From: Streptomyces sp. NBC_01016
Lineage (GTDB): Bacteria > Actinomycetota > Actinomycetes > Streptomycetales > Streptomycetaceae
DNA: 64,000 bases
Assembly: GCF_026341035.1 (NCBI RefSeq)
Contig: NZ_JAPEOQ010000002.1
Location: 248,001-312,000 of the forward strand
Direction: 5' to 3'
Shown: positions 1-64,000 of the stretch, piece after piece
Layout: each line of letters starts with the position of its first letter
How positions within the stretch are numbered: position 1 is the first letter of the stretch
Program-made: the position numbers and the translations under genes
Notes under the pieces: model-generated
What the model was told of the DNA's origin: nothing
Databases searched by the model: none
What the model saw: only the letters and a program-made list of their open reading frames with translations

Positions 1-154
1 GCAGCGGCAGGTGGTCGTGCTGCGGTTCTACGCGGATCTGCCGGTGCGGGACATCGCGGCGGAACTGGGTGTGCCCGAGGGCACGGTCAAGAGCCGCCTG
101 CACACGGCGGTGCGGATGCTGCGGGTGCGGCTGCGCGAAGGGGAGGTGGTGTGA
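1..154 (+). CDS. ECF (SigE-like) RNA polymerase sigma factor, C-terminal fragment
   Basis: Only the last ~50 codons are inside the window; the gene begins before base 1. The visible part is a sigma-70 region 4.2 helix-turn-helix: QRQVVVLRFYADLPVRDIAA, then ELGVPEGTVKSRLHTAVRML. The VLRFY...IA..LG...GTVKSR pattern is typical of region 4 in extracytoplasmic-function sigma factors of the SigE/SigJ type and contacts the -35 element. The stop at 152-154 is followed one base later by the ATG of the next gene, so the two are very probably co-transcribed and the next gene may act on this sigma factor. The identity of the full sigma factor cannot be given without its missing N-terminus. Confidence 0.85.
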   Translation, partial: QRQVVVLRFYADLPVRDIAAELGVPEGTVKSRLHTAVRMLRVRLREGEVV

Positions 155-155
155 C

Positions 156-869
156 ATGAACGACGACGCTGCGTCCGACGACCGGCTGCTGATGCTGGCC
201 GTGACCGGGGAGCCACTGCCGGACAACGACCCCGCCGCGGCGGCGGCCGCGGCGGATGTCGCGCTGCTGCGGGAGCAGGTGCGGGGGTTGGGGGATGCGT
301 TGGGGGCCCGCCGGGGGGCGGATCCGGTGGCGGAGTCTGTGCCGCCTGCGCCGGTACGCACGCGTCGGCGCCCGCTGCGGCTCGCCTTCGGGGGGCTCGT
401 CGTGGCCTGCGCTGCCTCTCTCTTCGGCGGGATCGTGTGGCTGGGCGTGAACGCGCCGGGGGGCGGGGGCGACGACGCGGGCTCCGCGGACAGCAAGGCG
501 GTGGCGCCCGACGGGGGCGGGAACGCGAAGTCCGGCTCCCGCGCCGCGATGCGGATCGCCTGCTCGCGGGTGCTGGCGGAGGGGCGGGTGGTCAGTGTCA
601 CGCCGCGGGCCGACGGTGACGTGCGGGTCGTCCTCGACGTCGAGCGCTACTACCGGCCTGAACGGTCACCACGGGACGAGCCCACGACGACCGTCACCCT
701 CGACGGTTCGGCCCGCAGGGACCTCAAGCCCGGCACGTACACCCTGATCCGGGTCCCGGTTCACCCCGAGGACGGCCAGGACTGGAAGACGGGCCGGGGC
801 ATGGCCGACACCCGCAGGGACATCCTGCGGGCGCTGCCGGAGGCGCGGGGCCTGGACTGCGCCACATAA
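156..869 (+). CDS. Single-pass membrane protein next to the sigma factor
   Basis: A 237-residue protein of unknown function. The N-terminal ~90 residues are Asp/Ala-rich and predicted cytoplasmic, followed by an Arg-rich stretch and one hydrophobic segment around residues 92-120 (LRLAFGGLVVACAASLFGG onward). A Gly/Asp-rich linker leads to an extracytoplasmic domain of ~110 residues with two Cys residues (in RIACSRV and LDCAT) that could form a disulfide. The start ATG at 156 lies one base after the sigma-factor stop. This arrangement (cytoplasmic part, one membrane segment, outer domain, coupled to an ECF sigma gene) resembles anti-sigma factors, but I see no HxxxCxxC zinc motif in the cytoplasmic part, so the regulator role is inference. 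Confidence 0.7.
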   Translation: MNDDAASDDRLLMLAVTGEPLPDNDPAAAAAAADVALLREQVRGLGDALGARRGADPVAESVPPAPVRTRRRPLRLAFGGLVVACAASLFGGIVWLGVNAPGGGGDDAGSADSKAVAPDGGGNAKSGSRAAMRIACSRVLAEGRVVSVTPRADGDVRVVLDVERYYRPERSPRDEPTTTVTLDGSARRDLKPGTYTLIRVPVHPEDGQDWKTGRGMADTRRDILRALPEARGLDCAT

Positions 870-881
870 AGCAGCTTTTTC

Positions 882-975
882 AGCCCCGCCGGTGTTTGAG
901 GCGCGGGGCTTGGGGCGGCGCCCCATTTCAGCCCCGCCGGCGTTTGAGGCGCGGGGTCCGGGGCGGAGCCCCGAG
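882..975. repeat. Two tandem copies of a dispersed GC-rich intergenic repeat
   Basis: Copies at 882-925 and 930-975 share the core AGCCCCGCCGG(T/C)GTTTGAG followed by GCGCGGGG and GGGGCGG(C/A)GCCCC. Related copies occur near 5201-5300 (inverted), 11461-11528, 22338-22425, 24545-24735 and 53381-53430, each just after a stop codon. Each copy can fold through its AGCCCCG/CGGGGC and GGGGC/GCCCC arms, so a role as a terminator or RNA 3'-end stem is plausible. Confidence 0.75.
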
Positions 976-990
976 GCCGTAACGCCGGAA

Positions 991-1018
991 GGGGCGGTCA
1001 CCCGCAGGTGACCGCCCC
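991..1018. terminator. Perfect 12-bp stem-loop between convergent genes
   Basis: GGGGCGGTCACC at 991-1002 pairs exactly with GGTGACCGCCCC at 1007-1018 around a CGCA loop. It sits 22 bases past the stop of the subtilase gene (minus strand) and downstream of the membrane-protein gene (plus strand), so it can end transcripts from both sides. There is no U-tract, which is common in high-GC actinobacteria. Confidence 0.75.
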
Positions 1019-1040
1019 CCAGATCTCGCTCAGCCGGAGG

Positions 1041-4000
1041 CTACGGCGTGACCTTCTCGATCTTTACGCTGCCCGCGCCGGCGACAACACCCCGCTCGTT
1101 CAGCAACTGCACCTGCCCGAAGAACTCGCGCCCCTCGGGCGCCGCAGCCGCCGCGACGACCTGCGCGGAGACGGAGGTCGACGCCCCGGTCGCCAGGGAC
1201 ACCGGCTTCGACTCGTCGACCTTCACCGTGCCCAACGAGGGCGCGAAGAAGACGTCGACGTAGTCGTACTCCGTCGAGCCGGACGGCACCGAGTACCCGT
1301 CGACCTGCACCGTGTACGTACCGGCGGCCGGCTTCGCGATGCTCACGGACTCCTCGGAGTCACCGTCGGCGGAGGACCCGACAACCGTGCCCGCCGCGTC
1401 GAGAACCGTGAGGTCGAGGTCGGCGGCCTGGTCCGAGACGTTGCCGATCGTGACGTCCAGCTTGTCGGCACCCTCGGGGACCTCCACGGTCGACGTCTGC
1501 GAGGCGCCGCCCGCGATCGTCGGCCGCGTCGTCTTCGAGGAACCGAGCGCGCCGCCCTTCAGCTTGCCGCCGCTGATGGCCGCGAACTTGTTCGCCACCT
1601 TCCACGAGACATCGGCGGGCGTGCCCACCTTCGCCTCGGGCAGCGTCTGCACCGCCGGGTCGAAGTCCGCGCCGAGCACGGCGACGTCCAGCGTGTACGG
1701 GTTGTCGAGCACCGGCGACGTACGCCGCGCCTCGACCTCGATCTCCCAGACGCCCGCCTGCGGCGCATCGTACGAACGCAGGTCGGGACGGCAGCCGTTG
1801 CCCGAACCGTCCCCGTAGTTCGGGTAGCAGTTCGGCGTCGACGTCGTGTCGACCGGAACGCCGTACGGGTGGATGGAAATGAAGCGCGTCTGGCTCTTGG
1901 CGGCGAGCCCGCCCATCCGCACCTCGAGCGACTTCGCGCCCTCCGGCACCGTCACGAAGTACGACTTCACGCCGTTGCGCTGCACCGAACCCTTCGCCTG
2001 GTACGTGTACTTGACCGGCGAGGAGACGATGGCCGTCGCCATGATCTGCTGGTCGACGCCCTCGGTCTTCGGGTCGTCGACGCGCAGGATCGCGCTGCGC
2101 AGCCCGGCCGACTTCGGCTTCGCCGCGACCTTCACGGTGACCGGCTTGTTCAGCGGCAGCGAGACGGTGCTCGACCCGACGATCGAGAAGGTGTCACCCG
2201 AGTTGTTCTTCAGCGACAGCCTGTGCGCCACCGGCTTCGACGAGCCCGACGTACGCGTGACGGTGACCTCGTACGTCTTCTTCTGCCCGGCCTTCAGGCC
2301 GCCCTCGCGGTCGTAGATGCCGGTGCCGAAGCCCGGCGTCTTGAGCTGGTCGTCGAGGGCGGTGTCGACGGGCGCCTTCACGGTGTACGTGTGGGCGCTC
2401 GCCTTGTCCTCAATGGAGTCCCAGGCATCGACGATGTCGATGAGGCCGGAGCCCTCCGCGTACGCCTGCTCGCCCGAGATGTGCTTCGCGGTCGAGGTGA
2501 GCGCGGTGCGCAGCTTCGCCGGGTTCAGCGACACCTTCTGCTGCTTGGCCGCCGAGATCAGCAGCGCGCTCGCGCCCGCCGCCTGCGGCGAGGCCATCGA
2601 GGTGCCCTGGAGCATCGAGTAGCCGGCGGGAAGCGAGTAGCCCGCCTCCGGGGTCGGCGAACCCGGCAGCCAGGTCTGGGTGGAGTTGATGGCGGCGCCG
2701 GGGGCCGTGATGAGCGGCGCGAAGCCGCCGTCCTCACGCGGGCCGCGCGAGGAGAACGGCATCATGGCGTATGACTTCTCGACCTTGGAGCCGTAGTTGG
2801 CGGCCCAGGTGTCCTTCGAGATGGACGCGCCGACGGACAGCACCTTGTCGGCGAGGCCCGGGTCGCCGATGGTGTTCGCGCCGGGGCCGGAGTTACCGGC
2901 CGAGATCACCAGCTGCACGCCGTAGTCGTCGATGAGGCGCGTGTAGAGCAGCGCGCGGGCGTTGGCCCCGTCGTTCAGCGCGGGGAGCCCGCCGATCGAC
3001 ATGTTGACGATGTCGACGCCGCGCTTCGTCACGAGGTCGATCATGCCCTCGGTGAGCGCGACGTTGGTGCAGCCGCCGGTCCAGGTGCAGGCCCGCGAGG
3101 AGACCAGCTTGGCGCCGGGCGCGGCACCGTTCATGTTCTTGTTGCCGAACAGGCCGTTGGCCGCGGTGATGCCCGCGACGTGCGTGCCGTGCTCGGACTC
3201 GATGACGCCGATGTTGACGAAGTCGGCCTTCTTGCCGACCCAGTCACCGCCGTACGGGTCCATGGGGACGTCCTTGCGGAACTCCACCACGAACGGCTGG
3301 CGCTCGACGACGTCGGTGGACGGGTTGTCCTTGCCGAAGTAGCCGACCTGGTGGCCGTCCTTGTACGGCTTCATCGGGGTGTCGTCGGTGAAGTCGCCGT
3401 TGTCGTTGAGGTCGACGGTCACCGTCCCCTTGGCGGCGTCGTACAGCACGCCCCACTTGTCGGTGGTGTCGCCGTCCCGGTTCGCGTCGCCCTTGGCGTC
3501 GCCGCCGGTCGTGGCGGACTCGGCGAAGGTGGAGATCCCGTACGATCCCGAAGCCGCCTTGTACGTACGGCCGTTGTACGTGAACGTAGGCCCGGTCACG
3601 TTGGTGACCATCGGCCGCCACGTCGCGTCGCCGTCCACGATCGGGTCGGTCGCGGTGACCCAGTCGACGATCTTGCGCTCGCCGGTCGTGGTCTTCTGCA
3701 GCGCCGGGTGGCCGAGGTCGACACCCGAGTCGAGGATGCCGATGGTGGTGCCGCGGCCGTCCGCCTTCGGGTGCTGCTTCACGAAGTCGACGGCGCCCGT
3801 CTCGAAGGACGGGTTGTACGGGTTCTTGGCGGGGGTGTCCTTGCCGGGCCCGCTGTACGAGCCGGTGGCCTTGGCCGCCGAGGCCTTGGCGGACTTGGCG
3901 GTGTCGGCGGACGGCGTCGGATCGTCGAGCGCGATCTCCTGGCGCAGATCGATGCCGCGCACGGAGCCGAGCTTCTCGGCGGACCTGATCGCGGAATCGG

Positions 4001-4364
4001 CGCGGCCCGTCGGCACGGTCGCCCGCACATAGCCGAGCTTGTCGTAGGTGCGGCCCACGGAGCCGCCCTTGACGGCGTCGAGCTGCTTCGCGACCTGCTC
4101 GGTCTGCCCGGGAGTGGTCGCGACCATCATGGTCACGTTCTTCGTGCCGTCGGCCTTGGCGTCGGCGAGCAGTTCGGCGTCGTGTGCGCCGAGCTTGTCG
4201 CTCGCGGACTTGGGGGCCTGGGTCGGGGCCGGGTCCGCGTCCGCGGCGAAGGCCATGGGTATCGGCCCGGTCGCGGTGAGCGCGGCCGCGAGTCCGGCGG
4301 CCGCCGCGAGCCGGGCCGCGCGTCTCGCGCCGGATATGGGAGCGCGTTGGGGATCGGTGGTCAT
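1041..4364 (-). CDS. Secreted S8 family (subtilisin-like) serine protease
   Basis: About 1107 residues. An Arg-containing N-terminus and hydrophobic stretch (LAAAAGLAAALTATGPIPMA) ending in AFA form an export signal. A propeptide-like region (~60-150) precedes the peptidase domain. The catalytic triad is clear: Asp in GILDSGVD (~212), His in SEHGTHVAGI (~392) and Ser in GTSMASPQAAG (~589), with the oxyanion Asn in SAGNSGPG (~491). The Asp-to-His spacing of ~180 residues is far larger than in subtilisin and holds an insert with Asp-rich runs (GDANRDGDTTDKWG, DLNDNGDFTDD) that look Ca-binding. The C-terminal ~450 residues are beta-rich, resembling pre-peptidase/fibronectin-like domains. The second in-frame ATG was chosen because AGGG lies six bases upstream; the first ATG at 4370 abuts that motif. 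It is transcribed alone and divergent from the NUDIX gene. Confidence 0.93.
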   Translation of the reverse strand: MTTDPQRAPISGARRAARLAAAAGLAAALTATGPIPMAFAADADPAPTQAPKSASDKLGAHDAELLADAKADGTKNVTMMVATTPGQTEQVAKQLDAVKGGSVGRTYDKLGYVRATVPTGRADSAIRSAEKLGSVRGIDLRQEIALDDPTPSADTAKSAKASAAKATGSYSGPGKDTPAKNPYNPSFETGAVDFVKQHPKADGRGTTIGILDSGVDLGHPALQKTTTGERKIVDWVTATDPIVDGDATWRPMVTNVTGPTFTYNGRTYKAASGSYGISTFAESATTGGDAKGDANRDGDTTDKWGVLYDAAKGTVTVDLNDNGDFTDDTPMKPYKDGHQVGYFGKDNPSTDVVERQPFVVEFRKDVPMDPYGGDWVGKKADFVNIGVIESEHGTHVAGITAANGLFGNKNMNGAAPGAKLVSSRACTWTGGCTNVALTEGMIDLVTKRGVDIVNMSIGGLPALNDGANARALLYTRLIDDYGVQLVISAGNSGPGANTIGDPGLADKVLSVGASISKDTWAANYGSKVEKSYAMMPFSSRGPREDGGFAPLITAPGAAINSTQTWLPGSPTPEAGYSLPAGYSMLQGTSMASPQAAGASALLISAAKQQKVSLNPAKLRTALTSTAKHISGEQAYAEGSGLIDIVDAWDSIEDKASAHTYTVKAPVDTALDDQLKTPGFGTGIYDREGGLKAGQKKTYEVTVTRTSGSSKPVAHRLSLKNNSGDTFSIVGSSTVSLPLNKPVTVKVAAKPKSAGLRSAILRVDDPKTEGVDQQIMATAIVSSPVKYTYQAKGSVQRNGVKSYFVTVPEGAKSLEVRMGGLAAKSQTRFISIHPYGVPVDTTSTPNCYPNYGDGSGNGCRPDLRSYDAPQAGVWEIEVEARRTSPVLDNPYTLDVAVLGADFDPAVQTLPEAKVGTPADVSWKVANKFAAISGGKLKGGALGSSKTTRPTIAGGASQTSTVEVPEGADKLDVTIGNVSDQAADLDLTVLDAAGTVVGSSADGDSEESVSIAKPAAGTYTVQVDGYSVPSGSTEYDYVDVFFAPSLGTVKVDESKPVSLATGASTSVSAQVVAAAAAPEGREFFGQVQLLNERGVVAGAGSVKIEKVTP

Positions 4365-4578
4365 CTGCATCCCTGTACGTAAATGGAGAAAGGAATCCGG
4401 ATTTCGGTGCCGGATGACCGCTCAGCTTTACGCAAGTGACCACAGTTTGGGGAGAGTTGCCCGGGCCGGGAACTCGCCATGGCGTACTTCCGCCATGCGC
4501 CATCACGCCCAAACCGTGACGGGACCGGCAAGGCGCGTAACACCTGCACCAGGGGGCGGATGCCTCTAGCGTCGGGGG

Positions 4579-5028
4579 ATGAACAAAGAGCTGAGGGTGG
4601 CGGCCTACGCCGTGTGCGTCAGAGAGGGGCAGGTGTTGCTCGCCCGCTGGATCGCGGGGGACGGAAGCAAACGGTGGACGCTTCCGGGCGGGGGGATGGA
4701 CCACGGTGAGGACCCCTACGACACGGTGATCCGCGAGGTCGACGAGGAGACCGGCTATGTCGTCGACCCGGTCGTCCTGCTCGGCGTCCACTCCGTGCTG
4801 CGACGCTACCCCCGCAAGCTCGGCAAGATGGCGGACTTCCACGGTCTGCGTCTCGTCTACGAAGGGGTGATCACGGGCGGTGCCCTGCGCCACGAGCAGA
4901 ACGGTTCCACGGACATGGCGGCCTGGCACGACCTCGCCGCGGTCCAGGACCTCCCGCGGGTGGAACTGGTGGACGTGGGCATGGACTTGTGGCGTGACCG
5001 GCCGGGGGATGGCCACATCCACCCGTGA
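4579..5028 (+). CDS. NUDIX hydrolase
   Basis: A 149-residue single-domain NUDIX protein. The NUDIX box is intact: GGGMDHGEDPYDTVIREVDE followed by ETGY, matching Gx5Ex7REUxEExGU, which coordinates the metal used to cleave nucleoside-diphosphate-linked substrates. The N-terminal beta strand (RVAAYAVCVREGQVLLARW) is typical of the family. The substrate cannot be deduced. The last codons (GHIHP-stop) lie in a degenerate copy of the 34-bp unit that is then repeated downstream, so the 3' end of this gene seems to have been reshaped by, or to have seeded, the repeat. The start ATG at 4579 follows a GGGG. Confidence 0.9.
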   Translation: MNKELRVAAYAVCVREGQVLLARWIAGDGSKRWTLPGGGMDHGEDPYDTVIREVDEETGYVVDPVVLLGVHSVLRRYPRKLGKMADFHGLRLVYEGVITGGALRHEQNGSTDMAAWHDLAAVQDLPRVELVDVGMDLWRDRPGDGHIHP

Positions 5029-5206
5029 CGGCTCCCCGTCTCCCGGCCATGGGGCGCTGCCCCGGCCACATCCGCCCATGACGGCCCACCGGTCCCCGGC
5101 CACATCCGCTCGTGACGGCCCGCCGGTCCCCGGCCACATCCGCTCGTGACGGCCCGCCGGTCCCCGGCCACATCCGCTCGTGACGGCCCGCCGGTCCCCG
5201 GCCACG
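5011..5206. repeat. 34-bp tandem repeat array beginning in the NUDIX 3' end
   Basis: Units starting GGCCACATCCGC begin at 5064, 5098, 5132 and 5166 with exact 34-base spacing; a truncated unit starts at 5200 and a degenerate one at 5011, where it encodes the end of the NUDIX protein. The last complete copies are virtually identical (GGCCACATCCGCTCGTGACG then GCCCGCCGGTCCCC). Unlike CRISPR there are no unique spacers; this is a simple head-to-tail minisatellite. Confidence 0.9.
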
Positions 5207-5300
5207 GGGCTCTGCCCCGGTCCCCGCGCCTCAATCGCCGGCGGGGCTGAAGAGAACGGGGCTCCGCCCCGGACCCTGCGAGTCTCGTCCCGGAGCGGGG
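5201..5300. repeat. Dispersed GC-rich repeat, inverted orientation
   Basis: Contains GCCTCAATCGCCGGCGGGGCT, which is the reverse complement of the AGCCCCGCCGGCG(A/T)TTGAGGC core, followed by GGGGCTCCGCCCCGGACCC and a GGAGCGGGGCTT end. It belongs to the same family as the copies at 882-975 and 24545-24735. Confidence 0.7.
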
Positions 5301-5857
5301 CTTGAGTTGTCTCGCCCACTCGCAGGCATTGGCCCGGCTCCCGCCCATCTCCCACCGCCCGCCCCCTCCGGGGGCTTCGGCCCGACGGGGTGCGCCACCG
5401 CCTTGGGCGATCCGACGGCAGCCACGGCTGCCCTCCCATGGCGGCCGGCCGTCGCCGTCTTGGGCAATCTGCCGCCTGGGGCGGCAGGGTGGGCAAGGCG
5501 GCACCCCGATGCCGCGCACCCATGACGCGGGGCCCGACCCCGGAACGGCCAGCACCGCACACCGGCCCCGGCGAACTCCCGCCCCGGGCCGAAGCGCCCC
5601 CGACCACCGGCCGAAGCCCCCGGAGGGGGCGGGAGGGCGGGAGGTAACCGGGCACCGGCGCAGCCGGACAAGGACCGGCGCCGCGCACCCGTCACATCGG
5701 CGCCCACCCCGGCAAGGCTCCGGGACCCGGTGCCACGCACCCACCACCACAGGCCCCGGCCCCGGCACAGCCCCAGCGCTGTTACCGGGATGGTCCACCG
5801 TGATCGGAAGGCGGCTCGCGGGACGAGCTCCCGCACAACGGCTGGTATTACTGGGGC
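5301..5857. other. Gene-free, GC-rich stretch with repeat copies
   Basis: No convincing coding region: all open frames here are Arg/Pro/Gly-rich with no domain. It holds two copies of a second repeat: one at 5609-5698 (CCGAAGCCCCCGGAGGGGGC through GGCACCGGCGCAGCCGGAC), nearly identical to 6735-6824, and an inverted partial copy at 5341-5383. The stretch looks like decayed or rearranged DNA. Confidence 0.6.
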
Positions 5858-6235
5858 ATGCAGGAAGAGACGGCACGCTCCGCGATCGACACGTTCATCT
5901 CCGCGTTCAACGCCTCGGACGACGGCTATGTGACTGCCCTGCTCTCCCAGGCCCTGACCTCGGACGTGGTCTTCTGGGGGCCGTTGGGTCGCAGCGAAGG
6001 AATCGCGGCGGTCGAGCGGTTCGTGCTGGACATCCGGCGCCACCCGGCGGGGACCGGCACGATGGTGCGCTGCTCAGCGGTGGACATGCCGGACGAGTGG
6101 GCCCGGTACCAGTGGGTCTTCACCACGCCGGATGGAGGCCCCCGCCTGGCGGGAACGGACGTCGTCCATCTGCGGCGGAGCCTCATCGACCAGGTCATCG
6201 TCTTTGCGGGGGAGATCAAGCCGTCCGCCTCCTGA
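5858..6235 (+). CDS. SnoaL/NTF2-like domain protein
   Basis: A 125-residue protein with the cone-shaped NTF2/SnoaL pattern: an N-terminal helix ETARSAIDTFISAFNASD, then a strand and helix region with DVVFWGPLGRSEG and a C-terminal strand pair (LRRSLIDQVIVFAGEIKPSA). Family members include small polyketide cyclases, ketosteroid isomerase-like enzymes and proteins of unknown function. No catalytic residues can be assigned from sequence alone. The gene lies alone between repeat copies and an IS remnant, so it may have arrived with a mobile segment. The start ATG at 5858 follows GGGGC. Confidence 0.7.
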   Translation: MQEETARSAIDTFISAFNASDDGYVTALLSQALTSDVVFWGPLGRSEGIAAVERFVLDIRRHPAGTGTMVRCSAVDMPDEWARYQWVFTTPDGGPRLAGTDVVHLRRSLIDQVIVFAGEIKPSAS

Positions 6236-6337
6236 GTCGTCCTTCTGTCGCTGTCCCTCTCGTGAACTTGTCCCTTTCGGCACTCCGAGGCTGCGGTTCG
6301 CGGTCGGTCAGGCTGCGGCGTTGAGGGGACGTCCGCC

Positions 6338-6717
6338 CTAGCGGAGGCCCTTCTCGCTGCGGATGCGGACGCGTTCCTTGCGTTGGGCGGCAACTACGTC
6401 GGGGCGACGGGCGTTGGCGGTGCGCCGGCGCAGGTAGCGGCGGATGTCGGCGCTGGTGTGGACGGAGAGGTTGTCCAGGATGACGTGGATCGGGGCGCCG
6501 TCGGGTCGGGCGGCACGGATCGACTTCAGCGCGGCCAGGGTGTTGGCGGTGCCCTTGCGGCGGCGGTTGACGCCCCACAGTCGGTCGTCGCCCACGGAGC
6601 AGCAGCCGTGGAAGCAGGTGACGCCGTGGGTGCGGCGGTAGGTCGCCGGCAGCCGGTTGCCCTGCTTCGCCCAGCAGGAGCCTGCGGTGGGCCGGATCCC
6701 CAACGGCCCGAACTGTC
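6338..6717 (-). pseudogene. Decayed IS630-type transposase with internal deletion
   Basis: The conceptual product runs QFGPLGIRPTAGSCWAKQG, THGVTCFHGCCSVGDDRLWG, KGTANTLAALKSIRAARPDG, then VILDNLSVHTSADIRRY, and RTANARRPDVVAAQRKERVR. These match the central and C-terminal parts of actinobacterial IS630 DDE transposases. A stop codon (TGA, ~6718) sits immediately before QFGPL, removing the N-terminal domain and the first catalytic Asp. After DIRRY the text jumps straight to the LRWRNANAR-like tail, so the ~50 residues that carry the catalytic Glu are deleted. Only the second catalytic Asp (ILDN) is left. This copy cannot be active. Confidence 0.88.
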
Positions 6718-6734
6718 ACAGCGCTAGGCACGGG

Positions 6735-6824
6735 GGCCGAAGCCCCCGGAAGGGGCGGGTGGGTGGGAGATGACCGGGCACCGGCGCAGCCGGACAAGGA
6801 CCGGCGCCGCGCGCCAGTCACCTC
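6735..6824. repeat. Second copy of the ~90-bp segment found at 5609-5698
   Basis: GGCCGAAGCCCCCGGA, then GACCGGGCACCGGCGCAGCC and GGACAAGGACCGGCGCCGCG match 5609-5698 with only a few substitutions, in the same orientation. The two copies bracket the SnoaL-like gene and the IS630 remnant (about 1.1 kb). Confidence 0.85.
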
Positions 6825-6860
6825 AGGCGTCGGTCACGGCGCAGCCCCGCATCCCCGGGC

Positions 6861-6962
6861 GCCGCGCATCCCTCACGACAGGCGTCGGCCGCGGCACCGC
6901 CCCCCACCACCGGTGCCGCGCACTCCTCACGACAGGCGTCGGCCACGTCACCGCCCCCCACC
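6861..6962. repeat. Two copies of a 54-bp tandem repeat in a gene-free region
   Basis: GCCGCGCA(T/C)(C/T)CCTCACGAC followed by AGGCGTCGGCC and ACCGCCCCCCACCACC occurs at 6861 and again at 6915, exactly 54 bases apart, with a degraded upstream half-copy from ~6824. The whole 6718-7219 stretch otherwise holds no gene I can support. Confidence 0.7.
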
Positions 6963-7219
6963 ACCGCCCCCGCGCACCGCCCCCCTTCCCCGAAAGATGA
7001 ACACGGCGTGACCGACAGGGCGCCCACGGCCCACCCCCGCGTGACGATGCGGCACCCCCACGCCCGCCCCTAGATCCACGTACGTGATCGGCGCCACGCG
7101 TTGCGTCGCCGTTCACGCGCAGGTCATCCCCACTGCCAACCATCCAGTACGGAGGGGCGGTTCGACCGGACCGGCCCGGCCGTCACTGTCGACGCGTTCG
7201 CACTCGGGGAGACCGCGCC

Positions 7220-8989
7220 ATGCCGCGCATACGCTCTGTCACCACAGCCGCCGCAGAGATCGACCGCCGCGCATTCCTGACCGCGACCGGCGCGGTGACC
7301 CTCTCTGCCGGTATCGGATACGCCCTCGGACCGGCAGGCGGCACCAACGCCGCCGCCCACCCGGCCGCCGCCGCCCCGGCAAGGGCGATGTCCCGCCAAG
7401 CACCCGCCGCCCCACTCGCCCCCTACACCCGCGGCACCACCCTCGCCGCCGTCGCGACCGCCGCCGCGGGCTCCGGCTACCGGCGCCTGGGCGACGGACC
7501 GGCCTGGACCCGCGTCGTCCGCACCGAACTCGGCTCCGCCCGCAGCGACCGCGAGGCCAAGCGGAAGCCCCTCGCCGCGTTCGTCCAGTTCACCGACCTC
7601 CACCTGGTCGACGTACAACACCCCCTGCGCTACGAGTACTTGAGGTCGCAGACCGCCAGCGCTTGGCGGCCGCAGGAGGCGCTGAGCGTAGCCGGGGCCG
7701 TCGCCCTCGTGGAACGGGTGAACGCCCTGCGCGGCGCACCCGTCACCGCCTCGCCGCTGCACTTCGTGATGACGACGGGCGACAACACCGACAACAACGC
7801 CCGCTCCGAACTCGACTGGTTCCTCAAAGCGATGAGCGGCGGCCGCATCAGCCCCAACACCGGCGACCCCCGCCACTACGAGGGCGTCCAGAACAGCGGG
7901 CTTCCCCTCTACTGGCAGCCGGACGAGGCATTCCGGGACGGCGACAAGCGGGACCACGGCTTCCCCCGCATCCCCGGCTTCCTGGACGCCGCGATCTCCG
8001 AACTGCAGAGCCCCGGCCTGAACGTCCCCTGGTACTCCACGGTCGGCAACCACGACTCGCTGCCCGGCGGCTGCTACGCGCCCGCGGACCCGTACTTCGC
8101 CGAATTCGCGGTGGGTGACCGCAAGTTGATGGACCTCGACACCGCCACGGGCAAGGCGATCTGGGACAACGTACAGAACGGCGGGGACCCGAAGGGCAAG
8201 GCGTTCAAGGAGCTGCTCGTCTCGCACAAGCGGAAGATGCGCCGGGTGACGCCCGACGAGTCGCGCGCCCCGTTCACGCCGGTCGAGTACGTCGCGGCCC
8301 ACCTCGACCCTGCGCACATGGGGCCGGGCCCGATCGGCCACGGCTACACCCAGGCCAACCTGGCCGACGCGACGCAGCACTACGCGTTCCGGATCTCCGA
8401 CGACGTCCTCGGCATCAGCCTCGACACCACGGACCCGGCCGGCCACTACGAGGGCTCGATCGGTGCGTCCCAACTGGACTGGCTCAAGGGTGAGTTGAAG
8501 GCCGCCGAGCGGCGCGGCGACCACGTCCTCGTCTTCTCCCACCACACCTCCAAGACGATGCGCAACCTCCGCGAGGACCCGGACCGCCGCGGCGAACGGC
8601 GGCACGGCGGCGAGGAGTTGACCGCCCTGCTCGCGGCCCACCGCCCCGTCCTCGCCTGGGTGAACGGCCACAGTCACAAGAACGACATCACGCCACATGC
8701 GGGCACCGGCGACGGCACCGGCTTCTGGGAGATCTCCACCGCATCCCACGTCGACTTTCCGCAGCTCGCCCGCATCATCGAGGTCGCCGACAACCGCGAC
8801 GGCACGCTGTCCGTCTTCACGACGCTCATCGAGTCCTCGGCCCCGCACCGCACCGACTTCACGGACCTCACGCAGACGGGTCTTGCCGCCCTCTACCGCG
8901 AGCTCTCCTACAACGCGCCCGGCTCACGCGCCACGCTCTCCGGCACCCCGGGCGACCGCAACACCGAACTCGTCCTCCGAAAGGGCTGA
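7220..8989 (+). CDS. Exported (Tat-type) metallophosphoesterase, TIGR03767 family
   Basis: 589 residues. The N-terminus has a twin-arginine-like signal (IDRRAFLTATGAVTLSAGIG), pointing to folded export. The calcineurin-like phosphoesterase motifs appear in order: TDLHLVD (D-x-H metal site, ~120), TTGDNTDNNARSEL (GD..N, ~185), VGNHDSLPGG (GNHD, ~278), SHHTSKTM and NGHSHKND (GHxH, ~480). This spacing and the RR leader fit the actinobacterial TIGR03767 (PPA1498-type) family, whose natural substrate is not established. It is monocistronic or co-transcribed with the serine hydrolase 98 bases downstream. The start ATG follows GGGGAGA. Confidence 0.9.
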   Translation: MPRIRSVTTAAAEIDRRAFLTATGAVTLSAGIGYALGPAGGTNAAAHPAAAAPARAMSRQAPAAPLAPYTRGTTLAAVATAAAGSGYRRLGDGPAWTRVVRTELGSARSDREAKRKPLAAFVQFTDLHLVDVQHPLRYEYLRSQTASAWRPQEALSVAGAVALVERVNALRGAPVTASPLHFVMTTGDNTDNNARSELDWFLKAMSGGRISPNTGDPRHYEGVQNSGLPLYWQPDEAFRDGDKRDHGFPRIPGFLDAAISELQSPGLNVPWYSTVGNHDSLPGGCYAPADPYFAEFAVGDRKLMDLDTATGKAIWDNVQNGGDPKGKAFKELLVSHKRKMRRVTPDESRAPFTPVEYVAAHLDPAHMGPGPIGHGYTQANLADATQHYAFRISDDVLGISLDTTDPAGHYEGSIGASQLDWLKGELKAAERRGDHVLVFSHHTSKTMRNLREDPDRRGERRHGGEELTALLAAHRPVLAWVNGHSHKNDITPHAGTGDGTGFWEISTASHVDFPQLARIIEVADNRDGTLSVFTTLIESSAPHRTDFTDLTQTGLAALYRELSYNAPGSRATLSGTPGDRNTELVLRKG

Positions 8990-9087
8990 TTCCGGCTCAA
9001 CCGGCCGACATCGGCTCAACTCCCGCACCCACCCCCGAAGTCCCTCCGGTCGAACGCGACACCACGGCACGGCAACGGAGGAGACAC

Positions 9088-10230
9088 ATGCTGAAGCGCA
9101 CGGCCCTGCTGGGGGCGGCGACAGTGCTGGCGATCACGACCGGGGCGCTCGCCACTCCGGCCCTCGCATCGGGCCCGGACCGCGACGGCCACCGAGCCAC
9201 CCAGCGTGCCCTGGATGCCGCCGTACGCGAGGGTGTCCCCGGCGCCACCGCTCAGGTCCGCGGCAACGGCCGTACGTGGAAGGGGACTTCGGGCGTCGGG
9301 AACCTCACCACCCACAAGCCGCGCGGCGCCCACGACCACTACCGCGTCGGCTCCGTCACCAAGACGTTCGTCTCCACGGTCCTCCTCCAGCTGGAGGCCG
9401 AAGGGGAGCTGGACCTCGACGACACCGTCGAGCACTGGCTGCCCGGCCTCGTCACCGGCGACGGATACGACGCCGATCGCATCACCCTGCGGCATCTGCT
9501 CAACCACACCAGCGGCATCGCCGACTACCTGGAGGACGCGCGGTTCAACGAGGCGTACATGACCAAGAACTTCCTCGACCACCGCAACGACACTTTCGCG
9601 CCGGAGGAGCTCGTACGCATCGGCGTGCGCAACAAGGCGCGCTTCGACCCGGGAGGCGGCTGGGACTACTCCAACACCAACTACGCGCTCGCCGCCATGG
9701 TCATCGAGAAGGCGACCGGCCACGCGTACGGGGACGAGATCGAACACCGCATCATCGAGCCCCTGGGCCTGCGCGCCACGAAGGTCCCCGGCACCGACCC
9801 ACGCATGCCGCGCCCCGCCTCCCGGGCGTACTCCAAGCTGGGCGACAGCGCCGGGCCGACGTACGACGTCACCGAGTTCAACCCGAGCGGCTCCTTCGGA
9901 TCCGGCGAGATGATCTCCGACTCCGCCGACCTGAACCGCTTCTACACCGCCCTGGTCCGCGGCGAGTTGCTGCCGCCCGAGCAGATGAAGGAGATGCGGA
10001 CCACGGCGCCGGGCGGCACCCAGGGACCGGACTCCGCCTACGGCCTCGGCCTGCAGCGCTGGAAGCTGGAGTGCGGCACGGTCGTGTGGGGCCACGGCGG
10101 CGGCATCCACGGTTCGTCGTCGCTCGTCCTGACGACGCCCGACGGCAGCCACTCCCTCGCCCTCAACTTCAACGGCGACTGGGCGGGCGACATGACGAAG
10201 GTCGCCGAGGCGGAGTTCTGCGGCAAGTAG
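9088..10230 (+). CDS. Secreted serine hydrolase (class C beta-lactamase / DD-peptidase fold)
   Basis: 380 residues with a Sec signal peptide (MLKRTALLGAATVLAITTGA, cleavage near PALASG). The catalytic motifs of the beta-lactamase/transpeptidase-like family are present: SVTKTF (SxxK, ~92), YSNTNY (YxN, ~193) and WGHGGGIHG (HxG, ~333). Also typical are LRHLLNHTSGI and the PGGGWDYSNTNYA lead-in. Likely a D-alanyl-D-alanine carboxypeptidase or esterase acting on extracellular substrates; a true beta-lactamase is less likely. GGAGGAG 6-10 bases before the ATG supports the start. It converges on the next gene with only a 9-base gap. Confidence 0.9.
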   Translation: MLKRTALLGAATVLAITTGALATPALASGPDRDGHRATQRALDAAVREGVPGATAQVRGNGRTWKGTSGVGNLTTHKPRGAHDHYRVGSVTKTFVSTVLLQLEAEGELDLDDTVEHWLPGLVTGDGYDADRITLRHLLNHTSGIADYLEDARFNEAYMTKNFLDHRNDTFAPEELVRIGVRNKARFDPGGGWDYSNTNYALAAMVIEKATGHAYGDEIEHRIIEPLGLRATKVPGTDPRMPRPASRAYSKLGDSAGPTYDVTEFNPSGSFGSGEMISDSADLNRFYTALVRGELLPPEQMKEMRTTAPGGTQGPDSAYGLGLQRWKLECGTVVWGHGGGIHGSSSLVLTTPDGSHSLALNFNGDWAGDMTKVAEAEFCGK

Positions 10231-10239
10231 CCCACCGAC

Positions 10240-11301
10240 TCACCGCGGCAGCACCACGACGTACGCCGCCGGGTCCCGGTCGCCGGAAGCCATCAGCGCG
10301 GTCCGCACGATGGCGGCCTGCTGCTCGATCGACTCGCGCAGCTTCTTCGGGGAGATGTGCACGACGGTGATCCCGAGCCGCTCCAGGTGCTCGCGCTTAC
10401 GGGCGTACTCGCTCCACAGCGCGTCGTCGTCCTGCCGAAGGCCATGGCGCGGCGCCCGGGTGTCCAGCTCGACGGCGACGGAGTGATCGGGCCAGAACGC
10501 GTCGACGCCGCCGAGGTGCGGGCCGCCGGGCAGCCGCAGATCCACGTTCCACACGGGGTCGGGCAGCCCGTACTCGCGCACCATCGCGTACAGCCGGTCC
10601 TCGGCGATGGTCCGCCCCTCGGCGAGCAGCGAGTCGACGGCGTCGATGACGTGCGGCCTGGTCAGCAGCCGGGCCGCCGACAACTCCCGTACGACGGCGG
10701 CCGGTTCGCAGTGCCCGCCCCGTACGGCCTCGGTGAGCAGCCGTCGTACGGCGCCCGCGTCGGACAGCCGGGACACCGCGTCGGCGAGCGCCCTCGGCAC
10801 GGGGGCGACCGGAACTCCCTTCAGCTGTACGGGAGTCGGCAGGGCGGTGGTCCGGATCAGCCGCGCGAAGGCGGTGGACCGCAACCGCCGGGTGCGCGGG
10901 ACGAGCACGTCGATGTGGTCGAGCGAGGACAGCGGGGGAGCGGCGGAGAAGCCGTGCAGCGCGAGGGCGGCGAGCCCGGTGACGATGGTGTCGGAGTACG
11001 GCGCGCGACCGGGGGCGTGCTGCGTGGGCACCCCGTCCGGGCGCCCGCGCCGCTCGGGGGCCCGCCCCGAGTACATCAGCACGGCGTGCAGCCGCTCCTC
11101 GTCGCTGGGCTGGCCGGGGTGCAACAAATACACACCTGGCAGCAACTGTTGCCAGGTCCCACCGGCCCGGCACTGCTCGGACACGGCGGCGGCGCCCACG
11201 CCGTGCGCCTTCAGCTGCGCGGCGCTCATCAGCTGCCGCTGGTTCTGGTTGAGGTGGCGCAGGGGGCGGGGCGACAGCGGGGCGGGGGTGTTCTGGTTCA
11301 T
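10240..11301 (-). CDS. AbiEi-like N-terminal domain / DUF559-like C-terminal domain protein
   Basis: 353 residues. The N-terminal part (LMSAAQLKAHGVGAAAVSEQ, then GTWQQLLPGVYLLHPG) resembles the winged-helix domain of AbiEi-family antitoxins. The C-terminal part (VDAFWPDHSVAVELD, then ARKREHLERLGITVVHISPK) resembles DUF559/Vsr-like endonuclease folds, with Asp/Glu residues in VELD that could bind metal. No AbiEii-type nucleotidyltransferase toxin lies next to it, so it is not a complete type IV toxin-antitoxin pair. Such stand-alone genes are common in Streptomyces and their role is unknown. An upstream in-frame extension to 11460 lacks a good start; the ATG at 11301 was chosen. Confidence 0.65.
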   Translation of the reverse strand: MNQNTPAPLSPRPLRHLNQNQRQLMSAAQLKAHGVGAAAVSEQCRAGGTWQQLLPGVYLLHPGQPSDEERLHAVLMYSGRAPERRGRPDGVPTQHAPGRAPYSDTIVTGLAALALHGFSAAPPLSSLDHIDVLVPRTRRLRSTAFARLIRTTALPTPVQLKGVPVAPVPRALADAVSRLSDAGAVRRLLTEAVRGGHCEPAAVVRELSAARLLTRPHVIDAVDSLLAEGRTIAEDRLYAMVREYGLPDPVWNVDLRLPGGPHLGGVDAFWPDHSVAVELDTRAPRHGLRQDDDALWSEYARKREHLERLGITVVHISPKKLRESIEQQAAIVRTALMASGDRDPAAYVVVLPR

Positions 11302-11460
11302 GACCCGCCCATTCCCGCCCAAGAACCCCCCACTAACCGCTGTTACACCCCCGTAGGAAACTCCGGACATCGTCGCCCTAAAGGTGTCCCCACCTCCTGC
11401 CGAAAAGACCAGGCGGCACCGGGGGTTACGGCCGCGATTGCCAGCATTCAGTAACACCAC

Positions 11461-11528
11461 TTAAGCCCCGCTCTTGGACGAGAGCCCGCGGGGTCCGGGG
11501 CAGAGCCCCGAGGCCGAAACCCCGGGGT
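11461..11528. repeat. Dispersed GC-rich repeat copy
   Basis: AAGCCCCGCTCTTGGACGAG, then AGCCCGCGGGGTCCGGGGCA and GAGCCCCGAGGC. Same family as 22338-22425 and 24545-24735 (the GCTCT..GACGAGAGCCCGCGGGG subtype). It lies just downstream of the pepN stop on the minus strand and can fold into a long GC stem, so it may act as the pepN terminator. Confidence 0.7.
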
Positions 11529-11544
11529 ACCGCCACCACTCCGA

Positions 11545-14130
11545 CTACCTGCCCGCAGCCCCGTCACACGCCTGCCCCCGCAAGGCCCGCGCCAAGTCGT
11601 CCCGCGCCTCAAGCACAAGCCTCCGCAACGCCGGCGCACCCCCCTCATGCCCGGACAGCCACGCGTCCGTCGCATCCAGCGTCGCCTGCGAGTCCTGCAG
11701 CCCGGGGAACAGCCCCCGCACCACATCCATCCCGATCTGGATCGACCGCTCTTCCCACACCCGCTCGATCACCGCGAAGTACTTCTCCGCGTACTTCGCG
11801 GTGAGCGCCCGCTGCGACGGCTGCTGGAACCCCGAAATGGTCGCCTCCACCAGCGCGTTGCTCAACGCGTCCGACTCCACGACCTGCGCCCAGGCCTGCG
11901 CCTTCACGGCCTCCGACGGCCGCGCCGCGAGGCACCGCACCTGGTGCCGCTTGCCGGAGGCGGTGTCGTCCCGCGCCAGTTCCGCCGCCAGTACGCCCTC
12001 GTTCGCGACCCCGTACGTCGCGAGCGTCTCCAGGAACGCCCACCGCAGCTCTTGGTCGACGTCGAGCCCGTCGATCTTCGCGCCGCCGGAAACGTCCAAC
12101 AGCCCCTGGAGCAACTGGAGATCGGCCTCGCTGGAGGCGACCGCTCCGAAGAACCGGGCCCACGTCAGCTGGTGCTGGCTCCCCGGCTCCGCGATCCGCA
12201 GCTCCTTGAGCGCGCCCTCGGCGAGCAGCCGGCCACCGGTCTCGCGCCACTCGGGCACCGCGTAGTGCACGAGCGCGGAGCGCGCCCACGCGTGCAGCGT
12301 CTGGAGCACCCCGATGTCGGACTCGCGCCCCGCGAACCGCAGCACGAGATCGATGAAGTCACGCGCGGGCATCAACGCGTCCCGCGTCGCGTTCCACAGC
12401 GCCGACCAGCACAGGGCCCGCGCCAGCGGGTCGGAGATGTCCCCGAGGTGGTCCCGCAGCGTCGCCAGCGACCCCTCGTCGAACCGGATCTTGCAGTAGG
12501 TGAGGTCGTCGTCGTTGACCAGTACGAGCTCGGGAGCCTCGGCCCCGGCCAGCTCGCCCACGACCGTCCGCGGCCCGTCCACGTCGACCTCGGCGCGCGC
12601 GTACCGCTCGACGGCGCCGCCTGCCGCACGCCGGTACAGGCCCACGGCCACCCGGTGCGGGCGCAGTTCGGGGTGCGACTCGGCCGCTTCCTGCACCACC
12701 GCCAGCTCGGTGATCCGCCCCTCGGCGTTCAACGTGACTTGCGGGGTAAGGGAGTTGACGCCCGCGGTCTGAAGCCAGGACCGCGACCAGGTCGCCAGGT
12801 CGCGCCCGCTCGTCTCCTCAAGCGCCGACAGCAGATCGCCCAGTTCGGTGTTCCCGTAGGCGTGCCGCTTGAAGTACCGCCGCGCGCCTTCCAGGAACGC
12901 GTCCCGCCCGACGTACGCGACGAGCTGCTTCAGTACGGAGGCGCCCTTGGCGTACGTGATGCCGTCGAAGTTGAGCTTCGCGTCCTCCAGGTCCCGGATG
13001 TCGGCCGTGATCGGGTGCGTGCTCGGCAGCTGGTCCGCTCGGTACGCCCACGACTTCCGGTTGTTGGCGAAGGTGATCCAGCCGTCCGTGAACCGCGTCG
13101 CCTCCACCATCGAGAACGCGCCCATGAAGTCCGCGAAGGACTCCTTCAGCCACAGGTCGTCCCACCAGCGCATGGTGACGAGGTCGCCGAACCACATGTG
13201 GGCCATCTCGTGGAGGATCACGTTCGCGCGCCGCTCGTAGGACGCCTGCGTGACCTTCCCGCGGAAGATGAACTCCTCGCGGAAGGTCACCATCCCCGGG
13301 TTCTCCATGGCGCCCAGGTTGTACTCGGGCACGAAGGCCTGGTCGTACTTCCCGAAGGGGTACGGGTAGTCGAAGTGGTCGTGGAAGAAGTCGAGGCCCT
13401 GCTTGGTCACCGTGAAGACGTCATCGGCGTCGAAGTACGGGGCGAGCCCCTTGCGGCACATCGCGCCGAGCGGGACGACGAGCTTCGACCCGTCTTCGAA
13501 GGTCCGCTCGTAGGAATCCGTCACGTAGTGGTACGGCCCGGCGACGACCGCCGTGATGTACGTCGAGATCGGCTTGGTCTCCGCGAACTGCCAGACGCCG
13601 TCGACCAGTTCACCCGTGCCGTTCGACCATGCGGTCCATCCCTCGGGGGCCTGCACGCTGAACCGGTACGGCGCCTTCAGGTCGGGCTGCTCGAAGTTGG
13701 CGAACACGCGGCGCGAGTCGGCGGGCTCGTACTGCGTGTAGAGGTACACCTCGCCGTCCTCGGGGTCGACGAAGCGGTGCATGCCTTCACCCGTACGCGA
13801 ATACGCGCACTGGGCGTCGACCACCAGCTCGTTGTCCTCCGCCAGGTTCTCCAGCTGGATGCGGTTGCCGTCGAACACGGCCGCCGGGTCGAGGTCCTCG
13901 CCGTTCAGCGACACGGCCGTCACGGACGGCGCGATCAGGTCGACGAACGTGGCCGCCCCCGCCTCGTTCGACCGGAACCGGATCGTGGTCACGGAACGGA
14001 AGGTGCGCGGCCCCTCGCCGGCGAAGTCGCCGACCGCGGAGCGCAGGTCGAGCGCCACCTCGTACCCGTCGACGGACAGCAGACCCGCCCGCTCGCGGGC
14101 CTCGTCGCGGGACAGATTCTCACCGGGCAC
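11545..14130 (-). CDS. pepN: Aminopeptidase N (M1 family zinc metallopeptidase)
   Basis: 861 residues, the usual length for actinobacterial PepN. The exopeptidase motif GAMEN is at ~273-277 and the zinc site HEMAHMWFGDLVTMRWWDDL...LKE at ~307-330 supplies His307, Glu308, His311 and Glu330. The ERAP1-like C-terminal domain fills the last ~330 residues. It removes N-terminal amino acids from peptides in the cytoplasm. No signal peptide is seen. It is transcribed singly, divergent from the thiol oxidoreductase gene 138 bases away; the ATG at 14130 follows AGGAG. Confidence 0.97.
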   Translation of the reverse strand: MPGENLSRDEARERAGLLSVDGYEVALDLRSAVGDFAGEGPRTFRSVTTIRFRSNEAGAATFVDLIAPSVTAVSLNGEDLDPAAVFDGNRIQLENLAEDNELVVDAQCAYSRTGEGMHRFVDPEDGEVYLYTQYEPADSRRVFANFEQPDLKAPYRFSVQAPEGWTAWSNGTGELVDGVWQFAETKPISTYITAVVAGPYHYVTDSYERTFEDGSKLVVPLGAMCRKGLAPYFDADDVFTVTKQGLDFFHDHFDYPYPFGKYDQAFVPEYNLGAMENPGMVTFREEFIFRGKVTQASYERRANVILHEMAHMWFGDLVTMRWWDDLWLKESFADFMGAFSMVEATRFTDGWITFANNRKSWAYRADQLPSTHPITADIRDLEDAKLNFDGITYAKGASVLKQLVAYVGRDAFLEGARRYFKRHAYGNTELGDLLSALEETSGRDLATWSRSWLQTAGVNSLTPQVTLNAEGRITELAVVQEAAESHPELRPHRVAVGLYRRAAGGAVERYARAEVDVDGPRTVVGELAGAEAPELVLVNDDDLTYCKIRFDEGSLATLRDHLGDISDPLARALCWSALWNATRDALMPARDFIDLVLRFAGRESDIGVLQTLHAWARSALVHYAVPEWRETGGRLLAEGALKELRIAEPGSQHQLTWARFFGAVASSEADLQLLQGLLDVSGGAKIDGLDVDQELRWAFLETLATYGVANEGVLAAELARDDTASGKRHQVRCLAARPSEAVKAQAWAQVVESDALSNALVEATISGFQQPSQRALTAKYAEKYFAVIERVWEERSIQIGMDVVRGLFPGLQDSQATLDATDAWLSGHEGGAPALRRLVLEARDDLARALRGQACDGAAGR

Positions 14131-14268
14131 GGCGGCACTCCTTTGTGACGTAACTGTTCAGCCGCCTACGATCCTCGCACGCGGCTCCGACACCGGACAT
14201 CGGGGAATGGACCGGGCACGGGCCGCGTTGGCGCTGCCGAGACCACCCGGTGAATCTTGAGGAGAACC

Positions 14269-14901
14269 ATGTCCGAGAAGACCCCCGTCGACTTCTGGTT
14301 CGACCCCCTGTGCCCCTGGGCCTGGATGACCTCGCGCTGGGTCCTGGAGGTCGAGAAGGTCCGCGACATCAAGGTCCGCTGGCACGTGATGAGCCTCGCG
14401 GTGCTCAACGAGCCGCGCCTCGACGAGCTGCCCGAGGAGTACCAGGAGATGATGCGCACCCAGGCCTGGGGCCCGGTCCGTGTCGTCATCGCCGCGCAGC
14501 AGGAGCACGGCGCGGAGGTCCTCGGCGACCTCTACACCGCGCTCGGCACCCGTATCCACAACCGCGGCGAGGGCCCCACGAAGGAGGCCGTCGCCGGCGC
14601 TCTGGAGGAGGTCGGCCTGCCGGAGTCCCTCCTCGACCACTGGGACGCCACCAAGTACGAGGAAGAGCTCCGCGCCTCGCACAAGGAGGGCATCGACAAG
14701 GTCGGCCAGGACGTCGGCACGCCGGTCATCGCGGTGCCGGGAGCCGACGGCAACCAGATCGCCTTCTTCGGCCCGGTCGTCACCCCGGCGCCCAAGGGCG
14801 AGGAGGCGGCCAAGCTCTGGGACGGCACGCTCCTCGTCGCCTCGGTCCCGGGCTTCTACGAAATCAAGCGCACGCGCACGGTGGGCCCGATCTTCGACTA
14901 G
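14269..14901 (+). CDS. DsbA-fold mycothiol-dependent nitroreductase-like protein (Rv2466c type)
   Basis: 210 residues with a thioredoxin/DsbA-like fold. The active site is CPWA in FWFDPLCPWAWMTSRW, as in mycobacterial Rv2466c, a mycothiol-dependent reductase; the cis-Pro region is GTPVIAVPG. Length and the WHVMSLAVLNE segment fit that family. It is likely cytoplasmic and involved in mycothiol-linked redox chemistry. GAGGAGAACC immediately precedes the ATG at 14269; an in-frame TTG 12 bases upstream is weaker. Its TAG stop overlaps the stop of the convergent small gene by four bases in the palindrome CTAG. Confidence 0.87.
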   Translation: MSEKTPVDFWFDPLCPWAWMTSRWVLEVEKVRDIKVRWHVMSLAVLNEPRLDELPEEYQEMMRTQAWGPVRVVIAAQQEHGAEVLGDLYTALGTRIHNRGEGPTKEAVAGALEEVGLPESLLDHWDATKYEEELRASHKEGIDKVGQDVGTPVIAVPGADGNQIAFFGPVVTPAPKGEEAAKLWDGTLLVASVPGFYEIKRTRTVGPIFD

Positions 14902-15119
14902 TCGTCGATGCTCGGCGGGAAGCTCCCGCCGCCCCACGTGCGGCCGTGGCGCCGGTAGGTGAGACACCCTTCGGTGTCACATCGCCACGTCGCGTGGATG
15001 TCGGCCTCGATCTGTCCCTTGGCAGCCAGGTGTGCCTTCTCGTGGGCCTTGAGGCGACGGAAGGGTCGGGGGCCGCCGTGGCACGTGTCGCAGTGCAGGT
15101 TCAAGAACTCCGCTGTCAT
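14898..15119 (-). CDS. Small Cys-containing hypothetical protein (zinc-ribbon-like)
   Basis: 73 residues of unknown function. Cys residues occur as CDTCHGG near the N-terminus and CDTEGC near residue 45, with several His between them (RLKAHEKAHLAAK), a pattern that could hold one zinc ion. The ATG at 15119 follows GGCGGG. A longer form from GTG at 15170 is rejected because that codon lies inside the sod terminator hairpin. The gene converges on the mycothiol-type reductase gene with a 4-base overlap. It could be translated from sod read-through or from its own promoter. Confidence 0.65.
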   Translation of the reverse strand: MTAEFLNLHCDTCHGGPRPFRRLKAHEKAHLAAKGQIEADIHATWRCDTEGCLTYRRHGRTWGGGSFPPSIDD

Positions 15120-15155
15120 CCCGCCAAGGTCCCCCGGAATCCCGCACACCAACAG

Positions 15156-15184
15156 ACCCCCGTGAGTCACATCCTCACGGGGGT
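15156..15184 (-). terminator. Terminator of the superoxide dismutase gene
   Basis: An 11-bp perfect stem (15156-15166 with 15174-15184, ACCCCCGTGAG/CTCACGGGGGT) with a 7-base loop, about 70 bases past the sodF stop on the minus strand and followed by TCTGTTGG. Confidence 0.75.
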
Positions 15185-15252
15185 CCGTCGTTTCCGCCGC
15201 CCGCCAACGTGAAGGTTGAGAAGACGATCACGAGGCGGGACGCTTCACAGCA

Positions 15253-15894
15253 TCACGGCACCAGCAGCAGGTTGTACGCCCGCTCCCTCGCGGCCGCGTA
15301 CCGCTTGGCCACGTCCTGCCAGTTGACGACCCGCCACATCGCTTCGATGAAGTCGACCTTCTGGTTCTTGTACTGCAGGTAGAACGCGTGCTCCCACGCG
15401 TCGAAGACGAGGATCGGGGTCGAGCCCTGGCCGACGTTGCCCTGGTGGTCGTAGATCTGCTCGACGATGAGCCGCCCGCTCACCGGCTCGTACGCGAGGA
15501 CGCCCCAGCCGGAGCCCTGCGTGGTGGCCGCGGCCTTCGTCAGCTGTGCCTTGAACCCGGCGAAGGAGCCGAAGGACTCGGTGAGCGCGTCGGCCAACTC
15601 GCCCACGCCGTCCGCCGCGAGCGGCTCGCCGCCACCGTCACCGGTCATGTTGTGCCAGTAGATGCTGTGCAGGATGTGGCCGGAGAGGTGGAAGGCCAGG
15701 TTCTTCTCCAGGCCGTTGATCGAGCCCCACTGTTCCTTGTCGCGGGCCTCGGCCAGCTGCTCCAGGGTGTCGTTCGCGCCCTTCACGTACGCCGCGTGGT
15801 GCTTGTCGTGGTGCAGCTCGATGATCTGCGGGTTGATGACCGGCTCAAGCGCCGCGTAGTCGTACGGAAGCTCAGGAAGCGTGTACGTGGCCAT
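15253..15894 (-). CDS. sodF: Iron-type (Fe/Fe-Zn) superoxide dismutase
   Basis: 213 residues. It converts superoxide to oxygen and hydrogen peroxide in the cytoplasm. Metal ligands are visible in [16 protein letters not shown] (His ~27), [15 protein letters not shown] (His ~74) and [14 protein letters not shown] (Asp and His ~160). It is an Fe/Mn-family SOD; assignment as the iron form SodF rests on its near identity by eye to Streptomyces SodF and on the Nur box upstream. In Streptomyces, Nur with nickel represses sodF while nickel SOD is used. An upstream in-frame start at 15969 would overlap the Nur box, so the ATG at 15894 preceding [13 protein letters not shown] was chosen. Confidence 0.96.
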
Positions 15895-15920
15895 GTCTCT
15901 CCGTGCCCTCCGACTGCTTA

Positions 15921-15937
15921 TTGCAACTCTATTGCAA
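15921..15937 (-). promoter_or_regulatory. Nur (nickel-responsive Fur family) operator of sodF
   Basis: TTGCAA at 15921-15926, a 5-base spacer CTCTA, and TTGCAA at 15932-15937, centred ~35 bases before the sodF ATG. This fits the Streptomyces Nur box TTGCAA-N5-TTGCAA known from sodF and nik promoters. Its position would block transcription initiation. Confidence 0.88.
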
Positions 15938-15999
15938 GTGCAGGCTAACAGCAGGAGTGTCGGGCGCAACGAACGGGGACAGCGAACGGGCGCAACGAA

Positions 16000-16031
16000 A
16001 GGGCCCCCGGACCAAGTGGTCCGGGGGCCCT
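16000..16031 (-). terminator. Strong stem-loop downstream of amino-acid permease 1
   Basis: AGGGCCCCCGGACCA (16000-16014) pairs perfectly with TGGTCCGGGGGCCCT (16017-16031). It begins 21 bases after the permease stop (minus strand) and separates it from the sodF promoter region. Confidence 0.85.
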
Positions 16032-16051
16032 CCGCGTTGAACTCGGTACGG

Positions 16052-17470
16052 CTACTTCTTCTCGGCCAGCTTCTGCCGCGCGTACCCGACCGCCGCGAGG
16101 ATGATCGCCAGTCCGCCAGAGAAGTAAAGCTGGACCCGCGTGTCGTGCTCGCGGGCCATCAGGACGAAGACGGCGACCATGCCGACGAGCGCGATGATCG
16201 TGAGGTACGGGTACGCCCACATCTTCACGACCAGCTTCTCCGGCGCCTCGCGCTCCAGCTTGCGGCGCAGCACCAGCTGGGAGACGGCGATGAAGAACCA
16301 GACGACGAGGATGATCGCGCCGATGGTGTTGAGCAGCCAGGCGAAGATGTCGTCCGGGCGCCAGTAGCTGAGCAGCACGCACACGAAGCCGAAGACCGCC
16401 GACAGCAGGACGGCCACGCGCGGCACACCGTTCGTGACCTTGCCGATGGCCTTCGGGCCCATGCCGCGGGCGACCAGCGAGGCGGCCATGCGGGAGGCGC
16501 CGTAGATGTTGGCGTTCATGGCGGAGAGCAGCGCGACGAGGATGACCACGTTCATGATCTGGCCGGCCGCCGGGACGCCCAGGTAGTCGAGCGTGGCGAC
16601 GTACGGGCCCTTGGTCGGGATCTCCTTCGAGGTCCACGGCAGGAGGACCACGACGACCGCCATCGAGCCGACGTAGAAGAGCGCGATGCGCCACATCGCC
16701 GTACGGACCGCCTTCGCGACGCCCTGCACCGGGTGCTCCGACTCGGCGGCGGCGATCGTCACCGTCTCCAGACCGCCGTACGCGAAGACCGACGCGAGCA
16801 GGCCGACGATCAACCCCTCCGTGCCGTTCGGCATGAAGCCGCCGTGGCCGGTGAGGTTGGACATGCCGGGGGCGTCGACGTCGGGCAGCACGCCGAGCAT
16901 GGCGAGGACGCCGATGACGAGGAAGAGCACGATCGCGCCGACCTTGAGCGCGGCGAACCAGAACTCGAACTCGCCGAAGTTCTTCACGGCCGACAGGTTC
17001 GTGATCGTGAACAGCAGCATGAACAGGGCGACCCAGGCCCACTCGGGCACGCCCGGCACCCAGCCGTGCACGATGCCCGCCGCGCCGATGCCCTCCAGGC
17101 CGACGGCCACACAGAGCAGGAACCAGAACGACCAGCCCGCGGTGAATCCGGCCCACGGCCCGATGCCCCGCTCGGCGTGCACGGAGAACGATCCGGACGC
17201 CGGGTACGCGGCCGACATCTCGCCCAGCATGCGCATCACGAGCATGACGAGCGCGCCGGATATCGCGTAGGCGAGGATGATCGACGGGCCCGCGGCGGCG
17301 ATCGCGGTGCCGGAGCCCACGAAGAGGCCCGCGCCGATCACGCCGCCCAGCGCGATCATGGAAAGATGGCGCTGCTTGAGGCCGTGCGACAGCGACGGCT
17401 CGGCCGGCGCCTGCTCGACCGGCCGCGCGTCCGTCCCCTCCGCAGGGGACTGCGCTGAGTTCCGAGACAT
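16052..17470 (-). CDS. APC-family amino-acid permease 1
   Basis: 472 residues, 12 predicted membrane helices, cytoplasmic membrane. The N-terminal signature [20 protein letters not shown] followed by FVGSG is that of amino-acid:proton symporters of the AAT group (GabP/ProY/AnsP-like), with [20 protein letters not shown] in helix 2-3. It probably imports an amino acid such as GABA, proline or an aromatic, which cannot be told from sequence. One of three paralogs within 8 kb (see 17638 and 22446). The ATG at 17470 (MSRNSAQSP) was preferred to an upstream start. A ~100-base gap with GTAAAC-like motifs separates it from permease 2. Confidence 0.92.
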
Positions 17471-17637
17471 GGGTGTGCCCTGTTCAGTAGCTGTGACGGT
17501 CCTGGCGTAAACGGAACGTAAAACTGCCACAGTCTGGGTGGGCGGCCCGCTCAGAGGGAATAGGTTTCCGGTATACGGACACGACGCTCACACGCCGCAA
17601 TGATCATGTCGACGTTCGGTGAACGCGTGGACACCGC

Positions 17638-18993
17638 TCAGGCACGCCGTGCGCGCAACTCCCGGGCGCCCGCGACCGCGAGGACGAGCAGCGTCGCCCC
17701 GGTCGACCACATCAACTGCGGCCGCGCCGTGTCGTCGGTCAGCATCAAGCCGAAGACCACGGCCATCGCGGCGATCGCCACCCAGGTCAGCCAGGGGAAC
17801 GCCCACATCTTCAACACGAGGCGCTCGGGGGCCTCCTGCTCGATGCGTCGCCGCAGGCGCAGTTGCGACACGGCGATCAGCGCCCACACGAACAGCAGTA
17901 CCGCGCCGACCGAGTTGAGCATGTAGAGGAAGATCGTGTCCGGCCACTCCAGGTTCAGGAGTACGGAGATGAAGCCGAAGGCCACCGAGGCCAGGACCGC
18001 GCGGCGCGGCACCCCGCCACCGCTCACCTTCAGCAGCGACTTCGGCGCCTCGTCGCGCTCGGCCAGCGAGAAGATCATGCGGGACGAGCCGTAGAGGTTG
18101 GCGTTCAGCGCGGAGAGCAGCGCCACGAACACCACGATGTTCATGATCTGCGCCGCCGACGGCACACCGATCGAGTCGAGCACGGTGACGTACGGGCTGA
18201 TCCCCGCCTTCTGCTCCGTCCAGGGCAGCACGGTCACGATGACCAGCATCGAACCGACGTAGAAGAACAGGATCCGGAACACCGCGCTGCGCACCGCGCG
18301 CGCCACCGAGCGGGCCGGGTCCTCGGACTCGGCGGCCGCGATCGTGACGACCTCCAGGCCGCCGAACGCGAAGACGACCGCGAGGACGCCGGAGACGACG
18401 CCCTCCCAGCCGTGCGGCAGGAACCCGCCGTCCCCGGTCAGATGGGTGAGGCCGACCGGATCGGTGTCGGGGAGGATCCCGAAGATCGCGAGGGCGCCGA
18501 GCACCAGGAACGCGATGATCGCGAAGACCTTGAGGGCCGCGAACCAGAACTCGAACTCGCCGAAGTTCTTCACCGCCGTCAGGTTGGCGACGGTGAACAC
18601 GACCATGAAGAGCAGCACCCACGCCCACTGCGGGACGCCCGGCGCCCACCCGTTCGCGATCTGCGCCGCGCCCGTCGCCTCGACGGCGAGCACCACCACG
18701 AGCATGAACCAGTAGAGCCATCCGGCAGTGAACCCGGCCCACCGGCCGAGCGCCCGCTCCGCGTGCACCGAGAAGGAACCGGACGCGGGCATCGCGGCGG
18801 ACATCTCGCCGAGCATCCGCATCACCAGCATCGCGAGTGTGCCCGCGATCAGGTACGAGACGACGATGCCGGGCCCCGCGACCGCGATACCGGCTCCCGA
18901 GCCGACGAACAGGCCCGCGCCGATGACCCCGCCGAGGCCGAGCATCGTGAGGTGGCGCTGCTTCAGCCCGGCGGAGAGTGGTTCGTCGTGCAT
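17638..18993 (-). CDS. APC-family amino-acid permease 2
   Basis: 451 residues, 12 predicted transmembrane helices. It begins [27 protein letters not shown], then [20 protein letters not shown], the same AAT-group features as permease 1, to which it is clearly paralogous. Differences cluster in the C-terminal third and in extracellular loops (for example LPWTEQKAGISPYVT), suggesting different substrates. Transcribed in the same direction as permease 1, 167 bases upstream of its start; the intervening gap makes a separate promoter for permease 1 likely. It is divergent from bioY (282 bases apart). Confidence 0.92.
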   Translation of the reverse strand: MHDEPLSAGLKQRHLTMLGLGGVIGAGLFVGSGAGIAVAGPGIVVSYLIAGTLAMLVMRMLGEMSAAMPASGSFSVHAERALGRWAGFTAGWLYWFMLVVVLAVEATGAAQIANGWAPGVPQWAWVLLFMVVFTVANLTAVKNFGEFEFWFAALKVFAIIAFLVLGALAIFGILPDTDPVGLTHLTGDGGFLPHGWEGVVSGVLAVVFAFGGLEVVTIAAAESEDPARSVARAVRSAVFRILFFYVGSMLVIVTVLPWTEQKAGISPYVTVLDSIGVPSAAQIMNIVVFVALLSALNANLYGSSRMIFSLAERDEAPKSLLKVSGGGVPRRAVLASVAFGFISVLLNLEWPDTIFLYMLNSVGAVLLFVWALIAVSQLRLRRRIEQEAPERLVLKMWAFPWLTWVAIAAMAVVFGLMLTDDTARPQLMWSTGATLLVLAVAGARELRARRA

Positions 18994-19275
18994 GGGGCTT
19001 CAGCCGATCTCGGATGTGCTGGTCGCGCGGGCGTGCGCGGTTTGGCGGGAACCTACAGTCTCCCGTTCAAGCACCTCCGCACGCAAAACGGACTCTCCCA
19101 GTGACGAGCATCACCTTGTACGAGGTGTAGGTGCCGTTGTTTGTTCAGAGCCCACCAACACGGCGTGGGCCCCTTTGTCGACCGGCGACCGTGATCGGCC
19201 CAACTCCCCTGGGATAGCGTCACAAAGTCCTGCCCTGCCCGACCGCAAGGTCCTCTCACTGAACGCGGAGTCCCC

Positions 19276-19881
19276 ATGAGTACCGCCGCCGCTGTCGCGA
19301 CCGCCGCCCGTCCGGGCAAGGTCCTGGCCGACCTCCTGCCCGCCTCCCGCACCAAGTCCGCCGTGGCCCTGAAGAGCACGGCGCTTGTCCTCGGCGGCGC
19401 CGCCCTCACCGGCATCGCCGCGCAGATCGCGTTCCCGATCCCGGGCTCGCCTGTGCCGGTCACCGGTCAGACCTTCGCCGCGCTGCTCGTCGGCACCGCG
19501 CTCGGCGCCCGCCGCGGCTTCCTCGCGCTCGCCGTCTACGCGCTCGCGGGCATGGCCGGCGTGCCGTGGTTCGCGGAGGGCGGCTCGGGTATGGCGACGG
19601 CCTCGTTCGGTTACGTCATCGGCCTGATGCTGGCCTCGGCCGCGGTCGGCGCGCTCGCCCGGCGCGGCGCCGACCGCTCGATGCTGCGCACCGCAGGCAC
19701 GTTCCTGCTCGGCGAGGCCATCGTCTACGCGGTCGGTGTCCCGTACCTGGCCCTGTCCACCGGGATGGGCCTCACGGCCGCTATCGCCGCGGGCCTCACC
19801 CCGTTCCTGATCGGCGACGTCCTGAAGGCGGCCCTGGCGATGGGCGCGCTGCCCACCGCCTGGAAGCTCGCCGACAAGTAG
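19276..19881 (+). CDS. bioY: Biotin transporter substrate-binding S component BioY
   Basis: 201 residues, six predicted membrane helices. Characteristic BioY features are the segment FPIPGSPVPVTGQTFAALLV, the GARRG following it, and YALAGMAGVPWFAEG. BioY binds biotin in the membrane and works alone or with an energy-coupling factor (EcfT and ATPases); no ecf genes lie next to it. The ATG at 19276 is preceded by ACGCGGAG. No riboswitch-like structure is apparent upstream; in many actinobacteria biotin genes are controlled by protein repressors, but I saw no clear operator. Confidence 0.93.
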   Translation: MSTAAAVATAARPGKVLADLLPASRTKSAVALKSTALVLGGAALTGIAAQIAFPIPGSPVPVTGQTFAALLVGTALGARRGFLALAVYALAGMAGVPWFAEGGSGMATASFGYVIGLMLASAAVGALARRGADRSMLRTAGTFLLGEAIVYAVGVPYLALSTGMGLTAAIAAGLTPFLIGDVLKAALAMGALPTAWKLADK

Positions 19882-19904
19882 TCCGCTGGTGCACCTCTAG
19901 TCGG

Positions 19905-20678
19905 CTAGCGCACCTCGGAGCTGCCGCGGCGGGTCCACCACAGGCCCGCCCCGCCGGCGGCCATCAAGGCCGCGCCGACCGCGCCCAGCGGCAGCGCGGC
20001 GTCACCGACGCCGGTCGACGGCAGGTTCTCCTGATCGTTGGCCCCGCCGCTTCCGCCCCCGCCCTCGTCGCCCTTGTCGCCCGCGGGGGCGGCCGGCTCG
20101 TTCTCCGTGTTGAGCAGCAGCGGCGTGACGGGCGCGTTCGGCGAGGGGCTCGTCGTGCCGAACGGCACCGGGCCCTGCTGCCAGAACGTCTTCTTCGTGT
20201 CCCCGCTCTGCACCGGCAGGCAGATCTTTCCGGTCTTTTTCAGATCGAATGTCGCGGCGACCTTGTACGACTGCGTCTTTCCTGCCTTGAGGTTGTCGAT
20301 GGGGCAGGAGAATCCGCTGTTGGAGCCCTTCGGCAGCTTGTTCTCCGGAATCGCGGTGCAGTTCGGAACATCCTTCACCACGAGCCCGTCGAACCCCACC
20401 ACGGCCAGGAATATCCGGCCGCTTCCCTTGCTGCCCTGATTGCTGACGCTCGCGATCAGATTCTGCGTCTCTCCGGTCGAGTTGTCGGCCGAGATCTTCT
20501 TCGGCAGTGCCGTGGTCAGCTTCACGCCCGAGGGCGCCGCGTCCACCGCCTTTCCCCCCTCGCCGCTGCCCGGACCAGGCCCGTGGTCCGCGAGCGCGGC
20601 GCCCGGCAGCACCATGAACGCCGTCACGGCGCCCGCGCACAGTGTCCCGGCGATTTTGACCTGACGTCGTGAACCCAT
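19905..20678 (-). CDS. LPXTG-anchored surface protein
   Basis: 257 residues. Layout: signal peptide (KIAGTLCAGAVTAFMVLPGA, cleavage near ALADHG), an extracellular beta-rich domain of ~150 residues with four Cys (VPNCTAIPE, FSCPIDN, KICLPVQ plus surroundings), a Gly/Asp-rich spacer, then a sortase signal: LPSTG, a hydrophobic segment and the basic tail WWTRRGSSEVR. It should be linked covalently to peptidoglycan by a sortase. The ATG at 20678 was chosen because it starts the signal peptide. It is divergent from the Ser/Thr kinase gene (177-base shared promoter region). Function of the outer domain is unknown. Confidence 0.87.
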   Translation of the reverse strand: MGSRRQVKIAGTLCAGAVTAFMVLPGAALADHGPGPGSGEGGKAVDAAPSGVKLTTALPKKISADNSTGETQNLIASVSNQGSKGSGRIFLAVVGFDGLVVKDVPNCTAIPENKLPKGSNSGFSCPIDNLKAGKTQSYKVAATFDLKKTGKICLPVQSGDTKKTFWQQGPVPFGTTSPSPNAPVTPLLLNTENEPAAPAGDKGDEGGGGSGGANDQENLPSTGVGDAALPLGAVGAALMAAGGAGLWWTRRGSSEVR

Positions 20679-20855
20679 ACTCGTCGTCCCCCTAGGTATT
20701 TCCACTTCCCCCAACCGCGGCCGAATTCGCGGCACTTGAAGAGGTACCACAAGATTTCTCCGCACTATGCTGGGGCGGCGGGAAGTGTCGACGTTGTGTG
20801 CCGGGGGTGCAGTCGATTGCCTGGAAATACAAGCGGAGGCGTTCAGGGGTTACTG

Positions 20856-22361
20856 GTGGCGTCCCGCTACCGCCTGGACGAATCCATAGGCCAGGGTGGA
20901 ATGGGGCGCGTGTGGCGCGCGGTGGACGAAATGCTCGACCGCCGGGTCGCCGTCAAGGAAATGCGCATCGACGGGCTCGACCCCGAGGACGCCCGCACCC
21001 GCCGCGAGCGCACGCTGCGCGAGGCCCGCGCCACCGCCCGCATCGACCACCCGGGTGTGGTGCGCGTCTATGACGTCGTCGACGAGGGCGAACGCCTGTG
21101 GATCGTCATGGAGCTGGTCGACGGCCGCTCCCTGGAGCAACTCCTCGTCGACGACGGGCCGTTGCCGGCGGACGAGGTCGCGCGGATCGGACTGAGCCTG
21201 GCCGGGGCGCTGCGGCAGGTGCACGCGGGCGGCGTGCTGCACCGGGACATCAAGCCCGGCAACGTACTGATGGAGCGCGTGGGGCAGCGCCGCGTCATGC
21301 TCACGGACTTCGGCATCGCCGCAATCCAGGACGCCAAGGCGCTCACCATGGTCGGCATGCTGGTCGGCTCGCCCGACTACATGGCCCCGGAGCGGGTCTC
21401 GGGCCATCTACAGGGCCCGCCGTCCGACCTCTGGTCGCTGGGGGCGACGCTCTGCGCGGCGCTCGGCGGCAGCTCGCCGTTCTCCCGGGAGACGACCCTC
21501 GCGACCCTGCACGCCGTCCTCTACGAGCAGCCGCGCCTGCCGCCCGACGCGGGTCCGCTGGGTCCGCTCCTCGCGGGCCTGCTGGCGAAGGAACCGCAGG
21601 ACCGCCCCGACGTCGACACGGTGACCGGGGCGCTGGCCCCCACCGAGGCCCCGGAACTCCCGGAGGCGCCGACGCCCGGGACCCGCACCCTCGACATCGG
21701 CCTGCGCCGCCCGGAGCCCACACCCGCACCCGCGCCCGCACAGCCTCCGCGCGGGAACCGTCGCAGGACCACGCTCATCGCGACCGGGGGAGTACTGGCC
21801 GTGGGCCTCGCGGCGGCCATCGCCCTCACGCTGCCGAACGGGGACCCGCAGGCGGGCGGCTCGACGCCCACGACATCCCGCCCGCCCACCGTCGAGGGCA
21901 CGTCCCGGCCGCCCACCGAGAGCCTTCCGGCGGGCGCGCGGCAGGAGGCGGGGTACGCGTGGGTGCCGCCGAAGGGCTGGGAGCGGGTGGTGAAGACGGC
22001 GTCCGAGGTGCACTACACGTCACCGGACGGCACCCAGGAACTCGTCGCCCAGTCGGCCCTCGCGAAGGACGACCTCCTGGCCACGTGGCAGAAGTCCGAA
22101 CGCGCCGCCCACCAGGGCCAGGACTACAAAAAGCTCCGCCTGACCCGCACCACGTTCCGCGGCCGCCCCGCGGTGGTCTGGGAGTACCTCTTCACCCTGA
22201 AGGGCGCCCGCTGGCACGCGGAACTCCTGGGCTTCGACCGCGGAAACAGGTCCTACCAGGTGGGTACGTGGTACCAGCCCGAGGTGGAGGGGCAGGCGAA
22301 GGCAACGTACGAGCGGGTGAAGAAGACGTTCACGCCCCAATCAAGCCCCGCCGGCGATTGA
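20856..22361 (+). CDS. Membrane-anchored Ser/Thr protein kinase (Hanks type)
   Basis: 501 residues. Kinase domain at ~5-265: glycine loop GQGGMGRVW, VAVK Lys ~34, catalytic HRDIKPGN (~129-136), DFG ~151-153, and the GSPDYMAPE activation-end motif. A Pro-rich juxtamembrane linker (PTPAPAPAQPP) precedes one transmembrane helix (~315-335) and an extracellular domain of ~150 residues ending QSSPAGD, with no PASTA repeats. The GTG at 20856 was chosen because AGGGG lies six bases upstream and the next residues ASRYRLDESIG match the family start. Any upstream start would include a TTA codon at 20850 and so require the bldA tRNA. The divergent LPXTG protein may be in the same regulon, which is inference. 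Confidence 0.9.
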   Translation: MASRYRLDESIGQGGMGRVWRAVDEMLDRRVAVKEMRIDGLDPEDARTRRERTLREARATARIDHPGVVRVYDVVDEGERLWIVMELVDGRSLEQLLVDDGPLPADEVARIGLSLAGALRQVHAGGVLHRDIKPGNVLMERVGQRRVMLTDFGIAAIQDAKALTMVGMLVGSPDYMAPERVSGHLQGPPSDLWSLGATLCAALGGSSPFSRETTLATLHAVLYEQPRLPPDAGPLGPLLAGLLAKEPQDRPDVDTVTGALAPTEAPELPEAPTPGTRTLDIGLRRPEPTPAPAPAQPPRGNRRRTTLIATGGVLAVGLAAAIALTLPNGDPQAGGSTPTTSRPPTVEGTSRPPTESLPAGARQEAGYAWVPPKGWERVVKTASEVHYTSPDGTQELVAQSALAKDDLLATWQKSERAAHQGQDYKKLRLTRTTFRGRPAVVWEYLFTLKGARWHAELLGFDRGNRSYQVGTWYQPEVEGQAKATYERVKKTFTPQSSPAGD

Positions 22362-22425
22362 GCCAATCCAGCCCCGCTCTGGTGACGAGAGCCCGCGGGG
22401 CCAGGGGGCAGCGCCCCGAGACGCC
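22338..22425. repeat. Dispersed GC-rich repeat copy overlapping the kinase 3' end
   Basis: CAAGCCCCGCCGGCGATTGA begins inside the last codons of the kinase (the TGA stop at 22359-22361 is within the repeat), followed by CCAGCCCCGCTCTGGTGACG and AGAGCCCGCGGGG. The repeat therefore supplies the C-terminal residues (SSPAGD) and the stop codon. Confidence 0.75.
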
Positions 22426-22445
22426 GACCCCGGACCCCGCAACAC

Positions 22446-23870
22446 TCACGCCTTCGCCCGCTGAACCTTCTCGCGTACGAGCGCGAACCCGACAACGAAC
22501 GCCGCAACGAGCAGAGAAAGCAGAACCTGCTCCCGCCCGTCCTTGTCCGTCAACATGTACACAAGCACGAACGAGATCATCGCGATCGTCGCCCACGTCA
22601 GATACGGGAACAGCCACATCTTGACGACAAGCTTCTCCGGCTGGTCCCGCAGGATCATCCCGCGCATCTTCAACTGCGTGAAACAGATGACGAGCCACAC
22701 GAACAACGCGACGGCTCCGGAGGAGTTCAGCAGGAAGTTGAAGACGGTGTCCGGCCACTGGTAGTTGAACCAGACCGCGAGGAACCCGAAGACGACGGAC
22801 CCGAGGATCGCGACCCGCGGCACACCGCGCGACGTGGTCTTCGCGAACGCCTTCGGCGCGTCACCGCGCTGCCCGAGCGAGAAGGCCATACGGGAAGCGG
22901 TGTACAGCCCCGAGTTCAGACACGACAGCACCGCGGTCAGCACGATGACGTCCATGACCTGCCCGGCGTGCGGGATGCCGATGGAGTTCAGAGCGGCCAC
23001 GTAGGACCCCTCCTTGACGATCGACGGATCGTTCCACGGCAGCAGCGTAAGCACGACGAAGATCGAGCCCAGGTAGAAGATGCCGATACGCCAGATCACG
23101 GAGTTCGTGGCCCTGGTGACGGCCTTCTGCGGGTCCTCGGACTCACCGGCGGCGAGCGTGACGATCTCGGAGCCCATGAAGGAGAAGACGACCATCAGGA
23201 CACCGGTGAGGATCGCTCCGGGCCCCTTCGGGAAGAAGCCGCCGGAATCGGTGAGGTGTTGGAGCCCGGACCCCGGGTTGTCGGAGCCGGGCAGCAGCCC
23301 GAAGACGGCGAGCAGGCCCACGATCACGAACGCCGCGATCGCGACGACCTTGATCCCGGCGAACCAGAACTCGAACTCCCCGTACGAGCCGACGGCCGCC
23401 AGGTTCACGACGGTGAGCACGATCATCACGATCAGCGCCCACCCCCACTGCGGGACGCCCGGTATCCAGCCGTTGAGGATCTTCGCGCCCGCCGTCGCCT
23501 CCACGGCGAGCACCACGACCCAGAAGAACCAGTAGAGCCAGCCGATGGAGAAGCCGGCCCAGCGGCCGAGGGCCTGGTCGGCATAGGCGGAGAAGGAGCC
23601 GGACGAGGGCCGTGCGGCGGCCATCTCGCCCAGCATCCGCATCACGAAGACGACCATCGCGCCGACGAGGGCGTACGAGACGAGGATGGCGGGTCCTGCG
23701 GCCGCGATGCCGGAGCTGGAGCCGACGAACAGACCGGCTCCGATGACACCGCCGATGGCGATCATGGACAGGTGCCGGTTCTTCAGCCCTGCCTTGAGTC
23801 CGTCACCGTCGCCGCCGGTGGGCGGCGTACCGGAGGAGGCCCCGGTGGTGGGGGGCGACTGCGTGGTCAT
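22446..23870 (-). CDS. APC-family amino-acid permease 3
   Basis: 474 residues, 12 predicted helices. N-terminal [40 protein letters not shown] and [20 protein letters not shown] place it with permeases 1 and 2, but it is more diverged and carries a Gly/Thr-rich N-terminal tail. It resembles GABA/aromatic amino-acid permeases. It converges on the kinase gene, with the repeat at 22338-22425 between them, and is divergent from rpiB (161 bases). An inverted repeat at 23884-23900 lies just upstream of its start. Confidence 0.92.
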   Translation of the reverse strand: MTTQSPPTTGASSGTPPTGGDGDGLKAGLKNRHLSMIAIGGVIGAGLFVGSSSGIAAAGPAILVSYALVGAMVVFVMRMLGEMAAARPSSGSFSAYADQALGRWAGFSIGWLYWFFWVVVLAVEATAGAKILNGWIPGVPQWGWALIVMIVLTVVNLAAVGSYGEFEFWFAGIKVVAIAAFVIVGLLAVFGLLPGSDNPGSGLQHLTDSGGFFPKGPGAILTGVLMVVFSFMGSEIVTLAAGESEDPQKAVTRATNSVIWRIGIFYLGSIFVVLTLLPWNDPSIVKEGSYVAALNSIGIPHAGQVMDVIVLTAVLSCLNSGLYTASRMAFSLGQRGDAPKAFAKTTSRGVPRVAILGSVVFGFLAVWFNYQWPDTVFNFLLNSSGAVALFVWLVICFTQLKMRGMILRDQPEKLVVKMWLFPYLTWATIAMISFVLVYMLTDKDGREQVLLSLLVAAFVVGFALVREKVQRAKA

Positions 23871-23883
23871 GCACTGGGTCCTT

Positions 23884-23900
23884 ACGTTTGCGGTAAACGT
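23884..23900 (-). promoter_or_regulatory. Possible operator upstream of permease 3
   Basis: ACGTTT (23884-23889), GCGGT, AAACGT (23895-23900) form an inverted repeat 14 bases before the permease start. A related GTTTACG motif occurs upstream of permease 1 (17508-17513, minus strand). Which regulator, if any, binds is unknown. Confidence 0.25.
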
Positions 23901-24031
23901 GGGTTCGCATTCAACGCACCGGGTCGCCCGTGCGGAAGCTTTGAGTCCGGATTGTTGTCAAGGCCACGACGGGCGCCCCGGCGGGCACCCGGAGGCGGCT
24001 ACCCGGCGCGCGTCGTGCCACACTCGGACCC

Positions 24032-24520
24032 ATGCGCGTGTACCTCGGCTCGGATCATGCCGGCTACGAACTCAAGAACCACCTGGTCGAATGGCTCAAG
24101 GCCCACGGCCACGAGCCCGTCGACTGCGGGCCCCACATCTACGACGCCCAGGACGACTACCCGCCGTTCTGCCTCCGCGCCGCGGAGCGGACGGCCGGGG
24201 ACCCGGACGCCCTCGGCGTCGTGATCGGCGGCTCCGGCAACGGTGAGCAGATCGCCGCGAACAAGGTGAAGGGCGTCCGTGCGGCCCTCGCCTGGAGCGA
24301 GCAGACCGCTGCGCTGGGCCGTGAGCACAACAACGCGAACGTGATCTCCATCGGTGGGCGGATGCACACGGAGGAGGAGGCGACGAAGTTCGTCGAGATC
24401 TTCCTGGCGACGCCGTACTCCAACGAGGAGCGCCACCAGCGCCGCATCGACATGCTGTCGGCCTACGAGACGTCCGGCGTCCTCCCCGCGATCCCCGCGC
24501 ACCACCCGCAGCAGGACTAG
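24032..24520 (+). CDS. rpiB: Ribose-5-phosphate isomerase B
   Basis: 162 residues, the LacAB/RpiB family. It interconverts ribose 5-phosphate and ribulose 5-phosphate in the pentose phosphate pathway. The N-terminal MRVYLGSDHAGYELKNHLVE holds the substrate-binding SDHAG; VVIGGSGNGEQIAANKVKG holds the phosphate loop (here with Ser in the GGSGNG position used by the actinobacterial type, where the E. coli enzyme has a Cys), and HNNANVISIGGR follows. Length matches mycobacterial RpiB. Monocistronic; a large block of repeat sequence follows the stop. Confidence 0.93.
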   Translation: MRVYLGSDHAGYELKNHLVEWLKAHGHEPVDCGPHIYDAQDDYPPFCLRAAERTAGDPDALGVVIGGSGNGEQIAANKVKGVRAALAWSEQTAALGREHNNANVISIGGRMHTEEEATKFVEIFLATPYSNEERHQRRIDMLSAYETSGVLPAIPAHHPQQD

Positions 24521-24544
24521 CCCCTCCGGGTCCGCACCCGCACC

Positions 24545-24735
24545 GGGGTTGCGCTCCGGGGCTCCGCCCCGGACCCCGCGGGCTCTCGTCACAAGAGCGG
24601 GGCTTGAAATACCAAGCCCCGCCGGCCATTTAAGCCCCTGCGGCGATTGAGCAGCGGGGTATGGGGCAGAGCCCCAAATCAGCCCCGCTCTGGTGACGAG
24701 AGCCAGCGGGGTCCGGGGCAGAGCCCCGTGACGTC
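24545..24735. repeat. Cluster of three or four dispersed GC-rich repeats
   Basis: An inverted copy (GGGGCTCCGCCCCGGACCCC then GCGGGCTCTCGTCACAAGAG) at ~24558-24605 faces direct copies at ~24618-24690 (AGCCCCGCCGGCC; AGCCCCTGCGGCGATTGAGC) and ~24692-24731 (AGCCCCGCTCTGGTGACGAG). The arms of the inverted and direct copies are complementary, so the rpiB-nei interval can fold into a very long stem. Confidence 0.8.
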
Positions 24736-24762
24736 AACCACGGTTAGCCGAAAGGAACCGGC

Positions 24763-25578
24763 GTGCCCGAAGGCCACACCATCCACCGCCTGGCCAAGGA
24801 CCACGCCGAGAAATTCGCCGGCCGCAAGGCCACCGTGACCAGCCCCCAGGGCAAGTTCTCCGACGCGGCAGCGCTCCTCACCGGCCAAGAACTCACCCAC
24901 ACCGAGGCCATCGGCAAGCACCTCTTCCTCGGCTTCGGCGACGAGGGCGCCTGGATCCACATCCACCTCGGCCTCTTCGGCAAGTACACCTTCGGCGCGA
25001 CCCCCGCCCCGCCCCCCACGGACACCGTCCGCCTGCGCCTCGCGAACGACACCCACTACGCGGACCTCCGCGGCCCCACCACCTGCGCGCTCATCACGGA
25101 CGCCGAGAAGCAGGCGATACACGACCGCCTCGGCCCGGACCCGCTGCGCCAGGGCGAGGACCCCGCCAGGGCCTACGCCCGGATCTCCCGCAGCCGCACC
25201 ACCATCGCCGCGCTCCTCATGGACCAGAAGGTGATCGCGGGCGTCGGCAACGTCTACCGCGCCGAGGTCCTCTTCCGCCACGGCATCGACCCGTACACCC
25301 CGGGAAAGAGCCTCACCGAGCCCCAACTCCACGCCATCTGGGACGACTTGGTGGCGCTGATGCACGACGGCGTCCGCGCCAACCGCATCGACACCGTCCG
25401 CCCCGAGCACACCCCCGAGGCGATGAACCGCGCGCCGCGCGTCGACGACCACGGCGGCGAGGTCTACGTCTACCGGCGCGCGCCACAGCCCTGCCACCTG
25501 TGCGGCACCGAGATTCGCACGGCGGAACTGGCGGCCCGCAACCTCTTCTGGTGCCCCACGTGTCAACCGCCCCGTTAG
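24763..25578 (+). CDS. Fpg/Nei family DNA glycosylase (endonuclease VIII-like)
   Basis: 271 residues. The catalytic N-terminus Pro2-Glu3 (start-PEGHTIHRLAKDHA) is that of Nei-type enzymes; after removal of the initiator, Pro2 attacks the base-damaged nucleotide and the lyase step nicks DNA. Also visible: the Lys in GKHLFLGFGD, the helix-two-turn-helix (MDQKVIAGVGNVYRAEVLFR) and the C-terminal zinc finger CHLCGTEI...CPTC. It repairs oxidised pyrimidines. The start is GTG at 24763 so that Pro is residue 2. It converges on the acetyltransferase gene with a 4-base overlap. Confidence 0.95.
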   Translation: MPEGHTIHRLAKDHAEKFAGRKATVTSPQGKFSDAAALLTGQELTHTEAIGKHLFLGFGDEGAWIHIHLGLFGKYTFGATPAPPPTDTVRLRLANDTHYADLRGPTTCALITDAEKQAIHDRLGPDPLRQGEDPARAYARISRSRTTIAALLMDQKVIAGVGNVYRAEVLFRHGIDPYTPGKSLTEPQLHAIWDDLVALMHDGVRANRIDTVRPEHTPEAMNRAPRVDDHGGEVYVYRRAPQPCHLCGTEIRTAELAARNLFWCPTCQPPR

Positions 25579-26807
25579 AACCCGTGCGGCAGCCACGGCG
25601 CGACGGTCGAGCCGAACGCCACCGACGCCTCCACGAGCGCTCCGGGCCGCAGCTCCCGCACCCGCCCGGCCCCTGCCAGCTCCATCAGTGACACGTCGCC
25701 GAGATAGGCCGCGCCCAACTCCCGTACGGACAGGGCGAGATCGGCCGGCTCCTCGGTCCGCTTGCAGGACGCGCCGCCCTTCGCGTCGCCGGTGAGCCGC
25801 CAACGCCCCTCGTTCCAGGGGCAGAAGGCGTCCGCCACCTCGAACACGACGTCCACGGGCGTGAGATACGTACGCGCTTCGAGCGCCTCGCCCACCTCCA
25901 CCAGACGTACGTGCATCGAGTCACGCACCCGTACGCCGCACCGCCGGATGTCGGAGACCAGCGAGAACAGCGGATCGTCCACCGGAAGGTTCCCGCATTC
26001 CACGGTCTCCGTCAGATCGATGGAGCACAGGAACCGCCACAGCGCCGCGTACGCCGCGGGCTCGACCGAGGTCACCTCGCGCACCAGGACCCGGTTGCGC
26101 TCCACCCCGCCCGCGGAGTCCGGCCGGACCTGGAAACGCGCGAACCCGACCGCCTCCCCGTCGCGTTCGGCCACGACGCACTGGAGCGGCGAGGCCCCGT
26201 CCCGCTCCTGCTCCGGGTCGAGCAGCGGCAGCCGCTCCCAGCCGGGCGTCCGGGCGAGCATCCCGGGCCGCGTCCCCACGGTCCGCAGATACACGGACTC
26301 GCACCGCTCGGCGCCCTCCGCGACCTCCACGTACCGCAGTCGCACCTGGTCGGCCTCGGCGGGCGCCTCGATCCGTACCTGCCGGGACTCGATGCGCACC
26401 GCGGCCTTGCGGGTCCCGACGCCGTAGCCGAACCGCCCGTAGATGACGGGTTCGGACGCCGTGAGGACCGCGAGGGGCTCGCCCCACTCTCGTACGTCGT
26501 CGAGTTGACGGCGCATCATCCCGGTCAGAATGCCGCGCCTGCGGTGCGTCGCGGCGACGCTGACCATCGTCACGCCCGCCGCGGTCACGAAGGCCCCGCC
26601 GGGCACCGCGACGCGGAACGGGAAGGCGCCCGCGGTGCCCACGCACTCGGCCCCGTCCCAGACTCCGAGCGAGCGGTCGAGGACGGTCAGCTCCCGGTAG
26701 AGCCCGCGCTCCTCGGCCGCCTCGGCCACTCCGCCGAAGGCCCGCTCCAGCTTCCCGTACCAGTGGTCCCACTCGCTGTCCCGCAAGGTGCGCAGATCGG
26801 TCGCCAT
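25575..26807 (-). CDS. Eis-family GNAT N-acetyltransferase
   Basis: 410 residues. It has the three-part layout of Eis proteins: an N-terminal GNAT domain with the acetyl-CoA loop VSVAATHRRRGILTGMMRRQ (R/Q-x-x-G-x-G/A type), a second GNAT-like domain, and a C-terminal sterol-carrier-like domain (~310-410) ending WLPHGF. A free C-terminal carboxylate (Phe) is the usual catalytic base in Eis, and here the chain does end in Phe. Mycobacterial Eis acetylates aminoglycosides and protein lysines; the substrate here is unknown. Not preceded by a regulator. It converges on nei and is divergent from the PP2C gene. Confidence 0.92.
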   Translation of the reverse strand: MATDLRTLRDSEWDHWYGKLERAFGGVAEAAEERGLYRELTVLDRSLGVWDGAECVGTAGAFPFRVAVPGGAFVTAAGVTMVSVAATHRRRGILTGMMRRQLDDVREWGEPLAVLTASEPVIYGRFGYGVGTRKAAVRIESRQVRIEAPAEADQVRLRYVEVAEGAERCESVYLRTVGTRPGMLARTPGWERLPLLDPEQERDGASPLQCVVAERDGEAVGFARFQVRPDSAGGVERNRVLVREVTSVEPAAYAALWRFLCSIDLTETVECGNLPVDDPLFSLVSDIRRCGVRVRDSMHVRLVEVGEALEARTYLTPVDVVFEVADAFCPWNEGRWRLTGDAKGGASCKRTEEPADLALSVRELGAAYLGDVSLMELAGAGRVRELRPGALVEASVAFGSTVAPWLPHGF

Positions 26808-26957
26808 ACGCCATCCCTACCAGGGCGGGCAGCGGCGGGCGAGGGAATTTACTCCCTGCACCGGGGCTGTACCGGGGCTGACGGGCGTGCCCGGAAAGGG
26901 GGACAAGTGGGACCTCCCGTGCACAGGTCCTGACCCGGTGGATAGGGTCCACGAACA

Positions 26958-28130
26958 ATGGCGCTACGACGAGAGCGGCGCGGGCGCAAACAGCGCGCGG
27001 AGGCCGATACGTTCCCGGCCCGGTTGAGAATGCGTGTACACCGGGTCCGCACAGCCGTGCGCAAATCCGGAGTGGACTACTTCCGCGGGGACGGCTCGGA
27101 CTGGATCGCGCTCGTCGGGCTGCTCATCACCATCCCGGTGATCGCCTTCGCCACCATCCTCAATCCGGTGTGGTGCGCGCCCGCCGTCCTCGTCCTGCCG
27201 ATCGTCGCGGGCGGCCTGCTGCTGCGCCCCGCCAGCCTGCTCGGCCTGTACGCGGCGGCGGCCGCGGCGCTGATCGTGGAATCGTTCCAGCTGGGCCCCT
27301 ACACGCAGCGCGCGGCCGGGGTCACGCCCGGCACCGTGCTCACGGTCGCGGCCTGCGGGTTCTTCGGCCTGCTCATCGCCCAGTTCCGCAGCCGGGTCGG
27401 CGTGCCCTGGCGGCGTGGCGGAACGATGCTCTTCGACCTGCGCGAACGTATCCGCACGCAGAGCCGGCTGCCCAAGCTGCCGCCGGGCTGGCACCGCGAG
27501 ATGGCGCTGCGCCCTGCGGGCGGCCAGTCGTTCTCCGGCGACTTCGTGGTGGCGGCCCGTACGAACAACGGCCGCACGCTGGAGGTCGTCCTCACGGACG
27601 TGTCGGGCAAGGGAATGGACGCGGCCAGCCGGGCCCTGCTGCTGGCCGGCGCCTTCAGCGGCCTGCTCGGCTCGCTGCCGCCGCACGCCTTCCTGCCCGC
27701 GGCCAACGGCTATCTGCTCCGCCAGGACTGGGACGAGGGCTTCGCGACGTCGATCCACCTCGTCCTTGACCTGGAGTCCGGGGACTACGAGCTGTACTCG
27801 GCGGGCCACCCGCCGGGCCTGCAGCTCAGCGCGGGCACGGGCCGCTGGGAGGAGAAGGCGGCCGAGGGCCCGCTCCTCGGCGTCTACGACGGGGCCGAAT
27901 TCGACGCCACGAAGGGGACGCTGCGCCCCGGTGACGTGCTGATGCTGTTCACGGACGGCCTCGTCGAGACCTCCGAGCGGGACATCAGCGAGGGCATGGA
28001 CCGCCTCACCGGGGAAGCCGACCGGTATGTGACCGGCGGCTTCCACGGCGCGGCCTGGCACCTCATCGAGGCGGTGGCCAAGGACGTCAACGACGACCGG
28101 GCGCTGCTGCTGATCTGCCGGGACGCGTGA
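26958..28130 (+). CDS. Membrane PP2C-type (SpoIIE/RsbU-like) protein phosphatase
   Basis: 390 residues. An Arg/Lys-rich N-terminus leads into 3-4 membrane helices (~48-140: DWIALVGLLITIPVIAFATI; CAPAVLVLPIVAGGLLL; TVLTVAACGFFGLLIAQF). The C-terminal ~220 residues are a SpoIIE phosphatase domain: SFSGDFV (metal Asp), LTDVSGKGMDAA (metal Asp/Gly), YSAGHPPGL, LMLFTDGLVE. These Mn/Mg-dependent enzymes dephosphorylate anti-anti-sigma factors in partner-switching systems. No anti-sigma or antagonist gene is adjacent. The start ATG at 26958 has a weak ribosome site. Confidence 0.92.
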   Translation: MALRRERRGRKQRAEADTFPARLRMRVHRVRTAVRKSGVDYFRGDGSDWIALVGLLITIPVIAFATILNPVWCAPAVLVLPIVAGGLLLRPASLLGLYAAAAAALIVESFQLGPYTQRAAGVTPGTVLTVAACGFFGLLIAQFRSRVGVPWRRGGTMLFDLRERIRTQSRLPKLPPGWHREMALRPAGGQSFSGDFVVAARTNNGRTLEVVLTDVSGKGMDAASRALLLAGAFSGLLGSLPPHAFLPAANGYLLRQDWDEGFATSIHLVLDLESGDYELYSAGHPPGLQLSAGTGRWEEKAAEGPLLGVYDGAEFDATKGTLRPGDVLMLFTDGLVETSERDISEGMDRLTGEADRYVTGGFHGAAWHLIEAVAKDVNDDRALLLICRDA

Positions 28131-28151
28131 GGGTTTCCCTACCCCGGCGCC

Positions 28152-29342
28152 CTACACCCCGGCGCCCACCCGTGGCTCATCGAGCACCGGCGCCCGCTCC
28201 TTGAGCGGCAGGATCCTGGCCAGCCATTCGGACCGGCCGGCGGCCAGCGGCCCGAGCACCGCGAGCAGCAGCACGTATCCCGCGATGAACGGCGACAGGC
28301 GTTCGTCGAGCCCCGCGCCCGCGGCCATCGTGGCGAGGATCAGCGCGAACTCGCCGCGCGCCAGCAACGTGGTCGAGATGTTGGCGGCGGGCCCGCTCCC
28401 GAATCCGTAGATCTTCGCGGCCCCGAGTCCCGCAAGCACGTTCATGACGAGCGTCACCGCGACCGCCGCGAGCACGGGCCACAGCACCGTCGGCAGGTCA
28501 CCGGGGTCGATGGAGAGGCCGAACGCGAAGAAGAAGATCGCGCCGAAGGCGTCCCGCAGCGGGTGCACCAGCTTCATGATCCGCTCGCCGGACGTGGTGG
28601 ACCCGAGCATCAGGCCGACCATGAACGCCCCGATGGCGTCGGCGACACCGAACCACTCGGAGACCCCGGCCACGAACACCGCCGCACCGAGGAAGGAGAT
28701 GACGAGGAGTTCGTCGTCCTTGGTGTTGAACAGCTTGCCGACGAGCCGCGTGCCGAAGCGCGCCGCGAGGGCGAGCAGCAGCAGGAACCCGAAGGCCTTG
28801 CCGCCGTCGAGCACGGCCGCCGACAGCGAGTCCGCCCCGGACAGGATCGGCTGCAGCGCGGCCAGATACAGGGCGAGGAAGATGTCCTCGACCACGATGA
28901 TCCCGAGGATCGGCTTGGTCTCGGGGTTCCCGAGCCGGCCCGTGTCGACAAGAACCTTGGTGACGATCGCGGACGACGAGATGCCGAGCACCCCGGCGAG
29001 GACCAGAGCTTCGGATGTGCCCCAGCCGAGGGCGAATCCGAAACCGAGGCCGGCGCCGACGTTCAGCGCGAGGTACGTCCCGCCGGCGAGGGCCATCTTG
29101 CGGCCACCCGTCTTCAGGTCGTCCATGTGGAACTCGAGGCCGAGATAGAAGAGCAGAAGTACGAGTCCGAGCGCGGAGAGCATCTCCAGGTCGTGCGGGT
29201 CGGAGAGCAGCACGACGCCCGGCGTGTGGGGGCCGAGCAGGATCCCGGCCAGGATGAACAGGGGAATGGTGGGGAGGCCTATCCGCCCTCCCAGGCGGGC
29301 GAGGACGGCGGCCGCGAGAAAGGCGCCGCCCATGGCGATCAA
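28152..29342 (-). CDS. Cation:proton antiporter (CPA2, KefB/RosB-like)
   Basis: About 396-402 residues, 12-13 predicted helices. LGGRIGLPTIPLFILAGILL followed by GPHTPG, and the helix-5 region LGISSSAIVTKVLVDTG, are typical of CPA2 monovalent cation/proton exchangers. It lacks a cytoplasmic TrkA-N domain. It would exchange K+ or Na+ for H+ across the cytoplasmic membrane. The start is unsettled: the TTG at 29342 and ATG at 29333 have no ribosome site, whereas AAGGAGG (29370-29376) is nine bases from an in-frame ATC at 29358-29360 (giving I/M-GHADTLIAMGG), so initiation at AUC is likely. It converges on the PP2C gene. Confidence 0.9.
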   Translation of the reverse strand: MIAMGGAFLAAAVLARLGGRIGLPTIPLFILAGILLGPHTPGVVLLSDPHDLEMLSALGLVLLLFYLGLEFHMDDLKTGGRKMALAGGTYLALNVGAGLGFGFALGWGTSEALVLAGVLGISSSAIVTKVLVDTGRLGNPETKPILGIIVVEDIFLALYLAALQPILSGADSLSAAVLDGGKAFGFLLLLALAARFGTRLVGKLFNTKDDELLVISFLGAAVFVAGVSEWFGVADAIGAFMVGLMLGSTTSGERIMKLVHPLRDAFGAIFFFAFGLSIDPGDLPTVLWPVLAAVAVTLVMNVLAGLGAAKIYGFGSGPAANISTTLLARGEFALILATMAAGAGLDERLSPFIAGYVLLLAVLGPLAAGRSEWLARILPLKERAPVLDEPRVGAGV

Positions 29343-29510
29343 GGTGTCTGCGTGTCCGATGGGCCCGTTCCTCCTTGGTCTTGAAGCCGTACGTAAAGGT
29401 CGATGGGTCGACCAGAGGCTTTGGTCAAGAGAGTGTCAAGAAAACGTCAATACTTAGCTTACCAAAGGACCTGGGGGCCCAGTCCTGAGCCGTGTGAGAG
29501 GGTCGGCGGC

Positions 29511-29945
29511 ATGCTCACGCTGACGGAAGTAGAGGCCCTCGCGCGGCAGGCCCACCAAGGCCAGAAGGACAAGGCGGGCCGCCCGTACGCGGAGCATTTG
29601 GCGGCCGTGGCCGAGGGCACGCGGGCCAGGGGAGGCAGCGAGGCCCAGGTCGCCGCGGCCTGGCTGCACGACGCGATCGAGGACGACGCGCTCACGGAGG
29701 AGTGGCTGGACGCGGCCCCGCTCCCGGCGGAGACGAAGGCGGCCGTCCGCGCGCTGACCAAGCGCAAGGGCGAGCCCCCGGAGGCGTACGCGCGGCGCAT
29801 CCTCGCCACCCCCGGCGCCCGCCTGGTCAAGGAGGCGGACCTGGCCCACAACGCGGATCCGGGCCGCCTCGCCGTCCTCGACGAGCCGACCCGGAATCGA
29901 CTGACCCAGAAGTACGCGACGATGCGCGCGCTGCTGGGGCTTTAG
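29511..29945 (+). CDS. Small HD-domain (RelA/SpoT hydrolase-like) phosphohydrolase
   Basis: 144 residues. The HD motif is in AAWLHDAIEDDALTEEW, with a preceding His in YAEHLAAVAEG and later Asp in VKEADLAHNADPGRL. This fits the HD_4/(p)ppGpp hydrolase-like superfamily (MESH1-like small proteins), which cleave phosphate groups using a metal; the substrate is not known. No synthetase domain is present. The start ATG at 29511 (MLTLTEVEALARQ) was chosen over upstream starts because the homologous N-terminal helix begins there. Divergent from the antiporter; the ~150-base gap is relatively AT-rich and likely holds both promoters. Confidence 0.85.
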   Translation: MLTLTEVEALARQAHQGQKDKAGRPYAEHLAAVAEGTRARGGSEAQVAAAWLHDAIEDDALTEEWLDAAPLPAETKAAVRALTKRKGEPPEAYARRILATPGARLVKEADLAHNADPGRLAVLDEPTRNRLTQKYATMRALLGL

Positions 29946-29972
29946 GGCCCTGGGCCCTGTACGGGTTACGCC

Positions 29973-30767
29973 TTACGGCAGGATCGAGTCCACGTAACCG
30001 CCGTCCACCCGCAGGGCGCCGCCGGTCGTGGCGCTGGAGAGGTCGGAGGCCAGGTACACCACCATGTTCGCGATCTCCTCGGGCTCGATGAGCCGTTGCA
30101 GCAGGGACTGCGGGCGGTGCTCGCGCATGAAGGCGCGCTGCGCCTCGTCCCAGGGCAGGGAGCGGTCGACCAGCTCGTAGACGAAGTCCTCGACGCCGCC
30201 CGTGTGGGTGGGACCCGCGATGACGGAGTTGACGGTCACGCCGCTGCCGGCGGCCTGCTTCGCGAAGCCACGGGTCACCGAGAGCAGCGCCGTCTTGGAC
30301 ATCCCGTAGTGGATCATCTCGGCGGGGATCACGATGGCCGAGTCGCTGGCGATGTTCTGGATCCGGCCCCAGCCGCGCTCGGTCATGCCGGGCAGATAGT
30401 GGCGGATCAGCCGGACCGCGGACAGCACGTTGACCTCGAAGTAGCGGCGCCACTCGGCGTCGGTGATCTCCAGCGGGTCGGCGGAGCCGAAGATCCCCAG
30501 GTTGTTGACCAGGATGTCGATGTGGGGGAGCGCCTCGGCGGCGTCCCGCAGACCGTCCTCCGTGGTGACGTCGGCCGCGACCGGCACCAGATCCGCGGCG
30601 GGTACTTCGGCGCGGATGCGGGACACGGCCTCGTCCACGCGCTCCCGCGTCCGTCCGTTGACGCCGACGCGGGCCCCGGACCGGGCCAGGCCCGTCGCGA
30701 TGGCGGCGCCGATGCCCTGGGTGGATCCGGTGACCAGGGCGGTGCGTCCCGTCAGATCGATCTGCAT
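29973..30767 (-). CDS. SDR family NAD(P)-dependent oxidoreductase
   Basis: 264 residues, classical short-chain dehydrogenase. Cofactor motif TGSTQGIG (~14-21), NNLG (~87-90), the catalytic Ser in NIASDSAIV and YGMSK (Tyr/Lys ~156-160), and the C-terminal DGGYVDSI. Arg in VNGRTRERVD after strand 2 suggests NADP(H) preference. The substrate is unknown. The end converges on the HD gene with a 27-base gap. A long perfect inverted repeat (30782-30839) lies 15 bases upstream of its start codon, and the ATG at 30767 follows AGGAG. Confidence 0.92.
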   Translation of the reverse strand: MQIDLTGRTALVTGSTQGIGAAIATGLARSGARVGVNGRTRERVDEAVSRIRAEVPAADLVPVAADVTTEDGLRDAAEALPHIDILVNNLGIFGSADPLEITDAEWRRYFEVNVLSAVRLIRHYLPGMTERGWGRIQNIASDSAIVIPAEMIHYGMSKTALLSVTRGFAKQAAGSGVTVNSVIAGPTHTGGVEDFVYELVDRSLPWDEAQRAFMREHRPQSLLQRLIEPEEIANMVVYLASDLSSATTGGALRVDGGYVDSILP

Positions 30768-30781
30768 GAGGCCGGGCTCCT

Positions 30782-30839
30782 CGTGGTTCGGGTAAGGGTG
30801 GGCGGGTCGGTTTCCCGTCCCACCCTTACCCGAACCACG
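30782..30839. terminator. Perfect 21-bp inverted repeat between acyltransferase stop and SDR start
   Basis: Arms 30782-30802 and 30819-30839 (CGTGGTTCGGGTAAGGGTGG and its complement) are exact, and inner bases CGGG/CCCG (30803-30806, 30814-30817) extend the pairing to ~25 bp. The repeat abuts the stop codon (30840) of the acyltransferase. It probably terminates that transcript, but it also sits at the SDR promoter/leader and could attenuate it. Confidence 0.75.
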
Positions 30840-31997
30840 TCAGGCGCGCTGCCTGGCCCGTGCCGTCTCGGTGGCGTCCTTCTTGAACGCCCACGGCATC
30901 TTCGGCTCCATGGCGAAACGGAAGGCCCGCTGCACCGGTGGAGTGCACAGGGCGGTGACGACCGCGCCGGCGATGAGCGTGACGGCGACCTCGCCGTACG
31001 GAGTGTGGGTCCAGTCCGCGTCGAACCAGCCCCAGAACCGGGAGCCCTTCGCCAGGAACCCGTGCAGCAGATAGCCGTACAGCGTCCCGGCGCCGAGCAC
31101 CGTGAACCACATCTTGCGGCCCGGCACCCACGCGAAGAAGCACGCGGTGAGCACGATCGAGCAGCCGAACAGGGCGAGCGTCATGACGACGCCGACCCAC
31201 CACGGGACGCCCAGTTCCTGCGCGCTGTCACGGTGGTAGAACCACACCGACGTCATGCGCGGAGCCGCCCAGTAGGCGAGCAGGAAGGCGCACGCCGCGA
31301 TCGGCACGGACAGGATCCGCACCTCGCGCCGCCGCACGAGCTGGAAGTGCTCGGGCTTCAGGAACAGGCCGAGCACGAAGAACGGCAGGAACTGCAGTAC
31401 GCGCTGCAGGTCCAGGTCGTCGCCGATGTCGGGGGAGACCGACGCGAGCACGGCGACGGCGATGGAGAGCGGGATCGGCCAGCGGACGACCTTCCACAGC
31501 GGCGTGGTGAGCCGCCAGATGAACAGCGCGACGAGGAACCAGGTCAGAAACCATGGGTCGAGCAGGCTGATCGGATGCGTGGGGTCGTTGTCCGCGTACT
31601 TCTTGAAGAGGCTGTACGCGACCTCGAAGATCACATAGGGCACGGCGACGCCGGTGATGAGGCGCCGCAGCCGGTCGGGCCGCATGTCGAAGCTGCGCGA
31701 GAAATAGCCGGAGATGATGATGAACGCCGGCATGTGGAACGTGTAGACGATCTCGTACAGCGCTTCGGCGGTACGGCTGCCGTCCGTGAGGGGTTCCCAG
31801 GAGTGGCCCATCGCGACGAAGACGATGGCCAGGTATTTGGCGTTGTCGAAGAACGCGTCGCGCTGTTTGGGTTTGGGGGAGTCGGCCGGAGCGGGGGCCG
31901 GTTTCTGCTGGGGCCGGGGAGCGGCTTCCGCCGCGGGCCGCGCGGTCGGTGGCAGTGGGGTGCGGTGCGAGCTCTGCGGGTGCAGCGAGTTGGTCAC
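30840..31997 (-). CDS. Membrane acyltransferase 3 (OafA/NodX-like) family protein
   Basis: About 385 residues with ~10 predicted helices. Acyltransferase-3 features: RDAFFDNAKYLAIVFVAMGH (conserved ...D..K.LAI..V..GH), FHMPAFIIISGYFSRSF and repeated aromatic membrane segments. The family transfers acyl groups to sugars, lipids or antibiotics at the membrane. A 40-residue Pro/Ala-rich cytoplasmic N-terminus is unusual but common in Streptomyces. GTG at 31997 was chosen because GGGAGG is five bases upstream; an in-frame GTG at 32009 has none. The stop abuts the inverted repeat at 30782-30839. Confidence 0.88.
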   Translation of the reverse strand: MTNSLHPQSSHRTPLPPTARPAAEAAPRPQQKPAPAPADSPKPKQRDAFFDNAKYLAIVFVAMGHSWEPLTDGSRTAEALYEIVYTFHMPAFIIISGYFSRSFDMRPDRLRRLITGVAVPYVIFEVAYSLFKKYADNDPTHPISLLDPWFLTWFLVALFIWRLTTPLWKVVRWPIPLSIAVAVLASVSPDIGDDLDLQRVLQFLPFFVLGLFLKPEHFQLVRRREVRILSVPIAACAFLLAYWAAPRMTSVWFYHRDSAQELGVPWWVGVVMTLALFGCSIVLTACFFAWVPGRKMWFTVLGAGTLYGYLLHGFLAKGSRFWGWFDADWTHTPYGEVAVTLIAGAVVTALCTPPVQRAFRFAMEPKMPWAFKKDATETARARQRA

Positions 31998-32507
31998 AGG
32001 CCCTCCCACCAGGAACTCGGGGAGATCGTGGGGGGCCGCACTGCGCCGGTGGGGATGATGGCAGTGTGGAACATCTGAGGCACCTTAGTGGGGCCCCTGT
32101 GATTTCGTAAAACCATCAACTCGATTCCTCCTTGGTGTTTCCAGGTACCCCGTTTGTGCGGAAGTTGACATGGAGTTTGTGCGGTTGTGCTCCATCGCTT
32201 TGCCCGCCCCTGGTGAAATGACCGATTCGTCCCGTACGGCTTGGTCAGTAATTGGACATCGCATTTCCTTGATTTTCCTGTGTGCAAACCAAGGGGAAAC
32301 TGAGAGAAGGCCTGCAGGTCGTGGTGACGGCGGGCGCGTGGGGCGGCCGGGACGATAGAAACGATCAAGCCGAAACCGGCCGGTACGTGGCCGACGATGC
32401 GTCACGGGCCGCATAGGGGGGCCGTGTTGGTGGCACGATGGTTCTGGCGGGGGGTGGGGCTGTACCCCCCGGGCCGGGAGAGCGGACCGACCTAGGGTGT
32501 GATCAGT
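31998..32507. other. Intergenic region, AT-richer than its surroundings
   Basis: No supported gene. The stretch ~32080-32300 is noticeably lower in GC than the rest of the window and contains TTGACA at ~32166, but I could not match a -10 element with confidence. It likely contains the acyltransferase promoter and possibly that of the small membrane protein. Confidence 0.5.
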
Positions 32508-32702
32508 GTGGCCATTTCGCTGTCAGTGGTGCTGTTGTTGGCGATCGTCCTCGTCGTCCTCATGCGCGGCGGCTCGATCAAGGCGGGACCCGCCATAGTG
32601 GCGGTGCTCTTCGGCTTCTTCCTCGCATCGACCGGAATGGCGCCTGCGATCAACAACTTCCTCAACTCGGTCGCGGACAGCATCAGCGCGATCAATTTCT
32701 GA
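32508..32702 (+). CDS. Small two-helix membrane protein
   Basis: 64 residues (67 if the GTG at 32499 is used), made almost entirely of two hydrophobic segments: AISLSVVLLLAIVLVVLM and AIVAVLFGFFLASTG, joined by RGGSIKAGP, with a polar end NNFLNSVADSISAINF. Function unknown; short proteins with this pattern are conserved in Streptomyces. GTG at 32508 was chosen because AGGG lies ten bases upstream, whereas it would be only one base from 32499. A strong terminator follows its stop. Confidence 0.75.
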   Translation: MAISLSVVLLLAIVLVVLMRGGSIKAGPAIVAVLFGFFLASTGMAPAINNFLNSVADSISAINF

Positions 32703-32731
32703 GGCGGCGGCCAGGAGGCCCCACGGAGGTC

Positions 32732-32791
32732 CGCGAAAAAGCCTCCGGCCCGGTCCACGAGAAGTGGATCCGGGCCGGAGGCTTTTTCGCG
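32732..32791. terminator. Bidirectional terminator between small membrane protein and tRNA-Gly
   Basis: A ~27-bp stem with a single bulged base (32732-32758 with 32764-32791), carrying AAAAA on one arm and TTTTT on the other (GCGAAAAAGCCTCCGGCCC / GGGCCGGAGGCTTTTTCGC). It can stop transcription from the plus-strand gene and from the minus-strand tRNA. Confidence 0.95.
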
Positions 32792-32793
32792 AG

Positions 32794-32864
32794 AGCGGGC
32801 GACGGGAATCGAACCCGCGTAGCTAGTTTGGAAGACTAGGGCTCTACCATTGAGCTACGCCCGC
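32794..32864 (-). tRNA. tRNA-Gly (anticodon TCC)
   Basis: Minus-strand cloverleaf: acceptor GCGGGCG/CGCCCGC, D-arm AGCTCAATGGTAGAGC, anticodon stem CTAGT/ACTAG with loop holding TCC (32830-32832), T-arm CGGGTTCGATTCCCG, discriminator T. CCA is not encoded (TCTC follows). It decodes GGA/GGG glycine codons. Confidence 0.96.
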
Positions 32865-33003
32865 ACGGCTGCACCGCAGGTCGGTGACCGCGGCACGCAG
32901 GCATCGTAGCGGGTCGAGGGCGTCGAGTGCACACCCCTTTGTTCGCGGCCCGCAGCGCGGGAGCCGCACTGCCTGCAGGCATGTACCCTACGTGTCGCAC
33001 CGA

Positions 33004-33080
33004 CGGGGTGTGGCGCAGCTTGGTAGCGCGTCCGCTTTGGGAGCGGAAGGCCGTGGGTTCAAATCCCGCCACCCCGACCA
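33004..33080 (+). tRNA. tRNA-Pro (anticodon TGG)
   Basis: Acceptor CGGGGTG/CACCCCG, D-arm GCGCAGCTTGGTAGCGC, anticodon arm TCCGC-TTTGGGA-GCGGA giving TGG, T-arm GTGGGTTCAAATCCCGC (first pair mismatched or G-C shifted), discriminator A and encoded CCA at 33078-33080. Divergent from tRNA-Gly and upstream of tig. Confidence 0.96.
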
Positions 33081-33129
33081 GCGTTCGGGCGCAGGCCGCG
33101 AGGCCGCCCCGGGATTCTCCAAGATCGCA

Positions 33130-33160
33130 TTGTGGGTCCGCAGCGGCGTGCCGTTACTAT
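33130..33160 (+). promoter_or_regulatory. Candidate vegetative promoter of tig
   Basis: TTGTGG (33130-33135) and TACTAT (33155-33160) with a 19-base spacer, 70 bases before the tig start. The -10 is good for a HrdB-type promoter, the spacer slightly long; no transcription start is known from the sequence. Confidence 0.4.
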
Positions 33161-33230
33161 GCAAGCTGCATGCCCGTGTGTCTCTTAAGCCGGGCACGAT
33201 CCCAGAAGTCAGCCCCCAAGGAGACCCACC

Positions 33231-34613
33231 GTGAAGAGCGCCGTCGAGACCCTGAACCCGACCCGGGTTCGGCTCAGCATTGAGGTGCCCTTCGAGGAGC
33301 TCAAGGACAGCCTCGACGCGGCGTACAAGAAGATCAACCAGCAGGTCACGGTGAAGGGCTTCCGCAAGGGCAAGATCCCGGCCCGCGTCATCGACCAGCG
33401 CTTCGGCCGCGGTGCGGTGCTCGAAGAGGCTGTCAACGACGCGCTCCCGAAGTTCTACACCGAGGCCGTCAACGAGGCGGAGCTCAATGTCCTCGGTCAG
33501 CCCGAGGTCGACATCACGGACCTGAAGGACGGCGAGACGCTGAACTTCACCGCTGAGGTCGACGTCCGCCCGACGATCGAGATCCCGGACTACTCCGGCA
33601 TCGAGGTCGAGGTCGACGCCACCGAGGTCACCGAAGAGGACGTCGACAAGGCCGTCGAGCAGCTGCGCGACCGCTTCGCCTCCACCGCGCCGGTCGAGCG
33701 CGCCGCCGAGGACGGCGACGTCGTGACGATCGACCTGGAGGCCAAGGTCGAGGGCGAGGTCCTCGAGGACGGCGTCGCCTCCGGTGTCTCGTACACCATC
33801 GGCTCGGGCGAGCTCCTCGACGGCATCGACGACGCCGTCAAGGGCCTGGAGGCCGGTGGCGAGGCCACCTTCACCTCCGAGCTCAAGGGCGGCTCCGCCG
33901 AGGGCAAGGACGCCGAGGTCACCGTCAAGGTGAGCCAGGTCGCCAAGCGTGAACTGCCGGAGCTGGACGACGAGTTCGCGCAGCTTGCCTCGGAGTTCGA
34001 CACCCTCGACGAGCTGAAGGCCGACAGCCGCAAGCGCCTCGAGAACCAGAAGCTGAACGACCAGGCCACGCAGGCCCAGGAGCGCGTCCTGGAGAAGCTG
34101 CTCGAGCTGGTCGAGGTTCCCGTCCCGGAGAAGCTGCTCGAGGACGAGGTCCAGACCCGCAAGCACAACCTCGAGAACCACCAGCTCGGCCAGATGGGCC
34201 TGAACCTCGAGAAGTTCCTCGAGATCCAGGGCAAGACGGTCGAGGAGTTCGACGCCGAGACGAGCGAGCAGGCCGTCAAGGGCATCAAGACGCAGTTCGT
34301 CCTCGACGAGCTCGTCAACAAGGAGAAGCTGAACGTCAGCCAGGAGGAGCTCACCGAGCACCTCATGCGCCGCGCCGCTTCCTCCGGCATGTCCCCCGAC
34401 CAGTTCGCCCAGGCGGTCGTCGAGGGTGGCCAGGTCCCGATGCTGGTCGGCGAGGTCGCCCGCGGAAAGGCCCTTGCCGTGGTCGTCGAGGCCGCCACCG
34501 TCAAGGACACCAACGGCGAGGTCGTCGACCTGTCCGACGACGAGGAGGAGACGGAGGAGGCCACCGAGGCCGCCGCCGACTCCACCGAGGCCGCTGAGGC
34601 CGAGGACAAGTAA
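33231..34613 (+). CDS. tig: Trigger factor (ribosome-associated chaperone, PPIase)
   Basis: 460 residues. It binds at the ribosome exit tunnel and helps nascent chains fold. N-terminal ribosome-binding domain with the signature [12 protein letters not shown] (residues ~43-54, equivalent to the GFRxGK motif), an FKBP-type PPIase domain (~150-235) and a C-terminal helical chaperone domain ending in an acidic tail ([19 protein letters not shown]). GTG start at 33231 with AAGGAG nine bases upstream. It is the first gene of the folding/proteolysis block tig-clpP1-clpP2-clpX, but a strong terminator after its stop separates it from clpP1. Confidence 0.98.
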
Positions 34614-34635
34614 GCGCTCCGCCAGGAACGTGTGA

Positions 34636-34676
34636 GCAGGCCCCCGGAACCGTGATGGTTCCGGGGGCCTGCTTTT
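34636..34676 (+). terminator. Rho-independent terminator of tig
   Basis: GCAGGCCCCCGGAACC (34636-34651) pairs perfectly with GGTTCCGGGGGCCTGC (34657-34672), loop GTGAT, followed by TTTT. Confidence 0.95.
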
Positions 34677-34817
34677 AAGGGGCGCGGGGAACTGCGCGCG
34701 CAACCACATCCGGCTCGCAGCCGCGACGACGTCACGCCCTGTGGCCCATGGCGCTCGTCGTGAGTTGCGCGCGCCCACGCGGCGGAGCCGCATATCGACA
34801 CAGCCCCGCGCCCCTTA
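34676..34817. repeat. 142-bp foldable element with inverted ends
   Basis: TAAGGGGCGCGGGG at 34676-34689 is the exact reverse complement of 34804-34817, and just inside, GCGCGCGCAA (from ~34694) is complementary to TTGCGCGCGC (~34761). The element fills the tig-clpP1 gap after the tig terminator. A one-ended relative (AGGGGCGCGGGGAACTGCGC) is at 43016-43035. It looks like a dispersed palindromic (MITE- or REP-like) repeat. Confidence 0.75.
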
Positions 34818-34856
34818 CGGGGCGCTTCCACCCTGCTCACACGCGAGTGCAACGTA

Positions 34857-34876
34857 CCTGCGCTCACAGCGAACAG
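34857..34876 (+). promoter_or_regulatory. ClgR-type activator box upstream of clpP1P2
   Basis: Read on the minus strand, GTTCGC-TGTGA-GCG lies at 34861-34874; this is exactly the ClgR consensus GTTCGC-N5-GCG defined for Streptomyces clpP1. On the plus strand the core is CGCTCACAGCG. It lies ~145 bases before the clpP1 start. ClgR activates clpP1clpP2 and other protease genes; clgR itself is not in the window. Confidence 0.85.
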
Positions 34877-35015
34877 TTCCTTCCGCGGGATTCCCCGGAG
34901 GGGGCCGCGCGTTAGGGTCCATGAAGAGGAGGGCAGGGGAGTCGCGAGCGTGACCCCCGGCCCCAGCTAAAGACGCGAGACGGCGCGTAGCCGTCAGAGA
35001 CGAGCAGGTGGATCC

Positions 35016-35633
35016 GTGACGAATCTGATGCCTTCCGCCGCAGGCGAGCCGTCCATCGGTGGTGGCCTCGGCGACCATGTCTACAACCGGCTGCTCGGCG
35101 AGCGCATCGTCTTCCTCGGCCAGCAGGTCGACGACGACATCGCGAACAAGATCACCGCACAGATGCTGCTCCTTGCCGCAGACCCGGACAAGGACATCTT
35201 CCTGTACATCAACAGCCCTGGCGGCTCGGTGACGGCCGGCATGGCGATCTACGACACCATGCAGTACATCCCGAACGACGTCGTCACCATCGGCATGGGT
35301 ATGGCCGCCTCCATGGGGCAGTTCCTGCTGACCGGCGGCTCGGCGGGCAAGCGCTTCGCGCTGCCGCACACCGACATCCTGATGCACCAGGGCTCCGCGG
35401 GCATCGGCGGTACCGCGTCGGACGTGAAGATCCAGGCCGAGTACCTGCTGCGCACGAAGAAGCGCATGGCCGAGATCACCGCGCGACACTCGGGCCAGAG
35501 CGTCGAGACGATCATCCGTGACGGTGACCGCGACCGCTGGTTCACCACCGAGGAGGCCAAGGAGTACGGCCTCATCGACGAGATCATCACTGCCGCTACG
35601 GGCGTTCCGGGCGGCGGCGGCACCGGCGCCTGA
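35016..35633 (+). CDS. clpP1: ATP-dependent Clp protease proteolytic subunit 1
   Basis: 205 residues. Serine peptidase of the Clp proteasome-like barrel. Catalytic Ser in [13 protein letters not shown] (~95), His in [10 protein letters not shown] (~120) and the Asp in the following helix region; [20 protein letters not shown] is the family signature. GTG at 35016 follows AGGTGG; an internal ATG 12 bases later (MPSAAGEPS) is the alternative. It forms a mixed barrel with ClpP2, encoded 61 bases downstream, and works with ClpX and ClpC. Expression is expected to depend on the ClgR box at 34857. Confidence 0.97.
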
Positions 35634-35694
35634 TCCTCGCGATCACGTCGGCACAGCCAGCCAAGCCCACCTTCACCAGGACGGAACACCGACC

Positions 35695-36354
35695 ATGAAC
35701 AACTTCCCCGGCAGCGGCCTGTACCAGGGCCCCCAGGTCGACAACCGCTACGTGGTGCCGCGCTTCGTCGAGCGCACCTCGCAGGGTGTGCGCGAGTACG
35801 ACCCGTACGCGAAGCTCTTCGAGGAGCGCATCATCTTCCTCGGCGTGCAGATCGACGACGCGTCGGCCAACGACGTCATGGCGCAGCTGCTGTGCCTGGA
35901 GTCGATGGACCCGGACCGCGACATCTCCATCTACATCAACAGCCCCGGCGGCTCGTTCACGGCCCTCACGGCCATCTACGACACGATGCAGTTCGTGAAG
36001 CCGGACATCCAGACGGTCTGCATGGGCCAGGCCGCCTCCGCGGCCGCCGTCCTGCTGGCCGCCGGCACCCCGGGCAAGCGCATGGCGCTGACCAACGCGC
36101 GCGTGCTGATCCACCAGCCCTCCGGCGGCACCGGCCGTGAGCAGCTCTCCGACCTGGAGATCGCGGCCAACGAGATCATGCGTATGCGTGCGCAGCTGGA
36201 AGACATGCTGGCCAAGCACTCGACGACGCCGATCGAGAAGATCCGCGACGACATCGAGCGCGACAAGATCCTCACGGCCGAGGACGCGCTGGCGTACGGT
36301 CTGGTCGACCAGGTCGTCTCGACGCGCAAGATGAACAACGAGGCGATCGCGTAA
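35695..36354 (+). CDS. clpP2: ATP-dependent Clp protease proteolytic subunit 2
   Basis: 219 residues, paralog of ClpP1. Catalytic Ser in [13 protein letters not shown] and His in VLIHQPSGG; signature [20 protein letters not shown]. The ATG at 35695 starts [19 protein letters not shown], the usual N-terminus; a longer frame from 35518 overlaps clpP1 and is not real. Forms the ClpP1P2 barrel. Co-transcribed with clpP1; a stem-loop at 36377-36418 separates it from clpX. Confidence 0.97.
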
Positions 36355-36376
36355 CACGCGCTGTATCGTCTGCCGT

Positions 36377-36418
36377 CCCCTTGGCAGGGGCCACGTAAAA
36401 GTGAACCCTGCCAAGGGG
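36377..36418 (+). terminator. Stem-loop between clpP2 and clpX
   Basis: CCCCTTGGCAGGG (36377-36389) pairs perfectly with CCCTGCCAAGGGG (36406-36418), loop of 16 bases, no U-tract. It may partly terminate or act as a processing site, uncoupling clpX expression from the ClgR-driven clpP operon. Confidence 0.7.
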
Positions 36419-36509
36419 GGCCCGAACGGGGGGCCCGGCAAGGTACCGTCGGATACAGGCACCAGGAGCCGCTGAACGTGGCGTCTCCCAGGCGAAGGGG
36501 AAGCACCTC

Positions 36510-37796
36510 GTGGCACGCATCGGTGACGGCGGCGATCTGCTCAAGTGCTCGTTCTGCGGAAAGAGTCAGAAGCAGGTCAAGAAGCTCATCGCAGGCCCCG
36601 GTGTGTACATCTGCGACGAGTGCATCGACCTCTGCAACGAGATCATCGAGGAAGAGCTCGCGGAGACGAGCGAAGTGCGCTGGGAGGAACTGCCCAAGCC
36701 GCGCGAGATCTACGAGTTCCTCGAGAGCTACGTCGTAGGACAGGAAGCCGCCAAGAAGGCCCTGTCCGTCGCGGTGTACAACCACTACAAGCGCGTCCAG
36801 GCCGGCGAGAACGGCGGGGCGAACGGGCGGGACGACGCGATCGAACTCGCGAAGTCCAACATCCTTCTCCTCGGCCCGACCGGCTCCGGCAAGACGCTCC
36901 TCGCACAGACGCTGGCGCGCATGCTCAACGTCCCGTTCGCCATCGCCGACGCGACGGCGCTGACGGAGGCGGGCTACGTCGGCGAGGACGTCGAGAACAT
37001 TCTGCTCAAGCTGATCCAGGCGGCCGACTACGACGTCAAGAAGGCCGAGACCGGGATCATCTACATCGACGAGATCGACAAGGTCGCCCGCAAGTCGGAG
37101 AACCCGTCGATCACGCGTGATGTGAGCGGTGAGGGTGTACAGCAGGCGCTCCTCAAGATCCTTGAGGGGACCAGCGCCTCGGTTCCGCCGCAGGGCGGCC
37201 GCAAGCACCCGCACCAGGAGTTCATCCAGATCGACACGACGAACGTGCTGTTCATCGTGGGCGGCGCGTTCTCCGGTCTGGAGAAGATCATCGAGTCGCG
37301 GGCGGGCGCCAAGGGCATCGGCTTCGGCGCGACCCTGCACTCCAAGCGCGAGCTCGACGAGAAGGACCAGTTCCAGGAGGTCATGCCGGAGGACCTGGTG
37401 AAGTTCGGGATGATCCCGGAGTTCATCGGCCGCCTCCCGGTCATCACCGCGGTCCAGAACCTCGACCGTGAGGCGCTGCTCCAGATCCTCGTCGAGCCGA
37501 AGAATGCTCTGGTCAAGCAGTACGAGCGGCTCTTCGAACTCGACGGTGTGGAGCTGGACTTCGAGCGCGAGGCGCTCGAGGCCATCGCCGACCAGGCGAT
37601 CCTGCGCCGCACCGGCGCGCGAGGGCTGCGCGCCATCATGGAGGAGGTCCTCCAGTCGGTGATGTACGAGGTCCCGTCCCGCAAGGACGTGGCCCGCGTC
37701 GTCATCACCGCGGAAGCCGTCCACTCGAACGTGAACCCGACGCTGATCCCGCGGGACGCCCGCGGCGGCGGCAGCGGCGAGCAGAAGTCGGCGTAG
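36510..37796 (+). CDS. clpX: ATP-dependent Clp protease ATP-binding subunit ClpX
   Basis: 428 residues. AAA+ unfoldase that feeds substrates to ClpP. N-terminal C4 zinc-binding domain ([14 protein letters not shown] ... [12 protein letters not shown]), Walker [12 protein letters not shown] (~130), Walker [12 protein letters not shown] (~188), sensor and RKH-type pore regions, and the IGF-type ClpP docking loop IGFGAT (~271). GTG at 36510 gives [11 protein letters not shown], the standard start. A strong terminator follows the stop. Complete and typical in length. Confidence 0.98.
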
Positions 37797-37827
37797 CGGC
37801 ACGCCAGTCGGCAACGCCAGTCGGCAC

Positions 37828-37867
37828 GAGAAGGGCCCCGGTCGGATCTCCGACCGGGGCCCTTCTC
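37828..37867. terminator. Terminator between clpX and the convergent membrane-protein gene
   Basis: GAGAAGGGCCCCGGTCGGA (37828-37846) is complementary over 19 bases to 37849-37867, very short loop, with CTTCTC at the end. Shared by clpX (plus) and the gene ending at 37899 (minus). Confidence 0.9.
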
Positions 37868-37898
37868 ATGCGCGTTCCTGCCGTCAGGACTTGACCCG

Positions 37899-38945
37899 TC
37901 AGGACTTGACGCGTACCTCGTTGCGCAGCTTCGCCGTCGTGTCGGCCGCCTCGCTCAGCGGCTGCTCCTTCTTCGAGATGATGGCGCCGCTGTCCGAGTA
38001 CACGATGTACGTGACCGTGCTGTGGTCACCCCAGATGCACATCGGCATCTTGAAGCTCGACGGCACGCCCGCGGTGGACGAACTGCCGCCGGGCATCTCG
38101 TACTTGGCGTTCTGGCACTTCATGACGCCGTTCTTGAAGCCGGCCGGCTCGAACTTCTGGGGCGAGCCCTCGAAGGAGACCTTGGCGCCGCTCGCGCCAC
38201 CGGCCTCTTCCTGGGACTTCTTCTCCATCTCGGTGAACATCGAGTCGACGACCTTCTCCGGGTCCTCGATCTTGCCGTAGACGCCACCGAAGTTGATCGC
38301 CTTGACCGAGGTGCCGGAGCCCGCCTTGTAGCTGGCGTTCACGCTCTTGGGGTCGGTCACGCCCCACTTCTTGGCTTCCTCCAGGTCGCTGTCGCTGAAG
38401 GTGCCGCTGCTGGAGGTGTTCGAGCTGCTCTTCTGGTACTCGCCGAGGACCGTGGCCGGGGTCGTCAGCTTGTGCGAGCCGTCGTCCGCCACGGACCCGC
38501 CGCCACTGCCGCTGTCACCGCCACCGAAGATGAAGTAGCCCCCCGCCCCGAGAGCCGCCACCACGACCACCGCGCCGATCACGATGCCCAGCACCTTCTT
38601 GTTGCCGCCCCCGCCGGTGGGCGGCTGCTGCGGGTACTGGCCGTACGGAGCCTGCTGCGGCTGACCGTAGGGACCCGGCTGCTGGGGCTGGCCGTAACCG
38701 CCGGGCGCCTGCTGCGGCGGCTGGCCGTACGGGCCCGGCTGCTGCTGAGGCGGAACGCCCTGGGGTGCCTGTTGGGGCGGCTGCTGCGGGTAACCGTAGC
38801 CGGGCTGCGGCGCCTGCGGCGGCTGGCCGTACGGACCCGGCTGCTGCGGCTGACCGTAGGGCCCCGGCGCCCCCGGCTGCTGGCCGTAGGGGCCCGGCTG
38901 CTGGGGCGGCTGGTTCCCATAGGGGCCCGGCTGGTTGTGGCTCAT
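37899..38945 (-). CDS. Membrane protein with PGPYGQP-repeat cytoplasmic arm
   Basis: 348 residues, function unknown. The first ~120 residues are repeats of (Q)PGPYGQP(Q)Q, rich in Pro, Gln, Gly and Tyr, as in several actinobacterial membrane proteins. One helix follows (~125-148: [20 protein letters not shown]), then a Gly/Ser linker and an extracellular domain of ~180 residues with two Cys ([18 protein letters not shown]). Such repeat arms may self-associate or bind SH3-like or FHA partners, which is inference. It starts at the ATG at 38945 ([10 protein letters not shown]), divergent from valS by 115 bases. Confidence 0.85.
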
Positions 38946-39060
38946 TACTGGCGTTCCCTCCCGTTGCTTATGTGCTGCCGACATCCTGACGTACGTAGGT
39001 GCGATCCGTTCCACCGGATTCGGTTTCAGTACGAGCTTGTGACCCCTCTAAACTGGCGTG

Positions 39061-41685
<2,625 letters not shown>

Positions 41686-41696
41686 CCAGCGGCCCA

Positions 41697-41735
41697 CGAA
41701 GGCCCCGGAACCCGCTCCAGGGTCCGGGGCCTTCG
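41697..41735 (+). terminator. Terminator of valS
   Basis: CGAAGGCCCCGGA-A-CCC (41697-41713) pairs with GGGTCCGGGGCCTTCG (41720-41735) with one bulged base. Confidence 0.85.
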
Positions 41736-41806
41736 TGCTGCCCGCCGCTCCGGATCAAGGTAAGAAAGGGAACGTACCGGGCGCAGGCGCGGGGAGAAGG
41801 GGCTCC

Positions 41807-43003
41807 ATGCACGACGAGGCCGACGGGCCGGCGACGAGCGGGGCGGCGACGGCCGTCGCGGGCCGTCGCCTCGGCCGTCTCTGGTCGCGCCTGGAGCGCT
41901 GGCGCGGCACCCCGCACGCCGTCGACCTCGTCACGGCCGCCGGCTGCTTCGCCCTGATGGGCCTGGACATCCCCGGCCTGGCCAGGGCGGACAACGCGCT
42001 CAACGGGACGTCCGCCACGATCGTGCTCGCCCTCGGTGCCGCGACGCTGCTCCTACGTAGGCGCGAGCCGTGGGGGCCCTGGCTGTCGTTCGCCGTCGGG
42101 ATGGTCTTCCTCGGCTGGCTGCACGATGTGACCCTGATCCAGTTCGCCCTGTACTCCGTGGCCCGCTACCGGGGCCGTAACTCCGGCATCCTCGCCTGTT
42201 GCGGCTACCTCGTCTGGGCCTGTGCCGCGTTCGCGCTCTTCGAATGGCCCGCGTACCGGGGCGGCGAGAGCGTCAGCCAGTTCCTCGCCCTCGCCGTGCC
42301 CATAGGGGTGCTCGCCACCGGTGTCGGCATCGCCGCGCGCCGCATCGACCTCGTGCGCGCCCTGGAGGTCAAGGGCGCCGAGACCGCGCTGCTCCAGGCC
42401 GTGCAGCAGGAGCGCGCCGATGTCGCGGGCGACGTGCACGACTTCGTGGGCCGCGAGCTGACGATGCTCTCGGTGCGGGCGGAGGTGCTGTCGCGGCGGG
42501 CCCGCGGCGAGCACTGGGAGCAGGACTTCGACGAGCTGTCCGAGACGGCGCGGCGGGCGCACCTGCTGCTCAACGAGATCGTCGTGCGCCGCGGCAGCGG
42601 AGGCGGCGCCCCCACCCCCGGCCTCGACGCGCTGCCCCGGCTCGCCGAGGAGAGCGCGGCGGCCGGCAACGAGGTCGCCGTCGACGTGGACGCCGCCGCC
42701 CGCGCCCAGTCCCCGCTGCGCCAGGCCGCGGTCTACCGCGTGGTCCAGGAGTGCCTCACGAACGCCGCGAAACACGCCCCTGGCCAACCGGTGACGGTGA
42801 CCGTAGCGGTAACAGCGAACCGCCTCCGCGCAACGGTCACGAACCCGCTGCCGACCGATACGCCGACCGTCGCCCCGGTCTCGGCGGGTACCGGCACGGC
42901 CGGCATGTCGGAACGCGTCGACTCCTTGGGCGGCACATTCAGGGCGGGCCCGACGGACCAGTCCACGTACGAGGTGGAGGCGGCTTTCCCGGCCAGGACG
43001 TAG
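41807..43003 (+). CDS. Orphan sensor histidine kinase (HisKA_3/NarX type)
   Basis: 398 residues. Five or six membrane helices (~40-178) form the sensor part, followed by a HisKA_3 dimerisation segment with the phospho-acceptor in DVAGDVHDFVGRELTML (His ~211) and an HATPase_c domain with the N-box ECLTNAAKHA (~322) and GTAGMSERVDSLGG (G-box). The usual RxRIAR(E/D)LHD lead-in is altered to QERADVAGDVHD, but His-Asp is intact. No response-regulator gene is adjacent, so the partner must be elsewhere. The ATG at 41807 was chosen since the upstream extension is low-complexity. A 90-base gap with a repeat separates it from the convergent MreB paralog. Confidence 0.88.
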   Translation: MHDEADGPATSGAATAVAGRRLGRLWSRLERWRGTPHAVDLVTAAGCFALMGLDIPGLARADNALNGTSATIVLALGAATLLLRRREPWGPWLSFAVGMVFLGWLHDVTLIQFALYSVARYRGRNSGILACCGYLVWACAAFALFEWPAYRGGESVSQFLALAVPIGVLATGVGIAARRIDLVRALEVKGAETALLQAVQQERADVAGDVHDFVGRELTMLSVRAEVLSRRARGEHWEQDFDELSETARRAHLLLNEIVVRRGSGGGAPTPGLDALPRLAEESAAAGNEVAVDVDAAARAQSPLRQAAVYRVVQECLTNAAKHAPGQPVTVTVAVTANRLRATVTNPLPTDTPTVAPVSAGTGTAGMSERVDSLGGTFRAGPTDQSTYEVEAAFPART

Positions 43004-43011
43004 TGGGTGTC

Positions 43012-43050
43012 TTTTAGGGGCGCGGGGAACTGCGCAAAAACGCAACCACA
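43012..43050. repeat. Dispersed repeat related to the 34676-34817 element
   Basis: TTTTAGGGGCGCGGGGAACT then GCGCAAAAACGCAACCACA. The first 24 bases match the left end of 34676-34817; the right end is missing. It lies between two convergent genes and contains a TTTT run before the core, so it may contribute to termination. Confidence 0.7.
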
Positions 43051-43092
43051 GCGAGTCCGCACCCGCCGCACAAACCCGGCCCCACCGGCGAC

Positions 43093-44178
<1,086 letters not shown>

Positions 44179-44248
44179 CTAAAGTCCCGAACCGGGACGT
44201 CGGGTGGCGTCGGGCGCGCTGTCGGTGGACCTCCGTAGACTGGCGTGC

Positions 44249-45787
44249 GTGAGTGACCTCCCCCCGCGCGACAGCAGCGACCCCGGCTTCCCCGACAACC
44301 CCGACGACGCCGACCAGTTCGAAGAGATCGTCGGCGAAGAGACCACCCGCGACCCCGACCTCGCGGTGATCGAGGCCGGCAGTCGCACCCTGCGCACCCA
44401 GTCGACCCCGCCGCAGGGCGACGGCATTCCGGCCCGCCCGCAGGACCCCGAGGTGGAGAAGGCGCTGCGGGTGGTGGAGACGGAGCTCGCCACCCGCTGG
44501 GGCGAGACGAAGCTCGAGCCCTCCGTCGACCGCATCGCGGCGCTGATGGACGTGCTCGGCGAGCCGCAGCGCGCGTACCCCTCGATCCACATCACGGGCA
44601 CGAACGGCAAGACGTCCACGGCCCGCATGATCGAGGCCCTGCTCACGGCCTTCGACCTGCGCACCGGCCGGTACACCTCGCCGCACGTCCAGTCGATCAC
44701 CGAGCGGATCAGCCTGGACGGCGCCCCGATCGACCACGAGCGCTTCATCGAGACGTACGACGACATCAAGCCGTACATCGAGATGGTCGACGACCGGCAG
44801 GAGTACCGCCTCTCGTTCTTCGAGGTGCTGACCGGCATGGCCTACGCGGCCTTCGCCGACGCCCCGGTGGACGTGGCGGTCGTCGAGGTCGGCATGGGCG
44901 GCAGCTGGGACGCGACGAACGTGATCGACGGATCGGTCGCGGTCATCACGCCCATCGACCTCGACCACACCGACCGGCTCGGTGAGACGCCCGGCGAGAT
45001 CGCCGGCGAGAAGTCCGGGATCATCAAGCAGGACGCCTCCGTGATCATGGCGCAGCAGCCGGTGGACGCGGCGCAGGTGATCCTCAAGAAGGCCGTGGAG
45101 ACGGACGCGACCGTGGCCCGCGAGGGCCTGGAGTTCGGCGTCGTCCGGCGCGAGGTCGCCGTCGGCGGCCAGTTGGTGACTCTGCGCGGGCTCGGCGGCG
45201 AGTACGAGGACATCTTCCTGCCGCTGCACGGCGCGCACCAGGCGCACAACGCGGCGGTGGCGCTCTCCGCCGTCGAGGCGTTCTTCGGCATCGGCTCGCA
45301 GCACGCACGCCTGCTCGACATCGACACCATCCGCACCGCGTTCGCCTCGGCCACGTCGCCGGGCCGCCTGGAGGTCGTGCGCCGCTCGCCTACGGTCGTG
45401 CTCGACGCCGCGCACAACCCGGCGGGCGCCCGAGTCACCGCCGAGGCGATCGGCGAGGTCTTCGACTTCAGCCGCCTCATCGGTGTCGTGGGCGCCAGCG
45501 GCGACAAGAACGTACGGGGGCTCCTCGAGGCCTTCGAGCCGATCTTCGCGGAGGTCGTCGTCACGCAGAATTCCAGCCACCGGGCCATGAACGCCGACGA
45601 GTTGGCGGGCATCGCGGTGGAGGTCTTCGGCGACGAGCGCGTCCAGGTCGAGCCGCGCCTCGACGACGCGCTGGAGGCCGCGATCACGCTCGCCGAGGAA
45701 GAGGGCGAGTACGCGGGCGGGGGAGTGCTCGTCACCGGTTCCGTGATCACGGTCGGCGAAGCCCGGCTGCTCCTCGGGAAGGGCTGA
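44249..45787 (+). CDS. folC: Bifunctional folylpolyglutamate/dihydrofolate synthase
   Basis: 512 residues. Mur-ligase fold enzyme adding glutamate to (dihydro)folate. P-loop HITGTNGKTSTARM (~130-143), the second ATP motif IVDHE-like SLDGAPIDHERF and the C-terminal DAAHNPAGARVTAEAI match FolC. A ~70-residue acidic N-terminal extension (DSSDPGFPDNPDDADQFEEI) is actinobacterial. GTG at 44249 (VSDLPPRDSSD) was chosen. Followed after five bases by the DUF4233 gene, a conserved pair; ndk is next, so the three are likely one operon. Confidence 0.96.
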   Translation: MSDLPPRDSSDPGFPDNPDDADQFEEIVGEETTRDPDLAVIEAGSRTLRTQSTPPQGDGIPARPQDPEVEKALRVVETELATRWGETKLEPSVDRIAALMDVLGEPQRAYPSIHITGTNGKTSTARMIEALLTAFDLRTGRYTSPHVQSITERISLDGAPIDHERFIETYDDIKPYIEMVDDRQEYRLSFFEVLTGMAYAAFADAPVDVAVVEVGMGGSWDATNVIDGSVAVITPIDLDHTDRLGETPGEIAGEKSGIIKQDASVIMAQQPVDAAQVILKKAVETDATVAREGLEFGVVRREVAVGGQLVTLRGLGGEYEDIFLPLHGAHQAHNAAVALSAVEAFFGIGSQHARLLDIDTIRTAFASATSPGRLEVVRRSPTVVLDAAHNPAGARVTAEAIGEVFDFSRLIGVVGASGDKNVRGLLEAFEPIFAEVVVTQNSSHRAMNADELAGIAVEVFGDERVQVEPRLDDALEAAITLAEEEGEYAGGGVLVTGSVITVGEARLLLGKG

Positions 45788-45792
45788 TCGCC

Positions 45793-46131
45793 GTGCGCAT
45801 CCTGTGTTCCTCGACGCTGCTCGCCGAGTTCTTCGTCATCGGCTTCGCCGGGCTCGTCGCCATGAAGGAGCCCGACCTGTCGGCCGCCCTGGTGTGGACG
45901 GTGAGCGGCGTCGCGATGCTGCTCAGCGTGCTGCTGTGCGGCATGGTGACGCGGCCCGGCGGCGTGCAGCTCGGCTGGGCGCTGCAGATCGCCCTGATCA
46001 TCAGCGGCTTCTTCGTCCCGGTCATGTTCTTCCTCGGCGCCTGCTTCGCGGGCCTGTGGTGGGCCTCGGTCCACTTCGGCCGCAAGGTCGACGAGGCAAA
46101 GGCACGGTGGGCGGCGCAGGCGGAGGCGTAG
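45793..46131 (+). CDS. DUF4233 membrane protein
   Basis: 112 residues, four predicted short membrane helices (STLLAEFFVIGFAGLVAM, ALVWTVSGVAMLLSVLLCGM, LGWALQIALIISGFFVPVMF, FLGACFAGLWWASVHFG). This family is found immediately after folC in many actinobacteria; no function is known. GTG at 45793, five bases after the folC stop, implies translational coupling or at least co-transcription. The last 20 residues are charged and cytoplasmic. Confidence 0.88.
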   Translation: MRILCSSTLLAEFFVIGFAGLVAMKEPDLSAALVWTVSGVAMLLSVLLCGMVTRPGGVQLGWALQIALIISGFFVPVMFFLGACFAGLWWASVHFGRKVDEAKARWAAQAEA

Positions 46132-46223
46132 GAGGGGGCGGTGCCGCCCGCCTGCCAGGGTGATGGTCACGCCCTGTAACCTCGGGCGTCACCGCACATC
46201 CAGGCCTACAAGGAGTCCCGCGA

Positions 46224-46637
46224 ATGACCCAGCGCACGCTCGTCCTGCTCAAGCCCGATGCCGTCCGCCGCGGCCTGATCGGCGAGATCATCGGCCGCAT
46301 CGAGCGCAAGGCCGGCTGGACGATCAGCGCGCTCGAACTGCGCAGCCTGAGCCAGGAGACGCTGGAGGCGCACTACGGCGAGCACAAGGGCAAGCCGTTC
46401 TACGAGCCGCTGGTCGACTTCATGTCCTCGGGTCCGGTGGTCGCCCTGGTCGTCGAGGGTGAGCGCGTGATCGAGGGCGTACGCCAGCTGGCCGGTCCGA
46501 CGGACCCGATCGCCGCCGCGCCCGGTTCGGTCCGTGGTGACTTCGGCAGCATCGTTCGTGAGAACCTGATCCACGCCTCCGACTCCGAGGAGTCGGCGGC
46601 GCGCGAGATGAAGCTTTTCTTCCCTGATTTCGCGTAA
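46224..46637 (+). CDS. ndk: Nucleoside diphosphate kinase
   Basis: 137 residues. Transfers the gamma-phosphate of ATP to NDPs via a phospho-His. Signature QRTLVLLKPDAVRRGLIGEI, the Arg/Asn-containing GATNPxxA-like region replaced by GPTDPIAAAPGSVRGDF, and active-site His in NLIHASDSEESA (~117). Full length and typical. ATG at 46224 follows AAGGAG. A stem-loop with TTTT at 46767-46796 lies downstream. Confidence 0.97.
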   Translation: MTQRTLVLLKPDAVRRGLIGEIIGRIERKAGWTISALELRSLSQETLEAHYGEHKGKPFYEPLVDFMSSGPVVALVVEGERVIEGVRQLAGPTDPIAAAPGSVRGDFGSIVRENLIHASDSEESAAREMKLFFPDFA

Positions 46638-47017
46638 CGGGTCGTCTATCCGGTCTTCTCGCATTCCGGACTTCGGCTCACTCGCGTGAGACACCCGGTG
46701 TCCGCTCCATGAGACCGGCGAGTTCGTTTTCTGATGCAGCGTCAGTCACGGAGCGCCACTGACCAGGAGCGGCCCGAGAATTCGGGCCGCTCTTTTGCAT
46801 ATGCGGCCCGATTGGGGGAACGCACTCCTCCGTCGGGACGTCCCCATTAGCGGGGCGGGGACTCCCATGCTGACAATGGCGAAGACCCTCGCGCCGTGAT
46901 CGTGCAGGCGAGACTACGATGGAGCCTTCACGCCACACCGCGTCCACCTCTCGCCTACCTGACAAGCCATCAAACGCTCCACTTGGGAAGGCCAGACGAA
47001 TCCTGATGGGGAACTCA
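46638..47017. other. Intergenic region containing the mreB promoter region
   Basis: No gene. It holds the ndk terminator (46767-46796) and ~220 bases of leader before mreB, in which Streptomyces carry several mreB promoters; no promoter element was clear enough to mark here. Confidence 0.6.
46767..46796 (+). terminator. Rho-independent terminator downstream of ndk
   Basis: GAGCGGCCCGA (46767-46777) pairs perfectly with TCGGGCCGCTC (46782-46792), loop GAAT, followed by TTTT. Confidence 0.85.
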
Positions 47018-48037
47018 ATGTCGTTCATCGGCCGTGACATGGCTGTCGACCTCGGGACCGCCAACACGCTGGTGTACGTCAGGGGTCGAGGGATCGTGCT
47101 CAATGAGCCGTCCGTGGTCGCTATCAACACCAACACCGGTGGCATCCTCGCGGTCGGCGCCGAAGCCAAGAAGATGATCGGGCGTACGCCGGGCAACATC
47201 GTGGCGGTCCGCCCGCTGAAGGACGGCGTGATCGCCGACTTCGAGATCACCGAGCGAATGCTCCGCTACTTCATCCTGAAGGTGCACAAGCGGCGCTACC
47301 TCGCCCGGCCTCGCGTCGTCGTCTGCGTGCCGTCCGGCATCACCGGCGTCGAGCGCCGCGCGGTCATCGAGGCCTCTTCGCAGGCCGGTGCCCGCCAGGT
47401 GCACATCATCGAGGAGCCCATGGCCGCGGCCATCGGCTCCGGCCTCCCGGTCCACGAGGCCACGGGCAACATGGTGGTGGACATCGGCGGCGGCACCACC
47501 GAGGTTGCGGTGATCTCGCTCGGCGGAATCGTCACGGCGCAGTCCATCCGCGTCGCGGGCGACGAGCTGGACAACGCGATCATCCAGCACATCAAGAAGG
47601 AGTACTCGCTCCTCCTCGGTGAGCGCACCGCCGAACAGATCAAGATCACGATCGGCTCCGCGTACGACCTCGACTCCGACGAACACACCGAGATCCGCGG
47701 CCGCGACCTGGTGTCGGGGCTGCCCAAGACCGTCGTCATCTCGGCGGCGGAAGTCCGCAAGGCGATCGAGGAACCGGTCAACGCGATCGTCGACGCCGTG
47801 AAGACCACCCTCGACAAGTGTCCGCCCGAGCTGTCCGGTGACGTAATGGACCGCGGCATCGTTCTCACCGGTGGCGGCGCTCTGCTGCGCGGCCTCGACG
47901 AACGGCTGCGCCGTGAGACCGGCATGCCGATCCATATCGCCGAGGACCCGCTGGACAGCGTGGCGCTCGGTTCCGGCAAGTGCGTCGAGGAGTTCGAGGC
48001 GCTCCAGCAGGTTCTGGACGCCTCACCGCGCAGATGA
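47018..48037 (+). CDS. mreB: Rod-shape determining protein MreB
   Basis: 339 residues, bacterial actin. [36 protein letters not shown] and [20 protein letters not shown] are the nucleotide-binding motifs. In Streptomyces it is needed for spore-wall integrity rather than vegetative growth. The ATG at 47018 has GGGGA five bases upstream; the ATG at 47006 (MGNS-) would add four residues. It heads the operon mreB-mreC-mreD-PBP2-rodA. A ~155-base gap with a TATATA element (~48093) lies before mreC, so mreC may have its own promoter. Confidence 0.98.
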
Positions 48038-48192
48038 TGTGAAGTGAAAACGTCCGCCGTACGGGTGCCTGCCACCTCGTGCGGCGGATCGTTGATATAT
48101 AGGCAAGGCGCACAAGAAATCCTCCCCAGCAGCGCTCGGCACTGCCGGGCACCGCTCGACGCAAACGACAGAGGAAGGCACGGCCGCCGCAC

Positions 48193-49182
48193 GTGAGGGA
48201 CACACGAGAGAGCCGGCTGCTCCTGGTGCTGCTGATCGCCATCGCGTTCGCGCTGATCACGGTGGACATCCGCGGCGGCGAGGACTCGCCTGTCGACGGT
48301 GCCCGACACGCCGCCGCCACGGTCTTCGGCCCGGTGGAGAACGGGGTCTCGGGCGCGGTCGACCCGATCGGCAACGCCATAAGCGCGGTACGCGACTCCG
48401 ACAAGCGGCACAACCGCATCGGCGAACTGGAGCACGAGAACGCCGCGTTGAAGGCGAAGCTCGGCAGCGGGGACCGCAACCGCAGCAAGGTCCGCCAGCT
48501 CGACGCCATGCTGAAGACGGCGGGCGCGGGCCAGTACGGCATCAAGGGCGCCCAGGTCATCGCCATCGGCTCGGCCCAGGGCTTCTCCTGGACCGTGACC
48601 ATCGACGCCGGCGCCAACGACGGCCTCAAGCGCGACATGACGGTGCTCAACGGTGACGGACTCGTCGGCCGTGTGACCACCGTCGGCCCGAACACCGCCA
48701 CCGTGCTGCTGGCCAACGACCCGGACTTCACCGTCGGCACCCGCATGGAGAAGTCCGACGAGCTCGGCTTCGCCTCCGGGCAGGGCGACCGCCCGCTGCG
48801 CGTCCAACTGCTCAACGGCAAGGCCAAGGTGAGCAAGGGCGAACGGCTCGTCACCTTCGGCTCGCAGGCCGACAAGCCGTTCGTGCCCGGCGTCCCGGTC
48901 GGCCGCGTCGTCCGCGTCGACCCCTCCGGCGGCGACCTGACCCGCACCGTCTACGTGAAGCCGTACGTCGGCTTCACCAAGCTCGACGTCGTCGGTGTGG
49001 TCGTGCAGGCGCCGCGCACCGACCCGAGGGACACGGTGCTGCCGAAGAAACCCGCCAAGCCCAAGCCGACGCCCACCGTGACCGTGACGGCCACCCCGGG
49101 CGCGAACGGCGAGGGCAATGGCGAAGGCAACGCCGCCGGCAATGGCGAGAACGCCGCCGACAACAACGCAGACCAGCAGTAG
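48193..49182 (+). CDS. mreC: Rod-shape determining protein MreC
   Basis: 329 residues. One N-terminal membrane helix (LLLVLLIAIAFALITVD), a coiled coil (~70-100: RIGELEHENAALKAKL) and an extracytoplasmic two-barrel domain (GFSWTVTIDAGANDGL, VPGVPVGRVVRV). The C-terminal tail is Pro/Thr then Gly/Asn/Glu-rich (ANGEGNGEGNAAGNGENAAD), presumably disordered. MreC links cytoskeletal MreB to PBP2. GTG start at 48193. mreD begins 18 bases after its stop. Confidence 0.96.
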   Translation: MRDTRESRLLLVLLIAIAFALITVDIRGGEDSPVDGARHAAATVFGPVENGVSGAVDPIGNAISAVRDSDKRHNRIGELEHENAALKAKLGSGDRNRSKVRQLDAMLKTAGAGQYGIKGAQVIAIGSAQGFSWTVTIDAGANDGLKRDMTVLNGDGLVGRVTTVGPNTATVLLANDPDFTVGTRMEKSDELGFASGQGDRPLRVQLLNGKAKVSKGERLVTFGSQADKPFVPGVPVGRVVRVDPSGGDLTRTVYVKPYVGFTKLDVVGVVVQAPRTDPRDTVLPKKPAKPKPTPTVTVTATPGANGEGNGEGNAAGNGENAADNNADQQ

Positions 49183-49200
49183 CAGGAGGAGCAAGGAATC

Positions 49201-49878
49201 ATGCGCTTCAACCGAATGCTGCTGTCCACGGTCCTTGTCGTCGTGGCCCTCGTCCTCCAGGTCTGTGTCCTGGCCCGGCTGCAACTGCCCGGCGCCGTCC
49301 CCGACCTGATGCTCCTCACCGTCCTCGGCCTGGCCCTCGTGTACGGGCACGTGGGCGGCGCCTTCGTCGGCTTCGGCGCGGGACTGCTCGCCGACCTCGC
49401 CCCGCCCGCCGACCACGCCGCCGGCCGCTACGCCCTCGTGCTCTGCGTCATCGGCTATCTGGCGGGCCTCGCCAAGCCCGAGAACGGCCAGCTGCGTTCG
49501 GCCGCAGGACCCATGCTCGTGGTCGTCGGCGCCGCCATCGGCACGACCCTGCTGTACGCGGGTGTGGGCGCGCTCGTCGGCGACACCGCCGCCCGCGACG
49601 TCGGCCTCGGCAGCCTCATCTTCACCGCGGCCCTCTACGACCTGCTGCTCGCCCCGTTCGTCGTACCCGGGGTGATGGCGCTCGCCAGACGGGCGGAGAA
49701 CGATCCGCTGGGCGAGACCTCGGGCAGCTCCGCCAAGGCCGCCGACGTCTCCTCCGGCTGGCTCTCCGGCGGTGGCACAGGCCTGAGCATCGGCGGCAAG
49801 AGCGGCGGCCTGCGCATGCGGACGGTCAAGGCGCGCGCCTCCCGCGCGGGCCGCATCAAGGGGGTCAAGCGCCTGTGA
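49201..49878 (+). CDS. mreD: Rod-shape determining protein MreD
   Basis: 225 residues, five or six predicted helices (STVLVVVALVLQVCVLA, LMLLTVLGLALVYGHVGGAF, ALVLCVIGYLAGLA, AGPMLVVVGAAIGTTLLYAG). The ~55-residue C-terminal tail is Ser/Gly/Arg-rich and cytoplasmic, longer than in Gram-negative MreD. Its TGA overlaps the GTG of a 29-codon ORF (49875-49964) by four bases. Member of the elongation (rod) complex used at spore-wall synthesis. Confidence 0.95.
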   Translation: MRFNRMLLSTVLVVVALVLQVCVLARLQLPGAVPDLMLLTVLGLALVYGHVGGAFVGFGAGLLADLAPPADHAAGRYALVLCVIGYLAGLAKPENGQLRSAAGPMLVVVGAAIGTTLLYAGVGALVGDTAARDVGLGSLIFTAALYDLLLAPFVVPGVMALARRAENDPLGETSGSSAKAADVSSGWLSGGGTGLSIGGKSGGLRMRTVKARASRAGRIKGVKRL

Positions 49879-49964
49879 GCGCACGGCAGTTGACCGACGA
49901 CAGCGCAGGCACGCACAGCTTCGGCGTGTACACCTACTCGTACTCGTACACGTCCTCGTACTGA
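49875..49964 (+). CDS. Candidate small Tyr/Ser-rich peptide between mreD and the PBP2 gene
   Basis: A 29-residue ORF: (M)SARQLTDDSAG THSFG then VYTYSYSYTSSY, no predicted membrane helix. The GTG start overlaps the mreD stop as GTGA, the classic layout for translational coupling, and its stop is 18 bases before the GTG of the PBP2 gene, whose ribosome site (GAGAGGGGGAG) begins right at this ORF's stop. The tail is seven Tyr/Ser/Thr pairs from repeated TACTCG codons. I do not recognise it. It could be a real small protein (or leader peptide controlling PBP2 translation) or just a spacer; conservation data would decide. Confidence 0.5.
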   Translation: MSARQLTDDSAGTHSFGVYTYSYSYTSSY

Positions 49965-49982
49965 GAGGGGGAGCACGCCACA

Positions 49983-52175
49983 GTGACCAACATCCCCGAG
50001 ACGGGCCGGACACCCCGCGTCCAGATCCGCCTCATCATCCTCCAGATCCTCGTCCTCTCCCTCCTGCTCACCCTCGGCGGCCGCCTCTGGTACCTCCAGA
50101 TCCGCAACGGCGACGAGTACGCCAAGGAGGCGTCCGGGAACCACGTCCAGCAGGTGGTCACGCCCGCCACCCGCGGCTCCATCCTCGACGCCCGCGGCAT
50201 CCCGCTCGCCGACAACGAGACCCGGCTCGTCGTCTCCGCCTCCCGCACCGACCTGATGAAGATGGACGACGACGGCAAGGCCGTCCTCGCCAAGCTCGCC
50301 AAGGTCCTCGGGCTGAAGCCCAAGCAGGTCCAGGAGAAGGTCCGGCTCTGCGACGCGAAGACGCCGCAGCCCTGCTGGAACGGCTCGCCGTACCAGCCGA
50401 TCCCGATCACCGACGAGGCCACGCCCAAGCAGGCCCTGCAGATCCGCGAGCGCAGCGAGGACTTCCCCGGCATCACCGCGGAGCCCACCGCCGTGCGCCG
50501 CTACGCGGGACCCGGCGGCTCCAACACCGCGCAGGTCCTCGGCTATCTCTCCCCGGTCACCGACGCGGAGATCGAGAAGGCCAAGAACTCCGACTCGCCG
50601 TACCTGCGCTCCGACCAGGTCGGCCGCAGCGGCCTGGAGCGCACGTACGACAAGGACCTGCGCGGCAAGGCCGGCGTCACCCGCTACGAGGTCGACAACC
50701 TCGGCCGCGTCATCGGCCGCGCCGAGAGCGACAAGGCCGAGCCCGGAGCGAACGTCGTCACGTCGATAGACGCCCGCGTGCAGTCCGTCGCCGAGAAGGA
50801 GCTGGACGCGGCGATGAAGGCCGCCCGGCACGAGTTCGACAAGAACACCGGCACGAACTACAAGGCCGACGCCGGCTCGGTCGTGGTGATGGAGGCCAAG
50901 ACCGGCCGCGTCGTCGCCATGGCCTCCAACCCGACGTACGACCCGAACGCCTGGGTCGGCGGCATCTCCGGCAAGGACTACTCCAAGCTCACCGGCAAGA
51001 AGTCCAACTACCCGCTGCTGAACCGGGCGATCCAGGGCCAGTCGGCGCCCGGCTCGATCTTCAAGGTCATCTCCAGCACCGCCGCGGTCAACGCCGGCTA
51101 CCCGTTCAACGGCCGCTACCCGTGCACCAGCTCGTACTCGATCGGCAGCCAGGTCTTCAAGAACTTCGAGTCGGAGAACTTCGGCCCGATCAGCCTCGGC
51201 CGCGCCCTCGAGGTCTCCTGCGACACCGTCTTCTACGGCATCGCCCACAAGGAGTGGCAGAAGCTCGGCGGCATCCACCCCAAGGCCGGCGTCAACACCG
51301 ACGACTCGTTCTACAAGACGGCCCACCAGTTCGGTCTCGGCAAGGAGACCGGCATCGACCTCCCCAACGAGGTCAACGGCCGGGTCCCCGACCGGAAGTG
51401 GAAGCAGCAGTACTGGAAGGCCAACAAGGACGCCTGGTGCAAGGGCGGCAAGCGGGACGGCACCTACGTCGAGCGCCTCAACTGGGAGAACTGCCGCCAG
51501 GGCAACGTGATGCGCGCCGGTGACGAGGTCAACTACTCCATCGGCCAGGGCGACACGCTCGTCACCCCGATCCAGATGGCCAGGATCTACGGCGCCATCT
51601 CCAACGGCGGCACGCTCTACCAGCCCGCGGTCGGCAAGGCCGTGATCAGCCCCGACGGCAAGCAGGTCAGCGAGATCGCGCCGAAGGCGCAGGGCAAGCT
51701 GCCCATGACGAAGCAGACCCAGCGCCACATCGACCAGGCCCTCGCGGGCGTGGCGACCCGGGGCACCGCCGCCTGGCGCTTCGGCGGCTGGCCGCAGAAC
51801 AAGATCCCGATGCACGCCAAGACCGGCACGGCCGAGGTCTACGGCAAGCAGACGACGTCGTGGTTCGCGACGTACACGAAGGACTACTCGGTCGTCATGA
51901 CGATCGCCCAGGGTGGTACGGGTTCCGGAGCCTCGGGCCCCGCCGTCCGCAAGATCTACGACGCGCTCTACGGCGTCGACAACAAGGGCGGCATCAACAA
52001 GAAGAAGGCCCTGCTGCCCGAGCCGGAGAAGAGCCTGCCGAAGATCCAGAAGGACGGTTCGATCGACGCCCCGGAGATCAAGCCGTTCCAGCCCGGCAAG
52101 GACACGACGCCCGCCCAGCAGGAGCTGGCGGCGACGCTGCCCACCTCCTCGTACGGCAACAGCAGGAGGGACTGA
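49983..52175 (+). CDS. mrdA: Elongation-specific class B penicillin-binding protein 2
   Basis: 730 residues, high-molecular-weight class B transpeptidase. One N-terminal membrane helix (LIILQILVLSLLLTLGG), a dimerisation/pedestal domain (ATRGSILDARGIPLADN), then the transpeptidase: active-site Ser in APGSIFKV (S358-IF-K361), the SxN-equivalent region YSIGQGDTLVTP, and KTG in HAKTGTAEV (~605). It cross-links peptidoglycan during spore-wall synthesis in the MreB/RodA complex. The ~45-residue C-terminus is Pro/Ser-rich. Starts at GTG 49983 after GGGGGAG; rodA begins three bases after its stop. Confidence 0.95.
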   Translation: MTNIPETGRTPRVQIRLIILQILVLSLLLTLGGRLWYLQIRNGDEYAKEASGNHVQQVVTPATRGSILDARGIPLADNETRLVVSASRTDLMKMDDDGKAVLAKLAKVLGLKPKQVQEKVRLCDAKTPQPCWNGSPYQPIPITDEATPKQALQIRERSEDFPGITAEPTAVRRYAGPGGSNTAQVLGYLSPVTDAEIEKAKNSDSPYLRSDQVGRSGLERTYDKDLRGKAGVTRYEVDNLGRVIGRAESDKAEPGANVVTSIDARVQSVAEKELDAAMKAARHEFDKNTGTNYKADAGSVVVMEAKTGRVVAMASNPTYDPNAWVGGISGKDYSKLTGKKSNYPLLNRAIQGQSAPGSIFKVISSTAAVNAGYPFNGRYPCTSSYSIGSQVFKNFESENFGPISLGRALEVSCDTVFYGIAHKEWQKLGGIHPKAGVNTDDSFYKTAHQFGLGKETGIDLPNEVNGRVPDRKWKQQYWKANKDAWCKGGKRDGTYVERLNWENCRQGNVMRAGDEVNYSIGQGDTLVTPIQMARIYGAISNGGTLYQPAVGKAVISPDGKQVSEIAPKAQGKLPMTKQTQRHIDQALAGVATRGTAAWRFGGWPQNKIPMHAKTGTAEVYGKQTTSWFATYTKDYSVVMTIAQGGTGSGASGPAVRKIYDALYGVDNKGGINKKKALLPEPEKSLPKIQKDGSIDAPEIKPFQPGKDTTPAQQELAATLPTSSYGNSRRD

Positions 52176-52178
52176 CCG

Positions 52179-53375
52179 GTGGCCGGTAATGGCTTCTCCG
52201 TCTCCGGCTACGGGCCGCAGCGTTCCACCATGACGCGGCTCATGGCCCGCGACTCGGTGGTGCGCAGGCTCGACTGGCCGATGCTGCTCTCGGCGATCGC
52301 GCTGTCGTTCATCGGCGCCGCGCTCGTCTTCTCGGCCACGCGCAACAGGACCGAGCTCAACCAGGGTGACCCGTACTACTTCCTGTTCCGGCACCTGATG
52401 AACACCGGCATCGGCGTCGCGCTGATGGCGGGCACGATCTGGCTCGGGCACCGGACGCTGCGCACGGCGGTGCCGATCCTGTACGGGATCTCCGTCTTCC
52501 TCGTGCTCCTCGTCCTCACCCCGCTCGGCGCCACGGTGAACGGGGCGCACGCCTGGATCCTCTTCCCCGGCGGCTTCTCCCTCCAGCCCTCCGAGTTCGT
52601 GAAGATCACGATCATCCTGGGCATGGCGATGCTGCTGGCGACCCGCGTCGACGCGGGCGACCGCGAACACCCCGACCACCGCACGGTGTTGCAGGCCCTC
52701 GGCCTCGCCGCCGTCCCGATGATGATCGTCATGCTGATGCCGGACCTCGGGTCCGTCATGGTGATGGTGATGATCGTGCTCGGCGTGCTGCTCGCGTCGG
52801 GCGCCTCGAACCGGTGGGTGCTCGGGCTCATCGGCGTCGGCGCGGCGGGCGCGGTGGCGGTCTGGAAGCTGGGCGTCCTGGACGACTACCAGATCGCCCG
52901 CTTCGCGGCCTTCGCCAACCCCGCGCTCGACCCGGCGGGCGTCGGCTACAACACCAACCAGGCGCGCATCGCGATCGGTTCGGGCGGCCTCTCCGGCGCG
53001 GGCCTCTTCCACGGCTCGCAGACCACCGGCCAGTTCGTGCCGGAGCAGCAGACGGACTTCGTGTTCACGGTGGCCGGTGAGGAACTCGGCTTCCTGGGCG
53101 CGGGCCTGATCCTGCTGCTGCTCGGCGTGGTGCTGTGGCGGGCGTGCAAGATCGCGCGCGGCACGAGCGAGCTGTACGGCACGATCGTCGCGGCGGGCAT
53201 CATCGCCTGGTTCGCCTTCCAGGCCTTCGAGAACGTCGGCATGACGCTGGGCATCATGCCGGTGGCGGGCCTCCCGCTCCCGTTCGTGTCGTACGGCGGT
53301 TCATCGATGTTCGCGGTGTGGGTGGCGGTCGGGCTGCTGCAATCGATCAAGGTGCAACGTCCGATGTCGGCATGA
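52179..53375 (+). CDS. rodA: SEDS peptidoglycan glycosyltransferase RodA
   Basis: 398 residues, ten predicted helices. SEDS motifs: the FPGGFSLQPSEFVKITIILG segment (family signature ..QPSE..K..), NPALDPAGVGYNTNQARIAI (loop with catalytic Asp) and GLPLPFVSYGGSSMFAVWV near the end. It polymerises lipid II into glycan strands and pairs with PBP2 encoded upstream. GTG at 52179; last gene of the rod operon, followed by a GC-rich repeat. Confidence 0.96.
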   Translation: MAGNGFSVSGYGPQRSTMTRLMARDSVVRRLDWPMLLSAIALSFIGAALVFSATRNRTELNQGDPYYFLFRHLMNTGIGVALMAGTIWLGHRTLRTAVPILYGISVFLVLLVLTPLGATVNGAHAWILFPGGFSLQPSEFVKITIILGMAMLLATRVDAGDREHPDHRTVLQALGLAAVPMMIVMLMPDLGSVMVMVMIVLGVLLASGASNRWVLGLIGVGAAGAVAVWKLGVLDDYQIARFAAFANPALDPAGVGYNTNQARIAIGSGGLSGAGLFHGSQTTGQFVPEQQTDFVFTVAGEELGFLGAGLILLLLGVVLWRACKIARGTSELYGTIVAAGIIAWFAFQAFENVGMTLGIMPVAGLPLPFVSYGGSSMFAVWVAVGLLQSIKVQRPMSA

Positions 53376-53380
53376 CGAGC

Positions 53381-53430
53381 CCCTGCGGCGATCGAGCAGC
53401 GGGGTCCGGGGCAGCGCCCCGAGACCTTGG
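53381..53430. repeat. Dispersed GC-rich repeat copy after rodA
   Basis: GAGCCCCTGCGGCGATCGAG then CAGCGGGGTCCGGGGCAGCG and CCCCGAG. Same subtype as ~24640-24690. Six bases past the rodA stop. Confidence 0.75.
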
Positions 53431-53461
53431 CCCCGGTGCCGGTGACGTCTAAATTCGGGTT

Positions 53462-55015
53462 ATGGCGGAGACAAAGCGCGAGATCGAGCGAAAGTACGAC
53501 GCCCCGACCGACAACTTCCGGCTGCCCGACCTGCTCAAGGTCCCAGGTGTATCGGCCGTCATCGACAAGGGCGTCGTCGAACTCGACGCCGTCTACTACG
53601 ACACCGAGGACCAGCGCCTCGCCGAGGACAGGATCACCCTGCGCCACCGCAGCGGCGGCGCCGACGCGGGCTGGCACCTGAAACTGCCGGTCTCACTGAG
53701 CGAGGGCGTCCGCGACGAGGTGCAGGCCCCGCCGTCCGACACCCTGCCGCGCGCCCTCGCGGGCCTCGTACGCTCCCGGGTCCGCGGCGACGAGCTCATC
53801 CCGGTCGTCCGGCTCCGCTCGTCGCGGGACGTGTCCCACCTGACCGACGCCGACGGCTCGCTGCTCGCCGAGGTGTGCGTCGACGCCGTGCGCGCCGAGC
53901 GGGCCGACGGGGAGCGGGCCACCGCCTGGACCGAGATCGAGGTCGAACTGGCGGACGGCGCCGACCCGGCCTTCCTCGGCAAGGTCGAGAAGCGGCTGCG
54001 CAAGGCGGGCGTCGAGCGGTCCGCCTCCGCGTCGAAGCTGGCCCGCGCCCTGGAGGAGACCGGGGCCGAGCAACGTACGCATCCGGAGACGTCCGCCGGA
54101 GCCGGAGCGGAACCGGACACCCCTGACACCCCGGGCCCGGACACCGCGGGCGCCCGCGTCCTCGCCCGCCTCCGCGCCCAGCGCGACGCCCTCGTCGAGC
54201 TCGACCCCGCCGTGCGCCGCGATCTGCCGGACTCGGTGCACCAGATGCGCGTGGCCACACGCCGGATGCGCAGCGCGTTCAAGACGTACAAGAAGGTGCT
54301 CGACCCGGCCGTCACCGGGTCCGTCGGCGAGGAGCTGAAGTGGCTCGCGGCCGAGCTGGGCATCGACCGGGACCGCGAGGTGCTCACCGAGCGGCTCACC
54401 GGGCGGATCGACGCGGTGCCCAGGACGCTGCTGCTCGGCCCGGTCCGTGGCCGGCTGCGGATCTGGGCCGTCGCCCGCCGCCACGGCTCGCGCCGCCACA
54501 CCGTCGCCGTACTCGACGGCAAGCGGTACATGGCCCTGCTCAACAGCCTGGACGCGCTGCTCGCAGAGCCGCCGCTGCTGCCCGCCGCCGACAAGCCCGC
54601 CGCCGAGGTCCTGGCGAAGGCCGCCCGCAAGGACAAGGCCCGCCTCGCCGCCCGCGTCGAGCACGCCCTGTCCCTGGAACCGGGCACGCGCCGCGACGTC
54701 GCGCTGCACGAAGCCCGCAAGGCCGCCAAGCGCGCCCGCTACGCCGGGGAGGCGGCGCGGCCCGTCCTCGGCAAGCAGGCGAAGAAGTTCGCCAAGCGCA
54801 TGAAGGGCGTACAGAGCGTGCTCGGTGATCACCAGGACTCCGTCGTCGCCCGGGAGGCCCTGCGCCAGCTGGGGATCCAGGCGCACGGGGCGGGGGAGAC
54901 CGCGTTCACGTGGGGCCTGCTGTACGGGCAGGAGCAGGCGGCCGCCGCCGACCGTGAGCGCGAGCTGCCGGGGGTCTGGGCAAGGGCGGAGAGGCGGGAG
55001 CTTTCGGCGGGTTAG
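53462..55015 (+). CDS. CYTH and CHAD domain-containing protein
   Basis: 517 residues. N-terminal CYTH (triphosphate tunnel) domain at ~1-200 with the ExExK motif at the start, EIERKY, and later Arg/Lys/Glu strands (WTEIEVELADG). A Pro/Thr/Gly linker (GAGAEPDTPDTPGPDTAG) leads to a CHAD domain (~230-505), an all-helical His/Arg-rich module (HQMRVATRRMRSAFKTYKKV; LHEARKAAKRARYAGEAARP) that binds polyphosphate. Together they suggest binding or hydrolysis of tripolyphosphate or polyphosphate. Monocistronic, ATG at 53462; the gene ends 41 bases before the radical SAM gene. Confidence 0.94.
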   Translation: MAETKREIERKYDAPTDNFRLPDLLKVPGVSAVIDKGVVELDAVYYDTEDQRLAEDRITLRHRSGGADAGWHLKLPVSLSEGVRDEVQAPPSDTLPRALAGLVRSRVRGDELIPVVRLRSSRDVSHLTDADGSLLAEVCVDAVRAERADGERATAWTEIEVELADGADPAFLGKVEKRLRKAGVERSASASKLARALEETGAEQRTHPETSAGAGAEPDTPDTPGPDTAGARVLARLRAQRDALVELDPAVRRDLPDSVHQMRVATRRMRSAFKTYKKVLDPAVTGSVGEELKWLAAELGIDRDREVLTERLTGRIDAVPRTLLLGPVRGRLRIWAVARRHGSRRHTVAVLDGKRYMALLNSLDALLAEPPLLPAADKPAAEVLAKAARKDKARLAARVEHALSLEPGTRRDVALHEARKAAKRARYAGEAARPVLGKQAKKFAKRMKGVQSVLGDHQDSVVAREALRQLGIQAHGAGETAFTWGLLYGQEQAAAADRERELPGVWARAERRELSAG

Positions 55016-55056
55016 GCTAGATGGTCACCCCTGTCAGCTCACGAAGGTCAACGGTT

Positions 55057-57000
55057 ATGCCTGCCGATGCCGCCGCCTCGACGGTGGAGTCTGTCTTTCC
55101 GCAGCTCGAAGCCTTGCTGCCCCATGTGCAGAAGCCGATTCAGTACGTCGGCGGTGAGCTGAATTCCACGGTCAAGCCGTGGGAGGAGACCGACGTCCGC
55201 TGGGCGCTCATGTACCCGGACGCGTACGAGGTCGGCCTGCCCAACCAGGGCGTCATGATCCTGTACGAGGTGCTCAACGAGCGCCAGGGCGTCCTCGCCG
55301 AGCGCACGTACAGCGTGTGGCCGGACCTCGAGGAACTGATGCGCAAGCACAAGGTTCCGCAGTTCACGGTCGACTCGCACCGCCCCGTGAAGGCCTTCGA
55401 CGTCTTCGGGCTCAGCTTCTCCACCGAGCTCGGCTACACGAACATGCTGACCGCGCTCGACCTGGCCGGCATCCCGCTGGAGTCCAAGGACCGCACCGTC
55501 GAGGACCCGATCGTCCTCGCGGGCGGCCACGCGGCCTTCAACCCCGAGCCGATCGCCGACTTCATCGACGCCGTGGTCATCGGCGACGGTGAGCAGGCCG
55601 TGCTCGACATGACCGAGATCATCCGCGGCTGGAAGGCCGAGGGGCGTCCGGGCGGACGCGAGGAGGTCCTCCTCCGTCTCGCGAAGACCGGGAACATCTA
55701 CATCCCGGCCTTCTACGACGTCGAGTACCTGCCGGACGGCCGCATCGGCCGCGTCGTGCCGAACAAGTCGGGCGTCCCGTGGCGGGTCAGCAAGCACACC
55801 GTCATGGACCTCGACGAGTGGCCGTACCCGAAGCAGCCCCTCGTGCCGCTCGCGGAGACCGTCCACGAGCGGATGTCCGTCGAGATCTTCCGCGGCTGCA
55901 CCCGCGGCTGCCGTTTCTGCCAGGCCGGCATGATCACGCGCCCCGTGCGGGAGCGAAGCATCACCGGCATCGGCGAGATGGTCGACAAGGGTCTCAAGGC
56001 GACCGGCTTCGAAGAGGTCGGCCTGCTCTCGCTGTCCTCCGCGGACCACTCCGAGATCGGTGACGTCGCGAAGGGCCTGGCGGACCGGTACGAGGAGGAC
56101 AAGATCGGCCTGTCCCTCCCGTCGACCCGCGTGGACGCCTTCAACATCGACCTCGCCAACGAGCTGACGCGCAACGGCCGTCGCTCCGGCCTCACCTTCG
56201 CCCCCGAGGGCGGCAGTGAGCGCATGCGCAAGGTCATCAACAAGATGGTCTCCGAAGAGGACCTGATCCGTACGGTCGCGACCGCGTACGGCAACGGCTG
56301 GCGCCAGGTGAAGCTGTACTTCATGCTCGGCCTGCCCACCGAGACCGACGAGGACGTCCTGCAGATCGCGGACATGGCGGCCAACGTGATCGCCAAGGGC
56401 CGCGAGGTCGCGGGCAACGACATCCGCTGCACGGTGTCGATCGGCGGGTTCGTCCCGAAGCCGCACACCCCGTTCCAGTGGGCGCCGCAGCTCAGCTCCA
56501 CGGAGACGGACGAGCGCCTGGCCAAGCTCCGCGACAAGATCCGCGGCGACAAGAAGTACGGCCGCTCCATCGGCTTCCGCTACCACGACGGCAAGCCCGG
56601 CATCGTCGAGGGACTGCTCTCGCGCGGTGACCGCCGCATCGGCTCCGTCATCCGCGCCGTCTACGAGGACGGCGGCCGCTTCGACGGCTGGCGCGAGTAC
56701 TTCAGCTACGACCGCTGGATGGCCTGCGCCGCCAAGACGCTGCCCGCGTACGGCGTGGACGTCGACTGGTACACGACGCGTGAGCGCACGTACGAGGAGG
56801 TCCTGCCCTGGGACCACCTGGACTCCGGTCTCGACAAGGACTGGCTCTGGGAGGACTGGCAGGACTCGCTCGACGAGACCGAGGTCGACGACTGCCGCTG
56901 GACGCCGTGCTTCGACTGCGGCGTCTGCCCGGCGATGGACACGGACATCCAGATCGGCCCGACGGGCAAGAAGCTCCTGCCGCTGACCGTCGTCAAGTAG
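55057..57000 (+). CDS. B12-binding domain radical SAM protein (TIGR03960 family)
   Basis: 647 residues. An N-terminal Rossmann-like, cobalamin-binding-type domain (ALMYPDAYEVGLPNQGVMIL) precedes a radical SAM core with the [4Fe-4S] motif CTRGCRFCQAG (Cys x3) and a C-terminal CxxCGVCP-like motif CFDCGVCPAMD. Function unestablished; thought to act with the DUF2344 protein encoded downstream. ATG at 55057 (MPADAAAS) was chosen; ATG at 55021 is in frame too. In many actinobacteria the two genes are adjacent; here TerD and a membrane protein intervene. Confidence 0.93.
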   Translation: MPADAAASTVESVFPQLEALLPHVQKPIQYVGGELNSTVKPWEETDVRWALMYPDAYEVGLPNQGVMILYEVLNERQGVLAERTYSVWPDLEELMRKHKVPQFTVDSHRPVKAFDVFGLSFSTELGYTNMLTALDLAGIPLESKDRTVEDPIVLAGGHAAFNPEPIADFIDAVVIGDGEQAVLDMTEIIRGWKAEGRPGGREEVLLRLAKTGNIYIPAFYDVEYLPDGRIGRVVPNKSGVPWRVSKHTVMDLDEWPYPKQPLVPLAETVHERMSVEIFRGCTRGCRFCQAGMITRPVRERSITGIGEMVDKGLKATGFEEVGLLSLSSADHSEIGDVAKGLADRYEEDKIGLSLPSTRVDAFNIDLANELTRNGRRSGLTFAPEGGSERMRKVINKMVSEEDLIRTVATAYGNGWRQVKLYFMLGLPTETDEDVLQIADMAANVIAKGREVAGNDIRCTVSIGGFVPKPHTPFQWAPQLSSTETDERLAKLRDKIRGDKKYGRSIGFRYHDGKPGIVEGLLSRGDRRIGSVIRAVYEDGGRFDGWREYFSYDRWMACAAKTLPAYGVDVDWYTTRERTYEEVLPWDHLDSGLDKDWLWEDWQDSLDETEVDDCRWTPCFDCGVCPAMDTDIQIGPTGKKLLPLTVVK

Positions 57001-57010
57001 CGCGCAACCC

Positions 57011-57048
57011 CGAAGGGGCGGCCGGTTCTCCAACCGGCCGCCCCTTCG
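57011..57048. terminator. Bidirectional terminator between radical SAM and terD genes
   Basis: A 17-bp perfect stem (CGAAGGGGCGGCCGGTT, 57011-57027, with 57032-57048), loop CTCC, placed between two convergent genes 10-12 bases from each stop. Confidence 0.92.
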
Positions 57049-57059
57049 CGGTACTTGGG

Positions 57060-57644
57060 CTACTGTCCGGCGGCGAACCGCATCAGGGCGCGCTCGTCAC
57101 CCTGCTTGATCTTGCCCGGCGTGTTGATGACCTCCAGCTTCCAGGAGCTGCCCACGCGCATGGCCTTGGCGACCGCGCAGCCGTTGTCGCTGGTCATCAG
57201 GCTCGGCCAGATGTCGGCGACCTGCTGCGTGCTGCCGCCCGTCGCGTCGTACACCTTGAAGCTGATGTTGCGGGCCTTCTGGAACGAACTGCCCTTCTTG
57301 TACGCGGCGGCCACGAACACGATCGACGTGATCTGCTGCGGAAGGCGCGAGAACTCGACGGTGACCGTCTCGTCGTCACCGTCGCCCTTGCCGGTCTGGT
57401 TGTCGCCGCTGTGGATGAGGGCGCCGTTGCCCATCGGGTCCAGTGAGTCGAGGCCGGCCAGGCGCACCGGATCGCCGCCCTGCATCGCGATGGCGATCAG
57501 GTCGAGGTCCGTTCCCTGCTTGCGGCGCAGCGCGCCGAGGACGCCTCCGCTGCTGCCGGCGGTGGGGTCCCAGGACACCCCGATGGACAGATGGGTCACT
57601 CCGTCCAGGTCGGCGGGGCCGTCTTCCTTCGTCAGCGTGATCAT
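57060..57644 (-). CDS. TerD family protein
   Basis: 194 residues. TerD/CABP1 beta-sandwich fold: GVSWDPTAG, TDLDLIAIAMQGG, and HSGDNQTGKGDGDDETVTVE with the Asp residues that bind Ca2+ in TerD. Family members are linked to tellurite resistance, stress and differentiation in Streptomyces; this is a single gene, without the rest of a ter cluster. ATG at 57644 is preceded by GGGGGAGGAA. Divergent from the repetitive membrane protein. Confidence 0.92.
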   Translation of the reverse strand: MITLTKEDGPADLDGVTHLSIGVSWDPTAGSSGGVLGALRRKQGTDLDLIAIAMQGGDPVRLAGLDSLDPMGNGALIHSGDNQTGKGDGDDETVTVEFSRLPQQITSIVFVAAAYKKGSSFQKARNISFKVYDATGGSTQQVADIWPSLMTSDNGCAVAKAMRVGSSWKLEVINTPGKIKQGDERALMRFAAGQ

Positions 57645-57767
57645 GCGTAATTCCTCCCCCTACAGGTAGAACTGCGGTTTTGCAGACTTCCCCGAAGATA
57701 CGACGTGCGAATAGGGCGGGCCACGCCGGGCCGCATCCGCGAAGGCGTCGCGAGCGTCTGGAGAGAC

Positions 57768-58607
57768 ATGGACTTGGAGAAGCGCCCCCAACCGGCCCCT
57801 GAACCGGCCCCCGAAGGCTGCCTTGTTGCCGCGATCCGGCTGCCGCTGCGGATCGTGATGGTCGTCCTCGTGGTGCCCCTGCGCCTCGTGTGGGACGCGC
57901 TCGTGGCGGTCGGCCGCTTCGTGGGCAGATGGCTGCTGCTGCCGCTCGCGCGGGCGATCGGATGGGTGCTGTACGGACTCCTTGTGTGGCCGTGCCTGAT
58001 GCTGTGGCGCTACGTGCTCGCGCCCGTCGGGCGCGGACTGCGGTGGCTCGGGCGGGTGTTGCTGGTCGTCCCCGCGGTGTGGCTGTACGTCCATGTCCTC
58101 GCGCCCGTCGGAAGGGCGCTGCGGGACTACGTGTTGGTGCCGATCGGTCGTGGACTCGCCTGGCTCGTACGGGTGTTGGTCGTGGTGCCGCTGCTCGCGG
58201 TGTGGCGTTACGTCCTCGTGCCGGTCGGCCGGGTGCTCGGCGTCATCGGGCGCGAGATCTGGGACGCGCTGCGGGTTGCCTGGCGGGTGGCCGGGTATGT
58301 GTCCCGTGCCGTCGGCCGGGCGCTGCGGTGGCTGATCGTGGATCCGCTGCGCTGGGTGTACCGCACCGTGCTCACCCCGGTCGGGCACGTCGTGCGCGAC
58401 TACGTGCTGCGGCCCGTCGCGCGCGTCGCCGCGAGCGTCCGCGCAGCGGCCCGGCAGGCACGGACCGACGTGCGCCGGGTGCTGTTCGGGGCGGCGCCGC
58501 GGCCTGAACCGCAGGTCAGCGACCGGCGGGAACCCGGCGGCGCGCAGGGACGTAGTCTTGACAGCAGTACGACCGCACGCACGAAGAACGCATTCATTAA
58601 GGACTAG
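57768..58607 (+). CDS. Repetitive amphipathic/membrane protein of unknown function
   Basis: 279 residues. Almost the whole chain is four to five repeats of a ~30-residue unit with the core (Y)VLxPVGRxLRWLxRVLxVVP (examples: YVLAPVGRGLRWLGRVLLVV; YVLVPIGRGLAWLVRVLVVV; YVLVPVGRVLGVIG), with regularly placed Arg and aromatic residues. Each repeat looks like a hydrophobic helix capped by Pro-Val-Gly-Arg. I know no family for it. The ATG at 57768 follows GGAGAG; an upstream in-frame start at 57705 is weaker. It ends four bases before the start of the DUF2344 gene, so it is probably in that operon. Confidence 0.7.
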   Translation: MDLEKRPQPAPEPAPEGCLVAAIRLPLRIVMVVLVVPLRLVWDALVAVGRFVGRWLLLPLARAIGWVLYGLLVWPCLMLWRYVLAPVGRGLRWLGRVLLVVPAVWLYVHVLAPVGRALRDYVLVPIGRGLAWLVRVLVVVPLLAVWRYVLVPVGRVLGVIGREIWDALRVAWRVAGYVSRAVGRALRWLIVDPLRWVYRTVLTPVGHVVRDYVLRPVARVAASVRAAARQARTDVRRVLFGAAPRPEPQVSDRREPGGAQGRSLDSSTTARTKNAFIKD

Positions 58608-58611
58608 GACA

Positions 58612-59457
58612 CTGGGCAAGCGACAGCCCGTAGGCCCGCCGCCCGCACCCGCGGTGCAGCGCATCCGACTGCGCTACACCAAGCGCGGCCGCCTCCGGTT
58701 CACCAGCCACCGTGACTTCCAGCGCGCCTTCGAGCGTGCGCTGCGCCGCGCCGAGGTACCCATGGCGTACTCGGCGGGGTTCACGCCGCACCCGAAGGTG
58801 TCCTACGCCAATGCCGCACCCACCGGCACGGGCAGTGAGGCCGAGTACCTGGAGATCGCGCTCACCGCGCCGCGCGACCCCGAGAAGCTCAGGGCTCTCC
58901 TCGACGAGTCGATGCCCACGGGCCTCGACATCGTGGACGCCGTCGAGGCCCGCACCTCGGGCCTCGCCGACCGGCTCACCGCCTCCGTGTGGGAGCTGCG
59001 GCTCGACGGCGTGAGCGTCGAGGAGGCCGCGCGCGCCGCGGAGGCGTTCCGCGCCGCCGAGACCGTCGAGGTACAGAGGAAGACAAAGAGCGGGATCCGG
59101 ACGTTCGACGCCCGTGAGGCCGTCGTCAGTCTGGACGCGCTCGAGGTCTCCGACGTTTCGGCTGGTCCGGCTGATAGGCCCAGCGAGTCGGCCTGTGCGA
59201 TACTGCGGCTGGTTGTTCGGCACGTGACGCCTGCCGTACGACCCGACGACGTCCTGTCCGGTCTTCGCGCCGTGGCCGACCTGGCGCCGCCGGTCCCCGC
59301 AGCGGTGACCAGGCTGGCGCAGGGGCTTTTCGACGCAGAGACAGGCACGGTGACCGACCCGCTCGCGCTCGACCGCGAGGCAGACCGGGCCGCCCCACAA
59401 AAGGCGGCCGCAGGAACTGCCACCGCGACGGCGCCTGCCGTGGAAGGTCCCGCGTAA
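58612..59457 (+). CDS. DUF2344 radical-SAM-associated protein (TIGR03936 family)
   Basis: About 281 residues. The conserved core is RIRLRYTKRGRLRFTSHRDF, QRAFERALRRAEVPMAYSAG and FTPHPKVSYANAAPTGTGSE. It is normally encoded beside a TIGR03960 radical SAM gene and in some bacteria fused to it. The start is most likely CTG at 58612: AAGGA lies eight bases upstream and the next residues GKRQP match the usual N-terminus. The in-frame TTG at 58558 would add 18 residues including a rare TTA Leu codon (58597) and overlap the previous gene; GTG at 58654 lacks a ribosome site. The last ~30 residues are Ala/Thr-rich. Confidence 0.9.
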   Translation: MGKRQPVGPPPAPAVQRIRLRYTKRGRLRFTSHRDFQRAFERALRRAEVPMAYSAGFTPHPKVSYANAAPTGTGSEAEYLEIALTAPRDPEKLRALLDESMPTGLDIVDAVEARTSGLADRLTASVWELRLDGVSVEEAARAAEAFRAAETVEVQRKTKSGIRTFDAREAVVSLDALEVSDVSAGPADRPSESACAILRLVVRHVTPAVRPDDVLSGLRAVADLAPPVPAAVTRLAQGLFDAETGTVTDPLALDREADRAAPQKAAAGTATATAPAVEGPA

Positions 59458-59706
59458 GGCGGTCGTCGTAGCGCCGCCCTTGTACTCGGGAGCCATCTGG
59501 GTCGGGCAGCGCACCCACCCCAAGGACTTTCGCCAGGCCGTACGTACATCGCGTACCGGAACCGGCGAGAACAGACAGAGAGCCTCCGTGCGGCGCCCGC
59601 GCCCCGGACCGGCGGCACCGCGCTCGACATGATGCGCGTGAGCCGCAGACGTCACCGGTCACGGATCAGGCGCGGCGCCCGGAGGCCCGACGGGAGATCC
59701 ACCCGC
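59458..59706. other. Intergenic leader upstream of RNase E gene
   Basis: 250 bases without a supported gene. In E. coli the rne 5' leader is an autoregulatory structure; a comparable structure cannot be established here by eye. Confidence 0.4.
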
Positions 59707-62700
59707 ATGCCCGAGACCGAAGCCACCAACCCTCAGCTGGACAGCCCCAGCGACACCCTGCCCCCGCGCCGTCGGCGCCGGGCCGCGTCGCGCCCCGCGG
59801 GCCCGCCGGTAGCGGCGACCGCAGGCACCGAGGACGCCGCAGTGGCCATACCGGCCACTGCCACCCAGACTCCGGCCGCCGCCGAGGCGCCCGTCGAGAC
59901 CCCCGAGACTTCCGCGACCGAGGCCCCGGCGCCCGCCGGCCGCCCGCGCCGCCGCGCGACCCGACGCGCCTCCGCGCCCACCGGTGCACCCGCCGAGCAG
60001 GCAGAGACGACGACCGTGGTGGCGGAGCCCGCCGAGCCCGTTGCCGAGCCGGAGCCGGCCGCCGCCGAGGAGCCCGCGGCCCCGCGCCGCAGCCGTCGCC
60101 GCGCCACCCGCACCGTGTCGACCCCGGACGCCCCGGCCGCCTCCACCGAGGAGCCGCAGGCCGAGGCCGCCGCTGAGCCCGCCGCCGAGCCGGAGCCGGT
60201 CGCCGACGAGGGTTCCGGCCCGCGTCGCAGCCGTCGCCGTGCCACTCGTGGCGCCTCCGCGCCCAGCGCGCCCGCCGGTCCGCCCGAGATCTCCGATGCC
60301 ATCGCCGCCGAGACGACGGAGGCCGAGACCGTGGAGACCCCGGAGTCCGCTGGGAACACCGAGAACGCCGAGAACGCCGAGGACGAGTCGCCGCGCCGCC
60401 GGCGCCGCGCCACCCGTAAGGCCGCCGGTGGTTTCGCCGAGCCGAAGGCCACCAGGGCCACCAAGGCTGCGAAGTCCGCCAAGTCCGGATCGAAGCCGGC
60501 GCGGGCCGGCCGGGACGAGCAGGCCGACGAGACGCGCCCGAAGCGCGCCTCCGTCGCCACGTTCCAGGCCCCGGTCTTCACCGAGCCGATGTTCCAGACG
60601 CCGGAGCGCGCCGCCGCCGCTGCCGCGGCCGAGGCCGCCGTCGAGCAGCAGCCCGAGCCCGAGCCCGAGCCCGCGCCCACGTCCGCGCCCGAGCCCACGC
60701 CGGCCGCCGCCGTCGTCGAGGAGGAGCAGGGGCCGCGCCGTCGTCGCCGCCGTCGCGCCTCCGACGAGCAGCCCGCCGCGGCCGAGGCCGCCAAGGACGC
60801 CGAGGTCACCGAGCCCGAGCCCGAGACCGAGCCCGAGGTCCAGGACCAGCGGGCCGAGGAGAACGACGAGCAGGACGAGCACGGGGACCGCCCGGCCCGC
60901 CGCCGTCGCCGGGGTGGCCGTCGCCGTCGCCGCGGCGAGTCCGGCGACATCGACAACGACGCCGAGAACGACAACGAGTCCGACGACGACGTCGAGCCGG
61001 CCGCCGAGGAGTCCGACGACGACCGGTCCGAGTCCGACGAGCAGCGCGACGACTCCGCCGGTTCCGGCGGTTCGAGCAGCAGCCGTCGCCGCCGTCGCCG
61101 TCGCCGTCGCGCCGGTGACAACGGCTCCGACGGCGAGCAGCCGACCGACGACCCGGAGCGCACGGTCGTCAAGGTCCGCGAGCCGCGCAAGAAGGAAGAG
61201 AAGGCCGAGCGGTCGACGTCCTCGGACGAGGTGCAGTCCATCAAGGGCTCCACGCGTCTGGAGGCCAAGAAGCAGCGCCGCCGCGAGGGCCGGGAGCAGG
61301 GGCGCCGCCGCGTCCCGATCATCACCGAGGCCGAGTTCCTGGCGCGCCGCGAGGCCGTCGAGCGCGTCATGGTGGTCCGCCAGCACGGCGAGCGCACCCA
61401 GATCGGCGTGCTCGAGGACGACATCCTCGTCGAGCACTACGTCAACAAGGAGCAGTCGACCTCCTACGTCGGCAACGTGTACCTGGGCAAGGTCCAGAAC
61501 GTGCTGCCGTCGATGGAGGCCGCCTTCATCGACATCGGCAAGGGCCGCAACGCCGTCCTGTACGCCGGTGAGGTCAACTTCGAGGCGCTCGGGATGGCCC
61601 ACGGGCCGCGCCGCATCGAGACCGCCCTCAAGTCCGGCCAGTCCGTGCTCGTGCAGGTCACCAAGGACCCGATCGGCCACAAGGGCGCCCGCCTGACCAG
61701 CCAGGTCTCGCTGCCCGGCCGCTACCTGGTCTACGTGCCCGAGGGCTCGATGACCGGCATCAGCCGCAAGCTGCCCGACACCGAGCGCGCGCGCCTGAAG
61801 ACCATCCTCAAGAAGATCGTCCCCGAGGACGCGGGCGTCATCGTGCGCACCGCCGCCGAGGGCGCGAGCGAGGACGAGCTGCGCCGCGACGTCGAGCGTC
61901 TGCAGGAGCAGTGGGAGGACATCCAGAAGAAGTCCAAGCAGATCTCGACGTCGTCGCCGAGCCTGCTGTACGGCGAGCCGGACATGACCGTCCGCGTCGT
62001 GCGCGACATCTTCAACGAGGACTTCTCCAAGGTCATCGTCAGCGGTGACGAGGCGTGGGACACCATCCACGGCTACGTCAACCACGTGGCGCCCGACCTG
62101 TCGGACCGGCTGTCCAAGTGGACGTCCGAGGTCGACGTCTTCGCGACGTACCGGATCGACGAGCAGCTCGCCAAGGCGCTCGACCGCAAGGTGTGGCTGC
62201 CGTCCGGCGGCTCCCTGGTGATCGACAAGACCGAGGCGATGATCGTCGTCGACGTCAACACCGGTAAGTTCACCGGCCAGGGCGGCAACCTCGAAGAGAC
62301 CGTGACGAGGAACAACCTCGAAGCGGCCGAGGAGATCGTCCGCCAGCTGCGGCTGCGCGACCTGGGCGGCATCGTCGTCATCGACTTCATCGACATGGTC
62401 CTGGAGTCCAACCGGGACCTGGTGCTGCGGCGCCTGCTCGAATGCCTGGGCAGGGACCGTACGAAGCACCAGGTCGCCGAGGTCACCTCGCTCGGCCTGG
62501 TCCAGATGACCCGTAAGCGCGTCGGCCAGGGCCTCCTGGAGTCCTTCTCCGAGACCTGCGTGCACTGCAACGGCCGCGGCGTCATCGTGCACATGGAGCA
62601 GCCCGCAGCCAATGGCGGCGGTGGCAAGCGCAAGAAGCGCGGCCGCGGCGGCAACGGCGCGGACCACCAGCACGAGACGCACGAGGCTCCGGCCGCGGAG

Positions 62701-63717
62701 CAGTCCGAGCCCGAGAGCGAGGCCGAGGTCGCCGCGGAGGCGGCCGCCCCGGCGGCGCTGCCCGAGCCGGAGTTCGTTGCGGACGAGGAGCTGTACTCCA
62801 GCGCCGCGGAGGCCGAGGCCGCCGCGGGTCGTGGCCGCTCGCGTCGCCGCGCCACGCGCAAGGCGTCGGCCCCGGCCGGTGCCCCGCAGGCGGAGGCGGC
62901 CGAGAAGCCGGCGAGGTCCGGCAGGAAGTCGAGGGCCGAGCGGGCCGCGAAGCTGGAGGAGCGGAAGGCCGCTGAGGCCGAGGCTCCGGCGCCCGAGCCG
63001 GTCGTCGAGGAGCCGAAGGCCGCCGAGCCGGCCCCGGTCCCCGCGCCCGAGCCCGTGCAGGACGAGGCCCCCGCGCCCCGTCAGCGCCGCCGTGCCACGC
63101 GCAAGGCGTCCGCTCCCGCCGGTTCCCCGAAGGCCTCCTCGGAGGAGGCCGCTGCGGTGACCGTCACGGAGCCGGTCAAGGCCGAGCCCGTGGAGGAGCC
63201 GAAGGCCGTCGAGCCCGAGGCGCCGAAGGCCGAGGTGACCGAGGCCGCGGCCCCGGCCCGCCCGCGCCGTCGCGCCGTCCGCAAGGCGACCGCCCCGACC
63301 ACCACCACTGAGGACACGGCCGTCGTGGTCGTCTCTTCGGCCTCGGACGAGGCCGCCGAGGCGCCCGCGCCGGAGGAGGCCGAGGAGGCGCCCGCCGCCA
63401 AGAAGGCCGCCCGTAAGACGGCCAAGAAGGCGACGGCGAAGAAGGCCGCCACCAAGAAGACGGCCGCGCCCAAGACGGCTGCCGCCAAGACGGCCGCGAC
63501 CGACGAAGCCGCGACCGACGAGGCCGCCCCCAAGACGGCTGCCAAGAAGACGGCCGCCAAGAAGGCGACGGCTGCCAAGAAGGCGACCACGGCCAAGAAG
63601 GCGACGGCGGCGAAGAAGACCACCGCCAAGAAGACGACGGCCAAGAAGACGACCGCGAAGAAGACCGCGGCGGCCGAGCAGCAGTCGCTGCCGTCCGTCT
63701 CGGCCGCGGCCGACTAG
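59707..63717 (+). CDS. rne: Ribonuclease E/G with long disordered arms
   Basis: 1336 residues. The catalytic core lies in the middle (~540-960): an S1-like RNA-binding domain ([20 protein letters not shown]), the RNase H-like part, DNase I-like catalytic Asp in [12 protein letters not shown] (~849) and [14 protein letters not shown] (~892), and the Zn-link CVHCNGRG (Cys ~951/954). The N-terminal ~500 residues are Ala/Pro/Glu- and Arg-rich with repeated RRSRRRATR blocks, and the C-terminal ~350 residues end in Lys/Ala repeats ([20 protein letters not shown]). This layout, with the scaffold split to both ends, is the Streptomyces type; the arms would bind RNA and degradosome partners. ATG at 59707 ([10 protein letters not shown]). 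Its stop TAG lies in the CTAG flanking an inserted element. Confidence 0.96.
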
Positions 63718-63904
63718 GGCCTGTCCGGCGGGTCAGGCCGAATTGGGTGGCCTTGACCCGCCGGTGCCGGTGAGCAGGACCTGGTGCGTGCAGCTGCAAG
63801 GCGGAGGATTGAGGCATCGCGGAGCGATGGTGATTGACGACAACGCCGCAGATGTGCGTGCCAGGCCCTGCGTCCCTCGGCATGACCCGCCGGACAGGCC
63901 CTAG
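63714..63904. mobile_element. MITE-like element with 18-bp perfect ends and CTAG duplication
   Basis: GGCCTGTCCGGCGGGTCA (63718-63735) is exactly the reverse complement of 63883-63900. Both sides carry CTAG (63714-63717 and 63901-63904), consistent with a 4-base target duplication of the YTAR type made by IS5-group transposases. The 183-base interior has no ORF of note. One CTAG provides the stop codon of rne and the other the stop of the IS5-like transposase, so the element seems inserted between the two. Confidence 0.85.
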
Positions 63905-64000
63905 GGCGTTTCTGATGGCTCTTGGACGGTGTCGCGGAGCCAGATGACGACTGCTGCGACGGCCAGGGTGCCGTTGAAGATGTAGTCGCGCTTGTCGTAA
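63901..64000 (-). CDS. IS5-like transposase, C-terminal fragment at window edge
   Basis: Only the last ~32 codons are in the window: YDKRDYIFNGTLAVAAVVIW then LRDTVQEPSETP-stop. The (R)YDK..YIF.G...VA...IWLRD pattern is the C-terminal end of IS5-family DDE transposases common in Streptomyces. The gene continues past base 64000, so completeness cannot be judged. Its TAG stop is formed by the CTAG target duplication of the MITE-like element. In most Streptomyces rne is followed by rplU-rpmA-obg; here transposon sequence intervenes. Confidence 0.75.
   Translation of the reverse strand, partial: YDKRDYIFNGTLAVAAVVIWLRDTVQEPSETP

Follow-up and report, generated by a model that had tools for sequence, protein, structure and literature searches.

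In this work, a 29-codon mini-ORF between mreD and pbp2 was followed from the window, i.e., the whole 64,000-nt stretch of Streptomyces sp. NBC_01016 DNA that was analysed, through the corresponding junctions of its relatives. It is very probable, in our estimation, that this mini-ORF is a relay (bridging) ORF which couples the translation of mreD to that of pbp2. The comparison of junctions shows, at the level of sequence, that its start, an SD-like site, its frame and its stop position are kept, with synonymous support in the neighbouring genes and no constraint on the peptide. We infer that the mini-ORF is translated and that the output of PBP2 depends on it. We hypothesize that ribosomes finishing mreD at GTGA would re-initiate on the overlapping GTG, aided by the SD-like site in the last mreD codons. 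They would then translate the spacer and stop at the TGA adjoining the PBP2 SD, and PBP2 would begin 18 nt downstream or, in other species, via an NTGA overlap or a second mini-ORF. Selection would act on an unbroken transit of ribosomes and a correctly placed stop, and the peptide would be disposable.

The mini-ORF in the mre operon of the window

The features of the junction are given in Table 1. The 29 codons of the mini-ORF read VSARQLTDDSAGTHSFGVYTYSYSYTSSY, its GTG and the mreD stop overlap in the sequence GTGA, and its TGA (49962-49964) is separated from the PBP2 GTG by 18 nt (49965-49982), with the SD-like GAGAGGGGGAG running straight on from the stop. The position, overlap, length and distance described in the earlier note are thereby borne out. 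The products MreB, MreC, PBP2 (PBP dimer and transpeptidase domains) and FtsW/RodA all scored above the Pfam cut-off, MreD matched below it (E 2e-4, 21.9 bits vs a cut-off of 24), and the mini-ORF peptide had no match in Pfam. The TAC/TCG repeat at the end of the mini-ORF, which had been thought unexpected by GC bias, is in keeping with how Streptomyces usually encodes Tyr and Ser; over 28 codons the mini-ORF has a GC3 of 0.93. In DNA so rich in GC, 29 codons without a stop would by themselves be unremarkable, and it is the comparison across genomes, not the length of the ORF, that lifts the mini-ORF above chance. The scan of positions 49700-50100 of the window found no promoter, including no sigma-70-like one, and no terminator, and no Rfam family reached its gathering score over the mre region. 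One 82% match elsewhere in its own genome (L002) consists of a short repeat of the GTAC type next to a GC hairpin and was taken as chance.

Table 1. Features in and near the mreD-pbp2 junction of the window
Feature	Position	Strand	Remarks
mreD	49201..49878	+	SD-like AAGGGGG in last codons; CTG-TGA end gives NTGA start; synonymous constraint at a Gly codon and the last Leu codon
SD-like AAGGGGG within mreD	49858..49864	+	10 nt 5' of the mini-ORF GTG
Bridging mini-ORF, 29 codons	49875..49964	+	GTGA overlap with mreD stop; frame kept in relatives; peptide unconstrained in the comparison
TGAGAGGGGGAG	49962..49973	+	mini-ORF stop fused to the SD-like site of PBP2
pbp2, class B PBP, GTG start	49983..52175	+	Pfam
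mreB-mreC gap	48038..48192	+	control region; mostly unbridged in relatives

Reading frame at the junction in relatives

Junctions were collected with a PBP2 N-terminal query, which gave matches in 294 of the 295 genomes of the window's genus and none in the remaining one. The best 80 of 226 named Streptomyces loci were taken, and more loci were added from the genus and the family, with only part of the genus matches used, those of higher similarity first. From 311 records, 284 were parsed by mreD-tail and PBP2-head patterns and 250 were left after removal of identical junctions: the window, 80 named Streptomyces, 162 other genomes of the genus and seven of other genera. The sample is skewed to close relatives, and the 250 rows cannot be counted as so many independent events. 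A second reading method covered 25 records beyond the kept set (23 from other genera and two from the genus); for 112 of the 119 parsed junctions, its reading matched that of the first.

None of the 250 distinct junctions, 243 of them from the window's genus with the window included, was interrupted: 19 are direct NTGA overlaps of mreD and PBP2, 198 have one bridging ORF and 33 have two chained ORFs. Frame disruption, which the earlier note had named as the result that would reduce the mini-ORF to a spacer, was consequently not seen. Moreover, mreD ends in NTGA in 250/250 junctions (240 GTGA, 6 TTGA and 4 ATGA). The 231 junctions with a spacer range from 16 to 332 nt, and in every one of them the last mini-ORF ends shortly upstream of the PBP2 start or overlaps it (-20 to +8). 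In 97 junctions, the class to which the window belongs, a single ORF ends 11-19 nt 5' of PBP2, at exactly 18 nt in 65 of them; the other one-ORF junctions overlap the PBP2 start by 4 nt (91) or 8 nt (8) or abut it (2). Each junction thereby has the overlapping or near stop and start of a translationally coupled pair, and the coupling into the operon that the earlier note proposed gains strong support from this comparison.

A bridging rule applied to spacers of at least 25 nt passed frame 0 in 211/211 spacers, frame +1 in 111/211 and frame +2 in 81/211. Because the rule is permissive (192 of the 422 control frames pass), the argument rests on the 211/211 together with the synonymous tests given below. 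By the same rule, the mreB-mreC gap was bridged in 6, 11 and 11 of 81 junctions per frame (28/243 frames); its size is 111-301 nt, and its lengths cover all residues modulo 3 (35/23/23). In the window, this gap contains an AT-rich GTTGATATATAGGC stretch, which may hold a separate mreC promoter.

Comparing the total spacer length modulo 3 between sister pairs told little (35 pairs in frame, 44 out of frame and 29 equal; 13, 22 and 5, respectively, for the mreB-mreC control), because changes after the ORF stop and second-ORF inserts are free, and therefore the distance anchored on the stop was used instead. Of the 101 junctions with TGAGAGGGG, 96 have its TGA in frame, across 35 distinct distances. 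In the five out-of-frame junctions, as well as in all 14 in which this TGA is replaced by CGA, the ORF instead ends where it overlaps either PBP2 or the second ORF as NTGA. Among 48 non-overlapping closest pairs with the TGA kept in both members, the distance changed in frame in 33 and out of frame in 4 and was equal in 11; these values were 35, 8 and 12 when the CGA rows were added. A FastTree tree built from 249 flanks, which are short and so leave many branches weak, requires at least 68 changes of the stop distance but 5 of its frame. In L003, the nearest named relative, the mini-ORF is four codons longer and in frame. Spacers have also been enlarged by tandem duplication: the peptides of L075, L091 and L101 contain repeats of whole codons, and L305 has a 48-nt unit.

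Of the seven junctions from other genera within the 250, three are direct, two overlap by 4 nt and two abut. Another 23 junctions, all from genera of the family other than the window's, were read by the second method; mreD and PBP2 overlap directly in 5, a bridge is present in 11 (starting from CTG in one), and 7 are unbridged or unclear. As these junctions read, the relay is not universal in the family. In three of the other-genus loci (L293, L294 and L305), the mreD-PBP2 spacers carry a repeated in-frame unit of the (H/C/F)P(S/P)P-TT type.

Synonymous choices, the peptide and the proposed route of coupling

The last Leu codon of mreD ends in C in 0 of 228 spacer junctions, vs 63% CTC at other nearby Leu codons, and GGG or GGA encodes the Gly located five codons ahead of the stop in 223/228, vs 656 of 2760 other nearby Gly codons, although the probabilities computed for both tests ignore relatedness. 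The choice at the Gly codon keeps AAGGGRG about 10 nt 5' of the NTG. The conserved GTGA overlap is a kept choice of CTG-TGA, and not a mere by-product of how mreD ends. In PBP2, a comparable choice is found at the other end of the spacer. When the phase is such that the ORF can use neither the TGA ahead of the SD nor the one at the start codon, it must stop within PBP2 codons 2-3. These codons supply a TAA (ACTAA or AGTAA) in 21/21 junctions that need it and in 1/229 others; ACT makes up 11 of 975 nearby Thr codons. Seven independent pairs on well-supported branches agree with this dependence and none disagrees (sign test about 0.016). The same device at codon 2 occurs in another genus (L282, L283 and L286), with TCT before AAC, and in a third (L304 and L305), with TCT before AAT.

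The earlier note had also proposed a new small protein of the spore-wall machinery, and we consider a functional, Tyr/Ser-rich member of that complex highly improbable. Its frame, start and stop are indeed conserved, and the C-terminal VYTYSYSYTSSY is identical in the nearest named relative. However, over 31 independent pairs pN/pS was 1.02 for the mini-ORF, whereas the mreD tail gave 0.42 and the PBP2 head 0.12; the mini-ORF estimate is noisy, with 0.73 and 1.08 when read in the two shifted frames. The last ten codons gave 1.23, and substitutions in 29 pairs were spread evenly over the codon positions (139/126/121); no amino-acid constraint was detectable in the mini-ORF. In one-ORF junctions the peptide can be as short as 2 or as long as 105 residues (median 31), and the 19 direct-overlap junctions lack it altogether. 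Neither purifying selection nor a domain known to Pfam, which would mark a functional small protein, was found. Against the relay as well, GC3 over all mini-ORFs is 0.75-0.80 vs 0.93 in mreD, a codon signature that is weak by this measure.

An extremely improbable reading is a programmed frameshift or stop readthrough that would join MreD or PBP2 to the mini-ORF peptide. The mini-ORF lies in the PBP2 frame in 74 of the 97 gap-type junctions, including the window, as this reading would have it, but it is in another frame in the other 23 and in the 91 junctions with an NTGA overlap; furthermore, the peptide appears unconstrained, and an NTG start is not needed for frameshifting.

The suggestion that the mini-ORF is a leader controlling PBP2 translation holds only in the sense of ribosome delivery; an attenuator does not fit, as no conserved peptide, sensing codons, terminator or Rfam family was found and folding gave no clear sign of SD occlusion. 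For the 85 gap-type spacers that were folded, the mean opening energy was 11.9 kcal/mol when free, 10.5 kcal/mol with 28 nt upstream blocked and 12.4 kcal/mol when shuffled, and it was below the shuffled value in 55/85 (p 0.02). The corresponding values for the window were 12.2, 11.2 and 10.6 kcal/mol. An unfolding model, in which the spacer occludes the SD, is not favoured by the folding energies of these 85 spacers.

The spacer might instead be an intergenic control region with a promoter, in which the open frame is incidental. Sigma-E-like GSAAC-N15-19-NGTY matches occur in 69 of the 191 spacers of at least 60 nt vs a mean of 4.2 in mononucleotide shuffles, with related rows counted repeatedly, and mreB is a published sigma-E target according to the available part of PMC6767563. 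This reading is nevertheless quite improbable: the window has neither a sigma-E-like match nor a sigma-70-like promoter, and a promoter explains neither the frame conservation nor the synonymous constraint. A promoter in the spacer may coexist with the relay. In relatives with sigma-E-like sites in the spacer (e.g., L037, L048 and L049), a pbp2-rodA promoter may sit within the bridging ORF.

It is also conceivable, if unlikely, that the frame is kept to shield the spacer from Rho (polarity) and not to deliver ribosomes. Unbroken translation across spacers of any length is predicted equally by such shielding. On the other hand, the mreB-mreC gap of the same cluster, which may have its own promoter, is mostly unbridged, and Rho alone does not explain why stops are placed at the NTGA or at +8 of PBP2 with synonymous changes at codon 2. 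Protection from Rho may play a part, but the mostly unbridged gap and the precision with which stops are placed make it unlikely to be the full explanation. It is presumably the delivery of ribosomes, rather than RNA unfolding or Rho protection, that matters in the proposed relay. In the window's class, PBP2 has a strong SD of its own and could start alone, so the coupling there may raise expression rather than gate it.

Known systems and significance

Termination-reinitiation coupling at NTGA is known, and the available part of PMC12548453 lists the -4 (NTGA) and -8 overlaps among the enriched spacings, with coupling being best at short distances. The same two overlaps are found at the mreD-PBP2 junctions; what differs from the coupling described there is the interposed ORF, whose peptide is free to vary and of which only the frame is kept, over spacers of 16-332 nt. 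Short ORFs that deliver ribosomes are likewise known from integrons, as ORF-11, ORF-18 and the short ORFs of attC sites, the latter lying between two cistrons and the stop of ORF-11 being supplied by the inserted cassette (PMC8876359, available part), and from the synthetic 'nonsense' nfORF (PMC13255528, available part). As far as these texts describe them, the mini-ORF resembles all of these in that an inconsequential peptide would carry ribosomes to a downstream start. Unlike them, it lies between two chromosomal cell-wall genes, is found genus-wide and involves synonymous choices in both neighbours. No description of the mreD-PBP2 spacer or of the dispersed repeat treated below was found among the open-access literature titles listed, and the available parts of PMC4416010 and PMC4255298 do not mention the spacer.

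The second mini-ORF of relatives has a layout of its own. In 29 of the 33 two-ORF junctions, the second ORF region resembles (M/V)TNAHPSPTTTLPTNGLRP followed by a stop, and a GGGC-N3-GCCCATG hairpin lies over the PBP2 start codon in 29/33. All 11 genomes searched contain a dispersed unit of about 50 nt, composed of CCCRCCCGTCNCCCACCACCRCCCT and a short GC hairpin; each has 5 to 23 matches at E 1 or better, many of them weak. The window's own genome has 15 pattern matches to it vs 0 for a reversed control, two of which (L348 and L354) sit between two ATGA, like the second mini-ORFs. Copies lie, for example, at L080:2438-2506, at G000:C2:2304121-2304174 (L316/L348) and at L354, and the unit sometimes stands at start codons with an ATGA-coupled ORF. 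On eight dispersed-repeat loci, Rfam gave four matches up to E 1, none of which reached the gathering score or covered the repeat. Mycobacterial interspersed repetitive units (MIRU) are short repeats located at start codons, each with an ORF of its own that overlaps the gene by 4 nt (PMC12548453, section 11). The second mini-ORFs of many relatives and the copy at G000:C2:2304121-2304174 show this arrangement of a dispersed repeat with an ORF overlapping the start by 4 nt, and the dispersed unit is possibly a MIRU-like mobile element; the likeness drawn here is one of layout. The window's own mreD-PBP2 junction differs from MIRU in carrying no such repeat.

An interposed ORF selected for transit alone would be a new form of translational coupling. 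We lean slightly towards the existence of a class of relay ORFs, i.e., sequence-indifferent frames kept open between conserved genes solely to pass ribosomes. Their raw material would be any sequence that arrives at the site, be it an in-frame tandem duplication, an insert carrying a promoter or a MIRU-like mobile repeat, and their stops would come from synonymous changes in the neighbours. If this class is general, a share of the small, unconserved ORFs of GC-rich operons would be neither noise nor proteins, and the conservation of a small-ORF frame need not imply a functional peptide. With more than 200 natural variants of one junction, selection on translation becomes separable from selection on the peptide, and the same variants form a ready series for the study of termination-reinitiation in Streptomyces. 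For the spore-wall machinery, the relay suggests that the supply of PBP2 is tied to the translation of MreD.
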